This document shows, piece by piece, positions 1 through 62,105 of a DNA stretch of 62,105 bases; position 1 is the first letter of the stretch, and every line of letters starts with the position of its first letter. The position numbers were made by a program, and so were the translations under genes. The stretch is taken from assembly GCA_010672585.1 (NCBI GenBank), contig JAAHGF010000037.1, positions 1-62,105 of the forward strand, read 5' to 3'. Source of the stretch: Okeania sp. SIO1I7. Its GTDB lineage: Bacteria; Cyanobacteriota; Cyanobacteriia; Cyanobacteriales; Microcoleaceae. The notes beneath the pieces are model-generated. The model did not search any database, was not told the origin of the DNA, and saw nothing but the letters and a program-made list of their open reading frames with translations.

Positions 1-325
1 GCGAGTCTAGCAAACTTTAATGTAGACGCGATCGCATGGTTTGTGAAAAATATCTGTCATGTAGCAGGGCTTTGTACTATTTTAAATACAATAGTAGTAT
101 GTAAATACACCAGCGCTCATTGCTATAACTGAGAATTTGACTCCTGATCGAGATAAATGAAGATAATTTATATAGTATAAATACTTAAGCAACCTAAGGA
201 TTTTATACTAATTTTCATGTTATAAATTGAAGTGCGGAACGTGGGATAAAATATTACTTTTAACTTTTAACTTTTGACTTTTGACTTTTGACTTCCGTGA
301 AACAGCATTCCCTATAAAAAGCGAA
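1..325. other. Intergenic, no gene seen
   Basis: AT-rich sequence upstream of rsmG. Just before the gene is a short run of TTTTAACTTTTGACTTTTGACTT direct repeats (about 256-293). A TTG in that run (281) would extend rsmG by 15 residues, but the extension is repeat-derived. No RNA gene or promoter recognised. Confidence 0.5.
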
Positions 326-1114
326 ATGAATGATAATAATACCCAGATATTACCAGAAATGAATTTTCTTTGGCAGGAAACATTAAATTGGCAACCAACA
401 GCAGAACAACAACAACAATTTCAGCGACTTTATCAGTTGATTCTTATTGGCAATAAAAAGTTAAATTTAACTAGAATTACTACCCCAGAAGATTTTTGGG
501 AAAAACATTTTTGGGATTCCCTCAGAGGGATTAAATTTATCTTAGAAAATCAGATTAATTCCCAAGAAGAAAAAAAGGTTATTGATATTGGAACTGGTGC
601 AGGTTTTCCAGGATTACCAATTGCTATTACGTTACCTAAATATACTATTACATTACTAGATTCAACACGCAAAAAAATTAATTTTATTGAAACTATTCTA
701 GCAGAATTAGCTATTAAAAATTGTTTAACTTTAACTAACAGAGTTGAACAAATTGGTCGGATATTTCAACACAGAGAAATTTACGATTTTGCTCTTTTAA
801 GAGCCGTTGCACCTACAATAGTTTGTGCTGAATATGCTTTACCAATGTTAAAAATAGGTGGGATAGCAATTTTATATCGGGGAAATTTTACAACTGATGA
901 GCAGGCTAATTTGCTAGAAGTTGTCAAAATTTTGGGAGGAAAAATACATACTATTGAAGAATTTAAAACCCCCTTAACTAACAGTATTCGTCATTGTATA
1001 TATTTGCAGAAAGTAAATAAAACTCCGATAAATTATCCACGTCCAGTTGGCGTACCGACTCAAAAACCTTTGAATCATCTACATACGGTTTGCGCTCAAA
1101 AGTCTTATGGGTGA
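326..1114 (+). CDS. rsmG: 16S rRNA (guanine-N7)-methyltransferase RsmG (GidB)
   Basis: SAM-dependent enzyme that methylates N7 of G527 in 16S rRNA (family knowledge). The SAM-binding glycine loop DIGTGAGFPGLP is clear, followed by the acidic motif LLDSTRKK, RAVAP in the middle and the family C-terminal signature YPRPVGVPTQKPL. I start at the ATG at 326; an in-frame TTG at 281 would add 15 residues encoded by a simple repeat. After the normal family end (QKPL) the protein runs on for about 15 residues (ending HTVCAQKSYG), because a repeat element begins at about 1085 and supplies the stop codon. The gene stands alone. Function is very likely intact because the whole conserved core is present. 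Confidence 0.95.
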   Translation: MNDNNTQILPEMNFLWQETLNWQPTAEQQQQFQRLYQLILIGNKKLNLTRITTPEDFWEKHFWDSLRGIKFILENQINSQEEKKVIDIGTGAGFPGLPIAITLPKYTITLLDSTRKKINFIETILAELAIKNCLTLTNRVEQIGRIFQHREIYDFALLRAVAPTIVCAEYALPMLKIGGIAILYRGNFTTDEQANLLEVVKILGGKIHTIEEFKTPLTNSIRHCIYLQKVNKTPINYPRPVGVPTQKPLNHLHTVCAQKSYG

Positions 1115-1225
1115 GGGTAGGAGACAACCCACCCCGAACCCCTCCCCCTCCCAGGAGGGGGATACAGGAGACAGGAGACAGGAGACAACCCACCCCTACT
1201 AAAAGACTTTCCATACGCAAACCCT
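1085..1225. mobile_element. MITE-1 copy, rearranged, overlapping rsmG 3' end
   Basis: Short copy of the AGGGTTTGC repeat family. Unlike all other copies, both ends are of the same (short-arm) type: TTTGCGCTCAAAAGTCTT on the left, and AAAAGACTTTCCATACGCAA on the right in inverted orientation. The interior is only the GTAGGAGACAGG / CCCTCCCAGGAGGGG low-complexity part. No matching target duplication (left acat, right attt), so it is probably a rearranged or deleted copy. Its left end encodes the last residues and stop of rsmG. Confidence 0.7.
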
Positions 1226-1496
1226 ATTTAAGGATTCAGCTATTAGCGGTCAGCTTTTCGGTGCGGAATGCGCTCGCATTCAGCTTTTTAATGAATGAAA
1301 TAAAAATTCGTTTAACTTACTACTACATTTTTCACCTATAAATTTAAGCACAAGAAAGACTTGTTTTGAGTTTTTAACTCATACAATTTAAGGGAATGAA
1401 GCTGATAGCTGAATCCTTACAAAAATATCTCCCGCCATCAAATTTTCTAACGAGAGATTCAACAAATTTATCAGTAAAAATAGACTTTGTTAGATT
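1226..1496. other. Intergenic repeats after rsmG
   Basis: Contains a degenerate palindromic repeat (about 1229-1285, AGCTATTAGCGGTCAGC... GCGGAATGCGCTCGCATTC). A second copy of AGCTGATAGCTGAATCC lies at 1399-1416. No gene recognised. Confidence 0.5.
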
Positions 1497-1931
1497 CTAG
1501 TGGTGATGGCTATTTGGACAAGTTTGTAAGTCTTGACCCATCAACTCCTCACTTTTTTCCCTCTGGGTTTCATCTACAGGTTGTAAGCTAACCCAGTTAT
1601 TCACAACTTCTACATCAAATCCCACTTCTCTACGATCGCCCACTTGCATTAGAGGACGACGGATAAGTAATGGGTCACTCAGCATCATTGTTAGAGCAGT
1701 TTCAGCATCAGTTTGTTCAGGGACTACTGCTCCAGACTTAACTTTTGGGGCAGCTTTATTAAACCACTCTACTACTGGGCGATCGCCAAAAAATAAACGC
1801 AAATTATCTTTTGTCCAAGTTTCTTTCAACAGGTTGTGAGTTTCTAATTGATGACCCGCTGCTTCTAGCAAAGTTTTTTGCTTGGTATTGTTCTTACAGC
1901 CTGGTTTTTCATAAAAAATCACCTTTGCCAT
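1497..1931 (-). CDS. Nitrogenase-associated protein, ArsC/Spx-like (NifO type)
   Basis: 144-residue thioredoxin-fold protein of the ArsC/Spx group. The N-terminus MAKVIFYEKPGC, followed by NNTKQKTLLEAAGH, matches the nitrogenase-associated (NifO) subfamily rather than true arsenate reductases. Only one cysteine is at the active-site position (Cys12), and the ArsC-type CGTSR motif is absent. RPVVEWFN, and the region ending LIRRPLMQVGDRREVGFD, are typical of the fold. A good Shine-Dalgarno (GAGGAG in the antisense of 1940-1947) precedes the ATG. The NifO family was named for genes near nitrogenase; no nif gene is in this window. It suggests a diazotroph but does not prove it. The C-terminal HHH tail is unremarkable. 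Confidence 0.85.
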   Translation of the reverse strand: MAKVIFYEKPGCKNNTKQKTLLEAAGHQLETHNLLKETWTKDNLRLFFGDRPVVEWFNKAAPKVKSGAVVPEQTDAETALTMMLSDPLLIRRPLMQVGDRREVGFDVEVVNNWVSLQPVDETQREKSEELMGQDLQTCPNSHHH

Positions 1932-2031
1932 TGTATTATCTCCTCAGCAGTTGTTTGGTGATTTTCTCATCTTAATGCCTACTTAAATAGCAAATTGTTA
2001 CCAATTACCAAGAAATTTGATTGTCAAGTAT

Positions 2032-2236
2032 GGTATAATATCAATCCAATAAATGTTTGCTACAAATAACTAGGCTATTTCTTAGGAGTTAGGAGTCAGG
2101 AGTCAGAAGTCACATGGGAATGGCTTCGATTCCATTTTTTAGGTCGTAAATTATCTTTTTCGTCAAAGGGACATCTCCTGTAAAATCTTTTGATTGCACT
2201 TATTATTCGTAACATTCTTTTTTCACGCTTGGTATA
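2032..2236. mobile_element. MITE-2 copy (ends GGTATAA / TTGGTATAA)
   Basis: About 200-bp repeat. Its left part (AATAAATGTTTGCTACAAATAACTAGG...CTTAGGAGT) and right part (ATTATTCGTAACATTCTTTTTTCACGCTTGGTAT) recur inverted at 29948-30133. No coding capacity. Single ends of the same family appear near 49175 and 53520-53575. Confidence 0.6.
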
Positions 2237-2313
2237 ATTCAATATCAGATTTTTATCTCAGATAAAATACTTATCAAAAAGCCAACTTTTCTAGATAAAT
2301 ACTTAAATTATCA

Positions 2314-2541
2314 GTTCATTAATTTTGATATTCCAGTTATTTTCTTCCTTCTTCCTTTTTGCTTCTTAATCAACTCATTGAAATTATTAATCCATTAATT
2401 TTGATGTTCCAGTTATCTTCTTCCTTTTTCCTTTTTGCTTCTTAATCAACTCACTTAAACGTTCAATTCACTAATTTTGATGTTCAAGTTGTTTTCTTCC
2501 TTCCTTCTTCTTCCTTCTTACTTCTTAATCGCCATATTTTT
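2314..2541 (+). repeat. Three direct repeats of about 76 bp reaching into the next gene
   Basis: The unit TTAATTTTGAT(A/G)TTCCAGTT...TTCTTCCTT...CTTCTTAATC occurs three times, at about 2317, 2393 and 2469. The third copy carries the ATG (2480) and codes for most of the signal peptide of the binding protein, while the first two are non-coding. Confidence 0.75.
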
Positions 2542-3337
2542 CATCAGTTTTCCTATAATAAGTTTGGCAGAAACTATGGAAAAAACTGTATTAGAAGAAA
2601 TCCAAAAAACCGGGGTACTAAAAGCAGGATTTAGAAGTGATGCAGCTCCTTTTAGCTATATCGGCAGTGAAACCAATCAATTAGAAGGTTATTCTGTTGA
2701 ATTGGTTAAATTAATTCATCAACGTCTAGAACAAGAACTGGGTAAATCAATCAAATTGGAGTGGCAAGAAGTATCTCTAGAAAACCGTTTTAAACTAATC
2801 CAAGATGGAAAACTAGATATTGTCTGTGCTGCTACAACTATTAATAATACGAGAGAAGAAATAGTAGATTTTTCCATTCCTTTTTTTACTACAGGTATTC
2901 AATTCTTAGTGAGAAAAACAGATGTAGAAAGATTCGACCCCATGAGAGGTACTACTGGAAAAGTATCCATAGGATTTTTAGCAGGTTCAACTACTGATGA
3001 GGAATTTCGCCCTATTTATCCCAATGCAAATTGGCAGTCAGTTTCTAACAGAGCTGAAGGTATTAGTCAATTAGATGATGGTAAAATTGATGCTGTTGCT
3101 AGTGATGGGATTTTATTACTAGGAGAAATTCGGCAACAAAATAAAAATATTAGTGAGTTTGAACTAATACCTAAAATTCCTTTTACTTTTGAAAATTATG
3201 GTTGTATTTTACCATTACAAAATCCTGGTTGGGATAAATTTGTTGATAGTACTATTGCTAGTGATGAAAATACCAAACTTTTGCATCAGTGGTTTGACTC
3301 TGAAAAAGGTAAGTTTCCTTATGAAAGCTTCAGATAA
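2480..3337 (+). CDS. Extracellular solute-binding protein family 3 (amino-acid ABC type)
   Basis: Periplasmic binding protein of the polar amino-acid transporter type. The start is a TTG-ATG pair; I take the ATG. Residues 1-30 form a classical signal peptide (hydrophobic LLLPSYFLIAIFFISFPII, then SLAET). Family landmarks follow: GVLKAGFRSDAAPFSY, LEGYSVELVKLI, LIQDGKLDIVCAATTIN and R-EIVDFSIPFF (the ligand-carboxylate Arg region), then GFLAGSTTDEE, DAVASDGILLL and the C-terminal W-KFVDSTI...WF. No permease or ATPase gene is adjacent, so it is an orphan component or a sensor. The signal peptide is encoded by the third copy of an upstream 76-bp direct repeat, which is odd (see findings). Confidence 0.88.
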   Translation: MFKLFSSFLLLPSYFLIAIFFISFPIISLAETMEKTVLEEIQKTGVLKAGFRSDAAPFSYIGSETNQLEGYSVELVKLIHQRLEQELGKSIKLEWQEVSLENRFKLIQDGKLDIVCAATTINNTREEIVDFSIPFFTTGIQFLVRKTDVERFDPMRGTTGKVSIGFLAGSTTDEEFRPIYPNANWQSVSNRAEGISQLDDGKIDAVASDGILLLGEIRQQNKNISEFELIPKIPFTFENYGCILPLQNPGWDKFVDSTIASDENTKLLHQWFDSEKGKFPYESFR

Positions 3338-3979
3338 TCTATGAAATTAAATTATGAAATTGAATTATATTTTAGATTTAATTTTTAGGGAATTAAAACA
3401 GAAATAATTATAGATAGCGTGACTGAATGTGGGATTTTTAACCCAATTGAACGGCAACTTTTTTCTACACTTAAAATCTACCAGTGAAAAAAACATAGCT
3501 TTGATAAAACAAAGGGAAAGAGAAACAAGAAATAGAGAAAATTATAAATTTATATCATGTCCGCTGGTATCCTTTGTGTAGAATCAAGGGTGAATATCTA
3601 CAGGAAATTTGTAAGCATTTCCTGCGGAATGCTGCGCAAACAGCTATTAGCAGTCAGCTAGCCTCCTCCGGAGGAACTACGTTAACAGCAATTAATAATG
3701 AATAATTACTTCTCAGGTTGGGTCTGGAGACTTTATATTAAAACTCAGACAACGCCAGATTTTTCCTTCCTCCTTCTTCTTTACTATCCTAGATGACTAA
3801 ACACCTTCTTCCTTCTTACTTCTTCCTTCTTCCTTCTTACTTCTTACTTCTTACTTCTTACTTCTTCCTTCTTACTTCTTACTTCTTACTTCTTACTTCT
3901 TCCTTCTGCCATAACATCCTGTTTATCTATTCTGATGGGAGTATATTTCAAAGAAAAGTAAAGTTTTGATGAACATATT
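3338..3979. other. Intergenic: palindromic repeat and pyrimidine microsatellite
   Basis: Holds a palindromic repeat at 3611-3689 (GTAAGCATTTCCTGCGGAAT and GCCTCCTCCGGAGGAACTAC blocks) and a CTTCTTACTTCTTCCTT microsatellite at about 3765-3907. A lone ATCATGTCCG end lies near 3556. No gene seen. Confidence 0.6.
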
Positions 3980-4648
3980 ATGAAAATAGACGAATTATTA
4001 AGACAGTACGCAAGAGGAGAAAGAAATTTCAGTGGTGTTTATCTACATGAAGTACATTTGCTAGAAGCTGAATTAGAAGGGGCTAATTTTTTTGAAGCAG
4101 ACTTAATCGGTGCCAACCTTAGTCGGGCTAATCTCAGTCGAGTAAATTTGGCCAAAGCTAACCTCAGTCGATCTAATCTAATTGGAGCAGATCTAAGTGG
4201 GGCAAATTTATCTGGAGCTATTCTGGCAGGGGCTAAACTCAACAAAGCTGACTTAACAGGAGCAAAACTTACCAGAGCAGACTTAAGTCGTTCTAATTTT
4301 AGTCAAGTTAATATGATTAATGCTGACCTCTCAAGAGCTATCCTCTGTGAAACAGACTTACATGGGGCTAACCTATATGGCGTGAATTTCCGACGCGCTA
4401 TTCTTAATGAAGCAGACTTAATTGGAGCTAACCTTACCAGAGCAGATATGGCAGGAGCTGATTTAATTGGAGCAAGTTTAATGAGGGCTGATTTAACAGA
4501 AGCTATTTTGAGTGCTGCGGACTTAAATGAAGCAAGTCTTTTGGGTGCTAATATTTCCAATTTGAATATAGATGGAGCAGCTCTCCAGGGAGTCATAATG
4601 CCAGATGGCGCAAGTTATGAAGAGTTTCAAAGAAGTATGCAATATTAA
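3980..4648 (+). CDS. Pentapeptide repeat protein
   Basis: 222 residues. From about residue 28 to 205 the sequence is an almost unbroken run of A(D/N)LXX pentapeptides (EGANFFEADLIGANLSRANL and so on), which fold as a right-handed quadrilateral beta helix. The N-terminal 25 residues (MKIDELLRQYARGERNFSGV) are the usual cap of cyanobacterial members, with the 'LLxxYxxGxRxFxxxxL' pattern. No signal peptide or membrane segment is visible, so it is probably cytoplasmic. Function cannot be read from the repeats. The long ORFs on the opposite strand are codon-repeat shadows. Confidence 0.92.
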   Translation: MKIDELLRQYARGERNFSGVYLHEVHLLEAELEGANFFEADLIGANLSRANLSRVNLAKANLSRSNLIGADLSGANLSGAILAGAKLNKADLTGAKLTRADLSRSNFSQVNMINADLSRAILCETDLHGANLYGVNFRRAILNEADLIGANLTRADMAGADLIGASLMRADLTEAILSAADLNEASLLGANISNLNIDGAALQGVIMPDGASYEEFQRSMQY

Positions 4649-4750
4649 TACCTAAAGCCTGACACAAATGCTAAATTCCATGGCGCAGGCTTTCTGATGT
4701 TTTGCTCGTGATGATGTGAGCTACTAAATCAAAATATTGAATTTCAATTA

Positions 4751-5092
4751 TTAGGAACTATTTCTACATCTGAAAGAATTTTTACCAGTAAGTGCTAAAT
4801 CTCTAGCAAAGTCAGACACTAAACCATCATCTATGAAAGTTGCATCTTCAGGAATAAATTCTACTTTTTCTACTGGCTTCCAAGACTTAATTGGTTGATT
4901 TGCCCACTGAAAAAATTCTGGTAAATTTGTGGGTGCAGTTTCTCCTTCTAAAATTGAAATTGCTGACAATTTTGACATTCCAATGCGGAGAGTTTTTGGA
5001 ATTTCATTTCGCTTATCCAAATCTAACTTTTCCCACTCCACTAAACCAGTAGCTAAGTATTGGATAGTTTTGGTAATATCTATTTCTTTCAT
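4751..5092 (-). CDS. Hypothetical protein, 113 aa
   Basis: I do not recognise this family. A soluble, mixed alpha/beta-like small protein (MKEIDITKTIQYLATGLVEWEKLDL..., then PEFFQWANQPIKSWKP...EDATFIDDGLVSDFARDLAL), with no membrane segment or cysteine motif. Composition looks like a real protein and it fills the space between the pentapeptide gene and a repeat. A MITE-1 copy begins 8 bp upstream of the ATG, so the original promoter and ribosome-binding site are probably displaced. The cysteine/serine-rich last residues (SFRCRNSS) may be a decayed end. It could be a remnant. Confidence 0.55.
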   Translation of the reverse strand: MKEIDITKTIQYLATGLVEWEKLDLDKRNEIPKTLRIGMSKLSAISILEGETAPTNLPEFFQWANQPIKSWKPVEKVEFIPEDATFIDDGLVSDFARDLALTGKNSFRCRNSS

Positions 5093-5100
5093 ATATAATT

Positions 5101-5383
<283 letters not shown>

Positions 5384-5779
5384 AATTAGTCATTATATTT
5401 TGTAGGGACTGTCTTACTTGTTAAGCGATCGCTACAAAAATTGCCATATCTCACAAATTTAGATTTATTCTTAAGTTTTAGTTATATATTTTAGTCTTTT
5501 AGTTTGAAAATTTTTAATTTTGTCAGGGGTTGATGACAAAAAATTGAAAAGTTTCTCTGATTAACTTAACGAGGTTTCAATATTTTTAGCACTTAAGCTA
5601 AGTTTTGTGATACTCTAAATAATATTAAGATCCAAGGGGTTTTTATAGTTTTTTTTAAAAATAAAGCTCCAAATACCTATAATCTCGTTGTTTTTAGACG
5701 CAAAGACTTTTCAGTTCTTTTACCATGAATGACTAATTTTCTTCTCCTAATTTTTCGGCAGATTGATAGATTGACAATT
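5384..5779. other. Intergenic, no gene seen
   Basis: AT-rich sequence between two MITE-1 copies, including one HIP1 site near 5407. No feature recognised. Confidence 0.4.
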
Positions 5780-5991
5780 TTGTGGTATGGAGAAGTCAGG
5801 AGTCACGAGTTAGGAGAAATGGGAATTACAGAGTATGTAGTGGGAAGAATTGTCCCTTAATTTTTCTGTCCTTGTTTGCACAAAATGTTAATACCCATGA
5901 GCTTTCTTGACCGAAAAGCTGGTACTTTTTTCAACCGAAGAAGGCTGAAATCTTTATATGTCAATACTTTTATAGTTAATCAGCAAGCCCT
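5780..5991. mobile_element. MITE-1 copy, decayed left end
   Basis: The right half is clear (GAATTGTCCCTTAATTTTTC, GAAAAGCTGGTACTTTTTTC, TTAATCAGCAAGCCCT), followed by AATT at 5992. The left end (TTGTGGTATGGAGAAGTC) is a diverged version of the family's TTTGCGTATGGAAAGTC, with AATT at 5776-5779. A short ORF across it (5876-6088) is not a gene. Confidence 0.65.
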
Positions 5992-6081
5992 AATTGCTTC
6001 TAGGGTTCAGGAAAGGGACTTTGACAGCAACTTTTATTCAAACTCAATTTCAAAGGTTACTTTTACCTTTCCCAAAATTAA

Positions 6082-6163
6082 TAGCTGAAGTCCGCAGTTC
6101 CGACCGAGGAGACTAGCTAATAGCTGACGGCTGTTTGCGCAGCATTCCCCAGGAAATGCTTAC
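6082..6163 (-). repeat. Palindromic repeat overlapping a gene end
   Basis: AGCTAATAGCTGACGGCTGTTTGCGCAGCATTCCCCAGGAAATGCTTAC-type repeat, the inverse of the copies at 3611 and 13521. It encodes the last 12-13 residues and the stop of the dynamin-like gene that follows. Confidence 0.7.
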
Positions 6164-7814
6164 CTAAAAATTCCAATTCTTGATTTATTTCTGCTGATAA
6201 ATTATTCAATAACTGTAATTTATTTCTTAACTTAATCGCCTCCGGTGACTGCTGACTAACAGGAACCTTAATCACTTTTTCTGCCTTTTCTTCATATTCC
6301 TCAACTGCTTTTAAAGCTATAGCACTAAAACAACTTAAATAATCTCTAGCCGCATTAGCATAAGCTTGTTTTACCTGCTGCTGATAACTATCTAAATTTT
6401 GTGATTTATTCTGTTTATTATCGCTCAAAAAATAGGTCGCACCACCAGCAACTGCAGCACCCATCGGACCTCCTAATAACCAACCTATTCCAGTGGCGAT
6501 CGCTATATTTTTTACCCCTCCTGATTTTTTGGTTTCTGATGGGGGTGGAGATGGCAAAAAAACTCTAGGAGCTTCAGGGAATGTGATAATTAATTCTGCT
6601 GGTTCTTCTTGTTGAAAAAACTCACAAGCTTTATCTATCCATTCGGTAATTTCTTGTTTATATTTCAGAGCTTCTGGTCGAAATTTTTCGGACTCCCAAA
6701 TATTAAAAGTTCTTTGTTCCAAAACTATAGCCAATTCAAATTGATGGCGCTCTAAAAGTTTAGTTAAATATAGCCAACTTTGGAAATTTAAACTACTTTG
6801 TTGAAAGCCTTGTTTAATTAATTTTTCTGCCCGCTTTTGAATCTCAAATTTTTCACTTTTCTGCTCTTGAATAGCAATTAACTCTTTAGTCACCTCCTTA
6901 GCACTAGCTTCCATGACTTGACATAACTGAGAAGCGACTGTCTGTATTCTTGGTAATTGAATATCTATCTTTTTTCCATGAGTTTCAACAATATTTTGTA
7001 AAGCAGATTCAAAAGTTACTAAACCCGTTGTTTGTGCCACAGAAATATCACCTTTTAACCGACCCCGCAAAGCAGGCAAAGCATCAACTCGATATAAGTT
7101 ACTAATATTATTTGGTAGCTCCGAACGAAAACTTTCTGCTACAAAACGCATTCTATTATCAACTTCTTTTTGTTCGTCTGTCGCGAGTAAGTTCATAAAA
7201 TTAACGACAAAAACTACTGTCTTAATACCTTTTTCCCACAACCAATCTCTGAGATTTTCTCGTTCTCCTAAAGTCATCAAATTTCTGGCATCTAAAACCT
7301 GTACTACTAAATCAGCAGTTAACAATTTATCCTGCACTAAAATATCTTGAGTTTCCTGGTCATTTGTTCCTGGTAAATCTAAGAATTCTACTCCTCTTTT
7401 CAAGAAAGGATGAGGGCAATAAACTTCTACTGAAGTCACATCATCTCGCATTCGACGGTTATTATCTAGCACTGCATATTGTTTGAGAATATCTGTACCA
7501 GTTTCACAAATTTGACTTCCATCTTTCAGATTAATTTTAGTCTGTAACTCTCTGCCATATTTGATAGAAATTGCAGCTCCAGTAGTAGGAATCAAATCAA
7601 TAGGTAATGTACGTTGACCTAACAAAGCATTTAGTAAAGTAGATTTGCCATAATTGAATGGAGCAAAAACAGCAATTTTAAAATTAGGATTTTTGAGATA
7701 TTCACAAATAGAAAATACATCTTTTCTTAGTTGTGACTCTGGCTCAAGTTCTAACATTCCTAGAGCAGAATTAAAATAATTAATTAGATTTTGATAATTT
7801 TCTTGTTGTTGCAT
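6117..7814 (-). CDS. Bacterial dynamin-like GTPase (short form)
   Basis: 565-residue large GTPase. The P-loop is at residues 51-60 (APFNYGKSTLLN), switch I Thr lies in PTTGAAI, and G3 is DLPGTND at 146-152; a hydrophobic VVFVVNFMN strand sits where G4 is expected. Residues 320-420 are mainly helical (stalk), and a glycine/alanine-rich hydrophobic hairpin near 430-460 (IAIATGIGWLLGGPMGAAVA) could be the membrane paddle. Bacterial dynamins remodel or fuse membranes, and paired genes are common in cyanobacteria (family knowledge). A second, longer dynamin lies upstream on the same strand, separated by a 2-kb repeat array, so co-transcription is uncertain. The tail HFLGNAAQTAVSY comes from a palindromic repeat, not the ancestral gene. 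Confidence 0.88.
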   Translation of the reverse strand: MQQQENYQNLINYFNSALGMLELEPESQLRKDVFSICEYLKNPNFKIAVFAPFNYGKSTLLNALLGQRTLPIDLIPTTGAAISIKYGRELQTKINLKDGSQICETGTDILKQYAVLDNNRRMRDDVTSVEVYCPHPFLKRGVEFLDLPGTNDQETQDILVQDKLLTADLVVQVLDARNLMTLGERENLRDWLWEKGIKTVVFVVNFMNLLATDEQKEVDNRMRFVAESFRSELPNNISNLYRVDALPALRGRLKGDISVAQTTGLVTFESALQNIVETHGKKIDIQLPRIQTVASQLCQVMEASAKEVTKELIAIQEQKSEKFEIQKRAEKLIKQGFQQSSLNFQSWLYLTKLLERHQFELAIVLEQRTFNIWESEKFRPEALKYKQEITEWIDKACEFFQQEEPAELIITFPEAPRVFLPSPPPSETKKSGGVKNIAIATGIGWLLGGPMGAAVAGGATYFLSDNKQNKSQNLDSYQQQVKQAYANAARDYLSCFSAIALKAVEEYEEKAEKVIKVPVSQQSPEAIKLRNKLQLLNNLSAEINQELEFLGKHFLGNAAQTAVSY

Positions 7815-7821
7815 TTTTTTT

Positions 7822-9420
7822 AATCAAAGGGAGTAGGGAGTAGGGAGTAGGGAGTAGGAAGTAGGGAATAGAAAAGAAGAAAAACAACTGTCTTCAGTAA
7901 CTTGATAAACGCTATACATATAGAATATAGCTATTTATCCAAACACAATTATTGATTATTGATTTGCTGACAGTTGTTATGAATGAATTATAGAGCAATT
8001 TTTTCTAAGCTTAAAAAAATCACATAAATTCAGAGCTACTGACTACTAACTATTGACTATTAGTAATCCTATGTCTCGTCGAGATATACCTATAAAATTA
8101 CTTTTTTAGAGAGTAGGGAGTAGAAAAGAAGAAAAACAAATCTACCTCAGTAACTTGAAAAACCCTATACATAGGGAGTAGGGAGTAGGGAACAGAAAAG
8201 AAAAGAAGAAAAACAACTGTACCTCAGTAACTTGATAAACGCTATACATATAGAATATAGCTATTTATCCAAACAAAATTATTGATTTGCTGACAGTTGT
8301 TACTCAGCAATTATAGAGCAATTTTTTCCAAGCTTAAAAAAATCACATAAATTCATAGCTCCTGACTACTAACTATTGGTAAGCATTTCCTGCGGACTGC
8401 TGCACAAACAACTATTAGCAGTGAGCTATTCCTACGGAATGCTACGCAAACAGCAATTAATAATTATTTATTACCTCTAAGGTTTAGGAAGGAGACTTTA
8501 ACAGTAATTTTTATTCTGTCTCAATTTCTCAATTATTTTTACCTTCCCCAAAATTAATAGCTGATAGCTAATAGCTGACGACTGAATGCTTAGAAATCTT
8601 GACTATTAGTAAGCCTACGTCTTGTCTAAATATACTTATAAAACTGCTTTTTTTAGGGAACCGATAAAACTACTTTTTTAGGTAGTAGGGAGTAGGGAGT
8701 AGAAAAGAGGAAAAACAACTTTACCTCAGTAACTTGATAAACCCTATATATACAAAATATAGCTGTTTGTCCAAACACAATTATCGATTTGCTGACAGTT
8801 GTCATGAATCAATTATAGAGCAATTTTTTCCGAGCTTAAAAAAATCACATAAATCCATAGCTCCTGACTACTAACTATTTACTATTAGTAATCCTATGTC
8901 TTGTCTAAATATACCGATAAAACTGTTTTTTAGGGAGTAGGAAATAGAAAATAAGAAAAACAACTGTATCTCAGTAACTTGAAAAACACTATACACACAG
9001 AATATAGCTGTTTATCCAAACAAAATTATCGATTTACTGACAGTTGTCATGAATCAATTATAGAGCAATTTTTTCCGAGCTTAAAAAAATCACATAAATC
9101 CATAGCTCCTGACTACTAACTATTTACTATTAGTAATCCTATGTCTTGTCTAAATATACCGATAAAACTGTTTTTTTAGGGAGTAGGGAATAGAAAATAA
9201 GAAAAACAATAGAGCAATTTTTTCCGAGCTTAAAAAAATCACATAAATCCATAGCTCCTGACTACTAACTATTTACTATTAGTCAGCCTATGTCTTGTGA
9301 AAATATACCGATAAAACTGTTTTTTTAGGGAGTAGGGAATAGAAAAGAAGAAAAACAACTGTATCTCAGTAACTTGAAAAACCCTATACACACAGAATAT
9401 AGCTGTTTATCCAAACAAAA
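7822..9420. repeat. Degenerate tandem array between the two dynamin genes
   Basis: At least five full or partial copies of a 250-320 bp unit. Landmarks per unit are GGGAGTAGGGAGTAG, AAGAAAAACAACTGTACC, TCAGTAACTTGA(T/A)AAAC, TTGCTGACAGTTGT, TATAGAGCAATTTTTTCC, TCACATAAATTCATAGCTCC and CCTATGTCTTGTCTAAATA. GAGCAATTTTTTC occurs at about 7993, 8317, 8818, 9063 and 9211. The second unit is lengthened by a palindromic repeat (8379-8454), and the last unit is cut by a MITE-1 insertion at 9423. No coding capacity. Confidence 0.8.
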
Positions 9421-9422
9421 TT

Positions 9423-9651
9423 AGGGCTTGCTGATTAAATATCAAAGTATTGATAGATAAAGGTTTTAGCTGTTTTAGGTTAAAAAAAGTGCCAGCTTTT
9501 CGGTCAAGAAAGCTCAAAAAACTAGCATTTTGTGCAAGAGTTGGGCAGAAAAATTAAGGGACAAAACGCCCGCTCCTACCTCCTCTACATTCCCCGTTCC
9601 TCCTGTCTCCTGTCTCCTACAAAGAGCAAAAAGACTTTTTCAGCAAACCCT
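9423..9651. mobile_element. MITE-1 copy, 229 bp, TSD AATT
   Basis: AGGGCTTGCTGATTAAAT at the left, AGACTTTTTCAGCAAACCCT at the right, AATT at 9419-9422 and 9652-9655. It truncates the last unit of the dynamin-flanking array. Confidence 0.88.
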
Positions 9652-9664
9652 AATTACTTCAATA

Positions 9665-9757
9665 TTAGACATCTCCACCAAAAGAGATATTAGGAGGAAA
9701 TAATTGAGAATTTATGTATGATAATTGATTTTATTTTTGATTATTGGAGATTTCTAT
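9665..9757. mobile_element. MITE-3 copy (TAGACATCTCC ends)
   Basis: About 93-bp inverted-repeat element, TAGACATCTCCA...TGGAGATTTCTA, with the family core ATAATTGATTTTATTTTTGATT. Related copies are at 40712-40817, 42915-43013 and 50245-50312. Confidence 0.65.
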
Positions 9758-9838
9758 TTCATCTCCCTTACTCCCCCACTCCCCTATTCAAGAAAATATA
9801 GAAAAGTTTTTGAGAAATGGTATTGCTACTCTCAAAAT

Positions 9839-11917
9839 TTAAGCCACTGCTTTGAGAAAATTATCGCAGACAGTTTCAATATTTTCATACTCAGATGATA
9901 CATCAATTTCTAACTGCTGAAACCTAGCTAACTCTGCCCCGCGATTAATTTCTCGTTCCTCTTTTTGCTTCAGTAAATTATCTAATTCTCTTTTGCGAGA
10001 TTGAATATCATCATCTATCCTTTCACTCACTTCTCCCTCATAAATGTCAAAGCATTCTTTAATCGCATCATAAACTGGTTGCCACTGTTCTTGAGCAACT
10101 TGAGGCAAATGTTTGACCAGTTCTTTTTTAGTTACTTGAACTAATTTTTTTCTGGCTTGATCTGCCTGCATTACTCCTACTCCTAAACCTAATAATGCTA
10201 AACCAATAGGACCTAAAGTTATGCCACTCACAGTAGCAATAATTGTTCCTATTCCAGCCACAGTAACTAAGTTTAATAAAATATTTTTCCAGTCAAAACC
10301 AACTCCTGCCATTGCCATACCAGCAATATTTCCTCTAGCCAAAGAAAATAATCCCATCGCCCATTTTGCCCAAGCTGGAGAGTCATCTTCTGTAGCAGAA
10401 TTGCTAAAAGATTTAACTTTTTTTCCAGTAATTTTTTCAGTAATTTTATCTGTCACTGTATTGTAAGAAGCACCATAATGTGCAGCTCTTCTTGAAAGTT
10501 GTAAAAATGCTGCATCCATTTCATTTTCCACAGTTATCGTCCAAGCAGATAATTTATCGTTAATATATTGTTCAAATGCTTTTTTTAATTCTGTTTCAAA
10601 TGTTTCTCGTTTCTCTTTATTCAGAAAATCCATAAAGTTTAAATCTGGCTGATAACGCAAAAAGTCAGTCTCGAAAGTATCGCCTAAATTTAAGATATAA
10701 GAGCGAAAAGAATCAGCCACAATTTTAGCTTTTTTATCGCGAACAGTCCTAATCTCCTCTTGAAATTGGTCGCGAATCTCTGTAAGTTTTTTAAACTCCG
10801 GTTCCACAGAATTAATCTTAACTTTTAACTCATTTACATCCTCATCTAATAAAGGTTTTCTTCTAGCGATCGCTTCTTTCATCCGACTATTAGCTTGACT
10901 AGCTAAAGTCTGAGCTTGTCGAAATTCTTGAGCTGCTCTTTCTTTAGTTAAAAAAGTATTCAAAGCACCCATAAATTCTGGAAAACCTGTTCCTTCCAGA
11001 GAAGCAAAACTATCTTTTATCCGTCGTCGCAAGGAAGGTAAAGAAGATATTTCAAATACCCTTTCTGGATAAATATCTTGACCATCAACTATGCAATATT
11101 CAGCCAAGTTAGCATAAAAAACTTTTCTAATTTTTGCGGATGCTTCTGCTAATTCTTCCAGGTCGTCTGGGTCTATTAAACTTTCTCTAATTTGGTCTGA
11201 ACCATTAATTAGAAAAAATACACTCAAACCTCTACCTTTAATATAATTTTCTAAATAACGACGCTCTCCCAAAGTACAAGGTTGAGTTGCCCTCATCACA
11301 AATAAAATTGCATGACAATTATTTATATATCCCAGGGATAATTCATTTCGATCTTCCGTATCATTCAATCCCGGAGTATCAACAATTTCAACTCCTTTTT
11401 CTAATAGCGGTAAAGGATATTCAATCACAGCATAATCAACATCAGGAAAAGCTTGTTTTTTCTCCTTTTCTAATTTTTTAGCTTCTGTCGGGTCAATTGT
11501 ATAATTACGCTTAAAACTTTGAAAATCTAAATCTTCAGGATTTTTCCCATCATTAAAATAAATCGTCACTTTTTTCTCTACTCCGTAGCGCAAAACAGTT
11601 AGTAAAGCAGTGCAAGGATTAACATCACTGGGAAGAATATTTTCACCAATTAAAGCATTTAAAAAAGTGCTTTTACCTCGTTTCATATCTCCCAAAACCA
11701 TCAATCTAAACACACCCTCTCTGAGATTTTTACTAGAAGCTTTCATATCTTCTATTTCTCTGTTTAAACCAAACTCACCAGAAGTTTCTTTACCTACAAA
11801 TTCTGCTGTTTCTAATGTTTGTGCAATTTTTTCTAAACTCTCAGCAACCTCAACACGAACTTTTGCTACTTTTGCCAAATCTTGGATAAAATTTTCAACT
11901 TCTATTTTGTCAATCAT
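9839..11917 (-). CDS. Bacterial dynamin-like GTPase (long form)
   Basis: 692 residues from the ATG at 11917 (MIDKIEVENF). An upstream in-frame ATG at 11986 would add 23 residues, but that DNA belongs to a duplicated piece of a neighbouring membrane-protein gene, so I reject it. The P-loop is GDMKRGKSTFLN (about residues 76-87), G3 is DTPGLNDTEDR, and the G4-like strand is FLINGSDQ. Long amphipathic helices follow (residues about 330-450). A hydrophobic region near 540-590 (ILLNLVTVAGIGTIIATVSG) is the candidate membrane-inserting paddle, and a second coiled stretch is C-terminal. The pairing with the shorter dynamin suggests a hetero-oligomeric membrane-remodelling pair, an inference from known paired bacterial dynamins. 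Confidence 0.88.
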   Translation of the reverse strand: MIDKIEVENFIQDLAKVAKVRVEVAESLEKIAQTLETAEFVGKETSGEFGLNREIEDMKASSKNLREGVFRLMVLGDMKRGKSTFLNALIGENILPSDVNPCTALLTVLRYGVEKKVTIYFNDGKNPEDLDFQSFKRNYTIDPTEAKKLEKEKKQAFPDVDYAVIEYPLPLLEKGVEIVDTPGLNDTEDRNELSLGYINNCHAILFVMRATQPCTLGERRYLENYIKGRGLSVFFLINGSDQIRESLIDPDDLEELAEASAKIRKVFYANLAEYCIVDGQDIYPERVFEISSLPSLRRRIKDSFASLEGTGFPEFMGALNTFLTKERAAQEFRQAQTLASQANSRMKEAIARRKPLLDEDVNELKVKINSVEPEFKKLTEIRDQFQEEIRTVRDKKAKIVADSFRSYILNLGDTFETDFLRYQPDLNFMDFLNKEKRETFETELKKAFEQYINDKLSAWTITVENEMDAAFLQLSRRAAHYGASYNTVTDKITEKITGKKVKSFSNSATEDDSPAWAKWAMGLFSLARGNIAGMAMAGVGFDWKNILLNLVTVAGIGTIIATVSGITLGPIGLALLGLGVGVMQADQARKKLVQVTKKELVKHLPQVAQEQWQPVYDAIKECFDIYEGEVSERIDDDIQSRKRELDNLLKQKEEREINRGAELARFQQLEIDVSSEYENIETVCDNFLKAVA

Positions 11918-11949
11918 ATTGTTTTTTTCTCTAGAATTGACGAATAAAT

Positions 11950-13110
11950 CATTACATAACTTAGGCATAATACTAAATATTGCCATTTATCTGTAACACT
12001 CCAACACAGTCTAAAGTTCCCACCTATAGAAAGTGTAATGTACAGTCAAAAAATTAGTCAACCTTATTCATTTCCTCCTTTCCTCTCAAGTCAATAAAAA
12101 TAGTCTTTTCTGCTGAATTAGTTGAAAATTTTCTTCTCAACTAATTAAATCAGCAAAACTTATAAGCGCCAATAATTAATAATAGTATAGCTGTGAATTG
12201 GAAAGTCTGTATTTGAAGAGATAATGCCAGTGCTTCTCTCACTAAAATATAAAAGGAAAGTGTTTAAATTAATATAGACTAGGACAAGGGAGGCAACTTT
12301 TTTAGTAAGAGAATTAATAAAGCTTTTATCATCAACTCAAAGCAATAGCTGATGGCTGACGGCTGTTTGCGCAGCATTCCCCAGGAAATGCTTACGAATA
12401 AATCATTACATAACTTAGGCATAATACTAAATATTGCCATTTATCTGTAACACTCCAAAACAATCTAAAGTTCCCACCTATAGAAAGTGTAATGTACAGT
12501 CAAAAAATTAGTCAACCTTATTCATTTCCTCCTTTCCTCTCAAGTCAATAAAAATAGTCTTTTCTGCTGAATTAGTTGAAAATTTTCTTCTCAACGAATT
12601 AAATCAGCAAAACTATAAGTACTAAGAATTAATAATAGTATAGCTGTAAATTGGGAAGTCTGTATTTGATGAGATGGTGTCAGTGCTTCTCTAACCAAAA
12701 TAGAAATATAAGAACCCATTACATAACTCAAACATAATACTAAATATTGCCATTTATCTGTAACACTCCAACAGAATCTAAAGTTCCCACCCATAGAAAG
12801 TGCAATGTACAGTCAAAAAATTAGTCAACCTTATTCATTTCCTCCTTTCCTTTCAAGTAAAGCACTCAAATAAAAAAGTATTTCCTTTTTTATTTCTACT
12901 GAATTAGTTGAAAATTTTCTTCTCAACGAATTAAATCAGCAAAACTATAAGTACTAAGAATTAATAATAGTATAGCTGTAAATTGGGAAGTCTGTATTTG
13001 ATGAGATGGTGTCAGTGCTTCTCTAACCAAAATAGAAATAGAAGAACCCATTACATAACTCAAACATAATACTAAATATTGCCATTTATCTGTAACACTC
13101 CAACACAATA
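11950..13110 (-). repeat. Triplicated 311-331 bp segment of a small membrane-protein gene
   Basis: The block starting CATTACATAACT(C/T), ATACTAAATATTGCCATTTA, TCTGTAACACTCCAA appears at about 11952, 12408, 12719 and 13050, each except the last followed by TAAAGTTCCCACC...TTCATTTCCTCCTTTCC...TCAACGAATTAAATCAGC. Units are 311 and 331 bp long. The first gap is 456 bp because a palindromic repeat (12344-12395) lies inside it. The segment is the 3' part of the gene at 12923-13237 plus its downstream DNA. Confidence 0.8.
12591..12794 (-). pseudogene. Truncated duplicate of the 104-aa membrane protein
   Basis: Encodes the same residues as the C-terminal 60 of the intact neighbour (CWSVTDKWQYLVLCLSYVMG...TYSFADLIR), with only a Ser-to-Tyr change visible. 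The N-terminal part is replaced by MGGNFRF from spacer DNA. The first transmembrane region is missing, so it is treated as a duplication remnant. An even more decayed copy lies at about 12170-12270. Confidence 0.65.
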
Positions 13111-13237
13111 ATAATACTATGGCAAAGACTAACATTATTAACTCTATAAAACCAGGTGGATTATATTGTATACCACTCCTAATATTCTGGCACCACAGTT
13201 GTAAAAATCTCATGCTTTTGAAATTAAATAAAATCAC
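12923..13237 (-). CDS. Small membrane protein, 104 aa, unknown
   Basis: Not recognised. Three hydrophobic segments are visible: about 32-46 (ELIMLVFAIVLLLCW), 52-68 (YLVLCLSYVMGSSISIL) and 85-101 (FTAILLLILSTYSFADL). The N-terminus MILFNFKSMRFLQLW could start at Met1 or Met9. The duplicated remnants beside it keep the reading frame, which suggests it was a functional gene when duplicated. It is upstream of the long dynamin gene on the same strand; a membrane role beside a dynamin is suggestive only. Confidence 0.55.
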   Translation of the reverse strand: MILFNFKSMRFLQLWCQNIRSGIQYNPPGFIELIMLVFAIVLLLCWSVTDKWQYLVLCLSYVMGSSISILVREALTPSHQIQTSQFTAILLLILSTYSFADLIR

Positions 13238-14148
13238 AAAATTCCGACTAATTACCAGAAAATAAATTGATAGGACTTATACTTTACTAGCAATTATTTT
13301 ACTGGCTAGTTGATACTTCATTAATGGATAATGGATAATTGATAATTACCTCTGGTTAAAACCGTTACGGAATTGAATATCAGGAGATATTATTTCTTTT
13401 CTTGGTCGATTGGAGATGGCTCCGAGACCTCGCCATCTCTCGACCGCTTTTTTCCCCTTAAAAGGGGAGGCTTCAAGGCGCGAATTATTTAATTATTAAT
13501 TATTAATAATTAATAATTCGGTAAGCATTTCCTCCGGAATGCTGCGCAAACAGCAGTCAGCCATCAGCTAGCCTCCTGCGGAGGAACTACGTTAACAGCT
13601 ATTTGTTATTAACTCATTATCATACTAGAGGGGAATTATCCACCAAGGAGCAATTTTAATTCATTAATAAAATTAGCTATAACCTAACTTCAGTACTTGC
13701 TTGCATAAGTTCATGTATCTGATTGCTGTTTGCGCAGCATGACATAGGAAATGCTAATAGCTGAATGCTTACGTTGATAGAGTTAATCTTAACAAATTTT
13801 CTGGAATAATAAATTTATCTTTTACTATTTTTTTTGTCATATCAAATATCACCCATTTTTGCTACATTGGCTTGAAAGTAGGGAGGCTGGGAGTAGGTCA
13901 TTTCAGTTATCAGTTATCAGTTAACAGTTATCAGTTAGCCTCCTCCGGAAGAGCTACGCTAATACCAATTCTCATGCATTAATGCTATACTTAGCTGACG
14001 CTTCAGTTATTAAATAATTAATACAAACAAAGTTCCTTTTTGCTAATTAGCAGCTTAGTTAATGTTAATTATTCTTATGTTTATTTCTCCCCTACTCCCC
14101 CACTCCCCCACTCCCCCACTTCCCCACTCCCCCACTCCCCATCCCCTC
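13238..14148. other. Intergenic: several repeat families
   Basis: Contains a family-S element (about 13362-13500: ACCGTTACGGAATTGAATAT ... CCCCTTAAAAGGGGAGGCTT), an AATTATTAATTATTAAT microsatellite, and a palindromic repeat at 13521-13599. Partial palindromic repeats lie near 13722-13775 and 13935-13965. A CTCCCCCACTCCC microsatellite at 14089-14142 runs up to the stop of the next gene. No gene seen. Confidence 0.6.
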
Positions 14149-14817
14149 TCATAACCACTCAGTCTGTTGATGGAGACAAGCCAAAGCAACCTCCATTTCC
14201 ACCTGAGAAAACTCAGCATAAAATCGACTCACACTCAAAAAAGGCTGAGGAGTTTCCAATACAATTAAGCGATCGCAACAATCTGCCAAAAATTTAACCA
14301 ATTCTGGAGGAGCAACTGGCACAGATATCCAGACAGCATTCGGTTTCTGCAACTTAATAGACTTTAACGCAGCTACCATAGTCATACCCGTAGCTATACC
14401 ATCATCAACTAAAATTACTAACCTACCTAGAGGAATAACTTCAGGCTTTCCACCACTAAGACATTCTAATTGAGACTGTGCTTTTTCCCTTGCTCTTTCA
14501 ACTATAGTCTGTTGGACTTGTAAATTGCGTGGTTTGTGCCTCGACCACACAATACAACCATCCGCTGTCACAGCACCAAGAGCTAATTCAGGATTATCCG
14601 GTAAAGTAATTTTCTTCGCCACCACCACACTCAAAGGACAACCCAACCGACGCGCAATAGTTACTGCTACTGGCAACCCCCCTCTTGGTAGACCATAGAC
14701 AATAGGCTTAATCATCCACTCAGTAGTCAAATTCATTTGACAGAAATCTGAAAAAATAACCTCAGCCAATTTTTCTCCAGCATCAGTGCGGTCTCTAAAT
14801 ATAGGAATAGATGACAT
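14149..14817 (-). CDS. Phosphoribosyltransferase-domain protein
   Basis: 222 residues, type-I PRTase fold. The PRPP-binding motif VILVDDGIATGMT is at residues 134-146, and the N-terminal YGLPRGGLPVAVTIARRLG loop (41-59) is typical of the family that is often annotated 'phosphoribosyltransferase' next to hydrolase or universal-stress genes. The substrate base cannot be told from sequence. Stand-alone gene. It ends in a C-rich microsatellite that may have altered the last residues (CLHQQTEWL). Confidence 0.85.
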   Translation of the reverse strand: MSSIPIFRDRTDAGEKLAEVIFSDFCQMNLTTEWMIKPIVYGLPRGGLPVAVTIARRLGCPLSVVVAKKITLPDNPELALGAVTADGCIVWSRHKPRNLQVQQTIVERAREKAQSQLECLSGGKPEVIPLGRLVILVDDGIATGMTMVAALKSIKLQKPNAVWISVPVAPPELVKFLADCCDRLIVLETPQPFLSVSRFYAEFSQVEMEVALACLHQQTEWL

Positions 14818-15207
14818 AATTTTCTCCAGCTACTGACACTTATATTTTACCTAATGGCCTTTAAGTTGAGACTTTCTACTCAAAACTTTAGACTAAACAC
14901 ATAGTGGCAATTGATTCTTAAATCTCCTTTCATCTCTACGTTGGTTGAAGACCCGCGCTCTCCCGAAGGGGAAAGTTATAAATTTTTTGTTGTGTTTTAG
15001 ACACAAAATCTGTATTGTTAAATATAAGTGTCATAAAACCCTACAATAAAGGGTTATACCAATGCAGGGCTAAGGATGTCAGATATTTGAGCATTGACTC
15101 TTATTCAATTACTGTCAAGAGCTTCCAGAATCTGGGTTCCAGATGCGTTTTTTGCCCAACAGATCGGATATAGTTGTTTATTATTGAACTAAAACTCAAA
15201 AAAAATC
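14818..15207. other. Intergenic, no gene seen
   Basis: 390 bp between divergent genes, so it must carry both promoters. Includes a short inverted pair ACCCTACAATAAAGGGT (15037-15053). No clear Shine-Dalgarno precedes the subtilase ATG. Confidence 0.4.
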
Positions 15208-16620
15208 ATGGTGCTTAATCAACAAGACTCGGATATGATTTTCGATGATTCTACCTCAAAGGTCTTTAACGAAGTGGTGATAACAACCATACCAGAGGCT
15301 AGAAATGACGATCTCCCCCACAGTCTTGACGTTACTCGGGGTGGGGCCGTGGAATCAAGTAGCTACGGTGATAATAATATCGACGGCTTCTTACAACGTC
15401 ATGGAATAGGTGTTCGCTCCATCGAACGTGTTTTCGTTCCTACTAAAGTAGCTCAGGAAAACTCCTTGGGTACAACAATTTCAGCTGAATATGATGAAGA
15501 TGAACATCAAAAGGGTTTTTCTCGCAGCTACAAGATTGTCTTTGAATCTGATATTTATGTAGAACGGCTCTGTGACGAACTTAAAAAATCCAACGTGATC
15601 GAGGATGCATCTCCTAACTTCTTATCAAAAATATGTAAAACTCCTAACGATTCATTATATGTAAATCAATGGGGGCCGAAAATAATTGATTCTGAAGAGG
15701 CATGGGACATAGAAACAGGCCATGACGATGTTGTCATTGCTATTCTTGACAGTGGGGTCGATCTCAATCATAAGGATTTGAAGTCTAAGCTTCTGCCAGG
15801 ATACGACTTTGTTAACGGCTCCCAATATGGTTGGGATAATGATTATGGGCTATACACTGCAATTGGAGATTACCGCACCCGTGATAACAACCCATCTGAT
15901 GAGAATGGTCACGGTACTCATTGTGCTGGCGTTGCTGCTGCTGTTTCCAACAATCAGACTGGCATAACAGGTATGTGTTGGGGAGGTAAGATTCTACCTG
16001 TGCGAGTGATGTACAAAATCAAGTTTACTAGATATAAAGACTTTTATAATGGTATCGGAAGTAGTACAGATATTGCCCAAGGCATTAAATATGCAGCCGA
16101 TCAGAATGCTGATGTGATTAGTATGAGCTTGGGTGGTTCTCAGTTCCCACCTCCAGCTCAACAGAAAGCAGTGAAATACGCCTATGATAAGGGAGTATGT
16201 TTAATAGCTGCCAATGGCAATAATGGTACCAGTCAAGCTAGTTATCCTGCTGCTTTTGACCAAACTCTAGCAGTAGGCGCGGTGGATCATAATAAAAATC
16301 GTGCTAATTTTTCTCAATATGGTTCAAGTTTTGGCAAGTTTGTCATGGCTCCTGGTGTCGATATAGTTAGCACTTACCTAAATAATCAGTATGTGAAGAT
16401 GAGCGGAACCTCAATGGCTACTCCCCATGTCGCTGGTCTAGCAGCTCTGATAATTAGTGTAGCTAAACGCAATAAGAAAACTCCTTCTGTTGAGGATGTT
16501 TACAGTATAATTCGTGATACAGCAACAAAACAACCTGGCCAAACCGAGACATTCTATGGGCAAGGATTAGTTAACGCTAAAGCAGCTCTCGAAGCTGCCA
16601 AAAAGAAGTTTGGCTCATAA
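15208..16620 (+). CDS. Subtilisin-like serine protease (S8)
   Basis: 470 residues. The catalytic triad is complete: Asp181 in AILDSGVDLNH, His235 in NGHGTHCAGVAAAV, Ser402 in MSGTSMATPHVAGLAAL. The oxyanion Asn is near 336 (AANGNNG). Residues 55-145 form a prodomain-like region (GVRSIERVF..., KGFSRSYKIVF...LCDELKKSNVIEDASP). No signal peptide is visible, so it is cytosolic, or exported by another route. An opposite-strand protein at 18274-18720 resembles the prodomain. It could be a general protease; there is no precursor-peptide gene or modification cassette that would make it a cyanobactin protease. Confidence 0.93.
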   Translation: MVLNQQDSDMIFDDSTSKVFNEVVITTIPEARNDDLPHSLDVTRGGAVESSSYGDNNIDGFLQRHGIGVRSIERVFVPTKVAQENSLGTTISAEYDEDEHQKGFSRSYKIVFESDIYVERLCDELKKSNVIEDASPNFLSKICKTPNDSLYVNQWGPKIIDSEEAWDIETGHDDVVIAILDSGVDLNHKDLKSKLLPGYDFVNGSQYGWDNDYGLYTAIGDYRTRDNNPSDENGHGTHCAGVAAAVSNNQTGITGMCWGGKILPVRVMYKIKFTRYKDFYNGIGSSTDIAQGIKYAADQNADVISMSLGGSQFPPPAQQKAVKYAYDKGVCLIAANGNNGTSQASYPAAFDQTLAVGAVDHNKNRANFSQYGSSFGKFVMAPGVDIVSTYLNNQYVKMSGTSMATPHVAGLAALIISVAKRNKKTPSVEDVYSIIRDTATKQPGQTETFYGQGLVNAKAALEAAKKKFGS

Positions 16621-16780
16621 GTTAAGTTGGGCTAGACTGTAGGAGCATAGATTGACGGAAGGAATGCCATGGGGTAATTCTAAAAATTCTGGTAGTGGTT
16701 TACAAGTAGTGATTTTTGCAGTTAGGCTCCTGAAAGTGAAAGGGGGTAAATACAGAAAGCGAAAATTTGTCTAAAACTCC

Positions 16781-18118
16781 TCAAACTTACTCATAACTAT
16801 AGCTATAAAACTAAAATGGATAAGTTTTATCAGTTGTTTATCCATTGAGTCGTTATCAGCTACAATCAAGGTATGAAGCTAGTTGAACGTCATGTTATTA
16901 CCAAATCACATTATTTATGGTCAGCTTGTGACCAGAAGGCTTTTTTGTCAAAAAATCTGTTCAATTTAGCTAACTATTATTATCGTCAATACTTCTTTGA
17001 AAACAAAAAGAAACTCAGCTTTAATCAACTGTATCATCTAGTATCTAAGACGGATGATTATCAAGCTTTACCAACTAAAGTTAGCAAGCAAATAATCAGA
17101 AGATTAGACTCAGCTTGGAGTAGTTATTTTGCCGCTTTAAAAACATGGCAAAAACAGCCAAATAAATTTTTAGGTAAACCAAAAATTCCCAAATATAAAC
17201 ATAAAACAAAAGGTCGAAATATTCTGCCCTATCCAGATGAATCAATTTACAAAAAAGCCTTAAAAAAGGGGATTTGTCACTTATCCATGAGTGACATAAA
17301 AATCCCCACTTCACAGACAGAAATAATAGAGGCAAGGATTATCCCTAAAAGTAGCTGTTATATAATAGAAATAGTCTATGAAAAACAGGAGGAAATAACA
17401 AATAATCAACAAATAGCAGGAGTAGATTTAGGAGTAAATAATTTAATGGCTGTAACTACAAATCAAACAGGAATATCACCTCTTTTGATTAAAGGCAGAC
17501 CATTAAAAGCGATTAACACCTTTTATAATAAACAACGCTCTATTTTACAATCTCAATTAAAAACCAACCAGAATAAAAGTCATTCTCATCGGTTAAAAAA
17601 ATTAACTCACAAGCGAAATTGTCGAGTAGAAAACTATCTCCATACCGCAAGTAAAAGAGTAATAGATTGGTGTGAAAACCATGAAATAGGAATCTTAATC
17701 ATTGGACATAATCAGACTTGGAAACAAGAAATAAAGTTAGGGAAAAAGAACAATCAACAATTTGTGAATATCCCTCATTATAGATTAATAGAGATGTTAA
17801 GATATAAAGCCGAATTAAGAGGAATAAAAGTAATAATAACAGAAGAATCTTATACATCTCAACCAAGCTGTTTAGACGGGGATGATTTACCAAAATATGG
17901 AGATAAAAAACCGAAATTTAGTGGAAAAAGAGTAACAAGAGGGTTGTATAAAACCAGGGAAAATAAATTATTAAATGCAGATGTAAATGGGTCATTGAAT
18001 ATAATAAAAAAAGTAATTCCTGATGTCTTTGACCAAGGAATAAAGGGTTTGCCGTTTAACCCTGTAGTGCTCGATCCACTACGAGCAACTAAGCTTTCAG
18101 ATTTTTGAGTAAGTTTGA
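16781..18118 (+). mobile_element. IS200/IS605-type element with TnpB only
   Basis: Carries an apparently intact tnpB and no tnpA. A 13-bp exact inverted pair flanks it: TCAAACTTACTCA at 16781-16793 and TGAGTAAGTTTGA at 18106-18118, the latter overlapping the tnpB stop. IS605 elements normally have subterminal hairpins rather than terminal inverted repeats, so the true ends are uncertain. GAGTAAGTTT is repeated in tandem at the right end. Confidence 0.6.
16873..18108 (+). CDS. tnpB: TnpB RNA-guided nuclease (IS605 OrfB family)
   Basis: 411 residues with no internal stop. RuvC-like residues are visible: Asp in AGVDLGVNNLMA, Glu in ITEESYTSQ and Asp in NADVNGSLNIIKK. The usual CxxC...CxxC zinc ribbon is replaced by SQPSCLDGDDLPKYG...SGKRVTRGLYKT, a known zinc-ribbon-less branch. 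The N-terminal YYRQYFFENKKK and FLGKPKIPKYK parts match the family's helix-turn-helix/wedge region. TnpB cleaves DNA guided by an omega-RNA made from its own 3' end and downstream DNA (family knowledge), so about 17990-18130 is where to look for that RNA. It separates the subtilase from the prodomain-like gene. Confidence 0.92.
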   Translation: MKLVERHVITKSHYLWSACDQKAFLSKNLFNLANYYYRQYFFENKKKLSFNQLYHLVSKTDDYQALPTKVSKQIIRRLDSAWSSYFAALKTWQKQPNKFLGKPKIPKYKHKTKGRNILPYPDESIYKKALKKGICHLSMSDIKIPTSQTEIIEARIIPKSSCYIIEIVYEKQEEITNNQQIAGVDLGVNNLMAVTTNQTGISPLLIKGRPLKAINTFYNKQRSILQSQLKTNQNKSHSHRLKKLTHKRNCRVENYLHTASKRVIDWCENHEIGILIIGHNQTWKQEIKLGKKNNQQFVNIPHYRLIEMLRYKAELRGIKVIITEESYTSQPSCLDGDDLPKYGDKKPKFSGKRVTRGLYKTRENKLLNADVNGSLNIIKKVIPDVFDQGIKGLPFNPVVLDPLRATKLSDF

Positions 18119-18273
18119 GTAAGTTTAGTTGAGCGGTTTAGTTGTAAATATCACTAAATATACTGATATACCAAAATTCTAATAATCAGGACTGCTTAAT
18201 GATTAGGAGCTTTGTGCCAGAATCATAACTGCTAAAACAGCAATTGTTCTGATACAAGCATATCTAAAGTAAT

Positions 18274-18720
18274 CTATCGAAATGTCTCTGAAAGTGTAAC
18301 AGGTGTCACCTCTTCTATAAGTGGAGATTCTTGCAGAGTGGCAATTGCTTTTTTGACATCTGTTTCATTTGATAGACAAAGGGTAAATGCACGTGCAAAT
18401 CCATATTTATCCTCCACCATCTCCTCTGATGACAAAGTGAAGATAGGCGAGATTTTTTCTCCACCAACGCTACGGATAAGATTTGCAATTTCCTGGGGAA
18501 TTTGATCTGTGAGTCCTGTAGTCCGAAGCTCCTGAATGGTCTCAAGAGTTACCATCTTACTGAAATGTACTTCTAACATACCTGGAACTAACATAGGTTT
18601 TTTGCTATTTTTCTGTGGAACTTTGGGAATTTCTGTAAGTGGTGTAGTCTGAAACTCCTGAATGGTCTCAAGAGTTACCAGATTACTGAACTGGACCTCT
18701 AACATAGCTGGAACTAACAT
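18274..18720 (-). CDS. Subtilase-prodomain-like protein, 148 aa
   Basis: The C-terminal half (residues about 100-143: YGFARAFTLCLSNET, VKKAIATLQESPLIEEVTP) lines up with the prodomain of the S8 protease upstream (KGFSRSYKIVF..., LCDELKKSNVIEDASP): same GFxRxx start, same hydrophobic spacing and L-S-IE---P ending. The N-terminus is a tandem duplication of about 43 residues (MLVPAMLEVQFSNLVTLETI / MLVPGMLEVHFSKMVTLETI). No protease domain follows. It could be a free protease inhibitor/chaperone, or the leftover N-terminus of a lost subtilase. The start could also be the second MLVP copy. Confidence 0.7.
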   Translation of the reverse strand: MLVPAMLEVQFSNLVTLETIQEFQTTPLTEIPKVPQKNSKKPMLVPGMLEVHFSKMVTLETIQELRTTGLTDQIPQEIANLIRSVGGEKISPIFTLSSEEMVEDKYGFARAFTLCLSNETDVKKAIATLQESPLIEEVTPVTLSETFR

Positions 18721-18888
18721 GGGTTTTTTGCTATCTTTCCATTTAGTTTGACTCTAGTTTAACACTCTTAGAACTTCGGCGATCGCCTTAAGTTTTTCTT
18801 TGTATTGAGTTATTAAGGTTTAGTGTCATAGTGAGTGTCTTGCTTACTTGTATTACCAAAATAACCTAATTTAAAATATAGCATTTTC

Positions 18889-19617
18889 ATGTCTAACGAA
18901 AAACAACTTAGCCTCTTTGACTGGTCAAACAATAATGATTATTCAGAATCTACCTCTGATTCAGACTTCGACTCCAAGCTCATTCCCACAGAAGCTAAAA
19001 TTCCAATTCCATCAGAAACATATCAAACAATGGAACAAATAGCAGTTCATTGTAACCAATGTTGCAGATGCGAACTAGGAAAAAACCGTACTAATGCTGT
19101 CATTGGTAGAGGCAACCCCCAGGCAGAAATTATGATTATAGGGGAAGCACCCGGTCAAAATGAAGACGAACAAGGCTTACCATTCGTTGGTAGGTCTGGC
19201 CAACTACTGGACAAAATTTTGGAGTCCGTGGAGCTAAGTAGCGATCGCCACGTTTATATTTCTAATGCTATTAGATGTAGGCCACCAGAAAATCGGACTC
19301 CGACAACTCAAGAAATAGAAGCCTGTAAACCTTATTTATTGGAGCAAATACGTCTTGTAGACCCAAAAATTATTCTTTTAACTGGAGCAACGGCAGTTAA
19401 AGCTTTGACTGGTGAGAAACGAGGTATAACTAAAATCAGGGGCCAATGGCTGGAATGGGAAGGGCGACTTTGTATGCCCATTTTTCATCCAGCTTATCTT
19501 TTGCGTAACCCTTCTAAGGAACCGGGAAAACCAAAGTGGTTAATGTGGCAAGATATTCAGGCAGTTAAACAAAAATTAGATGAATTAGAAGGTGAAAATA
19601 ATTCTATAGATTTTTGA
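18889..19617 (+). CDS. Uracil-DNA glycosylase, family 4 (4Fe-4S)
   Basis: 242 residues. Motif A is GEAPGQNEDEQGLPFVGRSGQ with the catalytic-region acidic residues of family 4, and motif B is IFHPAYLLRNP. Four candidate iron-sulfur cysteines are CNQCCRC near residue 55-61, C in AIRCRPPENR and C in EACKPYL. It removes uracil from DNA in base-excision repair (family knowledge). The first 45 residues are a poorly conserved acidic leader (SLFDWSNNNDYSESTSDSD), common in cyanobacterial members. Monocistronic. Confidence 0.93.
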   Translation: MSNEKQLSLFDWSNNNDYSESTSDSDFDSKLIPTEAKIPIPSETYQTMEQIAVHCNQCCRCELGKNRTNAVIGRGNPQAEIMIIGEAPGQNEDEQGLPFVGRSGQLLDKILESVELSSDRHVYISNAIRCRPPENRTPTTQEIEACKPYLLEQIRLVDPKIILLTGATAVKALTGEKRGITKIRGQWLEWEGRLCMPIFHPAYLLRNPSKEPGKPKWLMWQDIQAVKQKLDELEGENNSIDF

Positions 19618-19714
19618 ACAAGGAGCTAGAAAAAGTCGAGGAATTCACCCCAACTAATTAAAACTGTGTGCCAGACGGCTTAATAATTAGCCTCTCTAGA
19701 TACAGAATAATTTT

Positions 19715-19948
19715 TTAAATTTCTGGTAGAGGTATTTCAATCAATTTATTCTTTGAAGATAAACCCGATTTAATTGTAATTTCTGATTTTTTTACATTAA
19801 ACTTTTTTGCCAATAGTTTGATTAATTCTTGATTAGCTTTACCATCCACAGGTGGAGATTTCAAACATACTTTGAAACTGCCATCTACTTCTGCTTCAAT
19901 ACTTTGTTGTTGAGAATTTGGTTTAACTTTTACTTTGAAAATAGCCAT
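19715..19948 (-). CDS. DUF167 / YggU family protein
   Basis: 77-residue protein with the complete DUF167 signature: [14 protein letters not shown], then [20 protein letters not shown], then [16 protein letters not shown]. Function is not established in the family. Fragments of its 5' end and upstream DNA occur twice more (20041-20095; and 28715-28773 continuing at 29071-29120, interrupted by a MITE-1), so this gene region has been partly duplicated. Confidence 0.92.
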
Positions 19949-20597
19949 GATTAACTCACCAATAAAAATTTACATAAATTCCACAGAAAAGTTAGAGTTA
20001 AGTCCTGATTCTGACTCCTGTCTCCTGTCTCCTCTGTTATTCAATATTTTGTTGTTGAGAACTTGGTTTAACTTTTACTTTGAAAATAGCCATAATTAAG
20101 TGATAATCACAGTTTGCTGAAAAAGTCTTACCGAATAATTAATAATTAATAATTAATAATTAATAATTAATAATTAATAATTAATAATTAAATAATTCGC
20201 GCCTTGAAGCCTCCCCTTTTAAGGGGAAAAAAGCGGTCGTTAGCGCAGCGCACCCGTTGGGTGAGATGGTGAGGTCTCGGAGCTGTCCTACCATCGACCA
20301 AGAGAAGAAATAATGTTTCCTGATATTCAATTCCGTAACGGTTTTCACCATAGGTAATTATCAATTATCCATTATCCATTATCAATTAATGAAAGGTGAG
20401 GGTAGAAGTCATTTCAGTTATCAGTTATCAATTATCAGTTGTCAGGATAAATGGGAATTATACTAAATTATTAAAAACTTTTCTAACTTGGATTTTATAT
20501 TTATAAATACCATATTATTGACTATAGAGATAATTTTATTCTTAGATAACTTCTGTGATTTTTTCAGTCATTTTTTTTTACCGAATAATTAATAATT
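19949..20597. other. Intergenic: yggU fragment, microsatellite, family-S element
   Basis: 20041-20095 repeats the 5' end of the DUF167 gene. 20133-20196 is a seven-base AATTAAT microsatellite. 20196-20395 is a family-S repeat (GCCTCCCCTTTTAAGGGGAA, AGCGGTCGTTAGCGCAGCGC, GTTGGGTGAGATGGTGAGG, CCGTAACGGTTT). No gene. Confidence 0.65.
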
Positions 20598-20807
20598 AGG
20601 GTTTGCTGATTAAATCTAAAAGTATTGACTGATATTGGTAAGTGCCTTTTTCAGTTCTGAAAAAGTACCTAGTTTTTGGCTATTGTTATCTCAAAATGGT
20701 AAATTTTTGACCCTGACAATGCCAAAAATTTGACCGTAGCAGATAGTTTAAACTGTTCCCTATTCCCTGTTCCCTTCCTTCACTAACAGACTTTTTCAGC
20801 AAACCCT
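20598..20807. mobile_element. MITE-1 copy, 210 bp, TSD AATT
   Basis: AGGGTTTGCTGATTAAATCT at the left, AGACTTTTTCAGCAAACCCT at the right, AATT both sides. It sits in an AATTAATAATT microsatellite. The interior is diverged (AATGGTAAATTTTTGACCCT, CCGTAGCAGATAGTTTAAAC) and resembles the copy at 56057. Confidence 0.85.
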
Positions 20808-20829
20808 AATTAATAATTATTAATTAAAT

Positions 20830-21010
20830 AATTTTGGTTAAAAGCCTCACCTTTTAAGGGGAAAAAAGCGGTCGTTAGCGCAGCGCACCCGTTGGGTGAG
20901 ATGGCGAGGTCTCGGAGCTGTCCGACCATCGACCAAGAGAAAAAATAATACTTCCTTATATTCAATTCCGTAACGGTTTTAACCAGAGGTAATTATCAAT
21001 TATCAATTAT
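20830..21010. repeat. Family-S repeat
   Basis: Nearly identical to 20196-20395: CCTTTTAAGGGGAAAAAAGC, GGTCGTTAGCGCAGCGCACC, GATGGCGAGGTCTCGGAGC, ending TTCCGTAACGGTTTTAACCA. The two copies bracket the MITE-1 at 20598. Confidence 0.65.
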
Positions 21011-21119
21011 CAATTATCAATTAATAAACATCTTCCAAGGGTAGCATTACTTCTGAGAAATGGAATTATAGAGGAGGTAGGAGGAAGAATTGTCGGTCTA
21101 TTTTTTCGTTTAAACCGTA

Positions 21120-22044
21120 AAAAACATTGGGCAATAATTTCCGATTTTTAACCATGCCAGAAACATTGTCATACCTCTAAAACAATTGTTTGGTTTTCAC
21201 AAATTATTTTACTGGATAATTTATGCAGAAAATATGTCCTTGTACCTTTTAATTTACCATTGAACTTAGCAACTCTTAGTCTGGCTTTTTCATACCTTTT
21301 AGATTCTTTAGTTTTATTAGATAATGATCTACTTAACTTTCGTTAGCATTTGCGTAGCATTCCGATAGGAAAGCATTCCGTAGGAAAAGAGGCTATTTCT
21401 TAATTCGTTTCTTTAATGGTTTTGGTACATCAATCTTTGTACCATTACTGAATATAGCAAAGGTGTTAATACCTAAATCTATGCCTACTGAATTATCACT
21501 TTGAGGCAATATTTTAGGCATAGTTTCTACTACAAAACTCAAGAAATATCTACTAGTTGAATCTTTAATTACTGTGACGGAGCTAGGATTGCTAGCTAAC
21601 TCTCTTGACCAAACAATTTTCAGCTTTCCAATCTTGGCGCTCGTAGACTTTGTGTTAACCAATTTTAAAGCCACCTGTTGTAAACCTAGCTGTTGCGAGT
21701 GATTTCTTGCTTTTAAATTTAGGAGGTTTAACAGGTTTACCTTTTCTCTGGACTTTATTTGACTTGAAAAAGTTTTGGTAAGCCTGGTTTAAATCATTCA
21801 ATGATTGCTGCAATGGTATGTTAGAAACCTATAACAACCATTCTCTATATTCAGTCTTTTTAGCTTGAGTAATAAAAAGCTTTTGTAGTTCTGATAAGTC
21901 AGGTTTCTTTTCTCCTGATTTATACTTCCGTTAGCAGTAAGCTAGACTATCATTCCAAACCACACGGACACAGCCAAACTATTTGGCTAATCGGTATTTT
22001 TGTCCCGGCGTTGGATATATACGGTACTTAAATCTAGCTTTCAT
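21120..22044 (-). pseudogene. Decayed tnpB (IS605 OrfB)
   Basis: Reading the minus strand from the ATG at 22044 gives MKARFKYRIYPTPGQKYRLA, then stop, then VRVVWNDSLAYC, stop, KPDLSELQKLFITQAKKTEYR, stop, QQSLNDLNQAYQNFFKS...RKGKPVKPPKFKSKKS. After a frameshift comes a surviving frame (21393-21674) with VGIDLGINTFAIFSNG, the first RuvC motif. A palindromic repeat of about 50 bp (21336-21386) interrupts the next part, which resumes as KTKESKRYEKARLRVAKFNG and SSKIICENQTIVLE. The C-terminal third is lost. Clearly inactive. Confidence 0.85.
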
Positions 22045-22178
22045 AACTTGACTTTCAAACTAACGAGGTACTAACATATTTATTGAAAAAAATCAACTAA
22101 AAATTCGCCCTTCTAGGGCGAGCCTTGAGACCCATTTTTTTTGTTAATTTGAAATAGTTTTCAAGTTTGGATAGTCAA

Positions 22179-23621
22179 ATGAGCCAAATTTCTGCAAGAG
22201 TCCAGAATTTACCAGCGTCTCCTTTTGTAACATTTGCTGCACTAGGAAGTAAATGTGATAATATTATTAGCTTTAGAAGTGGTTCCCCCGGTCACGGATT
22301 AATTCCTGGAGTACAATCAGCTATTAATCAAGCTAGGTCAATAGATATATCTCTTTACCGCGTACCACACTATGGTTCACCCAAAGCACGAAAAGATGCA
22401 GCTCAATACTTTCAACAGCGCTATGGTTTAGAATTTGACCCCAACCAAGAAATTAACATCACATCAGGTTTTACCCACCTATTCTACTGTCTCTGTACAA
22501 CAATTCTCAATCCAGGAGATATTGTGCTTCTGATCGAGCCTACCTTTCCCCAATACCAACAACCTATAGAATTAGCTGGGGCAAAAAGAGTAATTATCCC
22601 TACAAAAGAAGAAGACAATTGGAAGCCAAAACCAGAGGCAATTAAAACAGCATTTGAAAATTATCCAGATGCCAAAATGATTGTTTTCAATTATCCCAAT
22701 AATCCTTCTGGTGCTGTTCTGACTGAAGCAGACTGGAATACAATCATTGATACCTTAATTGTAGAAGTTGATAGACGAACAAAAGTAGGAGGGACACCAC
22801 TATTAGTCTTGAGTGATGATGCTTATGTCCCATTATTTCATCATCAAGATAGCCATGAATATGCCACCTTAGGAGCAACGTTACAAAAGAGACTAAGTTT
22901 AGCCGAAAGCTCCGAGAAATATTCTCTGGAGCAATTGATGGAATCACTTTTTATTATCTGCACCTTATCAAAAGAAGGGGTAGGAGGCTTATTGTTAGGT
23001 ATGGGAGCTACCAAAAATACTAAGTTGCTGGAATTTTTGAGAACTACTCAAAAAGCAACTGTTATTAGTTCTAATGCTTTAGGGGAAATAGCCTTAAGCG
23101 CAATAATTCAACCCGATCCACACAACACCCTAAAATGGGCTGGCCAACTCTACGCGAGTCGCTTAAATCAATTAGCAGTGGGACTAAATTCTATATTTGA
23201 AAAACATGGCCTATTAAAATTGTTTAATCATCAGCCAGCAAGTTTTGTCCCACCAGCAGGAATATACCTTTATACAAATTTTTCTCACTTAAAGGGTTTA
23301 AAGGTAAGTGTAGATTTTCTGGAACGTATACGGACTTTGGTTGAAGGGACATTTGATTTCCAATCGCTATTTTGTCAAAGTCAAATCAATACGAGCTTAG
23401 ATGTGGGATTATGGTTATTGCTGGAAGCTAAAGTAAATGCAGTACCGATGGGAAAACCAGAAAATTGTTATATACGATTCTCTGTGAGTTTACCACAAGC
23501 TATTGTAGAAAGTTCTCCCCAAGCAACCGATCGCCAAAAGACGGAAGAGAAAGGGGAAAAGCTGATAAATCAGGCATTAAGTCAAATTGACCAAAGTCTA
23601 CAAAAATTTATACAATTTTAA
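22179..23621 (+). CDS. PLP-dependent aminotransferase class I/II
   Basis: 480 residues from the ATG at 22179 (an in-frame TTG at 22167 would add four). Fold-type I markers are all present: YGSPKARKDAAQYFQ, NPGDIVLLIEPTFPQY, NYPNNPSGAVLT, LSDDAYVPLF (Asp/Tyr contacting PLP), CTLSKEGVGGLLLG with the Schiff-base Lys at about residue 265, and CYIRFSVSLP with the substrate-carboxylate Arg. It converts an amino acid to its 2-oxo acid or the reverse; the substrate cannot be read. It is longer than the usual 390-430, with extra loops at about 235-250 and 380-415. The next same-strand genes are a putative oxygenase and a methyltransferase, suggesting a small biosynthetic group. Confidence 0.88.
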   Translation: MSQISARVQNLPASPFVTFAALGSKCDNIISFRSGSPGHGLIPGVQSAINQARSIDISLYRVPHYGSPKARKDAAQYFQQRYGLEFDPNQEINITSGFTHLFYCLCTTILNPGDIVLLIEPTFPQYQQPIELAGAKRVIIPTKEEDNWKPKPEAIKTAFENYPDAKMIVFNYPNNPSGAVLTEADWNTIIDTLIVEVDRRTKVGGTPLLVLSDDAYVPLFHHQDSHEYATLGATLQKRLSLAESSEKYSLEQLMESLFIICTLSKEGVGGLLLGMGATKNTKLLEFLRTTQKATVISSNALGEIALSAIIQPDPHNTLKWAGQLYASRLNQLAVGLNSIFEKHGLLKLFNHQPASFVPPAGIYLYTNFSHLKGLKVSVDFLERIRTLVEGTFDFQSLFCQSQINTSLDVGLWLLLEAKVNAVPMGKPENCYIRFSVSLPQAIVESSPQATDRQKTEEKGEKLINQALSQIDQSLQKFIQF

Positions 23622-24124
23622 TGCGAAAAAGAAAATGGTGTTGCTGAATAAATGTATTATTTCACAGGATTCAGGAGTCAGTAAGTAGTTCAATAATGAA
23701 TAATGAATAATGAATAATGAATAATTACCTCTTCTTTTCAAGGAGAGGATTGACTCAAAAGAAAATTTTTATTTATTATCCCCTTAAAAGGGGAGTCTTT
23801 AAACCACAATTTTTCGGTAAATAGGAGTTTTTCGGTGACTTTAGAGGAAGAAATAGGTGTAATTTTTACTCTTACTTTGGAGTTGCAGATTATGGAATGA
23901 TAGTGCAAAAAATTGGTTTGGAATTTGACTTAAAAAAAACATTAACTAATCATTTTAGTAATTCCCAAATTTGTACACTTCAAACATCCCAAATCCAGAA
24001 TCATTCGTCACTGTGCAACACTCTTAACTTTGGCTGAAAATTTACCCAAAGTTAAGTTTAATACCTCAAATCAGCAATCCTAAAAAGAACATCTATATCT
24101 ATATTTGATTGAAGGAATCTAAAT
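23622..24124. other. Intergenic: family-S repeat
   Basis: 23695-23822 holds AATGAATAATGAATAATTACC, CTTTTCAAGGAGAGGATTGA, CCCCTTAAAAGGGGAG and TTTTTCGGTAAA, the family-S pattern. The remaining 300 bp before the next ATG show no feature except a plausible Shine-Dalgarno GAAGGAAT at 24111-24118. Confidence 0.55.
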
Positions 24125-25573
24125 ATGACGAGAAAGCAGTTAGATATTATAGAACTAAAGCCAGAGACACAAACAGCGATCGCTGATTATTTAATAGATG
24201 TGGCAAGCAAAGGCTATGATGTCCAAGAGTTCGACCCTCGGATGAAATATGGAGGGACAAAACTTTCCTTGTCCCAACAAGAGGGTTATTATCCAAATTG
24301 TAATCTGACTGTTCTGAAAAAATTAAGTTATGCTATTAGCGAAATCCTACAAGAGAATGGAGAAAAAGAGGCTTTAGATTGCTTCAAAGCTTATCGGCAA
24401 TTATTTTCATCAGCGAGTAAATGCCAAGAAAGCAATGATAATGTTATTCCCTACGTTCAAAAAATCAAAATTCTGCCAGACGACCTGTTTTTGGATATAG
24501 ATACTGCCGATTTGATTTCCCCAAATGGATTTAGAATTCCTGAACACTTAAATACTTGGGAAGAAATCCAGAAATATTCAGCTAAATTGGTTGTACCCAA
24601 ACTACTATTGGGAGCTATTTGTGGCCTTCATAATCAATTCCCCTGGATGGACTTAGATATGGACCTCAACTCCACCATGCACACAATGCGACCCGATCCA
24701 GATAAATATGATGTTAATGCTGGATATGGAGGAGGTTCTATTAAGCAACATACTGATGGCTACTGGAATGAGCAGACAAATGTGCCTCTGATTATTGTTT
24801 TTCTAAGTATTAGCAATCCTAATCGAGAACCAACAGCTTTTATTCCTGTAGAGGCTATTTTCCGAATTCCATCTGTAGAGTTACCAATTTACCACAACTG
24901 GTTGGCAGTGTTCCAAGATTTAATACCAGCAGAGCAGACTCCCGAACAATTTGTCAAATGGGTAGTTGAGCAAGCAACTAAACCCCAGTTTTCATTTGTT
25001 ATGGGTGTATTGGGTGGAGATGCTAAACGTGGTGTCTATGAAACTCCACTTTTAGAAAAGGACCCAAGTCATGGCGGCTATTTATTCAGAGCGAAATCTA
25101 CATTTCAATCTTCTAATCTAAATGCTAAACCAGTTGTAGAGTTTACCAATCGCATGATTGAGTTTTTGGGAGGTCAGCAACTGTCAGATACATATTTAGA
25201 GGTTGCCCTATCTCCAGGGGAAGTTTATTTAGCTCTCAATGGTTCGGGATTATCCATCGATCTGAATCCTAAATATGGACAAGACAACTATTGTTACCCA
25301 GTTAAGGGAGCAGCAACTATTCATGGCAGGGGTAAATTATCAGCAATTCAAGGAAAAATTGACCGAACTTTAGCACGGGGTAATAGTTTATTCTCTCCCG
25401 AAAGAACTTTCTATAGTCCAGAATATGGGGCAGAATTACTTTTAGAAGAAATGAAAAAATGTTCTCCTAATCCTCAGGAAATATCCCTGGATAGAAATAG
25501 TTTCTTTCCAGACAAAGGAGTTGTTAGTAAACTTCTCCAAGAAGGGATTCGTGGTAACAAGTTAAAACGATAA
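24125..25573 (+). CDS. Putative Fe(II)/2-oxoglutarate oxygenase-like protein
   Basis: 482 residues. I do not recognise the exact family. What I see is QHTDGYW at residues 208-214 (candidate HxD iron ligands His209/Asp211) and TIHGRGKLSA at 398-407 followed by DRTLARG (candidate distal His400 and 2-oxoglutarate Arg at 413 or 417). This order and spacing, with HGR then R-L-R, resembles TauD/clavaminate-synthase-like enzymes. The protein is longer than typical members (about 280-350), with an unassigned N-terminal 150 residues. No signal peptide. Between an aminotransferase and a methyltransferase, an amino-acid oxygenase role is plausible but inferred. A fold prediction could overturn it. Confidence 0.5.
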   Translation: MTRKQLDIIELKPETQTAIADYLIDVASKGYDVQEFDPRMKYGGTKLSLSQQEGYYPNCNLTVLKKLSYAISEILQENGEKEALDCFKAYRQLFSSASKCQESNDNVIPYVQKIKILPDDLFLDIDTADLISPNGFRIPEHLNTWEEIQKYSAKLVVPKLLLGAICGLHNQFPWMDLDMDLNSTMHTMRPDPDKYDVNAGYGGGSIKQHTDGYWNEQTNVPLIIVFLSISNPNREPTAFIPVEAIFRIPSVELPIYHNWLAVFQDLIPAEQTPEQFVKWVVEQATKPQFSFVMGVLGGDAKRGVYETPLLEKDPSHGGYLFRAKSTFQSSNLNAKPVVEFTNRMIEFLGGQQLSDTYLEVALSPGEVYLALNGSGLSIDLNPKYGQDNYCYPVKGAATIHGRGKLSAIQGKIDRTLARGNSLFSPERTFYSPEYGAELLLEEMKKCSPNPQEISLDRNSFFPDKGVVSKLLQEGIRGNKLKR

Positions 25574-25589
25574 AAATATAGAATTCAAA

Positions 25590-26128
25590 ATTCAGAATTA
25601 AGAATTGAGAATTGGTAAATTTGCCTTTTTTAATTCAGATTTTCCCTTCTAATCTAACAGCGTCGCTCAGGTTCAAAAAGTTAGCCTAAAATTCTAGCTA
25701 GGGCAGAAAAATTAAAGCACTATATTCAGAATTCAGAATTGGTAAATTTACCTTTTTTAATTCAGATTTGCCCTTCTAATCTAACAGCATCGCTCAGGTT
25801 CAAAAAGTTAGCCTAAAATTCTAGCTAGGGCAGAAAAATTAAAGCACTATATTCAGAATTCAGAATTGGTAAATTTACCTTTTTAAATTCAGATTTGCCC
25901 TTCTAATCTAATAGCGTCGCTCAGGTTCAAAAAGTTAGCCTAAAATTCTAGCTAGGGCAGAAAAATTAAAGCACTATATTCAGAATTCAGAATTGAGAAT
26001 TGGTAAATTTACCTTTTTAAATTCAGATTTGCCCTTCTAATCTAACAGCGTCGCTCAGGTTCAAAAAGTTAGCCTAAAATTCTAGCTAGGGCAGAAAAAT
26101 TAAAGCACTATATTCAGAATTCAGAATA
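25590..26128 (+). repeat. Four tandem repeats of about 126-134 bp
   Basis: Each unit has ATTCAGAATTCAGAATTGGT, TTTACCTTTTT, TTCAGATTTGCCCTTCTAAT, CTAACAGCGTCGCTCAGGTT, AAAAAGTTAGCCTAAAATTC and AGCTAGGGCAGAAAAATTAA. GGTTCAAAAAG begins at about 25670, 25798, 25924 and 26058. The core GGTTCAAAAA-TTAGC...GCAGAAAAATTAA matches the inside of MITE-1 copies (compare 58770-58812). Confidence 0.85.
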
Positions 26129-26135
26129 AAGATTA

Positions 26136-27371
26136 ATGAGAACATCTTATCAATACAAGCTGCGTCCAACAAAAAGTCAGTCAGAAAAAATAGACAAAAC
26201 TTTGGAGATGCTGAGACTACAATATAACTATATGTTGAGTCAAAGATTTGATTGGTGGGAGAAAAATAGATGCTCAATTAATGTTTGTCCTTTAGTTTGT
26301 CATTTACCAGAATTAAAAGAACAACCTACTTATTATAGTCAAAAACAGTCATTACCTCAATTAAAAATAGATAGACCGTGGTATAAAGAAATTCATTCTC
26401 AAGTATTACAAGAAGTACCAAAAAGAGTTGATTTAGCTTTTCAAAGATGACTCAAAGCTGATAAGTCTGGTAAACGTTTTGGTAAACCAAGATTCAAAGG
26501 AAAGAATCAGTACAAGAAATTTACTTATGGTCAATTTAAACAACATCATTTTGTAAATAACAAAGTCAAATTATCTAAAATAGGCGATGTAAAGGTAATT
26601 GTCCATAGACCATTACCAGATGGATTTGCAATCAAAACTGTATCAGTTACTAAGAAATATAATTGCTATTTTGTGACTTTCAGTCTACAAGATGATACTG
26701 TACCAAAAATTAAACCAGATATAAAGCGAGGTAAAATAGTAGGTATAGATGTAGGTTTAATTGATTTTGTTGTTGACTCTAATAATGAATCTTTACCAGC
26801 TCCTAGATATTTGAGGAAAGCAGAACTAAAACTCAAATCAGTTCACAGGAAAGTATCTAGGAGAAAAAAAGGTTCTAAACGTAGGCAAAAAGCAATTAAA
26901 CAACTAGCTAAAAAACATAGAAAAGTAGCTAATACTCGCAAAGACTTTCATCATAAAACTGCTAATAAATTATTATCTAAATCTGATATTATTGCAGTAG
27001 AAAAACTGAATATTAAAAGTCTGGCTAAGTCTAGATTGGCTAAGTCTGTACATGATGCGGGATGGGGTCAATTTCAAGCAATATTAACTAACAAGGCTGT
27101 TAGCGCAGCTCCTCCGTAGGAGGCAAGAGCTGGTCAGTTAATAGTTGAAGTCAAGCCTCATGGAACGACTGTTGAATGTAGCAGATGTGGTCATAAAGTA
27201 AAGAAACTTTTGTCTCAAAGACAGCATAATTGTCCTAAATGTAATTTATCAATTGGACGTGATTTGAATGCTGCAATTAATATCAGAAATAGAGCAAAAG
27301 CGTTATTAAAAGACTTGTTGCCAACACCAAAATTTGAAGTATATGAAGGGGTACAATTAAGCCTATTCTAA
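26136..27371 (+). pseudogene. tnpB with two in-frame stops
   Basis: One continuous frame from ATG 26136 to TAA 27369-27371 is broken only by TGA at 26448-26450 (FQR*LKADKSGKRFG, where Trp is expected) and TAG at 27117-27119. All family parts are readable: N-terminal YKLRPTKSQSEKIDKTL, RuvC Asp in VGIDVGLIDF, Glu in IAVEKLNIKS, zinc ribbon CSRCGH...CPKCN, and Asp in IGRDLNAAIN. The second stop lies inside a roughly 27-bp palindromic insertion (GCAGCTCCTCCGTAGGAGGC) between TNKA and RAGQL that keeps the frame. Recently inactivated. It lies between the oxygenase and the methyltransferase. Confidence 0.88.
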
Positions 27372-27510
27372 TTAATTGGAGCGGTGGGGCATCCCGTGCT
27401 AGCTCGGTTCAATGTTCTCATAGAGAAGTCGCCGAGAAGCCCACAGCTGATTCTTGTAATCAGTGTGGGAGTATGTCACAACGTGGGCAGAAATATTATT
27501 CCCATCCTAA
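27372..27510 (+). ncRNA. Candidate omega-RNA / right end of the dead tnpB element
   Basis: Immediately after the tnpB stop is structured, GC-richer DNA (GGGGCATCCCGTGCTAGCTC, AGAAGTCGCCGAGAAGCCCA, CAGCTGATTCTTGTAATCAG), typical of the conserved right end from which TnpB guide RNA is made. Assignment is by position and resemblance only. Confidence 0.4.
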
Positions 27511-27648
27511 TACAAATTTGGATACTATTTTACAAGTATGGACTTATCAGGTTATATCAAAATAGAATTCAGAATTTTTAATTTGTCAATTTACCTCTAA
27601 TTTTAAATTCTCAATTCAAAATTGTAAATATTATCTCTCAATAAACTA

Positions 27649-28491
27649 ATGTCAAATTTTTCAGTAATTGATAGCTTTAATCAAGGTTACTTTAATAGCA
27701 AAGATATAGATTTGTTTTACCAAAGAGTATCAGGAGAGCATACTCATTGTGGCATATTTAAACATTCTGATGAAGATTTGCATATAGCCAAGAAACGAAC
27801 TACAGAATACATGGCATCTCTATTAAAAATAGACAGTAAAAGTCACTTGCTTGACTTAGGTTCTGGGTATGGTGGAGCAGCAAGATACTTAGCTGAAAAA
27901 TATGGTTGTCAAGTATCTTGTTTAAATCTGAGCGAAGAGCAAAATACAATCAATATTGAACGTAATCAAGAACAAAAACTTAGCCATCTTATTAATGTCT
28001 ACCAAGGTGGTTTTGAAAATTTACCCTTTCCTAACTCTACATTTAATGCAGCTTGGGCGCAAGATTCTTTTTATTACAGTGATACTCAATTACAAGCTTT
28101 TAGGGAAGCACATAGAGTTTTAGTCAAAGGCGGTGAATTTTTGGTTTGTACCTATTTCTTCACTGGCGATCGCCTTTCAGAAGCAGAAGTAAATCAGGTA
28201 ATGAACTGGTATACAGGAGGAATTCACAAAGTATATTTCTTGCATATAGACGAGTATAGAAAAGTTGCCAAGGAAATAGGAATGTCTGAAGTTCAAATTA
28301 TTGAATTAACAGATAATGTTCCTCTAAATTACTCACAACTATTGCAAAAAATGGAAAAAATTCAAGCTGAAGAACAGCTATGGAGTCAAGAGTTTTATGA
28401 TAAAAAAAAGCAACGGTTATTAGACTGTTGTGAAATGGGTAAAAGTGGCTTAATTAAATGGGGAATATTGCATTATCAGAAAGAAAGTTAG
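27649..28491 (+). CDS. SAM-dependent methyltransferase, class I (betaine/sarcosine N-methyltransferase-like)
   Basis: 280 residues. SAM motif I is LLDLGSGYGGAARYLA (about 67-82), motif II-like acidic region CLNLSEEQN, then FENLPFPNSTFNAAWAQDSF and EAHRVLVKGGEFLVC. The N-terminal VIDSFNQGYFNSKDIDLFYQ, with GEHTHCGIF, is the pattern of glycine/dimethylglycine N-methyltransferase-like and related methyltransferases. Substrate unknown; an amino group is a reasonable guess from the resemblance. It is the third metabolic gene of the 22.2-28.5 kb group, separated from the oxygenase by tandem repeats and a dead tnpB, so it may be on its own transcript. Confidence 0.88.
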   Translation: MSNFSVIDSFNQGYFNSKDIDLFYQRVSGEHTHCGIFKHSDEDLHIAKKRTTEYMASLLKIDSKSHLLDLGSGYGGAARYLAEKYGCQVSCLNLSEEQNTINIERNQEQKLSHLINVYQGGFENLPFPNSTFNAAWAQDSFYYSDTQLQAFREAHRVLVKGGEFLVCTYFFTGDRLSEAEVNQVMNWYTGGIHKVYFLHIDEYRKVAKEIGMSEVQIIELTDNVPLNYSQLLQKMEKIQAEEQLWSQEFYDKKKQRLLDCCEMGKSGLIKWGILHYQKES

Positions 28492-28773
28492 ACCTATCCT
28501 AGACTATCGCTTTTCTTCTCGTGCTTTTCAGAGAGCTGAACCAGAAAGTTATATAAAACCCTGGTAATAAGTTATTGTATAATTTAGGACTTAGGAAAAT
28601 ATGTATTAGAGATTGGTGCATCTCATATTTGCAAAAATACTTTTTTTCTATTCCCTATTCCCTATTCCCTGTTCCTTAAAAGCGATAATTTTTTGGCTTT
28701 ATTCAAAATTGAGATGCACCCACTTTGTTGTTGAAAATTTGGTTTAATTTTCACCTTGAAAATAGCCCTAATT
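28492..28773. other. Intergenic with partial yggU duplication
   Basis: 28715-28773 repeats the 5' end of the DUF167 gene (TTTGTTGTTGAAAATTTGGT, CACCTTGAAAATAGCC). The duplication continues after the MITE-1 at 29071-29120 (ACTCACCAATAAAAATTTAC). Confidence 0.65.
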
Positions 28774-29070
28774 AGGGTTTGCGTATGGGAAGTCTTTTTG
28801 CTCTTTGTAGGAGACAGAAGATAACCCACCCCCAACCCCTCCCAACCCACCCCTAGCCCCTCCCCTCCTGGGAGGGGAAGACAGGAGACAGGATAAATGG
28901 GAATGAGCGAAGAGGTAGGAGAAAGAATTGTCCCTTGATTTTTCTGCCTAACTATGCGCCTAAAATACGCTCCTTTTTGAGCATGAAGAGCTGAAAACCA
29001 AGGTATTTCAGACCTAAAAAGGCACTTGTCTTTAATATGTCAATGCTTTTAGATTTAATCAGCAAGCCCT
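28774..29070. mobile_element. MITE-1 copy, 297 bp, TSD AATT
   Basis: AGGGTTTGCGTATGGGAAGT at the left, TTAATCAGCAAGCCCT at the right, AATT on both sides. It is inserted into a duplicated yggU upstream segment, so the intact sequence at 19930-19975 (and 20085-20100) gives the empty site. Confidence 0.88.
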
Positions 29071-29126
29071 AATTAACTCACCAATAAAAATTTACATAAA
29101 TTCCAGAAAAATTAAGAGTTTATGCC

Positions 29127-29669
29127 TCATTCTGTCTCCTGACTCCTATCTTCAAAATAACATTTTTCTAACCAAAATCTAATACCTCTAGCAAATACTC
29201 CATTACTACTATCTTCTAGTTGTGGTGGTAAACTTCCTAGTAAACTTTCTTCTATAGAAAACATATTAACTAACTCCCATTGTCTCTGACTTTTCCTCAG
29301 AAATAACCAATGAAATTTTTGTAATTCAACTACCTGACTACCTGGATATTGCCTTTCTAAAGTTGTCAGAAAAATTTGATTAATATCTTCCTGAAAAAAA
29401 GGCATATCATCTATCGGTAAAGGTTCAAACTCAGGGCGACCTGCTATAACTATATTCCGTTCTAAATAATCTTCATTTGATTGGCGATCGCGTTGAATTT
29501 CACGATTAACATAACCAGGTAAATCTAATATTAAATCTGTAGCTAGAATTTCTAAATCGTCAGAATTTTCCCGGCAAGTAGATTTTTGTTTCGGAGGCTC
29601 AGTTGATTCTATTTTTTCTATTTCTATTCTAGGTTTTCTAGGTCTTCTAGGTCGTCTTTTTCTGACCAT
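29127..29669 (-). CDS. Hypothetical protein with basic N-terminus
   Basis: 180 residues from the ATG at 29669 (MVRKRRPRRPRKPRIEIEKI). An ATG at 29777 would add a 36-residue hydrophobic, AT-biased leader (MLFYLKIFISIITIISTVSD), which I judge less likely. I do not recognise a family. The Arg/Pro-rich start could bind nucleic acid or be a tether. The rest is soluble: DDLEILATDLILDLPGYVNR, an acidic middle (PLPIDDMPFFQEDINQIF), and a C-terminal VFARGIRFWLEKCYF. The look is that of a conserved cyanobacterial unknown. Confidence 0.65.
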   Translation of the reverse strand: MVRKRRPRRPRKPRIEIEKIESTEPPKQKSTCRENSDDLEILATDLILDLPGYVNREIQRDRQSNEDYLERNIVIAGRPEFEPLPIDDMPFFQEDINQIFLTTLERQYPGSQVVELQKFHWLFLRKSQRQWELVNMFSIEESLLGSLPPQLEDSSNGVFARGIRFWLEKCYFEDRSQETE

Positions 29670-30370
29670 CAAATAATTGTCAATGCTCAAAAATAGGGAA
29701 TTAGGTAAAGATAAATTGTCACTAACTGTACTAATAATCGTGATTATAGAAATGAATATTTTCAAATAAAATAGCATTCGCCTCTAGGATTCTATATTGA
29801 TATTTCCCTGAAAGTTATCATGTCTGAAAAATATTTACTGTTCAGTAGTTTTTCCTAATAATTTAATAAGTTTGAGGATTTGAGAATTTCCTAACATTAA
29901 TGGCGACTGCTATAGCAATATTTTTGTAATTGTTATGAGGGGTAGGTTATACTATTTTAAAAAAAAGAATGTTACGAATAATAGGTATAACTAAAAGACA
30001 CATACAAGATATGTTCCTTTGAGAAGAAAGAGAATTTCTGACCTAAAACTGTTATTGAAGTCATTCCCATACGACTCCTGACTCCTAAGAAATACCCTAG
30101 TTATTTGTAGCAAACATTTATCAAATTGGTATTAGAAGTGAAAGCCATCTTTCATTTTATGAAGCTCAAAAAAAACGAAAGATATTTAGCCTTGCATTCT
30201 GCCAAAAATTTTGATAGTATGTAATCATTGGGAAGCGTTTGCTTCGCATAACTATCGTTAACGCACCTACGCATGACTTTTTGTTCAACCTAAATATAGT
30301 ACTATTTATCTGAAGTGACGTTTGAAACAATCGAGCATCAAACATAGCAATACTTTGAATAAAACGCCCC
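29670..30370. other. Intergenic: MITE-2 and unassigned sequence
   Basis: Holds the inverted MITE-2 copy at 29948-30133, then about 230 bp with GCGTTTGCTTCGCATAACTATCGTTAACGC-like palindromic sequence (30237-30267, also seen inverted near 37382-37400). No gene. The ORF reading through pyrF on the same strand is a shadow. Confidence 0.5.
29948..30133. mobile_element. MITE-2 copy (inverted relative to 2032-2236)
   Basis: Shares AAAGAATGTTACGAATAATA and CTAGTTATTTGTAGCAAACA with the copy at 2032, in opposite order and strand, and ends in TTGGTAT. Confidence 0.6.
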
Positions 30371-31075
30371 TTAAATTTCCTGACAAATCCGCTCCAAAGC
30401 CTTTTTTGGGTCAGCAGCAGTAGTAATAGGTCGGCCAATAACAAGATAATCAGCACCAGCCTTAATAGCCTGACTAGGAGTAAGCGATCGCTTCTGGTCT
30501 CCTTTCTCTGCCCAAGTGGGTCTCACTCCCGGACAAACCAACACAAAATCATCACCACAAACCCGCCTCAACTGTTCCACCTCTTGAGGAGAACAAACCG
30601 CCCCACCTAAACCAGATTCCTGAGCCAACAAAGCCATCTGCAAAGCATACTCTGGCAACTCCAGAGGAATTTTGAGGTCAAAAGCCACATCACGAGAAGT
30701 CAAACTGGTCAAAATAGTAATAGCGATTAACCTGGGTGGGTTTTCTCCTGTAACTTTTGCCCCTTCCACAACAGATTCTTGAGCAGCAGTCAAAGCCACT
30801 CTGCCAGCAGTAGCATGGACGGTCAACAGATCGACACCATAACTAGCAGCAGCTCGACAAGCTCCAGCAACAGTATTAGGAATATCGTGAAACTTTAAAT
30901 CCAGAAAAATCCGCTTCTGACGTTCTTTGAGAATTGAGAGAATTTTTGGGCCACAACTAACAAACAATTCTAGACCAACCTTCCACCAGATTATTTCCGG
31001 TAATTTGTCTATCAGAGCGATCGCTGCTACCTCAGTAGGAACATCCAACGGGACAATAATTTTATCAATATTCAT
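30371..31075 (-). CDS. pyrF: Orotidine 5'-phosphate decarboxylase
   Basis: 234 residues. The catalytic signature [12 protein letters not shown] (Asp-x-Lys-x-x-Asp) is intact at about 58-69. The N-terminal IIVPLDVPT strand, TVHATAGR, the C-terminal VLVCPGVRP and [20 protein letters not shown] phosphate-binding region complete the OMP decarboxylase barrel. Catalyses OMP to UMP, last step of pyrimidine synthesis. The start is a TTG-ATG pair; I take the ATG. Its upstream region is a tandem-repeat array over 1 kb long, so the promoter lies in or before repeats. Confidence 0.96.
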
Positions 31076-31089
31076 CAATTTCGTTACAA

Positions 31090-32275
31090 TCTAAGAGGTT
31101 ATAGTTATAAGCGCTTGCAGAATAAATATTTTGCACAATTCTCAGTTGTCTGTATTTTCAGTAGACAAACAAAACTAAGACGTTGTAGTTTTGATTGATT
31201 TCCACCTAGAGATTTTCTCTCGGTCTGAGTCAGAATTTTTATCTACTGATTTGTTCAGACTTGTAGTCTCAACAAAAGTATTGATTAATTTTGAGTTGTC
31301 TATTTCTGAGCAATGAAACAAACAAACAAACAAACAAAACTAAGACGTTGTAGTTTTGAGTCATTTCCACCTAGAGAATTTCTCTCGGTAGCAAAAGTAT
31401 TAATTAATTTTGAGTTGTCTATTTCTGAGCAATGAAACAAAAAAACTAAGACGTTACAGTTTTGAGTCATTTCCACCTAGAGATTTTCCCCTCCATCTGA
31501 GTCAGAATTTCTCTCTACTGATTTGTTCAGACTTTGAGTCTAAGCAAAAGTATTAATTAATTTTGAGTTGTCTATTTCTGGGCAATGAAACAAAAAAAAC
31601 TAAGACGTTACAGTTTTGAGTCATTTCTGCCTAGAGATTTTCCCCTCCATCTGAGTCAGAATTTCTCTCTACTGATTTGTTCAGACTTTGAGTCTAAGCA
31701 AAAGTATTAATTAATTTTGAGTTGTCTATTTCTGGGCAATGAAACAAAAAAAACTAAGACGTTACAGTTTTGAGTCATTTCCACCTAGAGATTTTCTCTC
31801 GGTGTGAGTCAGAATTGTTGTCTACTGATTTGTTCAGACTTTGAGTCTAAGCAAAAGTATTAATTAATTTTGAGTTGTCTATTTCTAAGCAATGAAACAA
31901 AAAAAACTAAGACGTTACAGTTTTGAGTCATTTCCACCTAGAGATTTTCTCTCGGTAGCAAAAGTATTAATTAATTTTAAGTTATCTATTTCTGGGCAAT
32001 GAAACAAAAAAAACTAAGACGTTACAGTTTTGAATCATTTCCACCTAGAGAATTTCTCTCGGTGTGAGTCAGAATTTCTCTCTACTGATTTGTTCAGACT
32101 TTGAGTCTAAGCAAAAGTATTAATTAATTTTAAGTTATCTATTTCTGAGCAATGAAACAAAAAAACTAAGACGTTACAGTTTTGAGTCATTTCCACCTAG
32201 AGAATTTCTCTCGGTGTGAGTCAGAATTTCTCTCTACTAATTTTTTCATACTTTAAGTCTCAACAAAAGTATTAA
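31090..32275. repeat. Tandem array of 154- and 105-bp units between tyrS and pyrF
   Basis: ACTAAGACGTT recurs at about 31175, 31339, 31444, 31600, 31753, 31907, 32012 and 32165. The long unit holds TTTTGAGTCATTTCCACC, TAGAGATTTTCTCTCGGT, GTGAGTCAGAATTTCTCTCT, ACTGATTTGTTCAGACTTTG, AGCAAAAGTATTAATTAATT and GTTGTCTATTTCTGGGC. The 105-bp units lack the 49-bp GTGAGTCAG...GAGTCTAA part exactly. Eight units. The array starts about 100 bp from pyrF and its last unit merges with the tyrS stop codon. Confidence 0.9.
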
Positions 32276-33490
32276 TTAATCCTTCATCAAGCGGACAAAA
32301 TTTTTCTTACCCACCCGTAGAACCTTACCATCAAGGTCTGTCGGGGAGTCAAAAGTCAAATTCTGGTCTGAAATACGGTCGTCATCCAAACGTACAGCTC
32401 CCCCAGCAATTTTTTTCCTAGCTTCAGAACTACTCTTACATAAACCACTAGCACTAACAATATAAAACAACTTCGCTGGAAACTCCACATTAGCCAAAGA
32501 AAACTCTGGCACTGCCTCAGTTTGACTCATATCTCCCTCAAGCACCACTTTCAAAGCCGTTTTTTGAGCCAACAAAGCAGCTTCCCTACCGTGGTACTGA
32601 GATGCAATATCCAAGGCCAACAACTTTTGTCTTTCACGAGGATTTTCTGGCAGAGTCTCAAGAGCTAAATTTGTCAATAATTCAAAATACTGTTCTATCT
32701 GGTCATCAGGAATTTTTTCCAACTTAGAATACATAGTCAGAGGGTCTTCCGATAAACCCACATAATTTCCCAGAGACTTAGACATTTTCTGTACCCCATC
32801 AGTCCCCAACAAAATCGGCATCAACAGACCAAACTGAGTTTTTTTACCAAAATGCCGTTGTAAATCTCGTCCCACAGCAATATTAAACTTTTGGTCAGTA
32901 CCCCCCAACTCCACATCAGCATCCACAGCCACAGAGTCATAACCTTGCATCAAGGGATAAAGAAACTCATGGATATAGATAGGGCTTTCCTGCTGATAAC
33001 GGAGAGCAAAACCTTCCTTAGCCAACATTTGCCCCACCGTCATTGTTGCCAAAAGTTCCAGAATATTTGCCAAGTCTAATTTAGAAAGCCATTCTGAGTT
33101 GTAGCGAATTTCCAACCGCCCTGGCGTGTCAAAATCTAATATAGGTCGGACTTGCTCTAAATAAGTTTTGGCATTTTCTCGCACCTGTTCGGAAGTTAAC
33201 TGTTTTCGGACTTCAGATTTCCCAGTAGGGTCGCCAATTCTTGCAGTAAAATCTCCTATGATTAATACTGCTGTATGTCCAGCATCCTGAAAAGCCCGGA
33301 GTTTACGAACTGGGATACTATGGCCTAAATGAATATCTGCTCCTGTGGGGTCAATTCCTAATTTAACTCGCAAAGGTCGGTCTGAGTTGGCCAATCTCTG
33401 AAGTAAGTTTTCATCAGGATTTGTAGAATCTGGTCTATCTGGAAAAATTTCGCTGATACCGCGACGCAGCCATGTAAATTTATCAGTCAT
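32276..33490 (-). CDS. tyrS: Tyrosyl-tRNA synthetase
   Basis: 404 residues, class I synthetase. The HIGH-type motif is [11 protein letters not shown] near 57-67, then [15 protein letters not shown], and tyrosine-pocket [22 protein letters not shown]. The KMSKS motif [12 protein letters not shown] is near 230, and a C-terminal S4 RNA-binding domain ([23 protein letters not shown]) is present. Full length. The stop codon TAA is the start of the tandem array's AATTAATACTTTTG unit, read from the other strand. Confidence 0.97.
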
Positions 33491-34927
33491 TATTTAGTTT
33501 GAATTTATTAATATATAGCAATCAGGAATGAGTTGTGAGAATTGAGATGTTCCTTAAAAGTGTAGAATATAGCAATTATTATATTCATATGATACGTTTT
33601 TTCTTCTTCTCTGTTCCCTCCATACCTGTTCCCTATTCCCTAAAGCAAAAGTTTCCAATATCTCACAACTCAAATCATATTGCTATAGCTTGATTTTGGG
33701 AGTTAAATCTAAAGAAACTGATGGTTTAAGTTATTCAGCAACTCTATACTTAAAGTTGTAGTTAAGCAAAGAGATAATTTAGATTATACGTTTTCTATTC
33801 CCTTTAGCCGAAATTGGACTATATACTTTCAAAGTTAAACCTGTGAGAAATATAAAACTGCATAGCATATTTAATCCAAAGATTATAGGAATGTTCAGTT
33901 TTAGTATATGTAAAAATAATTGTGTTTCACCCTCCTGAATAATTAGGAATACTAAATTCGCATAAATTATCTATGAATATAATTCAACGCCAAGCATTAA
34001 GTCATCAACAATTCAATCAAGTCAGAATTCAAAATTCTCAAGTCAGAAGTGAGGAAAAATGCTAGAGCCTAGAAGTTTGATCGAAAAGGAGATTTTAACT
34101 ACTATTAAACAATCAATATTTCAAAATCTCAAAAAACTTCATTCTGCTGTAATTCGCCAAACTTAGAGCTTCTTTCTCCTATTTCTTACTTTTGTCGTCA
34201 TGCTGTACTTTTCGAGGGAAGTTTTAGCTCCCACACCTTTAAAGGAGGAATCAGAATTGAAATGTTTCAGATTATCTAGTTACTTATAATCCTAGATTAC
34301 TTAAATCCTTGAACGACCAATTATTGATAAGCCAGTGCGATAAAAGTTAAACGATTATTCCTGTTTGTACAACACTAATATACACAAAAAGTAACCTCAT
34401 ACTAGCTCAATAATGACAACTAAACTTTATTATTTTACAAATTTTTCTATATTTTCCTGCTTAATAAACTAAGGTATTTGAATGATTTACTATGAAATTT
34501 ATCATAGTTATAAGGGATGTTAAATTTTCTTCTTCCCCGTTCCCTACAACCTGGATTTTACCGAAAATAAAGGTCTAAATCCTCTCCTTTAAAGGAGAAA
34601 AAAGCGGTCAAGGGATGGCGAGGAAACCTAGCAATATCCATGAGACCAAAAGAAGAAAAATTTTTCCTTAATGCGTCAATCCTTTCCTTGAAAAGAAGAG
34701 GTAATTATTAATTATTAATAATTGAACGCACTTATGATAATAATTGCTATAGTTTAACAAATAATTCCTTTGAAAAGTAGCAAAACTATTAGCAGTATAA
34801 TTAGTCAAGATAATCAGCTAATCTTTCAAAATATATCTAAAATACCTTAAATAATTACTAGAGCTGTACCTTAAATAATTACTAGGACTGCTCAAATATG
34901 AAATCTAGTCAAGGAAGTTAAATCAAA
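33491..34927. other. Long intergenic: decayed small ORF, family-S repeat, direct repeat
   Basis: Contains a broken membrane-peptide ORF (34059-34285), a family-S repeat (34545-34715: CTCTCCTTTAAAGGAGAAAA, AGCGGTCAAGGGATGGCGAG, CCTTTCCTTGAAAAGAAGAG) and a 25-bp direct repeat ACCTTAAATAATTACTAG at about 34846 and 34869. A Shine-Dalgarno AAGGAAG (34911-34917) precedes the GTG start of the next gene. Confidence 0.5.
34059..34285 (+). pseudogene. Possible broken small membrane-protein gene
   Basis: ATG at 34059, preceded by GAGG, opens MLEPRSLIEKEILTTIKQSI...HSAVIRQT, then TAG at 34164. The same frame continues as SFFLLFLTFVVMLYFSREVL then APTPLKEESE to a TAA. A cytoplasmic helix, a hydrophobic segment and a signal-like VLA cut site would make one small anchored or exported protein if the TAG were sense. 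Low confidence: it may be chance, or the 5' end of a lost gene. Confidence 0.25.
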
Positions 34928-36862
34928 GTGTCCACCAACGCCCTCCCACATAAGCAAACTACAAAATCTCGGTCTGAAATTTCACCAGTCTTTGAATTTG
35001 TTCAATCTGTCAGTAAAGTAACAGCAGGTACTGTACTAGGCATTACCATGCTAACTAGCTCATTAGTTGCTGGTGGACTGGTAGGTTTGGCAATCAGCTT
35101 CCGTAACTTGCCAGACGTTCGGGTACTAAAAAATTACACACCTTCAGAAACAACTCACATATATGATGTCAAGGGTAGACCATTGGCTAGTCTCCACGAT
35201 GAGGCCAACCGAGAAGTCATACCCCTAAACCAAATTTCTCCAGACTTAAAACGAGCAGTTCTAGCGATCGAGGATAGTAACTTCTACAATCACTACGGAA
35301 TCTATCCTATCGGAATTATGCGTGCTTTTGTGGCCAACTTAGAGCGGGGTAGAACTGTTGAAGGTGGTTCTACTGTTACTATGCAGTTGGTGAAAAATTT
35401 GTTTCTCTCCCCAACAGCCAAATTAAGTAGGAAAGTGGCTGAAGCAGTTTTGGCAATTAGGATGGAACAAATTCTCGATAAAAACGAAATTTTAGAATTG
35501 TACCTCAACCAAATTTACTGGGGTCATAATCTCTATGGAGTTGAGACTGCAGCAAAAAGCTATTTTAATAAATCCTCCAAGGATTTAACTTTGGCTGAAG
35601 CTGCCTTGATGGCAGGTATGATTCCTGCGCCAGAAGAGTATAGTCCATTTATTAATTACCAAAAATCCAAGCAACGCCAAGCCACTGTTTTAGCAAGACT
35701 GCGCGAACTTAATTGGATTACTGCTGAAGAGGAAGCAGAGGCTCTCAAGCAACCATTGTTAGTGGGTAAAGTGACCTCTTTTCGTCAGAGTGAACTTCCT
35801 TATATTACTGATGCAGTTGTTCAGGAGTTAACTGAAAGGTTTGGTAAAGATGCTGTTCTTAAGGGAGGAATGCGGATACAAACAACCATTGATATGAATT
35901 TCCAGCGGATGGCTGAAAGAACTGTGACTGAATGGCATGAAATCTTATATTACCGTGGGACTTATCGGAGTTGGGATAAAGGTCAAATGGCATTAGTGGC
36001 AGTGGACCCACGCACCCACTTTGTGCGGGCAATGGTTGGTGGGGCAGATTTTAAGAGTAGTCAATATAATCGTGCTGTTCAAGCTCGCAGGCAACCAGGT
36101 TCTGCTTTTAAGCCTTTTGTTTATTACACTGCTTTTGCTTCGGGTAGATATTCCCCATATTCGGTTGTGTCTGATACTCGAGTTAGTTATCCAGATGGTA
36201 ATGGTTATTACTCTCCTCGAAATTATGGTGGTGGATATTCTGGCTCTGTTAGTATTCGTAAGGCTTTGGAGTCTTCTTTGAATATACCAGCGGTGAAAAT
36301 TGGTCAATATGTTGGACTTAATAAGGTAATTGAGGTTTGTCGCATTTTAGGGATTAAGAGTCCGATGGAACCTGTTATTTCTTTACCACTTGGTTCGGTT
36401 GATTTGACACCTCTGGAGATGGCTGGTGCTTATGCGACTTTTGCTAATAATGGTTGGCATTCTGATACTACTTTTATTGTGCAGGTGACAGATACCAGTG
36501 GAAATGTCTTGTTGGATAATACTCCTAAACCTAAGTTGGTTTTAAATCAGTGGGCTGTCGCATCACTTAATAGTGTATTGGTGGGGGTAATTGAACGAGG
36601 TACTGCTACTAGAGCTAAGATTGGCCGTCAGGCTGCTGGAAAAACTGGTACGACTTCTTCTGAACGAGATGTTTGGTTTGTAGGTTATACGCCTCAGTTG
36701 GCAACGGCTGTTTGGGTGGGCAATGATGATTATCGGCCTCTAAACTATGGTGCTACTGGTGGTACTACTGTTGCACCGATCTGGCGTGATTTTATGAACC
36801 AAGCCTTGAGAGGACAGCGTCGCGAATATTTTCCTCCAGCATATAAGTTTGATCGGCCATAA
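34928..36862 (+). CDS. Penicillin-binding protein 1A-type transglycosylase/transpeptidase
   Basis: 644 residues starting at GTG, with Shine-Dalgarno AAGGAAG 10 bases upstream. Bifunctional class A PBP. The membrane anchor is near 30-58 (VTAGTVLGITMLTSSLVAGG). GT51 glycosyltransferase motifs are IEDSNFYNHYGI, GGSTVTMQLVKNLFL, EILELYLNQIYWG and LAEAALMAGM-PAPEEYSP. Transpeptidase motifs are SAFK in RRQPGSAFKPFVY, SLN in ALESSLNIPAVK and KTG in AAGKTGTTSSERDVWFVGY. It builds and cross-links peptidoglycan in the periplasm (family knowledge). The C-terminus ends soon after the transpeptidase domain, so it lacks extra C-terminal modules. Confidence 0.95.
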   Translation: MSTNALPHKQTTKSRSEISPVFEFVQSVSKVTAGTVLGITMLTSSLVAGGLVGLAISFRNLPDVRVLKNYTPSETTHIYDVKGRPLASLHDEANREVIPLNQISPDLKRAVLAIEDSNFYNHYGIYPIGIMRAFVANLERGRTVEGGSTVTMQLVKNLFLSPTAKLSRKVAEAVLAIRMEQILDKNEILELYLNQIYWGHNLYGVETAAKSYFNKSSKDLTLAEAALMAGMIPAPEEYSPFINYQKSKQRQATVLARLRELNWITAEEEAEALKQPLLVGKVTSFRQSELPYITDAVVQELTERFGKDAVLKGGMRIQTTIDMNFQRMAERTVTEWHEILYYRGTYRSWDKGQMALVAVDPRTHFVRAMVGGADFKSSQYNRAVQARRQPGSAFKPFVYYTAFASGRYSPYSVVSDTRVSYPDGNGYYSPRNYGGGYSGSVSIRKALESSLNIPAVKIGQYVGLNKVIEVCRILGIKSPMEPVISLPLGSVDLTPLEMAGAYATFANNGWHSDTTFIVQVTDTSGNVLLDNTPKPKLVLNQWAVASLNSVLVGVIERGTATRAKIGRQAAGKTGTTSSERDVWFVGYTPQLATAVWVGNDDYRPLNYGATGGTTVAPIWRDFMNQALRGQRREYFPPAYKFDRP

Positions 36863-36879
36863 ATTAGTGTCTAATAAGT

Positions 36880-37177
36880 GGGGCTTGCTGAAAAAGTCTT
36901 TTGGTAAGGGGAGGAGTCAGGAGTCAGGAGTCAACCCACCCGCGGACCCCTGCCAACCCACCCCTAACCCCTCCCTTCCTGGGAGGGGAAGTCAGGAGGA
37001 ACGGGGAATTATATGAGGAGGTAGTTGGATATTTTGTCCCTTGATTTTTCTGACCTTGTGTGCCCAAAATGCTCACTTTTTGTAGCTCTGAGGCATCAAA
37101 AACCAGGCACTTTTTTCGACATTAAAAAGACTAAAGCCTTTATCTGTCAATGCTTTGAGATTTAATCAGCAAACCCT
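36880..37177. mobile_element. MITE-1 copy, 298 bp, TSD AAGT
   Basis: GGGGCTTGCTGAAAAAGTCT at the left and TTTAATCAGCAAACCCT at the right, flanked by AAGT at 36876-36879 and 37178-37181. The non-palindromic duplication AAGT fixes the target length at 4 bp. Confidence 0.9.
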
Positions 37178-37181
37178 AAGT

Positions 37182-37870
37182 AAATAAGGTAGAGCGAATT
37201 TCAAAGTTGTGAACCCCCTGAATTGATTTATGGTTTATGGGGATTCTTGAGATTCTCCCGGTGTTGTCCTTGGAGGACAAAGCGGAATTTCTAACCATTG
37301 CTGATTAGGGCTTTCTGTTGCCTCTTTCAGAGGATTTGCGCTTTTTCCGTTTGTCATGCTACAAATATATGGCGAAGCGTTAACGATAGTTATGCGCTAG
37401 CAAGACAATGCACTTGCCTCTAATATCTAGCCTCTTTCTGGTCTTAAGGTCGCTCCATAGACTTAGACTGCTAGCCCAGCAACCTAATTTTATCTACAAA
37501 TAGAACACTATTAAATATCTCTAATAATAAAAAATAAAATCAATTATTGTAGATAAATCATCTATTTTTTCTCCCTACTCCCTCTTTTCCCAAGAGGTCT
37601 ATTGGGAGCAACATTGATTGATTTTTCCTGGGTCATGCTACGCAAACATCTGGAGGCAAGGCTAATTCATTGTCGTCAGAGAATATTTATATGGATATGA
37701 AATACATTTAATTGTGCAAATATTACGAATTTCCCCCTAACCCCATATTCCCCTCCTGGGAGGGTTAGGGGTGGGTTCCCATCTCCCTATCTTTTTAGTG
37801 ACAATAAATTGACCCTGACATCTGGAGGTTCCTGCCCTCAGTAGAGCGCTCAACCAACGTTGAGATAAAT
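37182..37870. other. Intergenic repeats and unassigned sequence
   Basis: Includes a palindrome-like GGCGAAGCGTTAACGATAGTTATGCG segment (37372-37398) and a copy, inverted, of the sequence at 49766-49835 (37663-37722: GGCTAATTCATTGTCGTCAG...ATACATTTAATTGTGCAAAT). MITE-3-like CTAATAATAAAAAATAAAAT is near 37520. No gene. Confidence 0.5.
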
Positions 37871-38116
37871 AGGGTGTGCTGAAAAAGTATTATGAGTGAG
37901 GTTAGGAGAACCGAGTCAGGAGGACCGAGTCAGGAGAAATGGGAATTATATGAGGAGGTAGGAGTAAGAATTGTAAGAGTGATTTTTCTGCCCAACTCTT
38001 GCCCAAAATGCGCTCCTTTTTGACCTTGAGCAACCGAAAAGCTGGCACTATTTTTTCAACCTAAAATAGCCCAAACCTTTATCTATCAATGCTTTGATGT
38101 TTAATCAGCAAGCCCT
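37871..38116. mobile_element. MITE-1 copy, 246 bp, TSD AAAT
   Basis: AGGGTGTGCTGAAAAAGTAT at the left, TTTAATCAGCAAGCCCT at the right, AAAT at 37867-37870 and 38117-38120: a second non-AATT duplication confirming 4 bp. Confidence 0.9.
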
Positions 38117-38591
38117 AAATACATAAAAGAAAACTATAAGTTTGTATCTCTTAAGATATATTCTATTTTTAATTTTTCCGATCTGAATCAAAGGTCTAAG
38201 TAGAATTTTTTTGTTTGTTGCTAAATAAAACTAAATTAAAAACCAAGCAGTACAACAATAAATTCCTAATTCTTCTTGTCTTGATGTTTTTGACGCTCTC
38301 AAAAAAAATGTATTTACTAAATACCTAAAATACCAAAATGCAAGATAATTTTTTTTATTAATTCCTAGAATCAACAGCTTGGGTTAAAGAAAATAACTTT
38401 GTTAATGGGTAAGTATGATTATAGATTGAAAGTGACTTAATGATGGGTTCAAATCATACCGTCATTCGGAAAAGCGAAAAAACTGCTTATTTCTATAATT
38501 TCTATAACTTCAAAAAATCAAAAAATTTTCCCAAAAAACTGTTTGAAATAATTTGCTTAATATATTAAATCGTTATTTATCTTGTATTCAA
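38117..38591. other. Intergenic, no feature seen
   Basis: AT-rich, no ORF or repeat recognised. Confidence 0.4.
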
Positions 38592-38915
38592 TTAGGAATG
38601 TTTTTCTAATTCTGACTTCATTCTTTCTAAAGTTGTGTGCATTTGATCGAACATTTGTTGAGGACTAATGCCAAATTGATTTAACTGAGTTTTAAGTTGT
38701 TCCATAGTCATTTGAGCCATAAAATCTTCTGATAATTCAAAACGCTTCATAAAAATTCGGTAGCGCTCCATAATTGATTCCATCTTTTCAATATAAATTT
38801 TTTTACCTTCTCGATCGAATTTACCATAATCACTTCCTACCTTAATTAAAGATTGATAATCTTCAAATAATTGTTTAGCTTCCTGTTGAACTACTTCTGA
38901 ATCAAAAAATCCCAT
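38592..38915 (-). CDS. DUF1825 family protein
   Basis: 107 residues, a small helical protein conserved across cyanobacteria. MGFFDSEVVQQEAKQLFEDY is the family N-terminus. The rest is amphipathic helix (KKIYIEKMESIMERYRIFMKRFELSEDFMAQM) ending in GISPQQMFDQMHTTLERMKSEL. No known function, no membrane segment. Monocistronic. Confidence 0.92.
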   Translation of the reverse strand: MGFFDSEVVQQEAKQLFEDYQSLIKVGSDYGKFDREGKKIYIEKMESIMERYRIFMKRFELSEDFMAQMTMEQLKTQLNQFGISPQQMFDQMHTTLERMKSELEKHS

Positions 38916-39277
38916 AACTTTCCTTATTTAAAATCTAAAATTATATCAACTAAATTTTTAAGTTTAGAACTACCCTAATTTAACAATTGTGATATTAACA
39001 TGACACCTGTTTGTTAGGTAACTCCATTACTTATAGTAGTATAACATCAATTTTATTTCTACCATTGACAAAAAATAGTGTGGAAATACCCCCATATTGG
39101 TTCGTCAAGCCGAAATTTTATTTATTGTATTTATATAGAGTTTACATTTAAGTTATGAAAATCCTTTTGAGAAAAAGTAAATAGGCAACAGAGAATAGAG
39201 AATTAAGTATAGAAATATTTTTTGTGGTGGAAAAAATAGCTTAATTCATAGATATTTCATTCAATATTGTGATAATT
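38916..39277. other. Intergenic, no feature seen
   Basis: Upstream region of the DUF1825 gene; nothing recognised. Confidence 0.4.
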
Positions 39278-39531
39278 AAGGTTTGCTTATGGAAGTTTTT
39301 TGGTATGAAGTAGGACTCAACCCACCCCCAGCCCCTCCCAGGAGTAGAAGTCAGGAGGAATGGGAAATTTAGAGGAGTTAGTCGGATATTTTATCCCTTG
39401 ATTTTTCTGCAATTATTCTGCCTTTTATCCTAACTTTTTGGTCGGTCAAGCTTAAAAAGTTGCACTTTTTTCGTTATAAAAAGGCACTTACCTTTATCTG
39501 TAAATACTTTTAGATTTAATCAGCAAACCCT
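39278..39531. mobile_element. MITE-1 copy, 254 bp, TSD AATT
   Basis: AAGGTTTGCTTATGGAAGTT at the left and TTTAATCAGCAAACCCT at the right, AATT both sides, followed by an AATTATT microsatellite (39532-39577) that reaches the dtd stop codon. Confidence 0.87.
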
Positions 39532-39561
39532 AATTAATTATTAATTATTAATTATTAATTA

Positions 39562-40032
39562 TTAATTATTAATTATTGAAGTAGCTTCTCTTTCTAACAA
39601 TAGAGTTACCGGACCGTCATTATCAATTTCAACTTCCATCATTGCTCCAAATATACCAGTTTCTATCTTTAAGCAACTCAATTTTAATCGCTCTACAAAT
39701 AGCTGGTAAAGTTGTTTAGCAACTTCAGGAGATGCTGCATTATCAAAAGATGGACGACGACCTTTGCGACAGTCTCCATAGAGAGTAAATTGACTAATTA
39801 TTAACAATTCACCGTTTATATCTTTCACTGATTTTTCCCAACGGTTATTATTACTATCTAGGTCAGGAAATAAACGAATCTCTAAACATTTACGCACCAT
39901 CCAATCTATTTCTACTTCTGTATCAGTAGTCGCAATACCTACAAGTAAATTTAACCCTTTGCCAATTTTACCGACAATTTCTCCATTTACTTTTACTTGA
40001 GAAAAGTTCACTCTTTGGATAACAACTCGCAT
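39562..40032 (-). CDS. dtd: D-aminoacyl-tRNA deacylase
   Basis: 156 residues. Family motifs are complete: [21 protein letters not shown] at the start, [24 protein letters not shown] (SQF motif) and [10 protein letters not shown] (GPVT motif), which form the active site. It hydrolyses D-amino acids wrongly attached to tRNA. The last residues (TSIINN) are encoded by the AATTATT microsatellite, so the end is not ancestral, but the family core is complete before it. Confidence 0.95.
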
Positions 40033-41089
40033 AATAAAAAAGTTAAAAGTTAAAAATAATTTTTTCTTTTGACAAAGAAGAAACTAGGGAAGAATAATAA
40101 ATCTAAATTAGTATGGGTCTCTAACTTGAGGACAATTACTATGGTGACTTCTTCTTTCGAGAAGCTTTCTACTTTCTGGATTTCAATCTAAACATGAATC
40201 TCATAAATTTATAAATCTATATTTGCTTTTTATCGCATATATTCCTTTGTCAAATATTTGCAATTAATTTGGCACTACCACTGATAACATTTCTCCATAA
40301 ATTTGCACTTAATATAAAGATGAGAATAGTTAGTGCAATTAGGTATGAGCAACAATTATTAAACGCATTGTTACAGATAAATTGTATTAATTAATCTTCA
40401 ATGAAAAGGAGTTAGGAGTAGAGAATACTTACTTTTTTCTACCACTTTCCTTGTTTAATAGACTAAACCTTACCTGCATTGCCTCAATTGTGATGGGGGT
40501 GAATATTGAGTCATAATTTTTCCGATTCCTAATTATTTTCTTTAAGCATAATCAATGTCTAGAACCCATTTGGAATCTTTTAGGTATCTCCAAATAAAGA
40601 GGGAGTAGGCGATAGGGACTTGCATGCAACGTCCGTAGGTCATAGAGGCAAAGAATTGATGAATAAGAGTGCAATAATTGATTTAATTTTTTATTATTAT
40701 GAGATTTATATTAGACATCTCCAGAAAAGAGGGAATAGGGAATAGGTATGGAGGGGGAAATAATTGATAATTTTTGTACGATAATTGATTTTATTTTTTA
40801 TTATTGAAGATGTCTATTTATGTACTTTATGTACTTTATGTACTTAAATATAGGGAGATAGGTAGATGGTGAATATAATGGCACATTTCCACCTTTTTCC
40901 CCTATCCTATTTCTCTAAGTCCTGATTCCTAATGTTTAAATATTGCTTTTAACCTCCCTCTAATCATTTTTATACGTAGAAAAAATGCTAATGTATAGCA
41001 CTTCCAAGAAAGAGAATAAAAAAGATATTTTGGTTTGTCGGAAATTTCAATAATTCCAACCTATTACCTTATTCCTTATTCCTAACTTT
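40033..41089. other. Intergenic: MITE-3 copy, otherwise no gene
   Basis: Holds MITE-3 at 40712-40817 and a possible second left end near 40577 (GGTATCTCCAAATAAAGAGG). A TATGTACTT triplicate lies at 40822-40842. No coding region seen. Confidence 0.5.
40712..40817. mobile_element. MITE-3 copy
   Basis: TAGACATCTCCAGAAAAGAG at the left and TTATTGAAGATGTCTA at the right; core GATAATTGATTTTATTTTTT shared with 9665-9757. Confidence 0.7.
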
Positions 41090-42178
41090 TTAAGCAATAA
41101 CACAGTCTTCTAATTGCGATCGCAACTCATCATGGTCTAAATTTTGACCAATCAAAACTAACTGATTTTTTGGAGTACCTTTCCACTCATCATCATTAAT
41201 AGTAAACCGCTTACCACTCAAATGAAAAATATGTCGTAGAGGACTTTCTTCAAACCACAAAATTCCCTTTGCTCGGAAAATATTTGCAGGTAATTGATTA
41301 TCCAAAAAATATTGGAATTTCTTAATAGAAAGAGGCTTGTCACTTTGAAAAGAAATAGAAGTAAAACCATCATTTTCTAAGTGGTTGGAATGATGATGTT
41401 CATGGTCGTGGTCGTGGTTATGATGATGATGTTCATGGTCGTGGTCGTGGCCGTGATGATCATGTTCATGGTCATGGTCATGGTCATGGCTATGAGCTTC
41501 TTCTTTTATTTCAAAATACTTCTCCGACTCAAACAAACCCACACTGAGAATTAACGGCAAAGCTACTTGTGATTGGCTAGTCCTTATAATTCTCGCATCT
41601 TTTTTAACATCTCTAATCTTCACTTCTAATAAGTCTAAATCTCTCTCCTCAACTAAGTCAGTTTTATTTAACAAAATCATATCACCATGAAAAATTTGAC
41701 TATATGCTGCCTGACTGTTGAACAAATCAAGACTGTAGTTAGCAGCATCGACCAAAGTAATAATTGAATCTAGGCGAGTCATATCTCGTAACTCAGTACC
41801 TAAAAAAGTTAAAGCTACTGGCAACGGGTCCGCTAAACCAGTAGTTTCTACAACCATATAATCAACTTTGTCTGGTCTTTCTAAAACTTTATAAACAGCA
41901 TTAACTAAATCTTCATTAATAGTGCAGCAAACACAACCATTACTAAGTTCGACCATTGTGTCATCTCCATCGGTAGAAACAATTAATTCATTATCAATAC
42001 CAATTTCTCCAAATTCATTTACTAAAACGGCAGTTTTTACTCCCTGTTGATTTTGCAATATATGGTTAAGTAAAGTAGTTTTACCACTACCAAGAAAACC
42101 TGTAATTACTGTCACTGGTAAACCATATTTTGGCATATCCATATTTGAGGTATCTAATTGAGTAGCTGTTGATTGCAT
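41090..42178 (-). CDS. COG0523 (CobW/ZNG-type) GTPase metallochaperone
   Basis: 362 residues. Walker A is GFLGSGKTTLLN (about 28-39), the metal-binding CxCC is GCVCCTINED, G3-like is ETTGLADP, and NKTD is G4. Residues about 230-270 are a His/Asp-rich linker (SHDHDHDHEHDHHGHDHDH and onward), a typical Zn/Co/Ni-binding loop. The C-terminal CobW_C domain (IKKFQYFLDNQLPANIFRAK) is complete. It probably delivers Zn (or another metal) to client proteins under GTP control. No Zur or B12 riboswitch recognised upstream, and no client gene is adjacent, so the metal is unassigned. Confidence 0.93.
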   Translation of the reverse strand: MQSTATQLDTSNMDMPKYGLPVTVITGFLGSGKTTLLNHILQNQQGVKTAVLVNEFGEIGIDNELIVSTDGDDTMVELSNGCVCCTINEDLVNAVYKVLERPDKVDYMVVETTGLADPLPVALTFLGTELRDMTRLDSIITLVDAANYSLDLFNSQAAYSQIFHGDMILLNKTDLVEERDLDLLEVKIRDVKKDARIIRTSQSQVALPLILSVGLFESEKYFEIKEEAHSHDHDHDHEHDHHGHDHDHEHHHHNHDHDHEHHHSNHLENDGFTSISFQSDKPLSIKKFQYFLDNQLPANIFRAKGILWFEESPLRHIFHLSGKRFTINDDEWKGTPKNQLVLIGQNLDHDELRSQLEDCVIA

Positions 42179-43012
42179 AATCGTCCTGTTAAGTTACTTT
42201 AATGTTTATTGTTGAGCAGAAGTACTATTATTATAGTATCAATTTTCACACTCTAAAATGTAGGGTATCTATAAGAAAAAATTAAATATAAAGTTTTCAG
42301 CTGAAACATTTGCAACTTGATTAACTACAAGCTTCTATTTATCATTCTGTGAAGCACCAAAAAAATGCCGGAATTTCAACAAATAGGATTGTCACAGCCC
42401 AAAAAATGAGGTATTATTAAGTTAGTGGGGTGAACTCGCCTATACACATGATTTTTTATTCAACGCAAAAAAGTTGTGAAGGAAGCAAAGACTGAGAAAT
42501 AGAAGCTAGGTTTTGGAATTAGTTGCTTTGAAAGCTAGTGCGTAAACTGAAGATTTATCCTATCCGATACAAATTATCATTCTGTGAAGCACCAAAAAAT
42601 GCCGGAATTTCAACAAATAGGGTTGTCACAGCCCAAAAAATGAGGTATTATTAAGTTAGTGGGGTGAACTCGCCTATACGCATGATTTTTTATTCAACGC
42701 AAAAAAGTTGTGAAGGGAGCAAAGACTGAGAAATAGAAGCGAGGTTTTGGACTTAGTGAGAAAGACACATTCAAGAAAATGGAGAGAAAAAACTTACCGA
42801 TTTTCCTATCTCTCGTCCCTCAAAAACTAACCTGCAAGGGAAGTGAAGCCACGATAAATTAACCAAAAACCTTTAACATTTCAAATTTGTCCATACTAAA
42901 TTAATATTGTCCATTAGAAACCTCCAATAATAAAAAATAAAATTAATTATCAATTATTTCCCTCTACTTCCTACTCTCTACTTCCTACTCCCTACTCCCT
43001 ACTCCCTCTTTT
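42179..43012. other. Intergenic with a 235-bp direct duplication and MITE-3-like end
   Basis: 42341-42517 and 42576-42752 are near-identical direct copies (see repeat entry). MITE-3-like sequence (42915-43013, TAGAAACCTCC...) abuts the stop of the glycosyltransferase gene. Confidence 0.6.
42341..42752. repeat. Direct duplication, about 177 bp, period 235 bp
   Basis: Both copies contain ATCATTCTGTGAAGCACC, AATGCCGGAATTTCAACA, TTGTCACAGCCC, GGGGTGAACTCGCC, CATGATTTTTTATTCAACGC and CAAAGACTGAGAAATAGAAG. The copies differ by a few bases only. Neither codes for protein. Confidence 0.8.
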
Positions 43013-44212
43013 CTAAAGAATAATTGGCTCAAAAGTCGGTCTACCAAATTTTACAGACGGAATAAGCACATCTAATAATCGATCCACAACTTGCTTCCAA
43101 GTAAAATGCTGAAGAACCCATTTAGGTCCAGTTTGACGAGCATGGTCTAACAATAAAGGTTTTTCAATAACTGTTTGCATTAATTCAATCAAATGCTCTT
43201 GTTCTGGTACTACACACCAAAGATTATCTCCATCCCTTGTATAATTAGTCTGAAGTTTACTATCAATTTTTAAAGCAAAATCAGAGTTAGTAAAATCATC
43301 TGTCGGGCCACCTTTTGTACATATTACAGGCAAACCACAAGCTGTCGCTTCCAATACTGGCAAATTAAAACCTTCAGCTAAATAGGGAGAAACATAAGCA
43401 TCAGCAACTTGATAAAGTTGAGCTAGTTCAAGAAATGAAAGAGTTTCACCAACATAGATAATTCTAGAGTTCACTTTTTCCATCTGTGTATCAGTGAGTG
43501 CAACTTTGCTAGCTTTGAGAATAGAATCTTGAGAAGGAAAGATAGCATCCCTACCTTTAAGAATAAGTTTGGTATCTGGATAGCGCTCAACAATGGTAGC
43601 AAATGCTTTGAGTAAGCGTCCCACTCCTTGACTACTATTGCACATCACCCCAATATTGAGAAACACAAAATAGTTATTAATGCCCAACTTTTGGCGGAGG
43701 ATAGTTCTGTGAGAAGTTGGTAAAGGATGATAAATATTAGGGTTGACACCAAGAGGGACAACAGCAACACGACTTTCTTGAGCACCGCTGCGAATAAACC
43801 CATCTTTTGACCAGTGGGAGGGAGTAATAATAATTGCATCTCCTTGAGCATGAGCTTCTGCAAAAGATTTTACACCCATTCCGTTAACAATAGACTTGCT
43901 AACAATACCCCATTCAGTACAAGCAAAAACTGCTGTTCGTTTGCTCGTGGAGAAACTGAGATTAAACGGAGCATATATGCGTAATGTAACATCAGCAGTT
44001 TTTTGAGGAGATGGTTTGGGGATATTGCGTAATGCTTTTTCTGCATCAGGAGGGAATAAACCTGTGACGGGTTGCCAACTTTTGCTAATGTAAGGCATAT
44101 CTTGATGATAGATTTGTAGACGCTTTCGGTTAAGCATTTCTAGTAGTTGGAATTGATTTGCGATCGCATAAGAATGGGGTAAAAAACGCCAACCTTGGAT
44201 GATAATGCGCAA
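43013..44212 (-). CDS. Glycosyltransferase family 4 (GT-B)
   Basis: 399 residues. It starts at TTG (44212), chosen because AGGAG (antisense of 44223-44227) lies 10 bases upstream and the translation opens directly with a core strand, MRIIIQGWRFLPHSYAIANQ. GT-B landmarks are VAVVPLGVNPNIYHP and the C-terminal nucleotide-sugar site EGFNLPVLEATACGLPVICT (E-x7-E), followed by KGGPTDDF. No membrane segment. Probably transfers a sugar to an exopolysaccharide or glycolipid acceptor; donor and acceptor cannot be read. Its stop lies at the edge of a MITE-3-like repeat. Confidence 0.9.
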   Translation of the reverse strand: MRIIIQGWRFLPHSYAIANQFQLLEMLNRKRLQIYHQDMPYISKSWQPVTGLFPPDAEKALRNIPKPSPQKTADVTLRIYAPFNLSFSTSKRTAVFACTEWGIVSKSIVNGMGVKSFAEAHAQGDAIIITPSHWSKDGFIRSGAQESRVAVVPLGVNPNIYHPLPTSHRTILRQKLGINNYFVFLNIGVMCNSSQGVGRLLKAFATIVERYPDTKLILKGRDAIFPSQDSILKASKVALTDTQMEKVNSRIIYVGETLSFLELAQLYQVADAYVSPYLAEGFNLPVLEATACGLPVICTKGGPTDDFTNSDFALKIDSKLQTNYTRDGDNLWCVVPEQEHLIELMQTVIEKPLLLDHARQTGPKWVLQHFTWKQVVDRLLDVLIPSVKFGRPTFEPIIL

Positions 44213-44694
44213 TGGGTTAATACTCCTAGATATTCGGGTTTTTAGTAGTCATAGTTGAGATTTTTACAGCATTGTATCTATCTCAATACAAAAAGTGATA
44301 TAATAGTAATTCTACTGTTATGAAAAGTTTTGATAAAGAACTACTCTGACTTTAATAAAAATGTTAACATGATTAATAATACAATAAAAAATTTATTTGA
44401 GTTATTAATTGTTTTATGAGTATAAGTAGTAGAACGGAAAATCATATCGGCTGGGTGAAAGTAGTAAGAAATTATCTGATATTTACTTTGATTTTGCCAT
44501 AAATAAATCTAGTTATCTTTGTGAAAATACATTTATATAGTCAACAATATTACAGAATTATTGAGAATGATTGGGTACAGTTAAATCTTGATTTATATTC
44601 CTTATTTATTGTTGGCAATACCCATAAAATTTTGTACTGAATCAAGTCGAAAACTGCTTTAGTTTTAACTAATAAAAAAATCAAAGGAGTTTCC
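44213..44694. other. Intergenic, no feature seen
   Basis: Between divergent genes, AT-rich, must hold promoters. A Shine-Dalgarno AAAGGAG at 44682-44688 precedes the kinase ATG. Confidence 0.45.
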
Positions 44695-46041
44695 ATGAAT
44701 CAAAAAAAAGAACACACAATTATGGTGGTCGATAATGAATATCGAAATGCAAATTTAATGTTGAATTTATTAAAAATTTCTGGTTTTAATGTCATCGTAG
44801 TAGAGGATGGGGAAACTGCGATTGAGACAGTAAAAAATGTATTACCAGATTTGATTTTGCTAGATATAATTATGCCAGGAATAGATGGTTTTGAAGTTTG
44901 TAGTTACTTGCAAGCTTCAGAAAGAACTAAAAATATTCCTATTATTTTTATGACTTCCCTTTCTGAATCTGATGAAAAAATCAAAGGTTTAAATTTAGGA
45001 GCTGTAGACTATATTGTTAAACCGTTTAAAGCAGAAGAACTTTTATCTAGAATAAATATACATATACGCTTACAAAAAGAGATAAAAGAACGGACTAAAG
45101 CAGAAATAGAATTGCAAAAATCTGCATCCGTTTTGGAAGATAAAGTACAGTCAAGAACTGCAGAAATTTCTCAATATTTAGAAGAACTTAAAGAAGCTCA
45201 GTTGCAACTAATTCAAAGTGAAAAAATGTCTAATATTGGGGCATTAGTTGCTGGTATTGCCCATGAGTTAAATAATCCAGTTAGTATAGTTGTCGGTAAT
45301 GTTAATTTAGCAGAAACATATCTCACAGCAATTATTAATCACATTAAGTTATATCAAGAACAATTTCCTGAGCCTGGTCTAATAATTGAAAAAGACGCGG
45401 AAGACATGGATATAGATTTTCTGATTGAAGAGCTACCAAAAATCTTATTTTCCATAAAAAAAGCAAGCGCTCGCATCAGCGAAATTAGCGTGTCATTACG
45501 AAGTTTTGCTAGAGCAGATAGTACCTCAAAAGTAGCTTTTGATATTAATGAAGGCATAGATAATACTCTGACAATTTTACAGCATCGACTAAAAGCTAAT
45601 CATCAGCGTCCTGCAATTGAAATTATCAAAAATTATGGAAATTTACCTCAGGTTAATTGTTATCCAAATACCTTAAATCAAGTTTTTATGAATTTGTTAG
45701 TGAATGCAATTGATTCTTTAGAAGAATATAATTATAAAAAATTTCAAACTTATCAAGAAATTCTGCAAAATCCAAATCGGATTACTATTACTACTTCAAT
45801 TATTGAATCTTATGGAGTAGAAATTAGAATAGCTAACAATGGACTGGAAATACTAGAAAATCTAAAAGATCAACTATATGAAGCTTTTGAAAATACCAAG
45901 ACTAACAGTCAAATCAGCAACTTAGGATTATCTATGAGTCACTTAATTATAGTCAATAAACATGGAGGAGAATTGGAATGTAATGCTCTTACTGAAAAAG
46001 GAACAGAATTTGTGATTAAACTACCAAATCAAAAAATATAA
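44695..46041 (+). CDS. REC-histidine kinase hybrid with degenerate ATP site
   Basis: 448 residues. An N-terminal receiver domain (1-125) has Asp13, phospho-acceptor Asp57 in LILLDIIMPGIDG, Thr in MTS and Lys in VKPF. A coiled coil (130-175) follows. The DHp helix carries the phospho-His in GIAHELNNPVS. The CA domain has an N box (QVFMNLLVNAIDSL). The G1 motif is IANNGLEI instead of the DNGxGI seen in its paralogs, and the G2 loop reads TNSQISNLGLSM where they have GKGTGLGLSI. ATP binding is probably weak or absent. It may act as a phosphotransfer or scaffold subunit. Directly upstream of an intact kinase. Confidence 0.9.
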   Translation: MNQKKEHTIMVVDNEYRNANLMLNLLKISGFNVIVVEDGETAIETVKNVLPDLILLDIIMPGIDGFEVCSYLQASERTKNIPIIFMTSLSESDEKIKGLNLGAVDYIVKPFKAEELLSRINIHIRLQKEIKERTKAEIELQKSASVLEDKVQSRTAEISQYLEELKEAQLQLIQSEKMSNIGALVAGIAHELNNPVSIVVGNVNLAETYLTAIINHIKLYQEQFPEPGLIIEKDAEDMDIDFLIEELPKILFSIKKASARISEISVSLRSFARADSTSKVAFDINEGIDNTLTILQHRLKANHQRPAIEIIKNYGNLPQVNCYPNTLNQVFMNLLVNAIDSLEEYNYKKFQTYQEILQNPNRITITTSIIESYGVEIRIANNGLEILENLKDQLYEAFENTKTNSQISNLGLSMSHLIIVNKHGGELECNALTEKGTEFVIKLPNQKI

Positions 46042-46290
46042 AAACAATCTAAATAATTTGATAAATTTTGCTATAGCTATAAATATATTTATAACGCTCT
46101 TGATTATCTACTTCCTATTTATACTAATAGACTGCTAAAATCTTGTTTTTAAGATAATTTTTTTAATTTCTTCCCTTCAATAATAAATTGGCATATTTTA
46201 TCCTATAATTTTTATCTTGTAATTTAATTATCTAGAGGTATTTTACACTTACAATTAAACACTTTTAGTCTAGTAGTCTAGACATATTTT

Positions 46291-48126
46291 ATGTTAAACT
46301 TAAATTATACATTACTGAACTTCAAAAAATTAAAAATGTATGATTTAACTCAATTTAGTCTTAGAGATATGTCTGAATGTGGGCTAGTTTTACGCCAATT
46401 AGGAAAAAGCTCTCATACAACAGAAGAGGTAAGCAATAGGATTATTAAGTATCTTTATGAAAATCTAATTAGTAAAGATATTAAAGAAAAATCCTGTGTA
46501 TTAATCCGTATGTTTCAGACTATTCCATATAAACAACTCAGCTACGAACTACAAGAATATGCTTCTACATTATTAAATAATCAATCAGTCACTCCTGATT
46601 TAAAATGCTTAACCTTGCTGAGTACTGCTGGGGAAAAACCAGAATGGAATTTACGACAAAAATCTTCTGGACACAAAGCAATTCCTTTAGCAAATAAAGC
46701 AGCGATCGCTAAAATTCCTATGATATCAAGGCTAATTCAACAATTAGGATTAGAACCTAGTCAAGTGGTAGAAACAGACCTAAATTTATTGGCTGATTTA
46801 GAGCAAAAAATGTACAACGTATTTTATGTAGCTGATGCCTTGGGTAGCCCTTATATTCCAGCACAAAAATCATTTGTAATTCCTTTTAATATTAAATCTG
46901 TAATCGGATTTGGAGGTTTATTACCTTCAGGAAATATGTTTGTAGTTTTAATGTTTTTAAAAGTAAAAGTACCAAGAGAGACTATTGATTTATTAAAACC
47001 ATTAGCACTAAGTGTTAAGATAGCACTTTTGCCCTTTGACCAAGGTAAAATTTTCTCATCTAGCCAAAGTAAAAATCGAACAATTAATCAGAGCGAACTA
47101 AAAGATAAAGATAAAATTATTGAACAGCTTCAATCAGAAAATGCCACATTACATCAGTTATTAGATGTATCAGGAAAATCCACATTAATTCAATCTGACC
47201 GTTTAGAAAAAGCAATTGCCGAACAGCAAAAAACCCTAGAAAAACTACAGACAACCCATGCTCAATTACTACACACAGAAAAAATGTCTAGCTTAGGACA
47301 AATGGTAGCTGGTGTTGCCCATGAAATTAACAATCCAATTAACTATATTCGTGGAAATATTACTCCAGCTCAAGAATATGTTCAAGACATACTAGAATTG
47401 CTAGAAATGTATCAGCATAAATTTCCTCATCCTACACCAGAAATTCAAATTAAAATAGCAGAAATTGACCTAAATTTTATTAAGAAAGACCTCAATGAAG
47501 TTATCAGGTCTATGGAGATAGGTACAGAAAGAATTTATGAAATAATTAAGTCAATGCGAAACTTTTCTCGGTTTGAAAAAGCAGAATTTAAACAAGTTGA
47601 TGTTCGTGAAGCAATAGACAGTACATTGATGCTTTTAGATAGCCGGATGAAAGCAACAACTTCTTCCCCAGAAATTAGGCTTATAAAAGAATATCAAGAA
47701 TTACCATTAGTGGATTTTTATGCTGGTCAACTTCATCAGGTATTGATGAATATTTTGAGTAATGCTATTGATGCATTGGATGAATATAATGAAAAGCGCA
47801 CACCAGAAGAAGTTAGGAAAAATCCGAGTCAAATAAAAATTTGTACTAAAATTTTAAATAAAAAGTGGGTAGTAATCTCGATTGCAGACAATGGTTTAGG
47901 TATGGCTGAAGAAGTGAGCAAAAAATTATTTGATTCTTTCTTTACAACTAAATCTTCAGGAAAAGGAACTGGATTAGGGTTATCTATTAGTTATCAAATT
48001 GTTGTGGAAAAACATGGCGGTAAATTATTGTGTTATTCTCAACCTGGAAAGGGAGCAAAGTTTATAGTTCAGATTCCTATTAGGCAGAAAATTAATCAAG
48101 TAGTATCTTCAACAATTAACAATTAA
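46291..48126 (+). CDS. Sensor histidine kinase with unknown N-terminal domain
   Basis: 611 residues from ATG 46291; an internal ATG (46336, MYDLTQFSLRDMSECG) is also plausible. Residues 15-250 are a sensory region I do not recognise, soluble, with repeated hydrophobic strands (YIPAQKSFVIPFNIKSVIGF). Then a coiled coil (260-325), DHp with the phospho-His in GVAHEINNPINY, and a complete CA domain: N box VLMNILSNAIDALDEY, G1 ADNGLGM, F box FDSFFTTK, G2 GKGTGLGLSI. Kinase competent. The upstream gene has the same DHp core but a degenerate ATP site. The end is repeat-adjacent (AACAATTAATAATTAATAAT). Confidence 0.92.
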   Translation: MLNLNYTLLNFKKLKMYDLTQFSLRDMSECGLVLRQLGKSSHTTEEVSNRIIKYLYENLISKDIKEKSCVLIRMFQTIPYKQLSYELQEYASTLLNNQSVTPDLKCLTLLSTAGEKPEWNLRQKSSGHKAIPLANKAAIAKIPMISRLIQQLGLEPSQVVETDLNLLADLEQKMYNVFYVADALGSPYIPAQKSFVIPFNIKSVIGFGGLLPSGNMFVVLMFLKVKVPRETIDLLKPLALSVKIALLPFDQGKIFSSSQSKNRTINQSELKDKDKIIEQLQSENATLHQLLDVSGKSTLIQSDRLEKAIAEQQKTLEKLQTTHAQLLHTEKMSSLGQMVAGVAHEINNPINYIRGNITPAQEYVQDILELLEMYQHKFPHPTPEIQIKIAEIDLNFIKKDLNEVIRSMEIGTERIYEIIKSMRNFSRFEKAEFKQVDVREAIDSTLMLLDSRMKATTSSPEIRLIKEYQELPLVDFYAGQLHQVLMNILSNAIDALDEYNEKRTPEEVRKNPSQIKICTKILNKKWVVISIADNGLGMAEEVSKKLFDSFFTTKSSGKGTGLGLSISYQIVVEKHGGKLLCYSQPGKGAKFIVQIPIRQKINQVVSSTINN

Positions 48127-50596
48127 TAATTAATAATTAATAATTACCTCTCCTTGAAAAGAAGAGGATTGACTAATCATGAAAATTTTTTCTTGTTTCT
48201 CCTTTAAAGGAAAAACTTTAAACTTTAATTATTCGGTAGATTAAGTAAATCAACTCAAGATTCAAGCATTGAAATTAAATTACTTCTGGTAATCTTTCCC
48301 CGATGAACTCCCTCTTTTCCACTTCCCACACTCGACTCCTGAATGAGAAATTATAGTTACTGAATGTAGCTGAAGACAAAACCCTTTTGAGCAGCATTTG
48401 ATCGAAATTATATTAGTTATAATTTAAAGTTAAATATATCTTTCAATAATGAATAATGAATAATTAATAATTAATAATTACCTCTCCTTGAAAAGAAGAG
48501 GATTGACTAATCATGAAAATTTTTATTTATTATCCCCTTTTAAGCTATCTCTTATCAGGAACTCCTGAAAACCTTGTAAGGAGTGTGGGGGGCAAAAATC
48601 TTGTCTACAGTTCTCAAAAAAATGTATTTTTCAATAGACTTTTCTCCTAAAAAAGTCGCTCCAAGACCTACACATAACTTATCTATAATGTCTACGTTTT
48701 ATGTTAAGAAAAATGTTGATAAAGCATAGCCTTTTAAGGGGATAAAAAGTGGTTGTTTGCTTTTGCTTCGCAAAACTGGCGTAACGCAACGCTGACGCGA
48801 AACGCGACAGCGGAACGGAGTTCTCTCTTCGTAGCTTCCCGTAGGGTGGGATGGCGAGGTCTCCTCGCCATATCCAATCGACCAAGAGAAAAGAGAATAT
48901 TCCTGATGTCAACCCTCCTTATTGCAGAGGTACTGAAGTCCGTAGTTCCTCCGGGGAGGCTAACTGATAACTGAAATGACCTAACTCCTCACTAAGTTAT
49001 TTATAAGTATTCAACCGAACACTGAGCAAAAAAATCAGGTCTCAAGTCTCTCCTTTGAAGGGAATAAAAAAGAAAATTCTGTATCTTCTTGCCTCCTTAT
49101 TGCAGGAGGAAATTATAGTGCAGCTTCTCTGTAAAGAGGCTAAGTGAAGTCCGCAGTTCCTCCGGTAGAAGGCTAATACCAATTTGATAAATGTTTTCTA
49201 AATTTTCGCATTGCGGGGGAGTAGGAGACCCACCCCTAGACCCTCCCCCTCCCAGGAGGTAGGGTCTATTTATTGTCACGCGAGCGAAAAAGGGAGTAGG
49301 GGAGTAGGGGAGCGGGGGAGTAGGGTCTATTTATTGTCACGCGAGCGAAAAAGGGAGTGGGGGAGTGGGGGAGTAGGGGAGTAGGGGAGTAGGGGAGTAG
49401 GGGAGTAGGGTCTATTTATTGTCACGCGAGCGAAAAATTGTATCCTTTGAAATTTCGTACATCTTGCTAGGATTAGTTAACCAAAAATATAGAGTTCAGG
49501 ACTTACGCAAAGACACTACATATAGTAGATAAAAACTATAGCACTATGGTATATATAGCGCTGTGTCCAGGCAACAGGAGGAATAAAAAACCGATAATAT
49601 CAGATTTTTAGCTATTGGACAGTTTTTGTAATTTGTAAATATGCCAACGCACATTGCTATATAGTGTTTAAACCCATGAAAATGCGTAATTCCTGGAGTT
49701 GTAAATATTCTCCCCAGGCAAAGAATTAGCCCTGGGGAGACGGGGGGATGGGGAGATGGGAGATGGAGATATTTGTATATTTGCACAATTAAATGTACTT
49801 CATATTAATATTCTCCCCAGGCAATGAATTAGCCCTGCTCCCAGGAGGGGAATAGGGGGAGAAGTAAACATAAGAATAATTAAGAATAACTGGCTAATAA
49901 TTATCAAAAAAAATATTCAGACTGTGTTAATCAATTAATAATTGAAGTATCACTTAAGTTAAGCATTCTTTTTTTTTAATTGGTATAACTGAAATGACTA
50001 ATTGGAGACTGAGAAATAATTATTTAATGGAATATGATACAACCTATCTCATGTCTATTTAATTAGCAAACAAAAACTTTCTCTTACCGAATAATTAAAG
50101 TTTAAAGTCTCTCCTTTAAAGGAGAAAAAAGAAAAAAAAAATCCTACCGCGTCAATCCTCTTGTTTTCAAGCAGAGGTAATTATTAATTATTAATTATTA
50201 ATTGTTGAATATATTTATTTATCCCTCTATACCTGGTGTCCTCTATTATAAATCTCCAAAAAAGAATATGAAACCCTGATTATTTCTAGGTGAAAATCTA
50301 ATTTATGGAGATGTCTATTACTGTTTATTGATAAGTATTTAACCGAATATGATATTATAGCAATAGCAAATAATTTATAAAAAATCTAAGGATACATAAA
50401 AACTCTAAAACTTTTATTCCTATTCCCTCTTTTGGTGCCCGTTCCCTTGCCTCTTTTGCCGACGCTGGGTCGCACCACTGTTCCCGAAATTCAAAGATAT
50501 TTTTACTCGCAACTGAAATAGGGTTGCTATATATACTTTGAACTCAGAGTATCAAAAAAATTAATTTGAAAGCTAAATTTTCAAGCATTACCAGAA
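48127..50596. other. 2.5-kb intergenic desert of repeats
   Basis: Family-S repeats lie at about 48127-48242 and 48465-48900, the second split by a segment containing TGCTTTTGCTTCGCAAAACT and CTTCCCGTAGGGTGGGATGG. A GAAGTCCG(T/C)AGTTCCTCCGG palindromic-repeat end follows (48940-48965, 49146-49175), then the 30-bp repeat cluster (49261-49436). CTCCCCAGGCAA(A/T)GAATTAGCCCTG duplicates are near 49710 and 49812. MITE-2 and family-S ends (49180, 49965, 50085-50185) and MITE-3 (50245-50312) complete it. No gene seen. Confidence 0.6.
49261..49436. repeat. Three 30-bp repeats separated by GGGAGTA runs
   Basis: Copies at 49261-49290, 49322-49351 and 49407-49436 (each AGGGTCTATTTATTGTCACG then CGAGCGAAAA) are identical. 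Separators of 31 and 55 bp are only GGGAGTAGG / GGGAGTGGG low complexity. Not a CRISPR array. Confidence 0.85.
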
Positions 50597-53509
50597 ATGA
50601 AAAATCAAACAACCACAAATAAAAAAATTCAGAAAGTTAGGCGAGATTATAACTCCTGGGTAGCAACAGAAACATTAGAAGACTATGCCTTACGTTTTGC
50701 CCCTAAATCTTTTAGAAAGTGGTCAGAATTTCTAGTAGCAAATACTGCTATTGGTGGAACTTCTTTTTTAGCTTTAGAAGCTATTGGTGGTTCAATTGCG
50801 ATTAGTTATGGTTTTGCTAATTCTTTCTGGGCAATTTTAACTGTAGGGATAATAATTTTTCTGACTAGCTTACCTATATCCTATTACGCATCTAAATATA
50901 ATATTGATATGGATTTGCTAACTAGAGGAGCAGGTTTTGGTTATATTGGTTCCACAATTACTTCTTTAATTTATGCCTCTTTTACCTTTATATTTTTTGC
51001 TCTAGAAGCAGCAATTATGGCTCAAGCTCTAGAGTTATATTTTCACCTACCTTTATACCTTGGCTATTTAGTCTGTTCCATAATAATTATTCCCCTTGTA
51101 TTTTTTGGAGTAACTGTAATTAATCAACTGCAAATTTGGACTCAACCAATCTGGTTAAGTTTAATGATATCTCCCTATATTTTTATTCTTTATAAAGAGC
51201 CAAATGCTTTATCAAATTGGTTTAATTTTGCAGGTAGATCGGTCAGTGGTGCAGAATTTAATCCACTTTTATTTGGAGCTGCAGCAACAGTTTCTTTTTC
51301 TTTAATTCCTCAAATTGGCGAACAGGTAGATTATCTCCGCTTTCTGCCAGATAAACAAAAAAATAATCAGATTAAATGGTGGTTAGCGATGATTTTAGCC
51401 GGACCTGGTTGGATAATTATTGGTGTTGCCAAACAATTAGGAGGTGCATTTTTAGCTTCCATTGCTGTTAGTCATGGAGTTAGTTTTGCTAAAGCTACTG
51501 AGCCAATACAAATGTATTTAGTAGGATTTACTGAGATATTTGATGACCCAAAAATTGTCTTAATAATAGGAACTCTATTTGTAATTATTTCTCAGATAAA
51601 AATTAACGTTACTAACGCTTATGCAGGTTCTTTAGCTTGGTCAAACTTCTTTTCTCGATTAACTCATAATCATCCTGGTCGTGTTGTTTGGCTAATTTTT
51701 AATGTGGCGATCGCTCTAGTTTTAATGGAGTTAAATGTATTTGCTACTTTAGAAGCAATATTAGGATTATATTCTAATGTAGCGATTGCTTGGATAGGAG
51801 CATTAGTTGCCGATCTTGTAATTAATAAGCCGTTAGGAATTAGCCCTTCTTACATTGAATTTAAACGAGCTTATCTACATAATATTAATCCTGTTGGTTT
51901 TGCCTCAATGCTGATTGCTTCAGCAGTATCAATGACTGCTTTTTTAGGAGTATTTGGCTCTGTTGCTCAAGCTTATTGTGGTTTTATTGCCTTGGTTTTA
52001 GCATTTATTCTTGCTCCGATAATTGCCATTATTACCAAAGGTAAATACTATATTGCCAGAGAAAATAAATATAGAAAAATCAATCTTGATGACACAATCG
52101 AATGCTGTATTTGTAATCAGAAATATGAACAGGAAGACATGGCATACTGTCCTGTTTATCAAGGTTCAATTTGTTCTTTATGTTGTAGCTTAGATTCCCA
52201 TTGTCGCGACCGCTGCAAAGAGACTACTACAGCATTAACTCCCATAACTGAAAAACCGTTACTTACCATTGCTCGGAAAATTATCTCGACTAAATTTTCC
52301 CCACAATTAGGATTAAGAGTGGTTAAATTTTCAGGTATTTTTATGTTTATTTCTGGGTTAGTAGGATTAATATTTGGAGTCATTTATTATCTCGATATAT
52401 CTCAAGATTTAGGGGCTAATTCACAGTCACGACTAATCACCCTAGTAAAATTATATTTTCCTCTATTGTTATTAATTGGTATAGGAAGTTGGTGGTTAGT
52501 ATTGACTGAAGAAAGTCGAGATTTAGCCTTAGAAGAACTTAACTCTCAAAATTTACAACTCGAACAAGAAATTAAACAGCGCCAAGAAGTAGAAAATTCC
52601 CTGCGAAAATCTCAAACTAAATTAAAAGAACAAACTCAACAGCTTCAACAAACTTTAGAGGAATTAAAACAAAAAGAAGCTCAGTTAATTCAAACAGAAA
52701 AAATGTCTAGTTTGGGGCAATTAGTAGGAGGCGTTGCCCATGAAATTAATAATCCCGTGAGTTTCATTTATGGCAATCTAGACTTTATATATGAATATAC
52801 TAAACAATTACTAACCTTAGTAGAACTTTATCAACAATATTATCCAGAACCAAAAGTAGAAATTGAAGAATATATTGAGGAGATAGATTTAGAATTCTTG
52901 AAAGAAGATTTATCTAAAATTATTTCATCAATGACAGTAGGAGCAACTCGCATTCGTCAAATAGTTCAATCTTTACGTAACTTTTCCCGCCTTGATGAAT
53001 CAGAATTAAAAACAGTTGATATTCACGAAGGTATTGATAGTACTTTATTAATTCTCAACAACCGATTAAAATCTCAATCTAATAGTTCTGCTATTGAAGT
53101 TATTAAAAATTATGCTCAACTTCCTTTAATTAATTGCTATCCTGGTCAACTTAATCAAGTATTAATTAATATTATTAATAATTCCATTGACTCCATAAAT
53201 GAATACAATCAAAAGCCAACTTCTTTAAATATTCAAGATTACTCTGGCATCATTCAAATTCGTACTAAAGTTTTAGAGCATAATTGGGTAGAAATTTCTA
53301 TTGCAGATAATGGTACTGGTATTAAACCAGAGATACTAAATAAATTATTCGATCCCTTTTTTACAACTAAACCAATAGGTAAAGGAACAGGTTTAGGACT
53401 ATCTATTAGTTATCAGATTATTGTGGAAAAACATCAGGGTAAACTCTTCTGTATTTCCACACCAAATAATGGTGTAGAGTTTATCATTCAGATTCCAATC
53501 AAACAGTAA
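50597..53509 (+). CDS. NCS1 nucleobase permease fused to histidine kinase
   Basis: 970 residues. Residues 20-480 form an NCS1 (purine/cytosine/hydantoin-type) permease: DYALRFAPKSFRKWSEFLVA at the start, GTSFLALEAIGGSIAISYGF, TRGAGFGYIGSTI, about 12 hydrophobic spans. Residues 503-540 are a Cys-rich Zn-finger-like cluster (CxxC at 503-506, C518, CxxC at 526-529, C530, C536, C540). Two more membrane spans follow (about 576-598, 618-637), then a coiled coil (640-698). The kinase has H715 in GVAHEINNPVS, N box near N861, G1 ADNGTGI (D904) and G2 GKGTGLGLSI (928-937). It should sense or import a nucleobase-like compound. Hydrolase genes follow. Confidence 0.93.
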   Translation: MKNQTTTNKKIQKVRRDYNSWVATETLEDYALRFAPKSFRKWSEFLVANTAIGGTSFLALEAIGGSIAISYGFANSFWAILTVGIIIFLTSLPISYYASKYNIDMDLLTRGAGFGYIGSTITSLIYASFTFIFFALEAAIMAQALELYFHLPLYLGYLVCSIIIIPLVFFGVTVINQLQIWTQPIWLSLMISPYIFILYKEPNALSNWFNFAGRSVSGAEFNPLLFGAAATVSFSLIPQIGEQVDYLRFLPDKQKNNQIKWWLAMILAGPGWIIIGVAKQLGGAFLASIAVSHGVSFAKATEPIQMYLVGFTEIFDDPKIVLIIGTLFVIISQIKINVTNAYAGSLAWSNFFSRLTHNHPGRVVWLIFNVAIALVLMELNVFATLEAILGLYSNVAIAWIGALVADLVINKPLGISPSYIEFKRAYLHNINPVGFASMLIASAVSMTAFLGVFGSVAQAYCGFIALVLAFILAPIIAIITKGKYYIARENKYRKINLDDTIECCICNQKYEQEDMAYCPVYQGSICSLCCSLDSHCRDRCKETTTALTPITEKPLLTIARKIISTKFSPQLGLRVVKFSGIFMFISGLVGLIFGVIYYLDISQDLGANSQSRLITLVKLYFPLLLLIGIGSWWLVLTEESRDLALEELNSQNLQLEQEIKQRQEVENSLRKSQTKLKEQTQQLQQTLEELKQKEAQLIQTEKMSSLGQLVGGVAHEINNPVSFIYGNLDFIYEYTKQLLTLVELYQQYYPEPKVEIEEYIEEIDLEFLKEDLSKIISSMTVGATRIRQIVQSLRNFSRLDESELKTVDIHEGIDSTLLILNNRLKSQSNSSAIEVIKNYAQLPLINCYPGQLNQVLINIINNSIDSINEYNQKPTSLNIQDYSGIIQIRTKVLEHNWVEISIADNGTGIKPEILNKLFDPFFTTKPIGKGTGLGLSISYQIIVEKHQGKLFCISTPNNGVEFIIQIPIKQ

Positions 53510-54309
53510 TTTAGTCTAAAGTCTTTTGGTTAGTGCTTATTATTGGTAATATTCTTTTTTCATGTTTGGTATAACAAATATTTATTAAATAAAATTTATA
53601 GGATAAAATTGAAATTTTGATACAGCAGATTCCACTTTTGTGAAGTACATTCATCGCGGGTAAGATGCCCGCACTTGCATTCATTTAATTGTTAAATATT
53701 TGTACTTCTTATACTTGGAATATACTGTATCTCTCCAATAATCAGAAGTGACAAAAAAAATTATTGTTGTTTAAAATTTTTAATCCCTCAATCTACCATA
53801 CAAACATTTGAAAATAAAAATCGTAAGCATTTCCTGCGGAATACTGCGCAAACAGCAATAAGACTTTCCCCTTAAAGGCAGTGTTTAAATGAATATATAC
53901 TTTAAGCTCAAGGTAGCTGACTTTCATAGTAATATCATGTCCGGTTGAACAGTGATAAATAAATAACTACCGAGGAGTCAGGAGTCAGGAGTCAGGAGGG
54001 AAGAAATGAAGAAGGAAGAGGAAGAATAGGACAAGAAGAAGAAAGTTTTTTTATAACTAATTATCCGGACATGATATAAGATTTAATTGTAGCTAAATTA
54101 ATAAGCTTTGATCGCGCACTAAAAACAATAGCTGATAGCTGAATGCTGAATGCTGAATGCTTACTAAAAATCAACCAAACAATAATAGGGAAATTAAAAA
54201 AATCTTAAGTAATACAACTAATAATATACTATCGACGAAAATGAAAAAGAAAATATAAAAATTATCTATGCTATTAGTAATTTGATAGATAAATTCACCA
54301 GATAATATT
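53510..54309. other. Intergenic repeats before the hydrolase gene
   Basis: MITE-2 end at 53518-53575, hairpin GCGGGTAAGATGCCCGC at 53656-53672, and a palindromic repeat at 53823-53857. A MITE with 13-bp inverted repeats lies at 53932-54077, and an AGCTGAATGCTGAATGC run at 54133-54162. No gene. Confidence 0.6.
53932..54077. mobile_element. MITE-5 (ATATCATGTCCGG inverted repeats)
   Basis: Perfect 13-bp terminal inverted repeats ATATCATGTCCGG / CCGGACATGATAT enclose 120 bp of purine-rich low complexity (GAGGAGTCAGGAGTCAGGAG, AGGAAGAATAGGACAAGAAG). Single related ends occur near 3555 and 60108. Confidence 0.75.
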
Positions 54310-55080
54310 ATGCAAAATTTATCTCTTGAAACTCTAGGTATACCACCTAATGCGTGGGAAGTTGATGAAACAACAGCAGATATTACTCGTCCTCCTCTTC
54401 CTGCTAAACCCATTGTCATCAAAACAGAAACCAAAAGCATTAAATTAGATTTAGCCAAAACAGCAATTCTAATTATAGATATGCAAAATGACTTCTGTCA
54501 TCCTGACGGTTGGTTAGCTCATATTGGTGTAGACGTTACACCTGCAAGGTCTCCCATTCAACCACTAATAAATTTCTTACCACAATTGCGATCGCAAAAC
54601 GTCCCGATAATTTGGTTAAACTGGGGAAACCGTTCCGACCTACTGAATATTAGCGCTGGGTTACGCCATGTGTATAACCCTACTGGGAAAGGTATAGGTT
54701 TAGGCGACCCACTACCAAAAAATAACGCCCCCGTACTCATAGAAGGAAGTTGGGCAGCAGCAGTTGTGGATGAGTTGGAGCAACAAGTAGGAGATATTCG
54801 CGTGAGTAAATATAGGATGAGTGGGTTTTGGGATACTCCCCTTGATAGCATCCTGCGAAATATTGGCAAAACAACTCTCTTATTTGCAGGAGTGAATGCA
54901 GACCAATGTGTAATGGCAACATTACAAGATGCAAATTTCCTTGGTTATGACTGCATTTTAGTTTCAGACTGCACTGCCACTACTTCCCCTGAATATTGTT
55001 GGCAAGCTACTATTTATAATGTGAAACAATGTTTTGGGTTTGTCACAAATTCTCATGCTATTTTAGAAGCTATTAATTGA
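54310..55080 (+). CDS. Cysteine hydrolase, isochorismatase family
   Basis: 256 residues. The catalytic triad is visible: Asp in LIIDMQNDFCHPDG, Lys in VSKYRMSGFWDTPLD, Cys in AGVNADQCVMATLQDA. The cis-peptide region (GVNADQC) and FGFVTNSHAIL at the end fit ureidoacrylate/biuret/N-carbamoyl amidohydrolase relatives (RutB and similar). It has a 50-residue N-terminal extension (LETLGIPPNAWEVDETTAD) also seen in larger members. It probably cleaves an amide or ureido bond to release ammonium or carbamate. Next to an NCS1 permease-kinase, a ring-opened nucleobase or hydantoin product is a reasonable guess, not proven. Confidence 0.9.
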   Translation: MQNLSLETLGIPPNAWEVDETTADITRPPLPAKPIVIKTETKSIKLDLAKTAILIIDMQNDFCHPDGWLAHIGVDVTPARSPIQPLINFLPQLRSQNVPIIWLNWGNRSDLLNISAGLRHVYNPTGKGIGLGDPLPKNNAPVLIEGSWAAAVVDELEQQVGDIRVSKYRMSGFWDTPLDSILRNIGKTTLLFAGVNADQCVMATLQDANFLGYDCILVSDCTATTSPEYCWQATIYNVKQCFGFVTNSHAILEAIN

Positions 55081-55521
55081 AGAAGGAAGAAGGAAAAAGA
55101 AAGAAGGAAGAAGGAAGAAGGAAAAATTGCTTATGGATAGTCAAAGATCGGCCACTTCCTATCTTATCCAAACAATTTTAAGCACCCTCTTTGACGGTGG
55201 GGTATTAAACCCATAAAAGAAAAGATAATATATATTTTTCTGAAAAGTTTCATGTTCAGTTAAATATTAATTACAAAAAATTGGCACTTTGTAGCTGTGG
55301 TTAAAAAGATACAAAATTCAACAATATATAAGTTAAGAAAATCCAAAAAAATCAAGGTAAAACAAAAAGTCAAATTGCCAATTTTTTTTATTTATTTCTC
55401 GATAAAAACCATGATTATTAATGCCAATATGAGTAGCTATGATGTCACTGGTGTCTAAGCAAAGCTCAAACTAAATAATCGATAATTTCCTGAATAAGTT
55501 AACACTATTACCTATAAAAAA
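55081..55521. other. Intergenic, pyrimidine/purine microsatellite
   Basis: An AGAAGGAAGAAGG run at 55081-55125, then the repeat motif CACCCTCTTTGACGGTGGGG-TATTAAACCC near 55180-55215 (also at 56330-56360). No gene. The ATG at 55522 has no strong Shine-Dalgarno. Confidence 0.5.
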
Positions 55522-55965
55522 ATGATTAGTCAATGCATGATTCCAGTCCTTAAGTCTCCCCAAGATTATCAAGCATATCGTATTAGTCCCCATGATAGTA
55601 ATCGATTAGCAATTATTTTCGACCCTGTAATTGCCAATGCTTCTTTAACTGTATGTTTAGAAATTTTTGATGTGGGGGGAAAAACTCCTCCAAATCGACA
55701 TAATTTAGCGGTAGAAATGTTCTTTATTATTAAAGGAGAAGGAAGGGCAATATGTGATGGAAAATCTGTTAATATTCGTGCTGGTGATAGTATTCTAGTA
55801 CCACCAACAGGGATTCATGTCATAGAAAATACTGGCTTAACTCGTCTCTATACTTTATGTATTATGGTGCCAAATGAAGACTTTGCCGAACTAATTCGTA
55901 GTGGAATACCAGTAGATTTAGACGAAGAAGATATGCAAGTTCTTTCTCGCTCAAGTTGTATTTAA
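55522..55965 (+). CDS. Cupin-domain protein
   Basis: 147 residues, single small beta-barrel. Cupin motif 1 is NRHNLAVEMFFIIKGEG (metal-ligand His/Glu candidates) and motif 2 is GDSILVPPTGIHVIEN. Family members bind a divalent metal and act as isomerases, dioxygenases or small-molecule binders. It shares orientation with the cysteine hydrolase upstream and CocE-like hydrolase downstream. It could be a metabolic enzyme or sensor of the same pathway. An internal ATG at 55537 is an alternative start. Confidence 0.85.
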   Translation: MISQCMIPVLKSPQDYQAYRISPHDSNRLAIIFDPVIANASLTVCLEIFDVGGKTPPNRHNLAVEMFFIIKGEGRAICDGKSVNIRAGDSILVPPTGIHVIENTGLTRLYTLCIMVPNEDFAELIRSGIPVDLDEEDMQVLSRSSCI

Positions 55966-56950
55966 GAAGGAAGAAGGAAGAAGGAAGAAGGAAGAAGAAA
56001 TAAGGAAAAAAGGTGGATTGGGACTCAAAGTTCAACAAGCGTTTCAACAATTAATTAGGGTTTGCTGAAAAAGTCTGATGGTGATGATAGGCAACAGGGA
56101 ACAGGCAACGGGCAACAGTTTAGACTATCTGCTACGGCAAAATTTTCGGCATTGTCAGGGGAAAAGTATTAGCATTTTGAGACTACAACAACCAAAAACC
56201 TTGCACCCCCTCAGCAATATTTAACCCTGGAAGCCTTGACAGGTAATGATTACAATTTTATTCAGCAAGCCCTAATTATTAATTATTAATTATTAATTAT
56301 TAATTATTAATTATTAATTATTAATTAGTAAACACCCTGTAGATTGCGGGGTATTAAACCTAAAATAAAAAGATAATTTTTGATATAGCAACTACCATTA
56401 TTACTTTTGACTTATGGAATATCTAAAACAACAGTATATCAATAATCAACCTTCTATCCTAGATGACTAAACGCCTTTTTTATTCTCCTATAAAAAAGGA
56501 AGACAAAAGAAGAAAATATTACCCAAAATACCAGTTCCCCAATTCTATTTTTTCTGTTCCCTTTTGCCAAAAATTAAAATGAAAAATTTATATTATATCT
56601 GCTTAATTAGCACTCAAAAATATTTTGATTTCTATCCTCCGTTATATCAATTGCGTGTGAAGCTACACAGAATTATGAAACTTATTACTTGTCTGTATTT
56701 ATCTACAGTAAACTTGAAAGAATAAAAGATAAAAAAAATATTTTGATTCAATCCTCTTATTTTAAAAGATAGGTAATAGTTAACAATTAATTATTAATTG
56801 TTGAACTTCTTCTTTACCGAAAATTTGGGTTTAAAATCTCCCCTTTTAAGGGGATAAAAAAGAAAATTATGCATTTTCTTGCCTCTCTATTTCAGGAGGC
56901 ACTGTTAACTGATAACTGATAACTGAATTGAACTACTCCCTACTCCCAAA
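55966..56950. other. Intergenic: MITE-1, microsatellite, family-S repeat
   Basis: AGAAGGAAGAAGG run (55967-55998), MITE-1 (56057-56273), AATTATTAATT microsatellite (56274-56328) and a CACCCTGTAGATTGCGGGGTATTAAACC motif. A family-S repeat lies at 56750-56905 (ATCCTCTTATTTTAAAAGAT, TCTCCCCTTTTAAGGGGATA). No gene. Confidence 0.6.
56057..56273. mobile_element. MITE-1 copy, 217 bp, TSD AATT
   Basis: AGGGTTTGCTGAAAAAGTCT at the left, TTATTCAGCAAGCCCT at the right, AATT both sides. The interior is diverged and resembles 20598-20807 (ACTATCTGCTACGGCAAAAT, GGCATTGTCAGGG), so these two form a subfamily. Confidence 0.85.
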
Positions 56951-58606
56951 ATGAAAGTATTACCCAAAGAAACAGCTTCAATATTTACCAGAGATAAAAT
57001 ACGTCTAGACGCTGATATTTATCGCCCTGATGCAGAGGGTGAATTTCCAGTACTATTAATGCGACAACCTTATGGCAGATCGATCGCCTCCACAGTAGTC
57101 TACGCTCATCCAAAATGGTATGCTTCCCATGGTTATATTGTGATTATTCAAGATGTAAGAGGTAGAGGTACATCTGAAGGAGAATTTCAACTATTTACCC
57201 ATGAAATTGAAGATGGAATTGATACTATTAATTGGGCAGCAAATTTACCAGGTAGCAATGGCAAAATAGGAATGTATGGATTCTCTTATCAAGGCATGAC
57301 TCAACTATATGCTGCTAGTGCTAAACCTCCCGCTTTAAAAACAATTTGTCCTGCTATGATTGCCGATAATTTATATTCAGAATGGGCTTACGAAGGAGGA
57401 GCATTTCGTTTACAAACAAACTTGGGTTGGGCAATTCAACTAGCAACAGAAACTGCCCGTTTACGAGGAGATGAACAAGTTTATCAAGAACTTTATCAAG
57501 CTGCTAAAAATTTGTCTTTTTCGACTCCAATTCCTGCTTTATCGGAAGTAATGAATAAGTATGCACCAGACTCTTTTTATCATCAATGGTTAGAACAAGA
57601 CCGACCTGGTGAATATTGGCAAAATCTGTCACCAAATTTAGAAAATATAGACCTACCAATGTTACATATTGGTGGTTGGTTTGATACCTATTTACGAGGT
57701 ACAATTAATTTGTATCAAAAAATATCTTGTCGTAGTAAATTCCTACAAAAATTAATAGTAGGTCCTTGGTCTCATATTCCTTGGGGAAGAAAACTAGGAA
57801 CTATAAATTATGGTTTAGTCGCTTCTAACCCCATAGATGATATACAAATATTATGGTTCGACCAATTTCTCAAAGGAATAAATACAGGAATATTAGAGCG
57901 ATCGCCTGTTTCTTTATTTGAGATGGGAAGTAACGAATGGCGTAATTTTGATTCCTGGCCGAGTAATAATTATCAGTTCTATTATTTAGCTAGTACAGGA
58001 CTTGCGAATATGAGAGAAGATTCAGGGAAACTCAACGATAATTGTCCTGATATTTCTACTGATGATATATTCGTACATGACTCTTGGCGACCCGTTCCAG
58101 CATTAGGCGGTCATGCCACATTTCCAGCAGGTTCTTTTGAACGTTCAGAATTAGATTGTCGTACCGATATTTTGACTTATACTTCTGAATTTTTAACAGA
58201 AGATTTACACATAGCTGGAGATATTTATCTAGAAGTATATTGTACAGCAGATACCAGTAGTTTTGACCTTTCAGCTGTGTTATCTGAAGTTAAACCAAAC
58301 GGCAATGTTTATAATTTTACCCAAGGTTATATCAAGGTTGTTTCTAACAATCTACCAGTGAAAATATCTTTACAACCAACTTGTATAAAAATTGAGAAAG
58401 GTAATGCTATTCGACTAAGTTTAAGTGCAGCTTCTTTTCCTGCATATTTAATTAATCCTGGCATAGATAAACCACCAAAAGAAGTACGATTAATTGACGC
58501 AAAAATTATTACTATAACTGTTAGTTCAGGAAAAAATAATCCTTCACGAATTTCTTTATCTACAGCAGGAAACAGGGAACAGGAGGGAAAACATTCCCCT
58601 GTCTGA
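56951..58606 (+). CDS. CocE/NonD (X-Pro dipeptidyl-peptidase) family hydrolase
   Basis: 551 residues. The alpha/beta-hydrolase nucleophile is Ser112 in MYGFSYQGMTQ. The N-terminal MRQPYGRSIASTVVYAHPKW, VIIQDVRGRGTSEG and GWFDTYLRGTINLY (Asp candidate) match the CocE/NonD family. A C-terminal jelly-roll domain (DLHIAGDIYLEVYCTADTSS onward) is complete. No signal peptide, so probably cytosolic. Members act on esters or amides of diverse small molecules (cocaine esterase and beta-lactam acylases are known examples). Fourth same-strand gene after the NCS1-kinase; likely part of the same catabolic theme. Confidence 0.92.
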   Translation: MKVLPKETASIFTRDKIRLDADIYRPDAEGEFPVLLMRQPYGRSIASTVVYAHPKWYASHGYIVIIQDVRGRGTSEGEFQLFTHEIEDGIDTINWAANLPGSNGKIGMYGFSYQGMTQLYAASAKPPALKTICPAMIADNLYSEWAYEGGAFRLQTNLGWAIQLATETARLRGDEQVYQELYQAAKNLSFSTPIPALSEVMNKYAPDSFYHQWLEQDRPGEYWQNLSPNLENIDLPMLHIGGWFDTYLRGTINLYQKISCRSKFLQKLIVGPWSHIPWGRKLGTINYGLVASNPIDDIQILWFDQFLKGINTGILERSPVSLFEMGSNEWRNFDSWPSNNYQFYYLASTGLANMREDSGKLNDNCPDISTDDIFVHDSWRPVPALGGHATFPAGSFERSELDCRTDILTYTSEFLTEDLHIAGDIYLEVYCTADTSSFDLSAVLSEVKPNGNVYNFTQGYIKVVSNNLPVKISLQPTCIKIEKGNAIRLSLSAASFPAYLINPGIDKPPKEVRLIDAKIITITVSSGKNNPSRISLSTAGNREQEGKHSPV

Positions 58607-59003
58607 AGTTCATCATCAGCAAAAGAAATAATATTTCCTTATATTCAATCAAGAACGGTTTTAACCACAGGTAATTAGGGTTTGCTGAATAAATCTAAAA
58701 GCATTGACATATAAAGGTTGAGCGCATTTTTTAGTTGAGAAAAATCCAAGCTTTTAGGTGCTTAGGTTCAAAAAATTAGCATTTTAGGCGCATAGTTGCG
58801 CAGAAAAATCAAAAGACGATTCTTCCTCCTACTTTCTCTATAATTCCCATTTATACTGACTCCTGACTCCTGACTCCTACCCTAACCCATAAGACTTTTT
58901 CAGCAAACCCTAATTATCCATTATCCATTATCCATTATCAATTAATGAATTTTTCCTTCTGCTATATAATAATTTTTAGAAGTAAATTAAAAAATATATA
59001 AAT
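58607..59003. other. Intergenic: MITE-1 and family-S fragment
   Basis: A family-S end (58625-58672: ATTCAATCAAGAACGGTTTT) followed by MITE-1 at 58677-58911 and TATCCATTATCCATTATC microsatellite. No gene. Confidence 0.6.
58677..58911. mobile_element. MITE-1 copy, 235 bp, TSD AATT
   Basis: AGGGTTTGCTGAATAAATCT at the left, AGACTTTTTCAGCAAACCCT at the right, AATT both sides. The interior includes TTAGGTTCAAAAAATTAGCA and GCGCAGAAAAATCAAAAG, which match the tandem unit at 25590-26128. Confidence 0.88.
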
Positions 59004-59672
59004 ATGTTCTATAGTCGTAGTCTTTTAGAAATTGCTGAATATATTTTTATTACTGCTTCTGTTGTAGGATTTTTGGCAAATTATATATTCGATAAACCAA
59101 TTATTTATGCAGTAGGATGTGTTTTGATTTCTCTGCTAATTAATTTAGTTAATCGACATAAATTAGCAGCACAAATTAAAGTAATTAAATTTGATAATAC
59201 TGGAAAAATAGAGCAATATCAAGAGTCAATTTCCCAAATGATTTCCCAGTTACAAAATAGTATAGCTTTGTTTGAATCTACTGCTGAAAACTTAGAAGAT
59301 AATCAGGAAAATATCAAAATTAAACCTTTGCTGGAGACCATTAAAAGTTTATCTAATCGATTTGATATTCAGGAGCAAACTATTAAACTTTTACAAACAG
59401 AACTAGAAATGATTTCTCAGCAGTTTAAACAGCGACCAGAATTACAGCAAATTAATGATTTAACAAGTGTGATTATTGATTTACAGCAGTTTATTAAAAA
59501 ATTACCAGAGTGGAGCGATCTACGACAACATCAGTTTCAAAAGTTAGAAGAAAAAGTTAATCATGCTTTGCATAAACTTGAGGAAAGTATTGCAGAAGGA
59601 AAAAGGAAGACCGAAGTTGGAAGAAGGGAGAAGGAAGAAGTGGATGGGGACTCAAACCACAACCAATTGTAA
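59004..59672 (+). CDS. Membrane-anchored coiled-coil protein, unknown
   Basis: 222 residues, family not recognised. Two membrane segments at about 10-28 (IFITASVVGFLANYI) and 32-48 (IIYAVGCVLISLLINLV). Then about 150 residues of coiled coil (QYQESISQMISQLQNSIALF, QEQTIKLLQTELEMISQQF, LEEKVNHALHKLEESIAEG). The last 25 residues (GKRKTEVGRREKEEVDGDS) come from an AGAAGGAAGAAGG microsatellite like those between other genes, so the original end was probably near residue 197. Similar small membrane-plus-coil proteins are common in cyanobacteria; role unknown. Confidence 0.75.
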   Translation: MFYSRSLLEIAEYIFITASVVGFLANYIFDKPIIYAVGCVLISLLINLVNRHKLAAQIKVIKFDNTGKIEQYQESISQMISQLQNSIALFESTAENLEDNQENIKIKPLLETIKSLSNRFDIQEQTIKLLQTELEMISQQFKQRPELQQINDLTSVIIDLQQFIKKLPEWSDLRQHQFQKLEEKVNHALHKLEESIAEGKRKTEVGRREKEEVDGDSNHNQL

Positions 59673-60313
59673 TATCAAAGACCATATTGAATCTAAATTT
59701 AGATTCACAATACTAGATCATAAACTTCAAGATATAGCAATCCTAAATCATTGAACAGAGAACAGGTAACAGGGAGAAATAATTGGGGTTTGCGTATGGA
59801 AAGTCTTTTTGCTCTTTGTAGGAGACAGGAGACAACCCACCCCTCACCCCTCCCCCTCCCAACCCACCCCTAACCCCTCCCAGGAGGGGAGGGGGAGACA
59901 GGAGACAGGAGAAATGGGAATGAGAGGGGAGGTAGGAGTAAGAATTTTCAGAATGATTTTTTTACCATAGTCAGCCCAAAATACTAGCTTTTTGCAGCTC
60001 TAGGCACCGAAAAGCTGGCACTTTTTTGAACCCCAAAAAGGCTAATACCTTTATTTATCAATACGCGCGAGAATTAATCAGCAAGCCCTAATTATAACTG
60101 TTTTACCGAACATGATATAATATATCGCTCAAAGCAAACGTTAGGACAGATCAAAGGCTTAAAACTCAGGCAACGTAATACTTTTCCTTCTTTCTTCTTC
60201 CTTCTTCCTTCTTTCTTCTGCTATATCTCTAAAATGAAATAAGTAATTGTCAATAATCTTCCAGATATTAAGATTTTAAAATTTAAGATACCCCTGATAA
60301 TTATCATTATCAA
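59673..60313. other. Intergenic: MITE-1 and microsatellite
   Basis: MITE-1 at 59785-60089, an ACCGAACATGATATAATAT end (60106-60123) and a TTCTTCCTTCTTCC run (60185-60220). No gene. Confidence 0.55.
59785..60089. mobile_element. MITE-1 copy, 305 bp, TSD AATT
   Basis: GGGGTTTGCGTATGGAAAGT at the left, TTAATCAGCAAGCCCT at the right, AATT both sides. The longest copy, with the CCCACCCCTAACCCCTCCC / GGGAGACAGGAGACAGG block complete. Confidence 0.88.
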
Positions 60314-61234
60314 TCAATTATTTTTTGACGACTTAACGTGCTTAACTAATAATCGAGCGATCGCTTCGAGTTGCTTATGATTAAAACTTTTAATAATTAA
60401 TTTAACTACTTCTTTAGGGTCTTTTGGCAAAGTTACTTTTTTCTGCTCAGAAGCCTTTGCTATTTCCTTAAGGTCTTGACTCGCCACTATTTCCTGTACT
60501 TTTCCTGCTTGGATCAACTCACCTGCTTGATTAAGTTCTTTAATAATTACAGGAGCTAGAATTTGATAAGACAACTTAGAACTAGCGATCGCCTGTCGAG
60601 AATATGTAACTAAAGTCTTCCAAATTTCTGTATTTTCATCCAACTTCAACAAACCATTACAAACCTCTGTAAGCTGTTTTCTAGAATCAGGAGAATCAGC
60701 TTGTTTAAACACCTCCAACATTTCTTTTAACTTACTTTTAACTTGTTGAGCAAATTTAGATTTAGATAGTGTCTTCCCATTTCCAACAGCAGTAGATTGA
60801 GAAACAGTACCACCACCCACTAAAGTATTCAAATTAGTTTCTAATTCTGAAAATAGAGGCAAAGCATTATCAACAATTTCTTGTCCCTCTTCTTCCCTCA
60901 AACCATAGGGACCTTGCAGACGTTCTACTAACTCTTTGAGAGTATCATATCCTTTTAAAAATTGAGACTCTACTGTTTGGTCAATATCAACAGGATTTTC
61001 GCGGATTATTTTGAAACAATCTTCTAAACGGTGAGCTACCTTTTGTACACTGTGCATTCCTAACATAGCAGCCCCACCTTTTACAGAATGAGCTGCTCTA
61101 AACATATCATTAATAGTTTCAGAATCTGACATTGTAGACTTCAAATCTACCAACCCATTTTCTAGAGTAACTAAATGTTCTTCTGCTTCTAATATAAATA
61201 ATTGTTTAATCCGATCGTCTTGTTCTGATGACAC
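60314..61234 (-). CDS. Hpt-domain phosphotransfer protein
   Basis: 306 residues. The N-terminal Hpt domain has the phospho-His at residue 49 in FRAAHSVKGGAAMLGM, preceded by IKQLFILEAEEHLVTLENGL and followed by VQKVAHRLEDCF. No CheA kinase, CheW or receiver domain follows; the remaining 180 residues are helical and unassigned (SKFAQQVKSKLKEMLEVFKQ onward). It resembles the N-terminal part of cyanobacterial CheA-like (PixL/PilL type) proteins as a separate protein. A stand-alone Hpt can relay phosphate between hybrid kinases and response regulators. Several kinases lie upstream in this window but no regulator gene, so a link is only possible. Confidence 0.9.
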   Translation of the reverse strand: MSSEQDDRIKQLFILEAEEHLVTLENGLVDLKSTMSDSETINDMFRAAHSVKGGAAMLGMHSVQKVAHRLEDCFKIIRENPVDIDQTVESQFLKGYDTLKELVERLQGPYGLREEEGQEIVDNALPLFSELETNLNTLVGGGTVSQSTAVGNGKTLSKSKFAQQVKSKLKEMLEVFKQADSPDSRKQLTEVCNGLLKLDENTEIWKTLVTYSRQAIASSKLSYQILAPVIIKELNQAGELIQAGKVQEIVASQDLKEIAKASEQKKVTLPKDPKEVVKLIIKSFNHKQLEAIARLLVKHVKSSKNN

Positions 61235-62105
61235 AATATTTCTCCTAAAAATTAAAATTATTAACTAATTACAGCAGTTTTGGAGTTGACGAGGTACAAA
61301 GTTTTATTGCTCTAGGGAACAGGGAACAGAGAATATAGGAATAATACCAAATCCGGTTATCAAGCATCACTTTTTTCAAATTTATCTCTCACCCTTCAGC
61401 ATAGCTATCTTCTACCTTACCTTCATAAATATTGGTTCTGTCGATCGCCGGATTTTAGTATAAATAGTCTTATAAATGTACCTCACACTTCCTCAAAAGT
61501 GCTGTAAGTAAGAAAAAAAGGAGTTCAGTAGAAAACTCCGTTGACTTGAAGTTACTACTTCTATTCTAGCATTCATAACTAGGTATCTAAAAGCATCTTA
61601 ATGTAATTAATTACATCTATTTTAATCCTTTTTTGACTGATAATTAGCGGATAATTTAATGTTAATACCAAATTCATAAGAAGTTACATAGAAAAATATA
61701 TAGATCGGAGTTGACTGTAGATCGAAATAGACAAGTTAATAAATTTCATAGATGTAAAAGAGGTGTGGGGAATTGGAGAAGTTTTGAGCCATTTATTGTA
61801 TAAAAAAAAGTACATTTTTGTTGAAATTTTATACTGAATAAAAGTGATTACTCATCTCTTTGTTAAAAACATTCCCTTATAATATAGAATCCGGTTATAT
61901 AACATATGTTGATAGTTCTATATTACTTCAATATTTAATCTCCCCCACTCCCCCACTCCCTCACTCCCCCACTCCCCCTCTCCCCCACTCCCCCACTCCC
62001 CCACTCCCCAACCAGAGCCTTAATGGCCTAAATGGCAATTGTGCCAATATTTATAAGCAGCATAAGCCAAAGTAACCACACAAGTGACAATAGCAGATTC
62101 ATCTG
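61235..62105. other. Intergenic, no gene seen
   Basis: Promoter side of the Hpt gene. A CCCCCACTCCC microsatellite at 61940-62010 creates a spurious ORF (61860-62075). Other sequence is AT-rich without recognised features. Confidence 0.5.

Follow-up and report, generated by a model that had tools for sequence, protein, structure and literature searches.

A divergent NCS1-like domain fused to a histidine kinase in Okeania: a probable receptor for urea or short amides

The window, that is, the whole 62,105-nt stretch of Okeania sp. SIO1I7 contig JAAHGF010000037.1 analysed here, encodes a transporter-kinase fusion followed by three same-strand genes. The ORF at 50597-53509 (+) starts with ATG, contains no internal stops and runs as a single intact frame from a permease-like membrane domain through a Cys-rich module and two extra helices to a complete histidine kinase. 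The features of the locus are as follows:

50597-53509, +, sensor histidine kinase with NCS1-like input domain, 970 aa (ORF call, HisKA/HATPase matches, motifs)
50597-52066, +, NCS1-like (LeuT-fold) membrane domain, residues 1-490 (AlphaFold2 model; best Foldseek matches CodB/Mhp1; profile alignment to NCS1; no Pfam family)
50774-50779, +, TM1 residues L60-E61, distinguishing sensors (E61) from stand-alone permeases (D60)
51593-51616, +, TM8 motif Q333-x-K335-x-N337-x-T-N340 (alignment with CodB)
52094-52222, +, Cys module, residues 500-542, with 8 invariant Cys, possibly zinc-finger-like
52301-52513, +, two further long (membrane) helices, residues 569-639 (AlphaFold2 model)
52526-52702, +, probable coiled-coil linker, residues 644-702 (sequence; weak CREPT match)
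52712-52999, +, HisKA dimerisation/phospho-acceptor domain, H715 (domain match, motifs)
53147-53503, +, HATPase_c domain with N, G1, F and G2 boxes (domain match, motifs)
54310-55080, +, isochorismatase-fold hydrolase (PF00857), RutB/biuret-hydrolase-like, below both curated cut-offs; neighbour, candidate system member at most
55522-55965, +, Cupin_2 protein (PF07883); neighbour, candidate system member at most
56951-58606, +, CocE/NonD hydrolase (Peptidase_S15/PepX_C, TIGR00976); neighbour, candidate system member at most

HisKA and HATPase_c matches span residues 706-801 and 851-969, and the H, N, G1, F and G2 set is complete (SSLGQLVGGVAHEINNP at 704, NQVLINIINNSID at 853, DNGTGI at 904, FDPFFTTK at 918 and GTGLGLS at 930), which identifies the protein as a two-component sensor histidine kinase and bears out the original prediction of a 970-residue permease-kinase fusion. 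A frameshift near residue 500, which would have undone that prediction, is ruled out by the same continuous fusion in two other Okeania genomes and by 144 fusion-type frames among relatives. Function look-ups with the kinase domain returned generic kinases only. The kinase half is 18-34% identical to that of most other compared members, so signal coupling in the window protein may differ. Among the window ORFs, none directly beside the kinase gene encodes a response regulator; the broader claim that the window holds none did not survive, as a receiver domain is present in ORF 44695-46041, a receiver-HisKA-HATPase protein ending ~4.5 kb upstream of the kinase gene.

In the AlphaFold2 model of residues 1-640 (pLDDT 85, pTM 0.86), a multi-helical domain resembling a transporter precedes a small Cys module rich in beta structure (~500-532) and long helices at 569-603 and 609-639, the latter agreeing with the two additional membrane spans proposed earlier. 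The input domain is predicted to adopt a LeuT fold nearest to CodB and Mhp1, which Foldseek ranked first (E 2.3e-9, TMt 0.76) and second, respectively, SSS members appearing only from 7e-6. Profile comparison by hhalign of the family with 13 NCS1 proteins yielded E 3.6e-4 over 396 columns, with a probability of only 36.9% and 23% identity, versus E 0.24 over 50 columns in the control with 11 SSS proteins (one locus of each set, out of 14 for NCS1 and 12 for SSS, had no usable frame and was left out). Searched at E up to 10, the PF02133 profile picked up neither residues 1-500 nor a single one of 41 family members, and gave no match in the Okeania genome itself, while E. coli and B. subtilis controls did. 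Indeed, no Pfam model matched the input domain in the 41 members and no NCBIfam model scored above cut-off for that of the window protein. PF02133 nonetheless recognises a 42%-identical, urease-linked homologue at 1.1e-9, above cut-off, and failed to match a second stand-alone relative (Methylovirgula). An SSF/SLC5 domain was not detected in the window protein, the 8 SSF matches of its genome all lying elsewhere. By predicted fold and transitive homology, the input domain is a divergent NCS1 branch, which upholds the predicted NCS1-type permease even though PF02133 misses it.

The Cys-rich cluster at residues 503-540 is present as described, albeit with nine Cys instead of the eight originally counted; eight of these stay unchanged across an alignment of 41 relatives. 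Among the 50 Foldseek matches listed for this module, many are RING, PHD, FYVE or ZZ zinc fingers, but no match is significant (best E 0.37), and Pfam matches are weak at best. As judged from sequence and model, the eight invariant Cys may form a zinc finger.

Relatives of the first 638 residues are encoded in 575 genome stretches; the family is carried by 52 of 398 evenly drawn Pseudomonadota genomes and occurs in 537 plasmid records. The outputs joined to the input domain vary among kinase, hybrid kinase and GGDEF-EAL, and the records opened or listed name the family protein as ATP-binding protein, response regulator or even ArcB.

To place the family in its genomic context, neighbours were counted by tblastn, because greedy longest-ORF calling misses genes in GC-rich genomes, in 56 sampled Pseudomonadota loci (up to 20 kb each) and in 40 control regions 40-60 kb away on the same contigs. 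Genes for a Urt-type transporter, formamidase, aliphatic amidase or urease were found in 53/56 loci versus 1/40 controls (Fisher p 3.6e-22; this and the other p-values given here are too small, since related species do not count as independent). At least two Urt genes occurred in 44/56 loci, and FmdA or AmiE in 37/56, as opposed to 0/40 controls in either case. The nearest urea/amide gene lies upstream of the kinase on the opposite strand in 49 of the 56 loci, and a same-strand response regulator follows 3' of the kinase in 33. Annotated plasmid records display the gene orders formamidase-urtEDCBA-kinase and urease-urtEDCBA-kinase-regulator; a further record, from Sinorhizobium, is unannotated. 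Similarly, all eight stand-alone relatives examined are near formamidase, amidase or urease genes, while a ninth, remote (28%) homologue (L250) has none of the labelled genes nearby. Across 292 cyanobacterial genomes, 12 contain the fusion, 18 a full-length formamidase and 6 both (p 1.7e-5); scored by genus, co-occurrence is 4/9 versus 12/116 (p 0.0065). A urea/amide gene was found in only one of 13 cyanobacterial fusion loci (L020), and in none of 10 Campylobacterota, one Fidelibacterota and three Thiotrichaceae (Pseudomonadota) loci, some of these loci being short; of the other 48 among the first 80 loci, 33 have such genes. Fusions examined outside Pseudomonadota are thus mostly without cis linkage to urea/amide genes.

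Sensors and stand-alone permeases share a common core. All of the 144 fusions and 6 permeases compared keep K335, N337, N340, Q239, E242, Q243 and E137. In the profile alignment to CodB (23% identity, 36.9% probability), K335 and I336 take the places of the Na2 threonines T278 and T279, so that a CodB-type Na2 site with two TM8 Thr side-chain ligands is not found, and N337 aligns with CodB N280, which may contact the substrate through water according to PMC9379551. Mhp1 N318 is no counterpart of N337, as it stands opposite CodB N282, which aligns with T339 of the window protein. By the same alignment, the CodB aromatic sandwich is half kept, F204 being replaced by an aliphatic residue and W108 by F or L. 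On the other hand, fusions carry L/M/I60-E61 where stand-alone permeases have D60-F/Q61, and fixed or nearly fixed differences between both groups map to seven positions (57, 60, 61, 138, 175, 343 and 347). The tree parts fusions and permeases by one split with support 100/99. This matched set of permease and receptor, differing at these seven positions, renders the question of how a transporter becomes a sensor directly testable.

Among small nitrogen sources, urea and formamide are important, and to our knowledge little has been established about how bacteria sense them extracellularly; we found no description of such a sensor in the open-licence PubMed Central literature. Building on the architecture, predicted fold class, family-wide conservation, Pseudomonadota gene linkage and the sensor/permease split in sequence and tree, we propose that the window protein is a transceptor-type sensor kinase whose transporter-derived domain serves as receptor for urea or short amides (probability roughly two in three). 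Many bacterial relatives adjoin genes for uptake and breakdown of urea and formamide, so that such small nitrogen foods, and not rings, are the probable ligands of the protein. The proposal covers the ligand, the signalling direction, any part played by a metal and the genes controlled in Okeania, and runs as follows. An ancestral NCS1-branch permease for urea or short-chain amides would have turned receptor; ligand bound in the transporter core would shift the position of the membrane bundle, and this shift would be relayed via the eight-Cys, possibly zinc-binding, module, the two extra membrane helices and the coiled coil to switch kinase activity. In Pseudomonadota, the response regulator, often encoded adjacently, would control the divergent UrtABCDE-type uptake, formamidase/amidase or urease genes, whereas the orphan kinase of Okeania would probably report urea or amide to a regulator encoded elsewhere. 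Since fusions outside Pseudomonadota are mostly unlinked and the Okeania copy is an orphan, its ligand is one that we infer. Also weighing against the proposal, the Okeania genome encodes no full-length formamidase, just a short FmdA-family protein, and has UrtA on another contig. A wider joint reading, to which we grant slightly less than even odds, is that of a large unannotated class of bacterial urea/short-amide receptors, arisen once, long ago, when an NCS1 permease became a sensor, with an acidic residue moved one step in helix 1 (D60 to E61), a Lys at the former sodium site and a zinc-finger relay, and since then coupled anew to c-di-GMP enzymes as well as to histidine kinases and hybrid kinases. 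If true, the family would be the missing inducer sensor of fmd/urt regulons.

The original prediction envisaged instead a sensor for a nitrogenous ring compound (uracil, hydantoin, allantoin) or biuret, coupled to the adjoining isochorismatase, cupin and CocE genes. Characterised NCS1 relatives do transport cytosine or hydantoins, according to PMC9379551, and RutB and biuret hydrolase are the models that come nearest to the isochorismatase-fold enzyme, which scores far below the cut-offs of both. The three genes are indeed all on the plus strand. However, the gaps between successive genes, in the order kinase, isochorismatase, cupin and CocE, measure 800, 441 and 985 bp, and the two gaps inspected, of 800 and 985 bp, contain repeats, so an operon is not evident; shuffled sequence gives about as many promoter- and terminator-like matches as the DNA around the kinase does. 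The trio occurs together only in Okeania (the window, L013 and L025), where its co-occurrence with the fusion is uninformative because the genomes share the entire region in the same order at 91-97% identity, and in none of the 56 sampled Pseudomonadota loci. Outside Okeania the fusion thus exists without this trio, the very outcome that the original prediction had set against itself, and an operon with the kinase was rejected on neighbour counts and gap inspection. One further cyanobacterial locus, L051, has a cupin relative (70% identical) close to a stand-alone permease and a formamidase. With one of the two CodB aromatic contacts also replaced by an aliphatic residue in the profile alignment, we regard a ring or biuret sensor as very improbable: a nitrogen compound stands as the likely signal, the ring and the three neighbours do not.

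Closer to our proposal, and overlapping it, is a true dual-function transceptor in which the fused domain also transports urea or amide and flux, not occupancy, sets the kinase. The invariant core shared with stand-alone permeases speaks for it, as does CbrA, which has a Lys at the Na2 site and an SLC5 domain described in PMC13022988 as competent for histidine uptake; the seven positions that separate fusions from permeases and the genes of a separate ABC uptake system near most Pseudomonadota kinases make this variant rather unlikely. Close Urt linkage could also mean protein partnership, with the NCS1 domain as an interaction platform and the kinase sensing another cue (Urt ABC transporter state, ammonium). 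We deem this quite improbable: the core residues are invariant, and in loci L043, L045, L051, L020 and L293 a stand-alone permease of the family is linked to formamidase or urease although no Urt gene was seen there. Finally, the Okeania copy might be a drifting orphan, its ligand changed or its function lost: the stretch read around it holds no cognate genes, and a second copy in the same genome is decayed. Nevertheless, the copy keeps every invariant residue of the family and every kinase motif, and residues 1-540 are 96-97% identical between Okeania genomes, which leaves drift improbable, if somewhat less so than the platform. A receptor for urea or short amides remains our preferred reading.

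Among known systems, the fmdCABDEF cluster of Methylophilus methylotrophus is induced by formamide and urea, and its account in PMC10781810 names a putative positive regulator and, in the part that bears on this cluster, no membrane sensor kinase. The ammonium sensor histidine kinase of Kuenenia likewise combines a membrane transporter domain and a histidine kinase around a small nitrogen compound; as portrayed in PMC5764959, its domain is an ammonium transporter (Amt) and its ligand ammonium, unlike the NCS1-like window protein. CodB and Mhp1 are the nearest solved folds to the input domain, which aligns collinearly with NCS1 proteins, though at low probability; the family departs from them, by profile alignment, in the substitutions at the CodB Na2 threonines and F204, and adds the Cys module and a signalling output. 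A parallel in architecture is CbrA, the SLC5-STAC histidine kinase of Pseudomonas, grouped with CrbS and RpuS as a transporter domain joined to a histidine kinase, which supports the fusion of CbrA kind foreseen by the original prediction. According to PMC13022988, CbrA K196 is a Lys at the Na2 site, where the family Lys likewise aligns. CbrA, however, belongs to the SLC5 branch and has a STAC domain, whereas the window protein belongs to the NCS1 branch and its model shows, between transporter and kinase, not so much a four-helix bundle as the beta-rich eight-Cys module with two long helices; and it is the window protein's family that is linked to urea/amide genes in Pseudomonadota.

The fusion ORF and the segments of its product resolved by an AlphaFold2 model of residues 1-640 (input alignment of 41 sequences; pLDDT 85, pTM 0.86) are as follows.

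50597-53509, + strand: fusion ORF, 970 residues in a single uninterrupted frame
To about residue 479 of the product: helix bundle (AlphaFold2 model)
Residues 500-532: small beta-rich module (AlphaFold2 model)
Residues 569-603 and 609-639: two long helices (AlphaFold2 model)

The original prediction of one frame joining a permease-like domain to a complete kinase was thus borne out: the 970-residue frame is unbroken, HisKA and HATPase_c scored over the Pfam cut-offs and the kinase boxes are present (5/5); the first 500 residues gave no Pfam match. The Cys-rich cluster proposed at residues 503-540 is also there, with nine Cys rather than eight, of which C503, C506, C518, C526, C529, C530, C536 and C540 are invariant in 41/41 aligned relatives. 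In a larger set, each of these eight positions is occupied by Cys in 143/143 fusion-type rows readable there. The predicted structure of this module recalls zinc fingers of the RING, PHD or FYVE type, but the similarity is not statistically significant. Since the module is common to the fusions and to stand-alone permeases, it is no kinase-specific adaptor, and it may gate the cytoplasmic side.

Assignment of the membrane domain to NCS1 was supported by fold and homology. The Pfam profile PF02133, at a threshold as loose as E 10, matched neither the window domain nor any of 41 relatives, and nothing was found with it in the Okeania genome, the positive controls being matched. On the other side, fold ranking of the predicted model against the PDB placed CodB first and Mhp1 second, with SSS transporters behind. 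Aligned as profiles, the domain and a set of 13 PF02133 proteins from cyanobacteria were collinear over 396 columns (E 3.6e-4, with a low probability of 36.9%), whereas an SSS control of 11 proteins gave 50 columns at E 0.24. Moreover, PF02133 matches over its cut-off (1.1e-9) a stand-alone Klebsiella homologue that shares 42% identity with the domain of the window and adjoins urease genes in a chromosome-sized record. We therefore take the domain to be a divergent branch of NCS1 without a matching Pfam model.

Pairings with CodB were read by eye from a profile alignment of 23% identity and the CodB sequence. PMC9379551 describes T278 and T279 as sodium ligands and N280 as a potential water-mediated contact of cytosine; in this 23%-identity alignment they pair with K335/I336 and N337, respectively. 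By the same alignment, the two residues of the CodB pi sandwich fall on position 237, which is aliphatic (F204), and on F133 (W108; F in 115/144, L in 29/144), and S206 falls on the invariant Q239. No variation was seen at K335, N337, N340, Q239, E242, Q243 or E137 across 144 fusions and 6 permeases. We infer that the ligand of the core would be a small, polar amide and not an aromatic ring, and that Na+ is probably not used at Na2.

Scanning of species genomes revealed at least 575 stretches encoding relatives of residues 1-638, the best 80 of which, from Cyanobacteria, Pseudomonadota, Campylobacterota and Fidelibacterota, were kept. The fusion occurs in 12/292 evenly drawn cyanobacterial genomes and, at E <1e-100, in 52 of 398 evenly drawn Pseudomonadota genomes (seed genome counted), 10 further genomes of the latter draw having weaker matches only; 537 plasmid records also match the sensor family. 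The 77 fusion-type C-termini among the best 80 of at least 575 loci carry HisKA (66), HATPase (66), receiver (46), GGDEF (9) or EAL (7) domains, and in the Campylobacterales member L049 (10025-13657) the same input domain is joined to PAS-GGDEF-EAL, that is, to c-di-GMP enzymes. Across the 22 other fusion members listed, identity to the window protein is 51-80% in the input domain. Over the kinase it is 53-59% in four cyanobacteria and 18-34% in 15 members, including the cyanobacterium L020, and the kinase halves of L028, L049 and L066 do not align significantly with that of the window. The conserved unit, as judged from these sequences, is the input domain, and the outputs are exchanged. A gammaproteobacterial protein beside FmdA/Urt genes (L028, 9905-12130, 741 aa) has the input domain and no recognised output domain. 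In PLSDB, 342 Klebsiella plasmid records match the sensor family, and some misname the kinase ArcB.

To assess the company of the fusion, we fetched 56 of the 57 strong Pseudomonadota places, leaving out the seed genome; as controls served 40 regions of the same contigs, each at a distance of 40-60 kb. A neighbour-gene match meant 40% identity over half the query. With queries taken from the best 80 of at least 575 loci, so that query and test sets may share species, any urea/amide gene was found in 53/56 loci vs 1/40 controls: at least two UrtABCDE-type genes in 44/56 vs 0/40, FmdA in 35/56 vs 0/40, AmiE in 18/56 vs 0/40 and urease alpha in 9/56 vs 1/40. The three remaining loci are L214, which ends at a contig end, L249, on a 4,779-base contig, and L241. 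The nearest urea/amide gene lies upstream on the opposite strand in 49/56 loci, and a response regulator follows 3' on the kinase strand in 33/56. Pfam confirmed the cluster representatives FmdA, regulator, UrtDE, UrtC, UrtA, AmiE and FmdB, in a scan that left out the UrtB and urease alpha queries; the porin-like representative had no Pfam match. Annotated records agree in Paraburkholderia (fmdB-like zinc ribbon, formamidase and urtEDCBA, with kinase and regulator in divergent orientation), the Klebsiella IncFIB/IncFII plasmid L294 (formamidase-urtEDCBA-kinase), Methylosinus (urease-urtEDCBA-kinase-regulator) and Methylovirgula (formamidase, kinase, regulator, stand-alone permease, aliphatic amidase). 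In the Methylophilaceae locus L046, kinase, regulator, one unlabelled ORF, a porin-like gene and UrtABCDE-type genes follow in a row on one strand. Urea/amide genes are thus the consistent company of the fusion in Pseudomonadota. Among the best 80 of at least 575 loci, linkage was 3/3 for cyanobacterial loci with a stand-alone permease only and, several loci ending at contig ends, 1/13 for cyanobacterial fusions (L020), 0/10 for Campylobacterota, 0/3 for Thiotrichaceae, 0/1 for Fidelibacterota, 1/2 for L048 and L080, and 33/48 for the remaining loci.

The fusion had been proposed to sense a nitrogenous ring compound degraded by the products of its 3' neighbours, encoding an isochorismatase-fold hydrolase, a cupin and a CocE-like hydrolase at successive gaps of 800, 441 and 985 bp. 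These neighbours do accompany it in three Okeania genomes, that of the window and two others, which are collinear across this region at 91-97% identity. Among the best 80 of at least 575 loci, the two other Okeania loci alone share the isochorismatase and CocE genes; the cupin occurs in both of them and, 70% identical, in L051. At a looser cut-off, an isochorismatase-like ORF appeared in a Methylococcaceae locus (L071) and a CocE-like ORF in a Vibrio locus (L048). None of the three genes was found in the 56 Pseudomonadota loci (0/56), which tells against the proposal and renders ring-compound sensing tied to local hydrolases unlikely. In the cyanobacterium L051, the cupin relative is three genes away from a group of stand-alone permease, formamidase and FmdB, a single case that could tie the cupin to amide use. 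Intergenic repeats of the window (49275-49437, 53932-54077 and 56273-56333) comprise an array of GGGGAGTA with a period of 8 nt, a 32-nt inverted repeat located between the genes for the kinase and the isochorismatase, and an array of TAATTATTAATTAT.

We favour a transporter-derived receptor for urea and short amides; as the window has no urea/amide neighbours, this reading reaches the Okeania protein by orthology and co-occurrence. The protein keeps every alignment-invariant residue and the sensor signature E61. Its genome encodes UrtA (contig C24) and a short FmdA-family protein (C31), and no match to a full-length formamidase was found there. Treating both counts over 292 cyanobacterial genomes as the same draw, full-length formamidase occurs in 6/12 genomes with the fusion vs 18/292 overall (p 1.7e-5), or 4/9 vs 12/116 by genus (p 0.0065); in the six genomes with both, the two genes sit on separate contigs or are about 1 Mb from each other. 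A decayed second copy in the same genome (contig C78, 5537-6657, minus strand), flanked by unrelated genes, retains only residues about 325-693 in a broken frame. Other signalling genes of the window are:

44695-46041 and 46291-48126, same strand as the fusion: two upstream histidine kinase genes, of which one encodes a receiver at the N-terminus
60314-61234, minus strand: protein with an Hpt domain, encoded close to the end of the window, that might act as a phosphotransfer partner

The kinase halves of the two upstream genes are 44% and 51% identical to that of the fusion, and dozens of other genes in the genome are about as close.

Eight relatives examined consist of permease and Cys module without an output domain; in the annotated frame of the Klebsiella copy the Cys set is incomplete. 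Formamidase, amidase or urease genes are found in the vicinity of all eight (L020, L043, L045, L051, L089, L091, Methylovirgula and Klebsiella). An unrooted tree built from 70 selected rows, in which Klebsiella and the L091 fusion have long branches, is divided by a single branch (support 100/99) into the eight permeases and the 62 fusions. The two classes differ at seven fixed or nearly fixed positions: at 60-61, fusions have L/M/I then E (143/143 readable), whereas permeases have D then F or Q (6/6 and both further copies). The Klebsiella copy, annotated as a cytosine permease and encoded after urease genes in a chromosome-sized record (L293, 5941-7548), belongs to this sensor/permease family and is a candidate urea permease. 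The remote, 28%-identical homologue L250 (G575:C40:97993-99342, a 552-residue open frame), left out of the residue counts and with no formamidase, amidase or urease genes seen nearby, might bridge the family to NCS1.

Binding of a ligand in the transporter core would most likely be relayed by the Cys module, from which the signal would pass through the two helices and the coiled coil to the kinase. We found no description of such a sensor family in the open-licence literature; the NCS1 branch, the Cys8 module, the urea/amide assignment, the breadth and the clean receptor/permease residue switch appear to be new. Transporter-kinase fusions as such are known from CbrA, CrbS, RpuS and the ammonium transporter kinase of Kuenenia. 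Among these, CbrA resembles the window family in the Lys reported at its Na2 site (PMC13022988).
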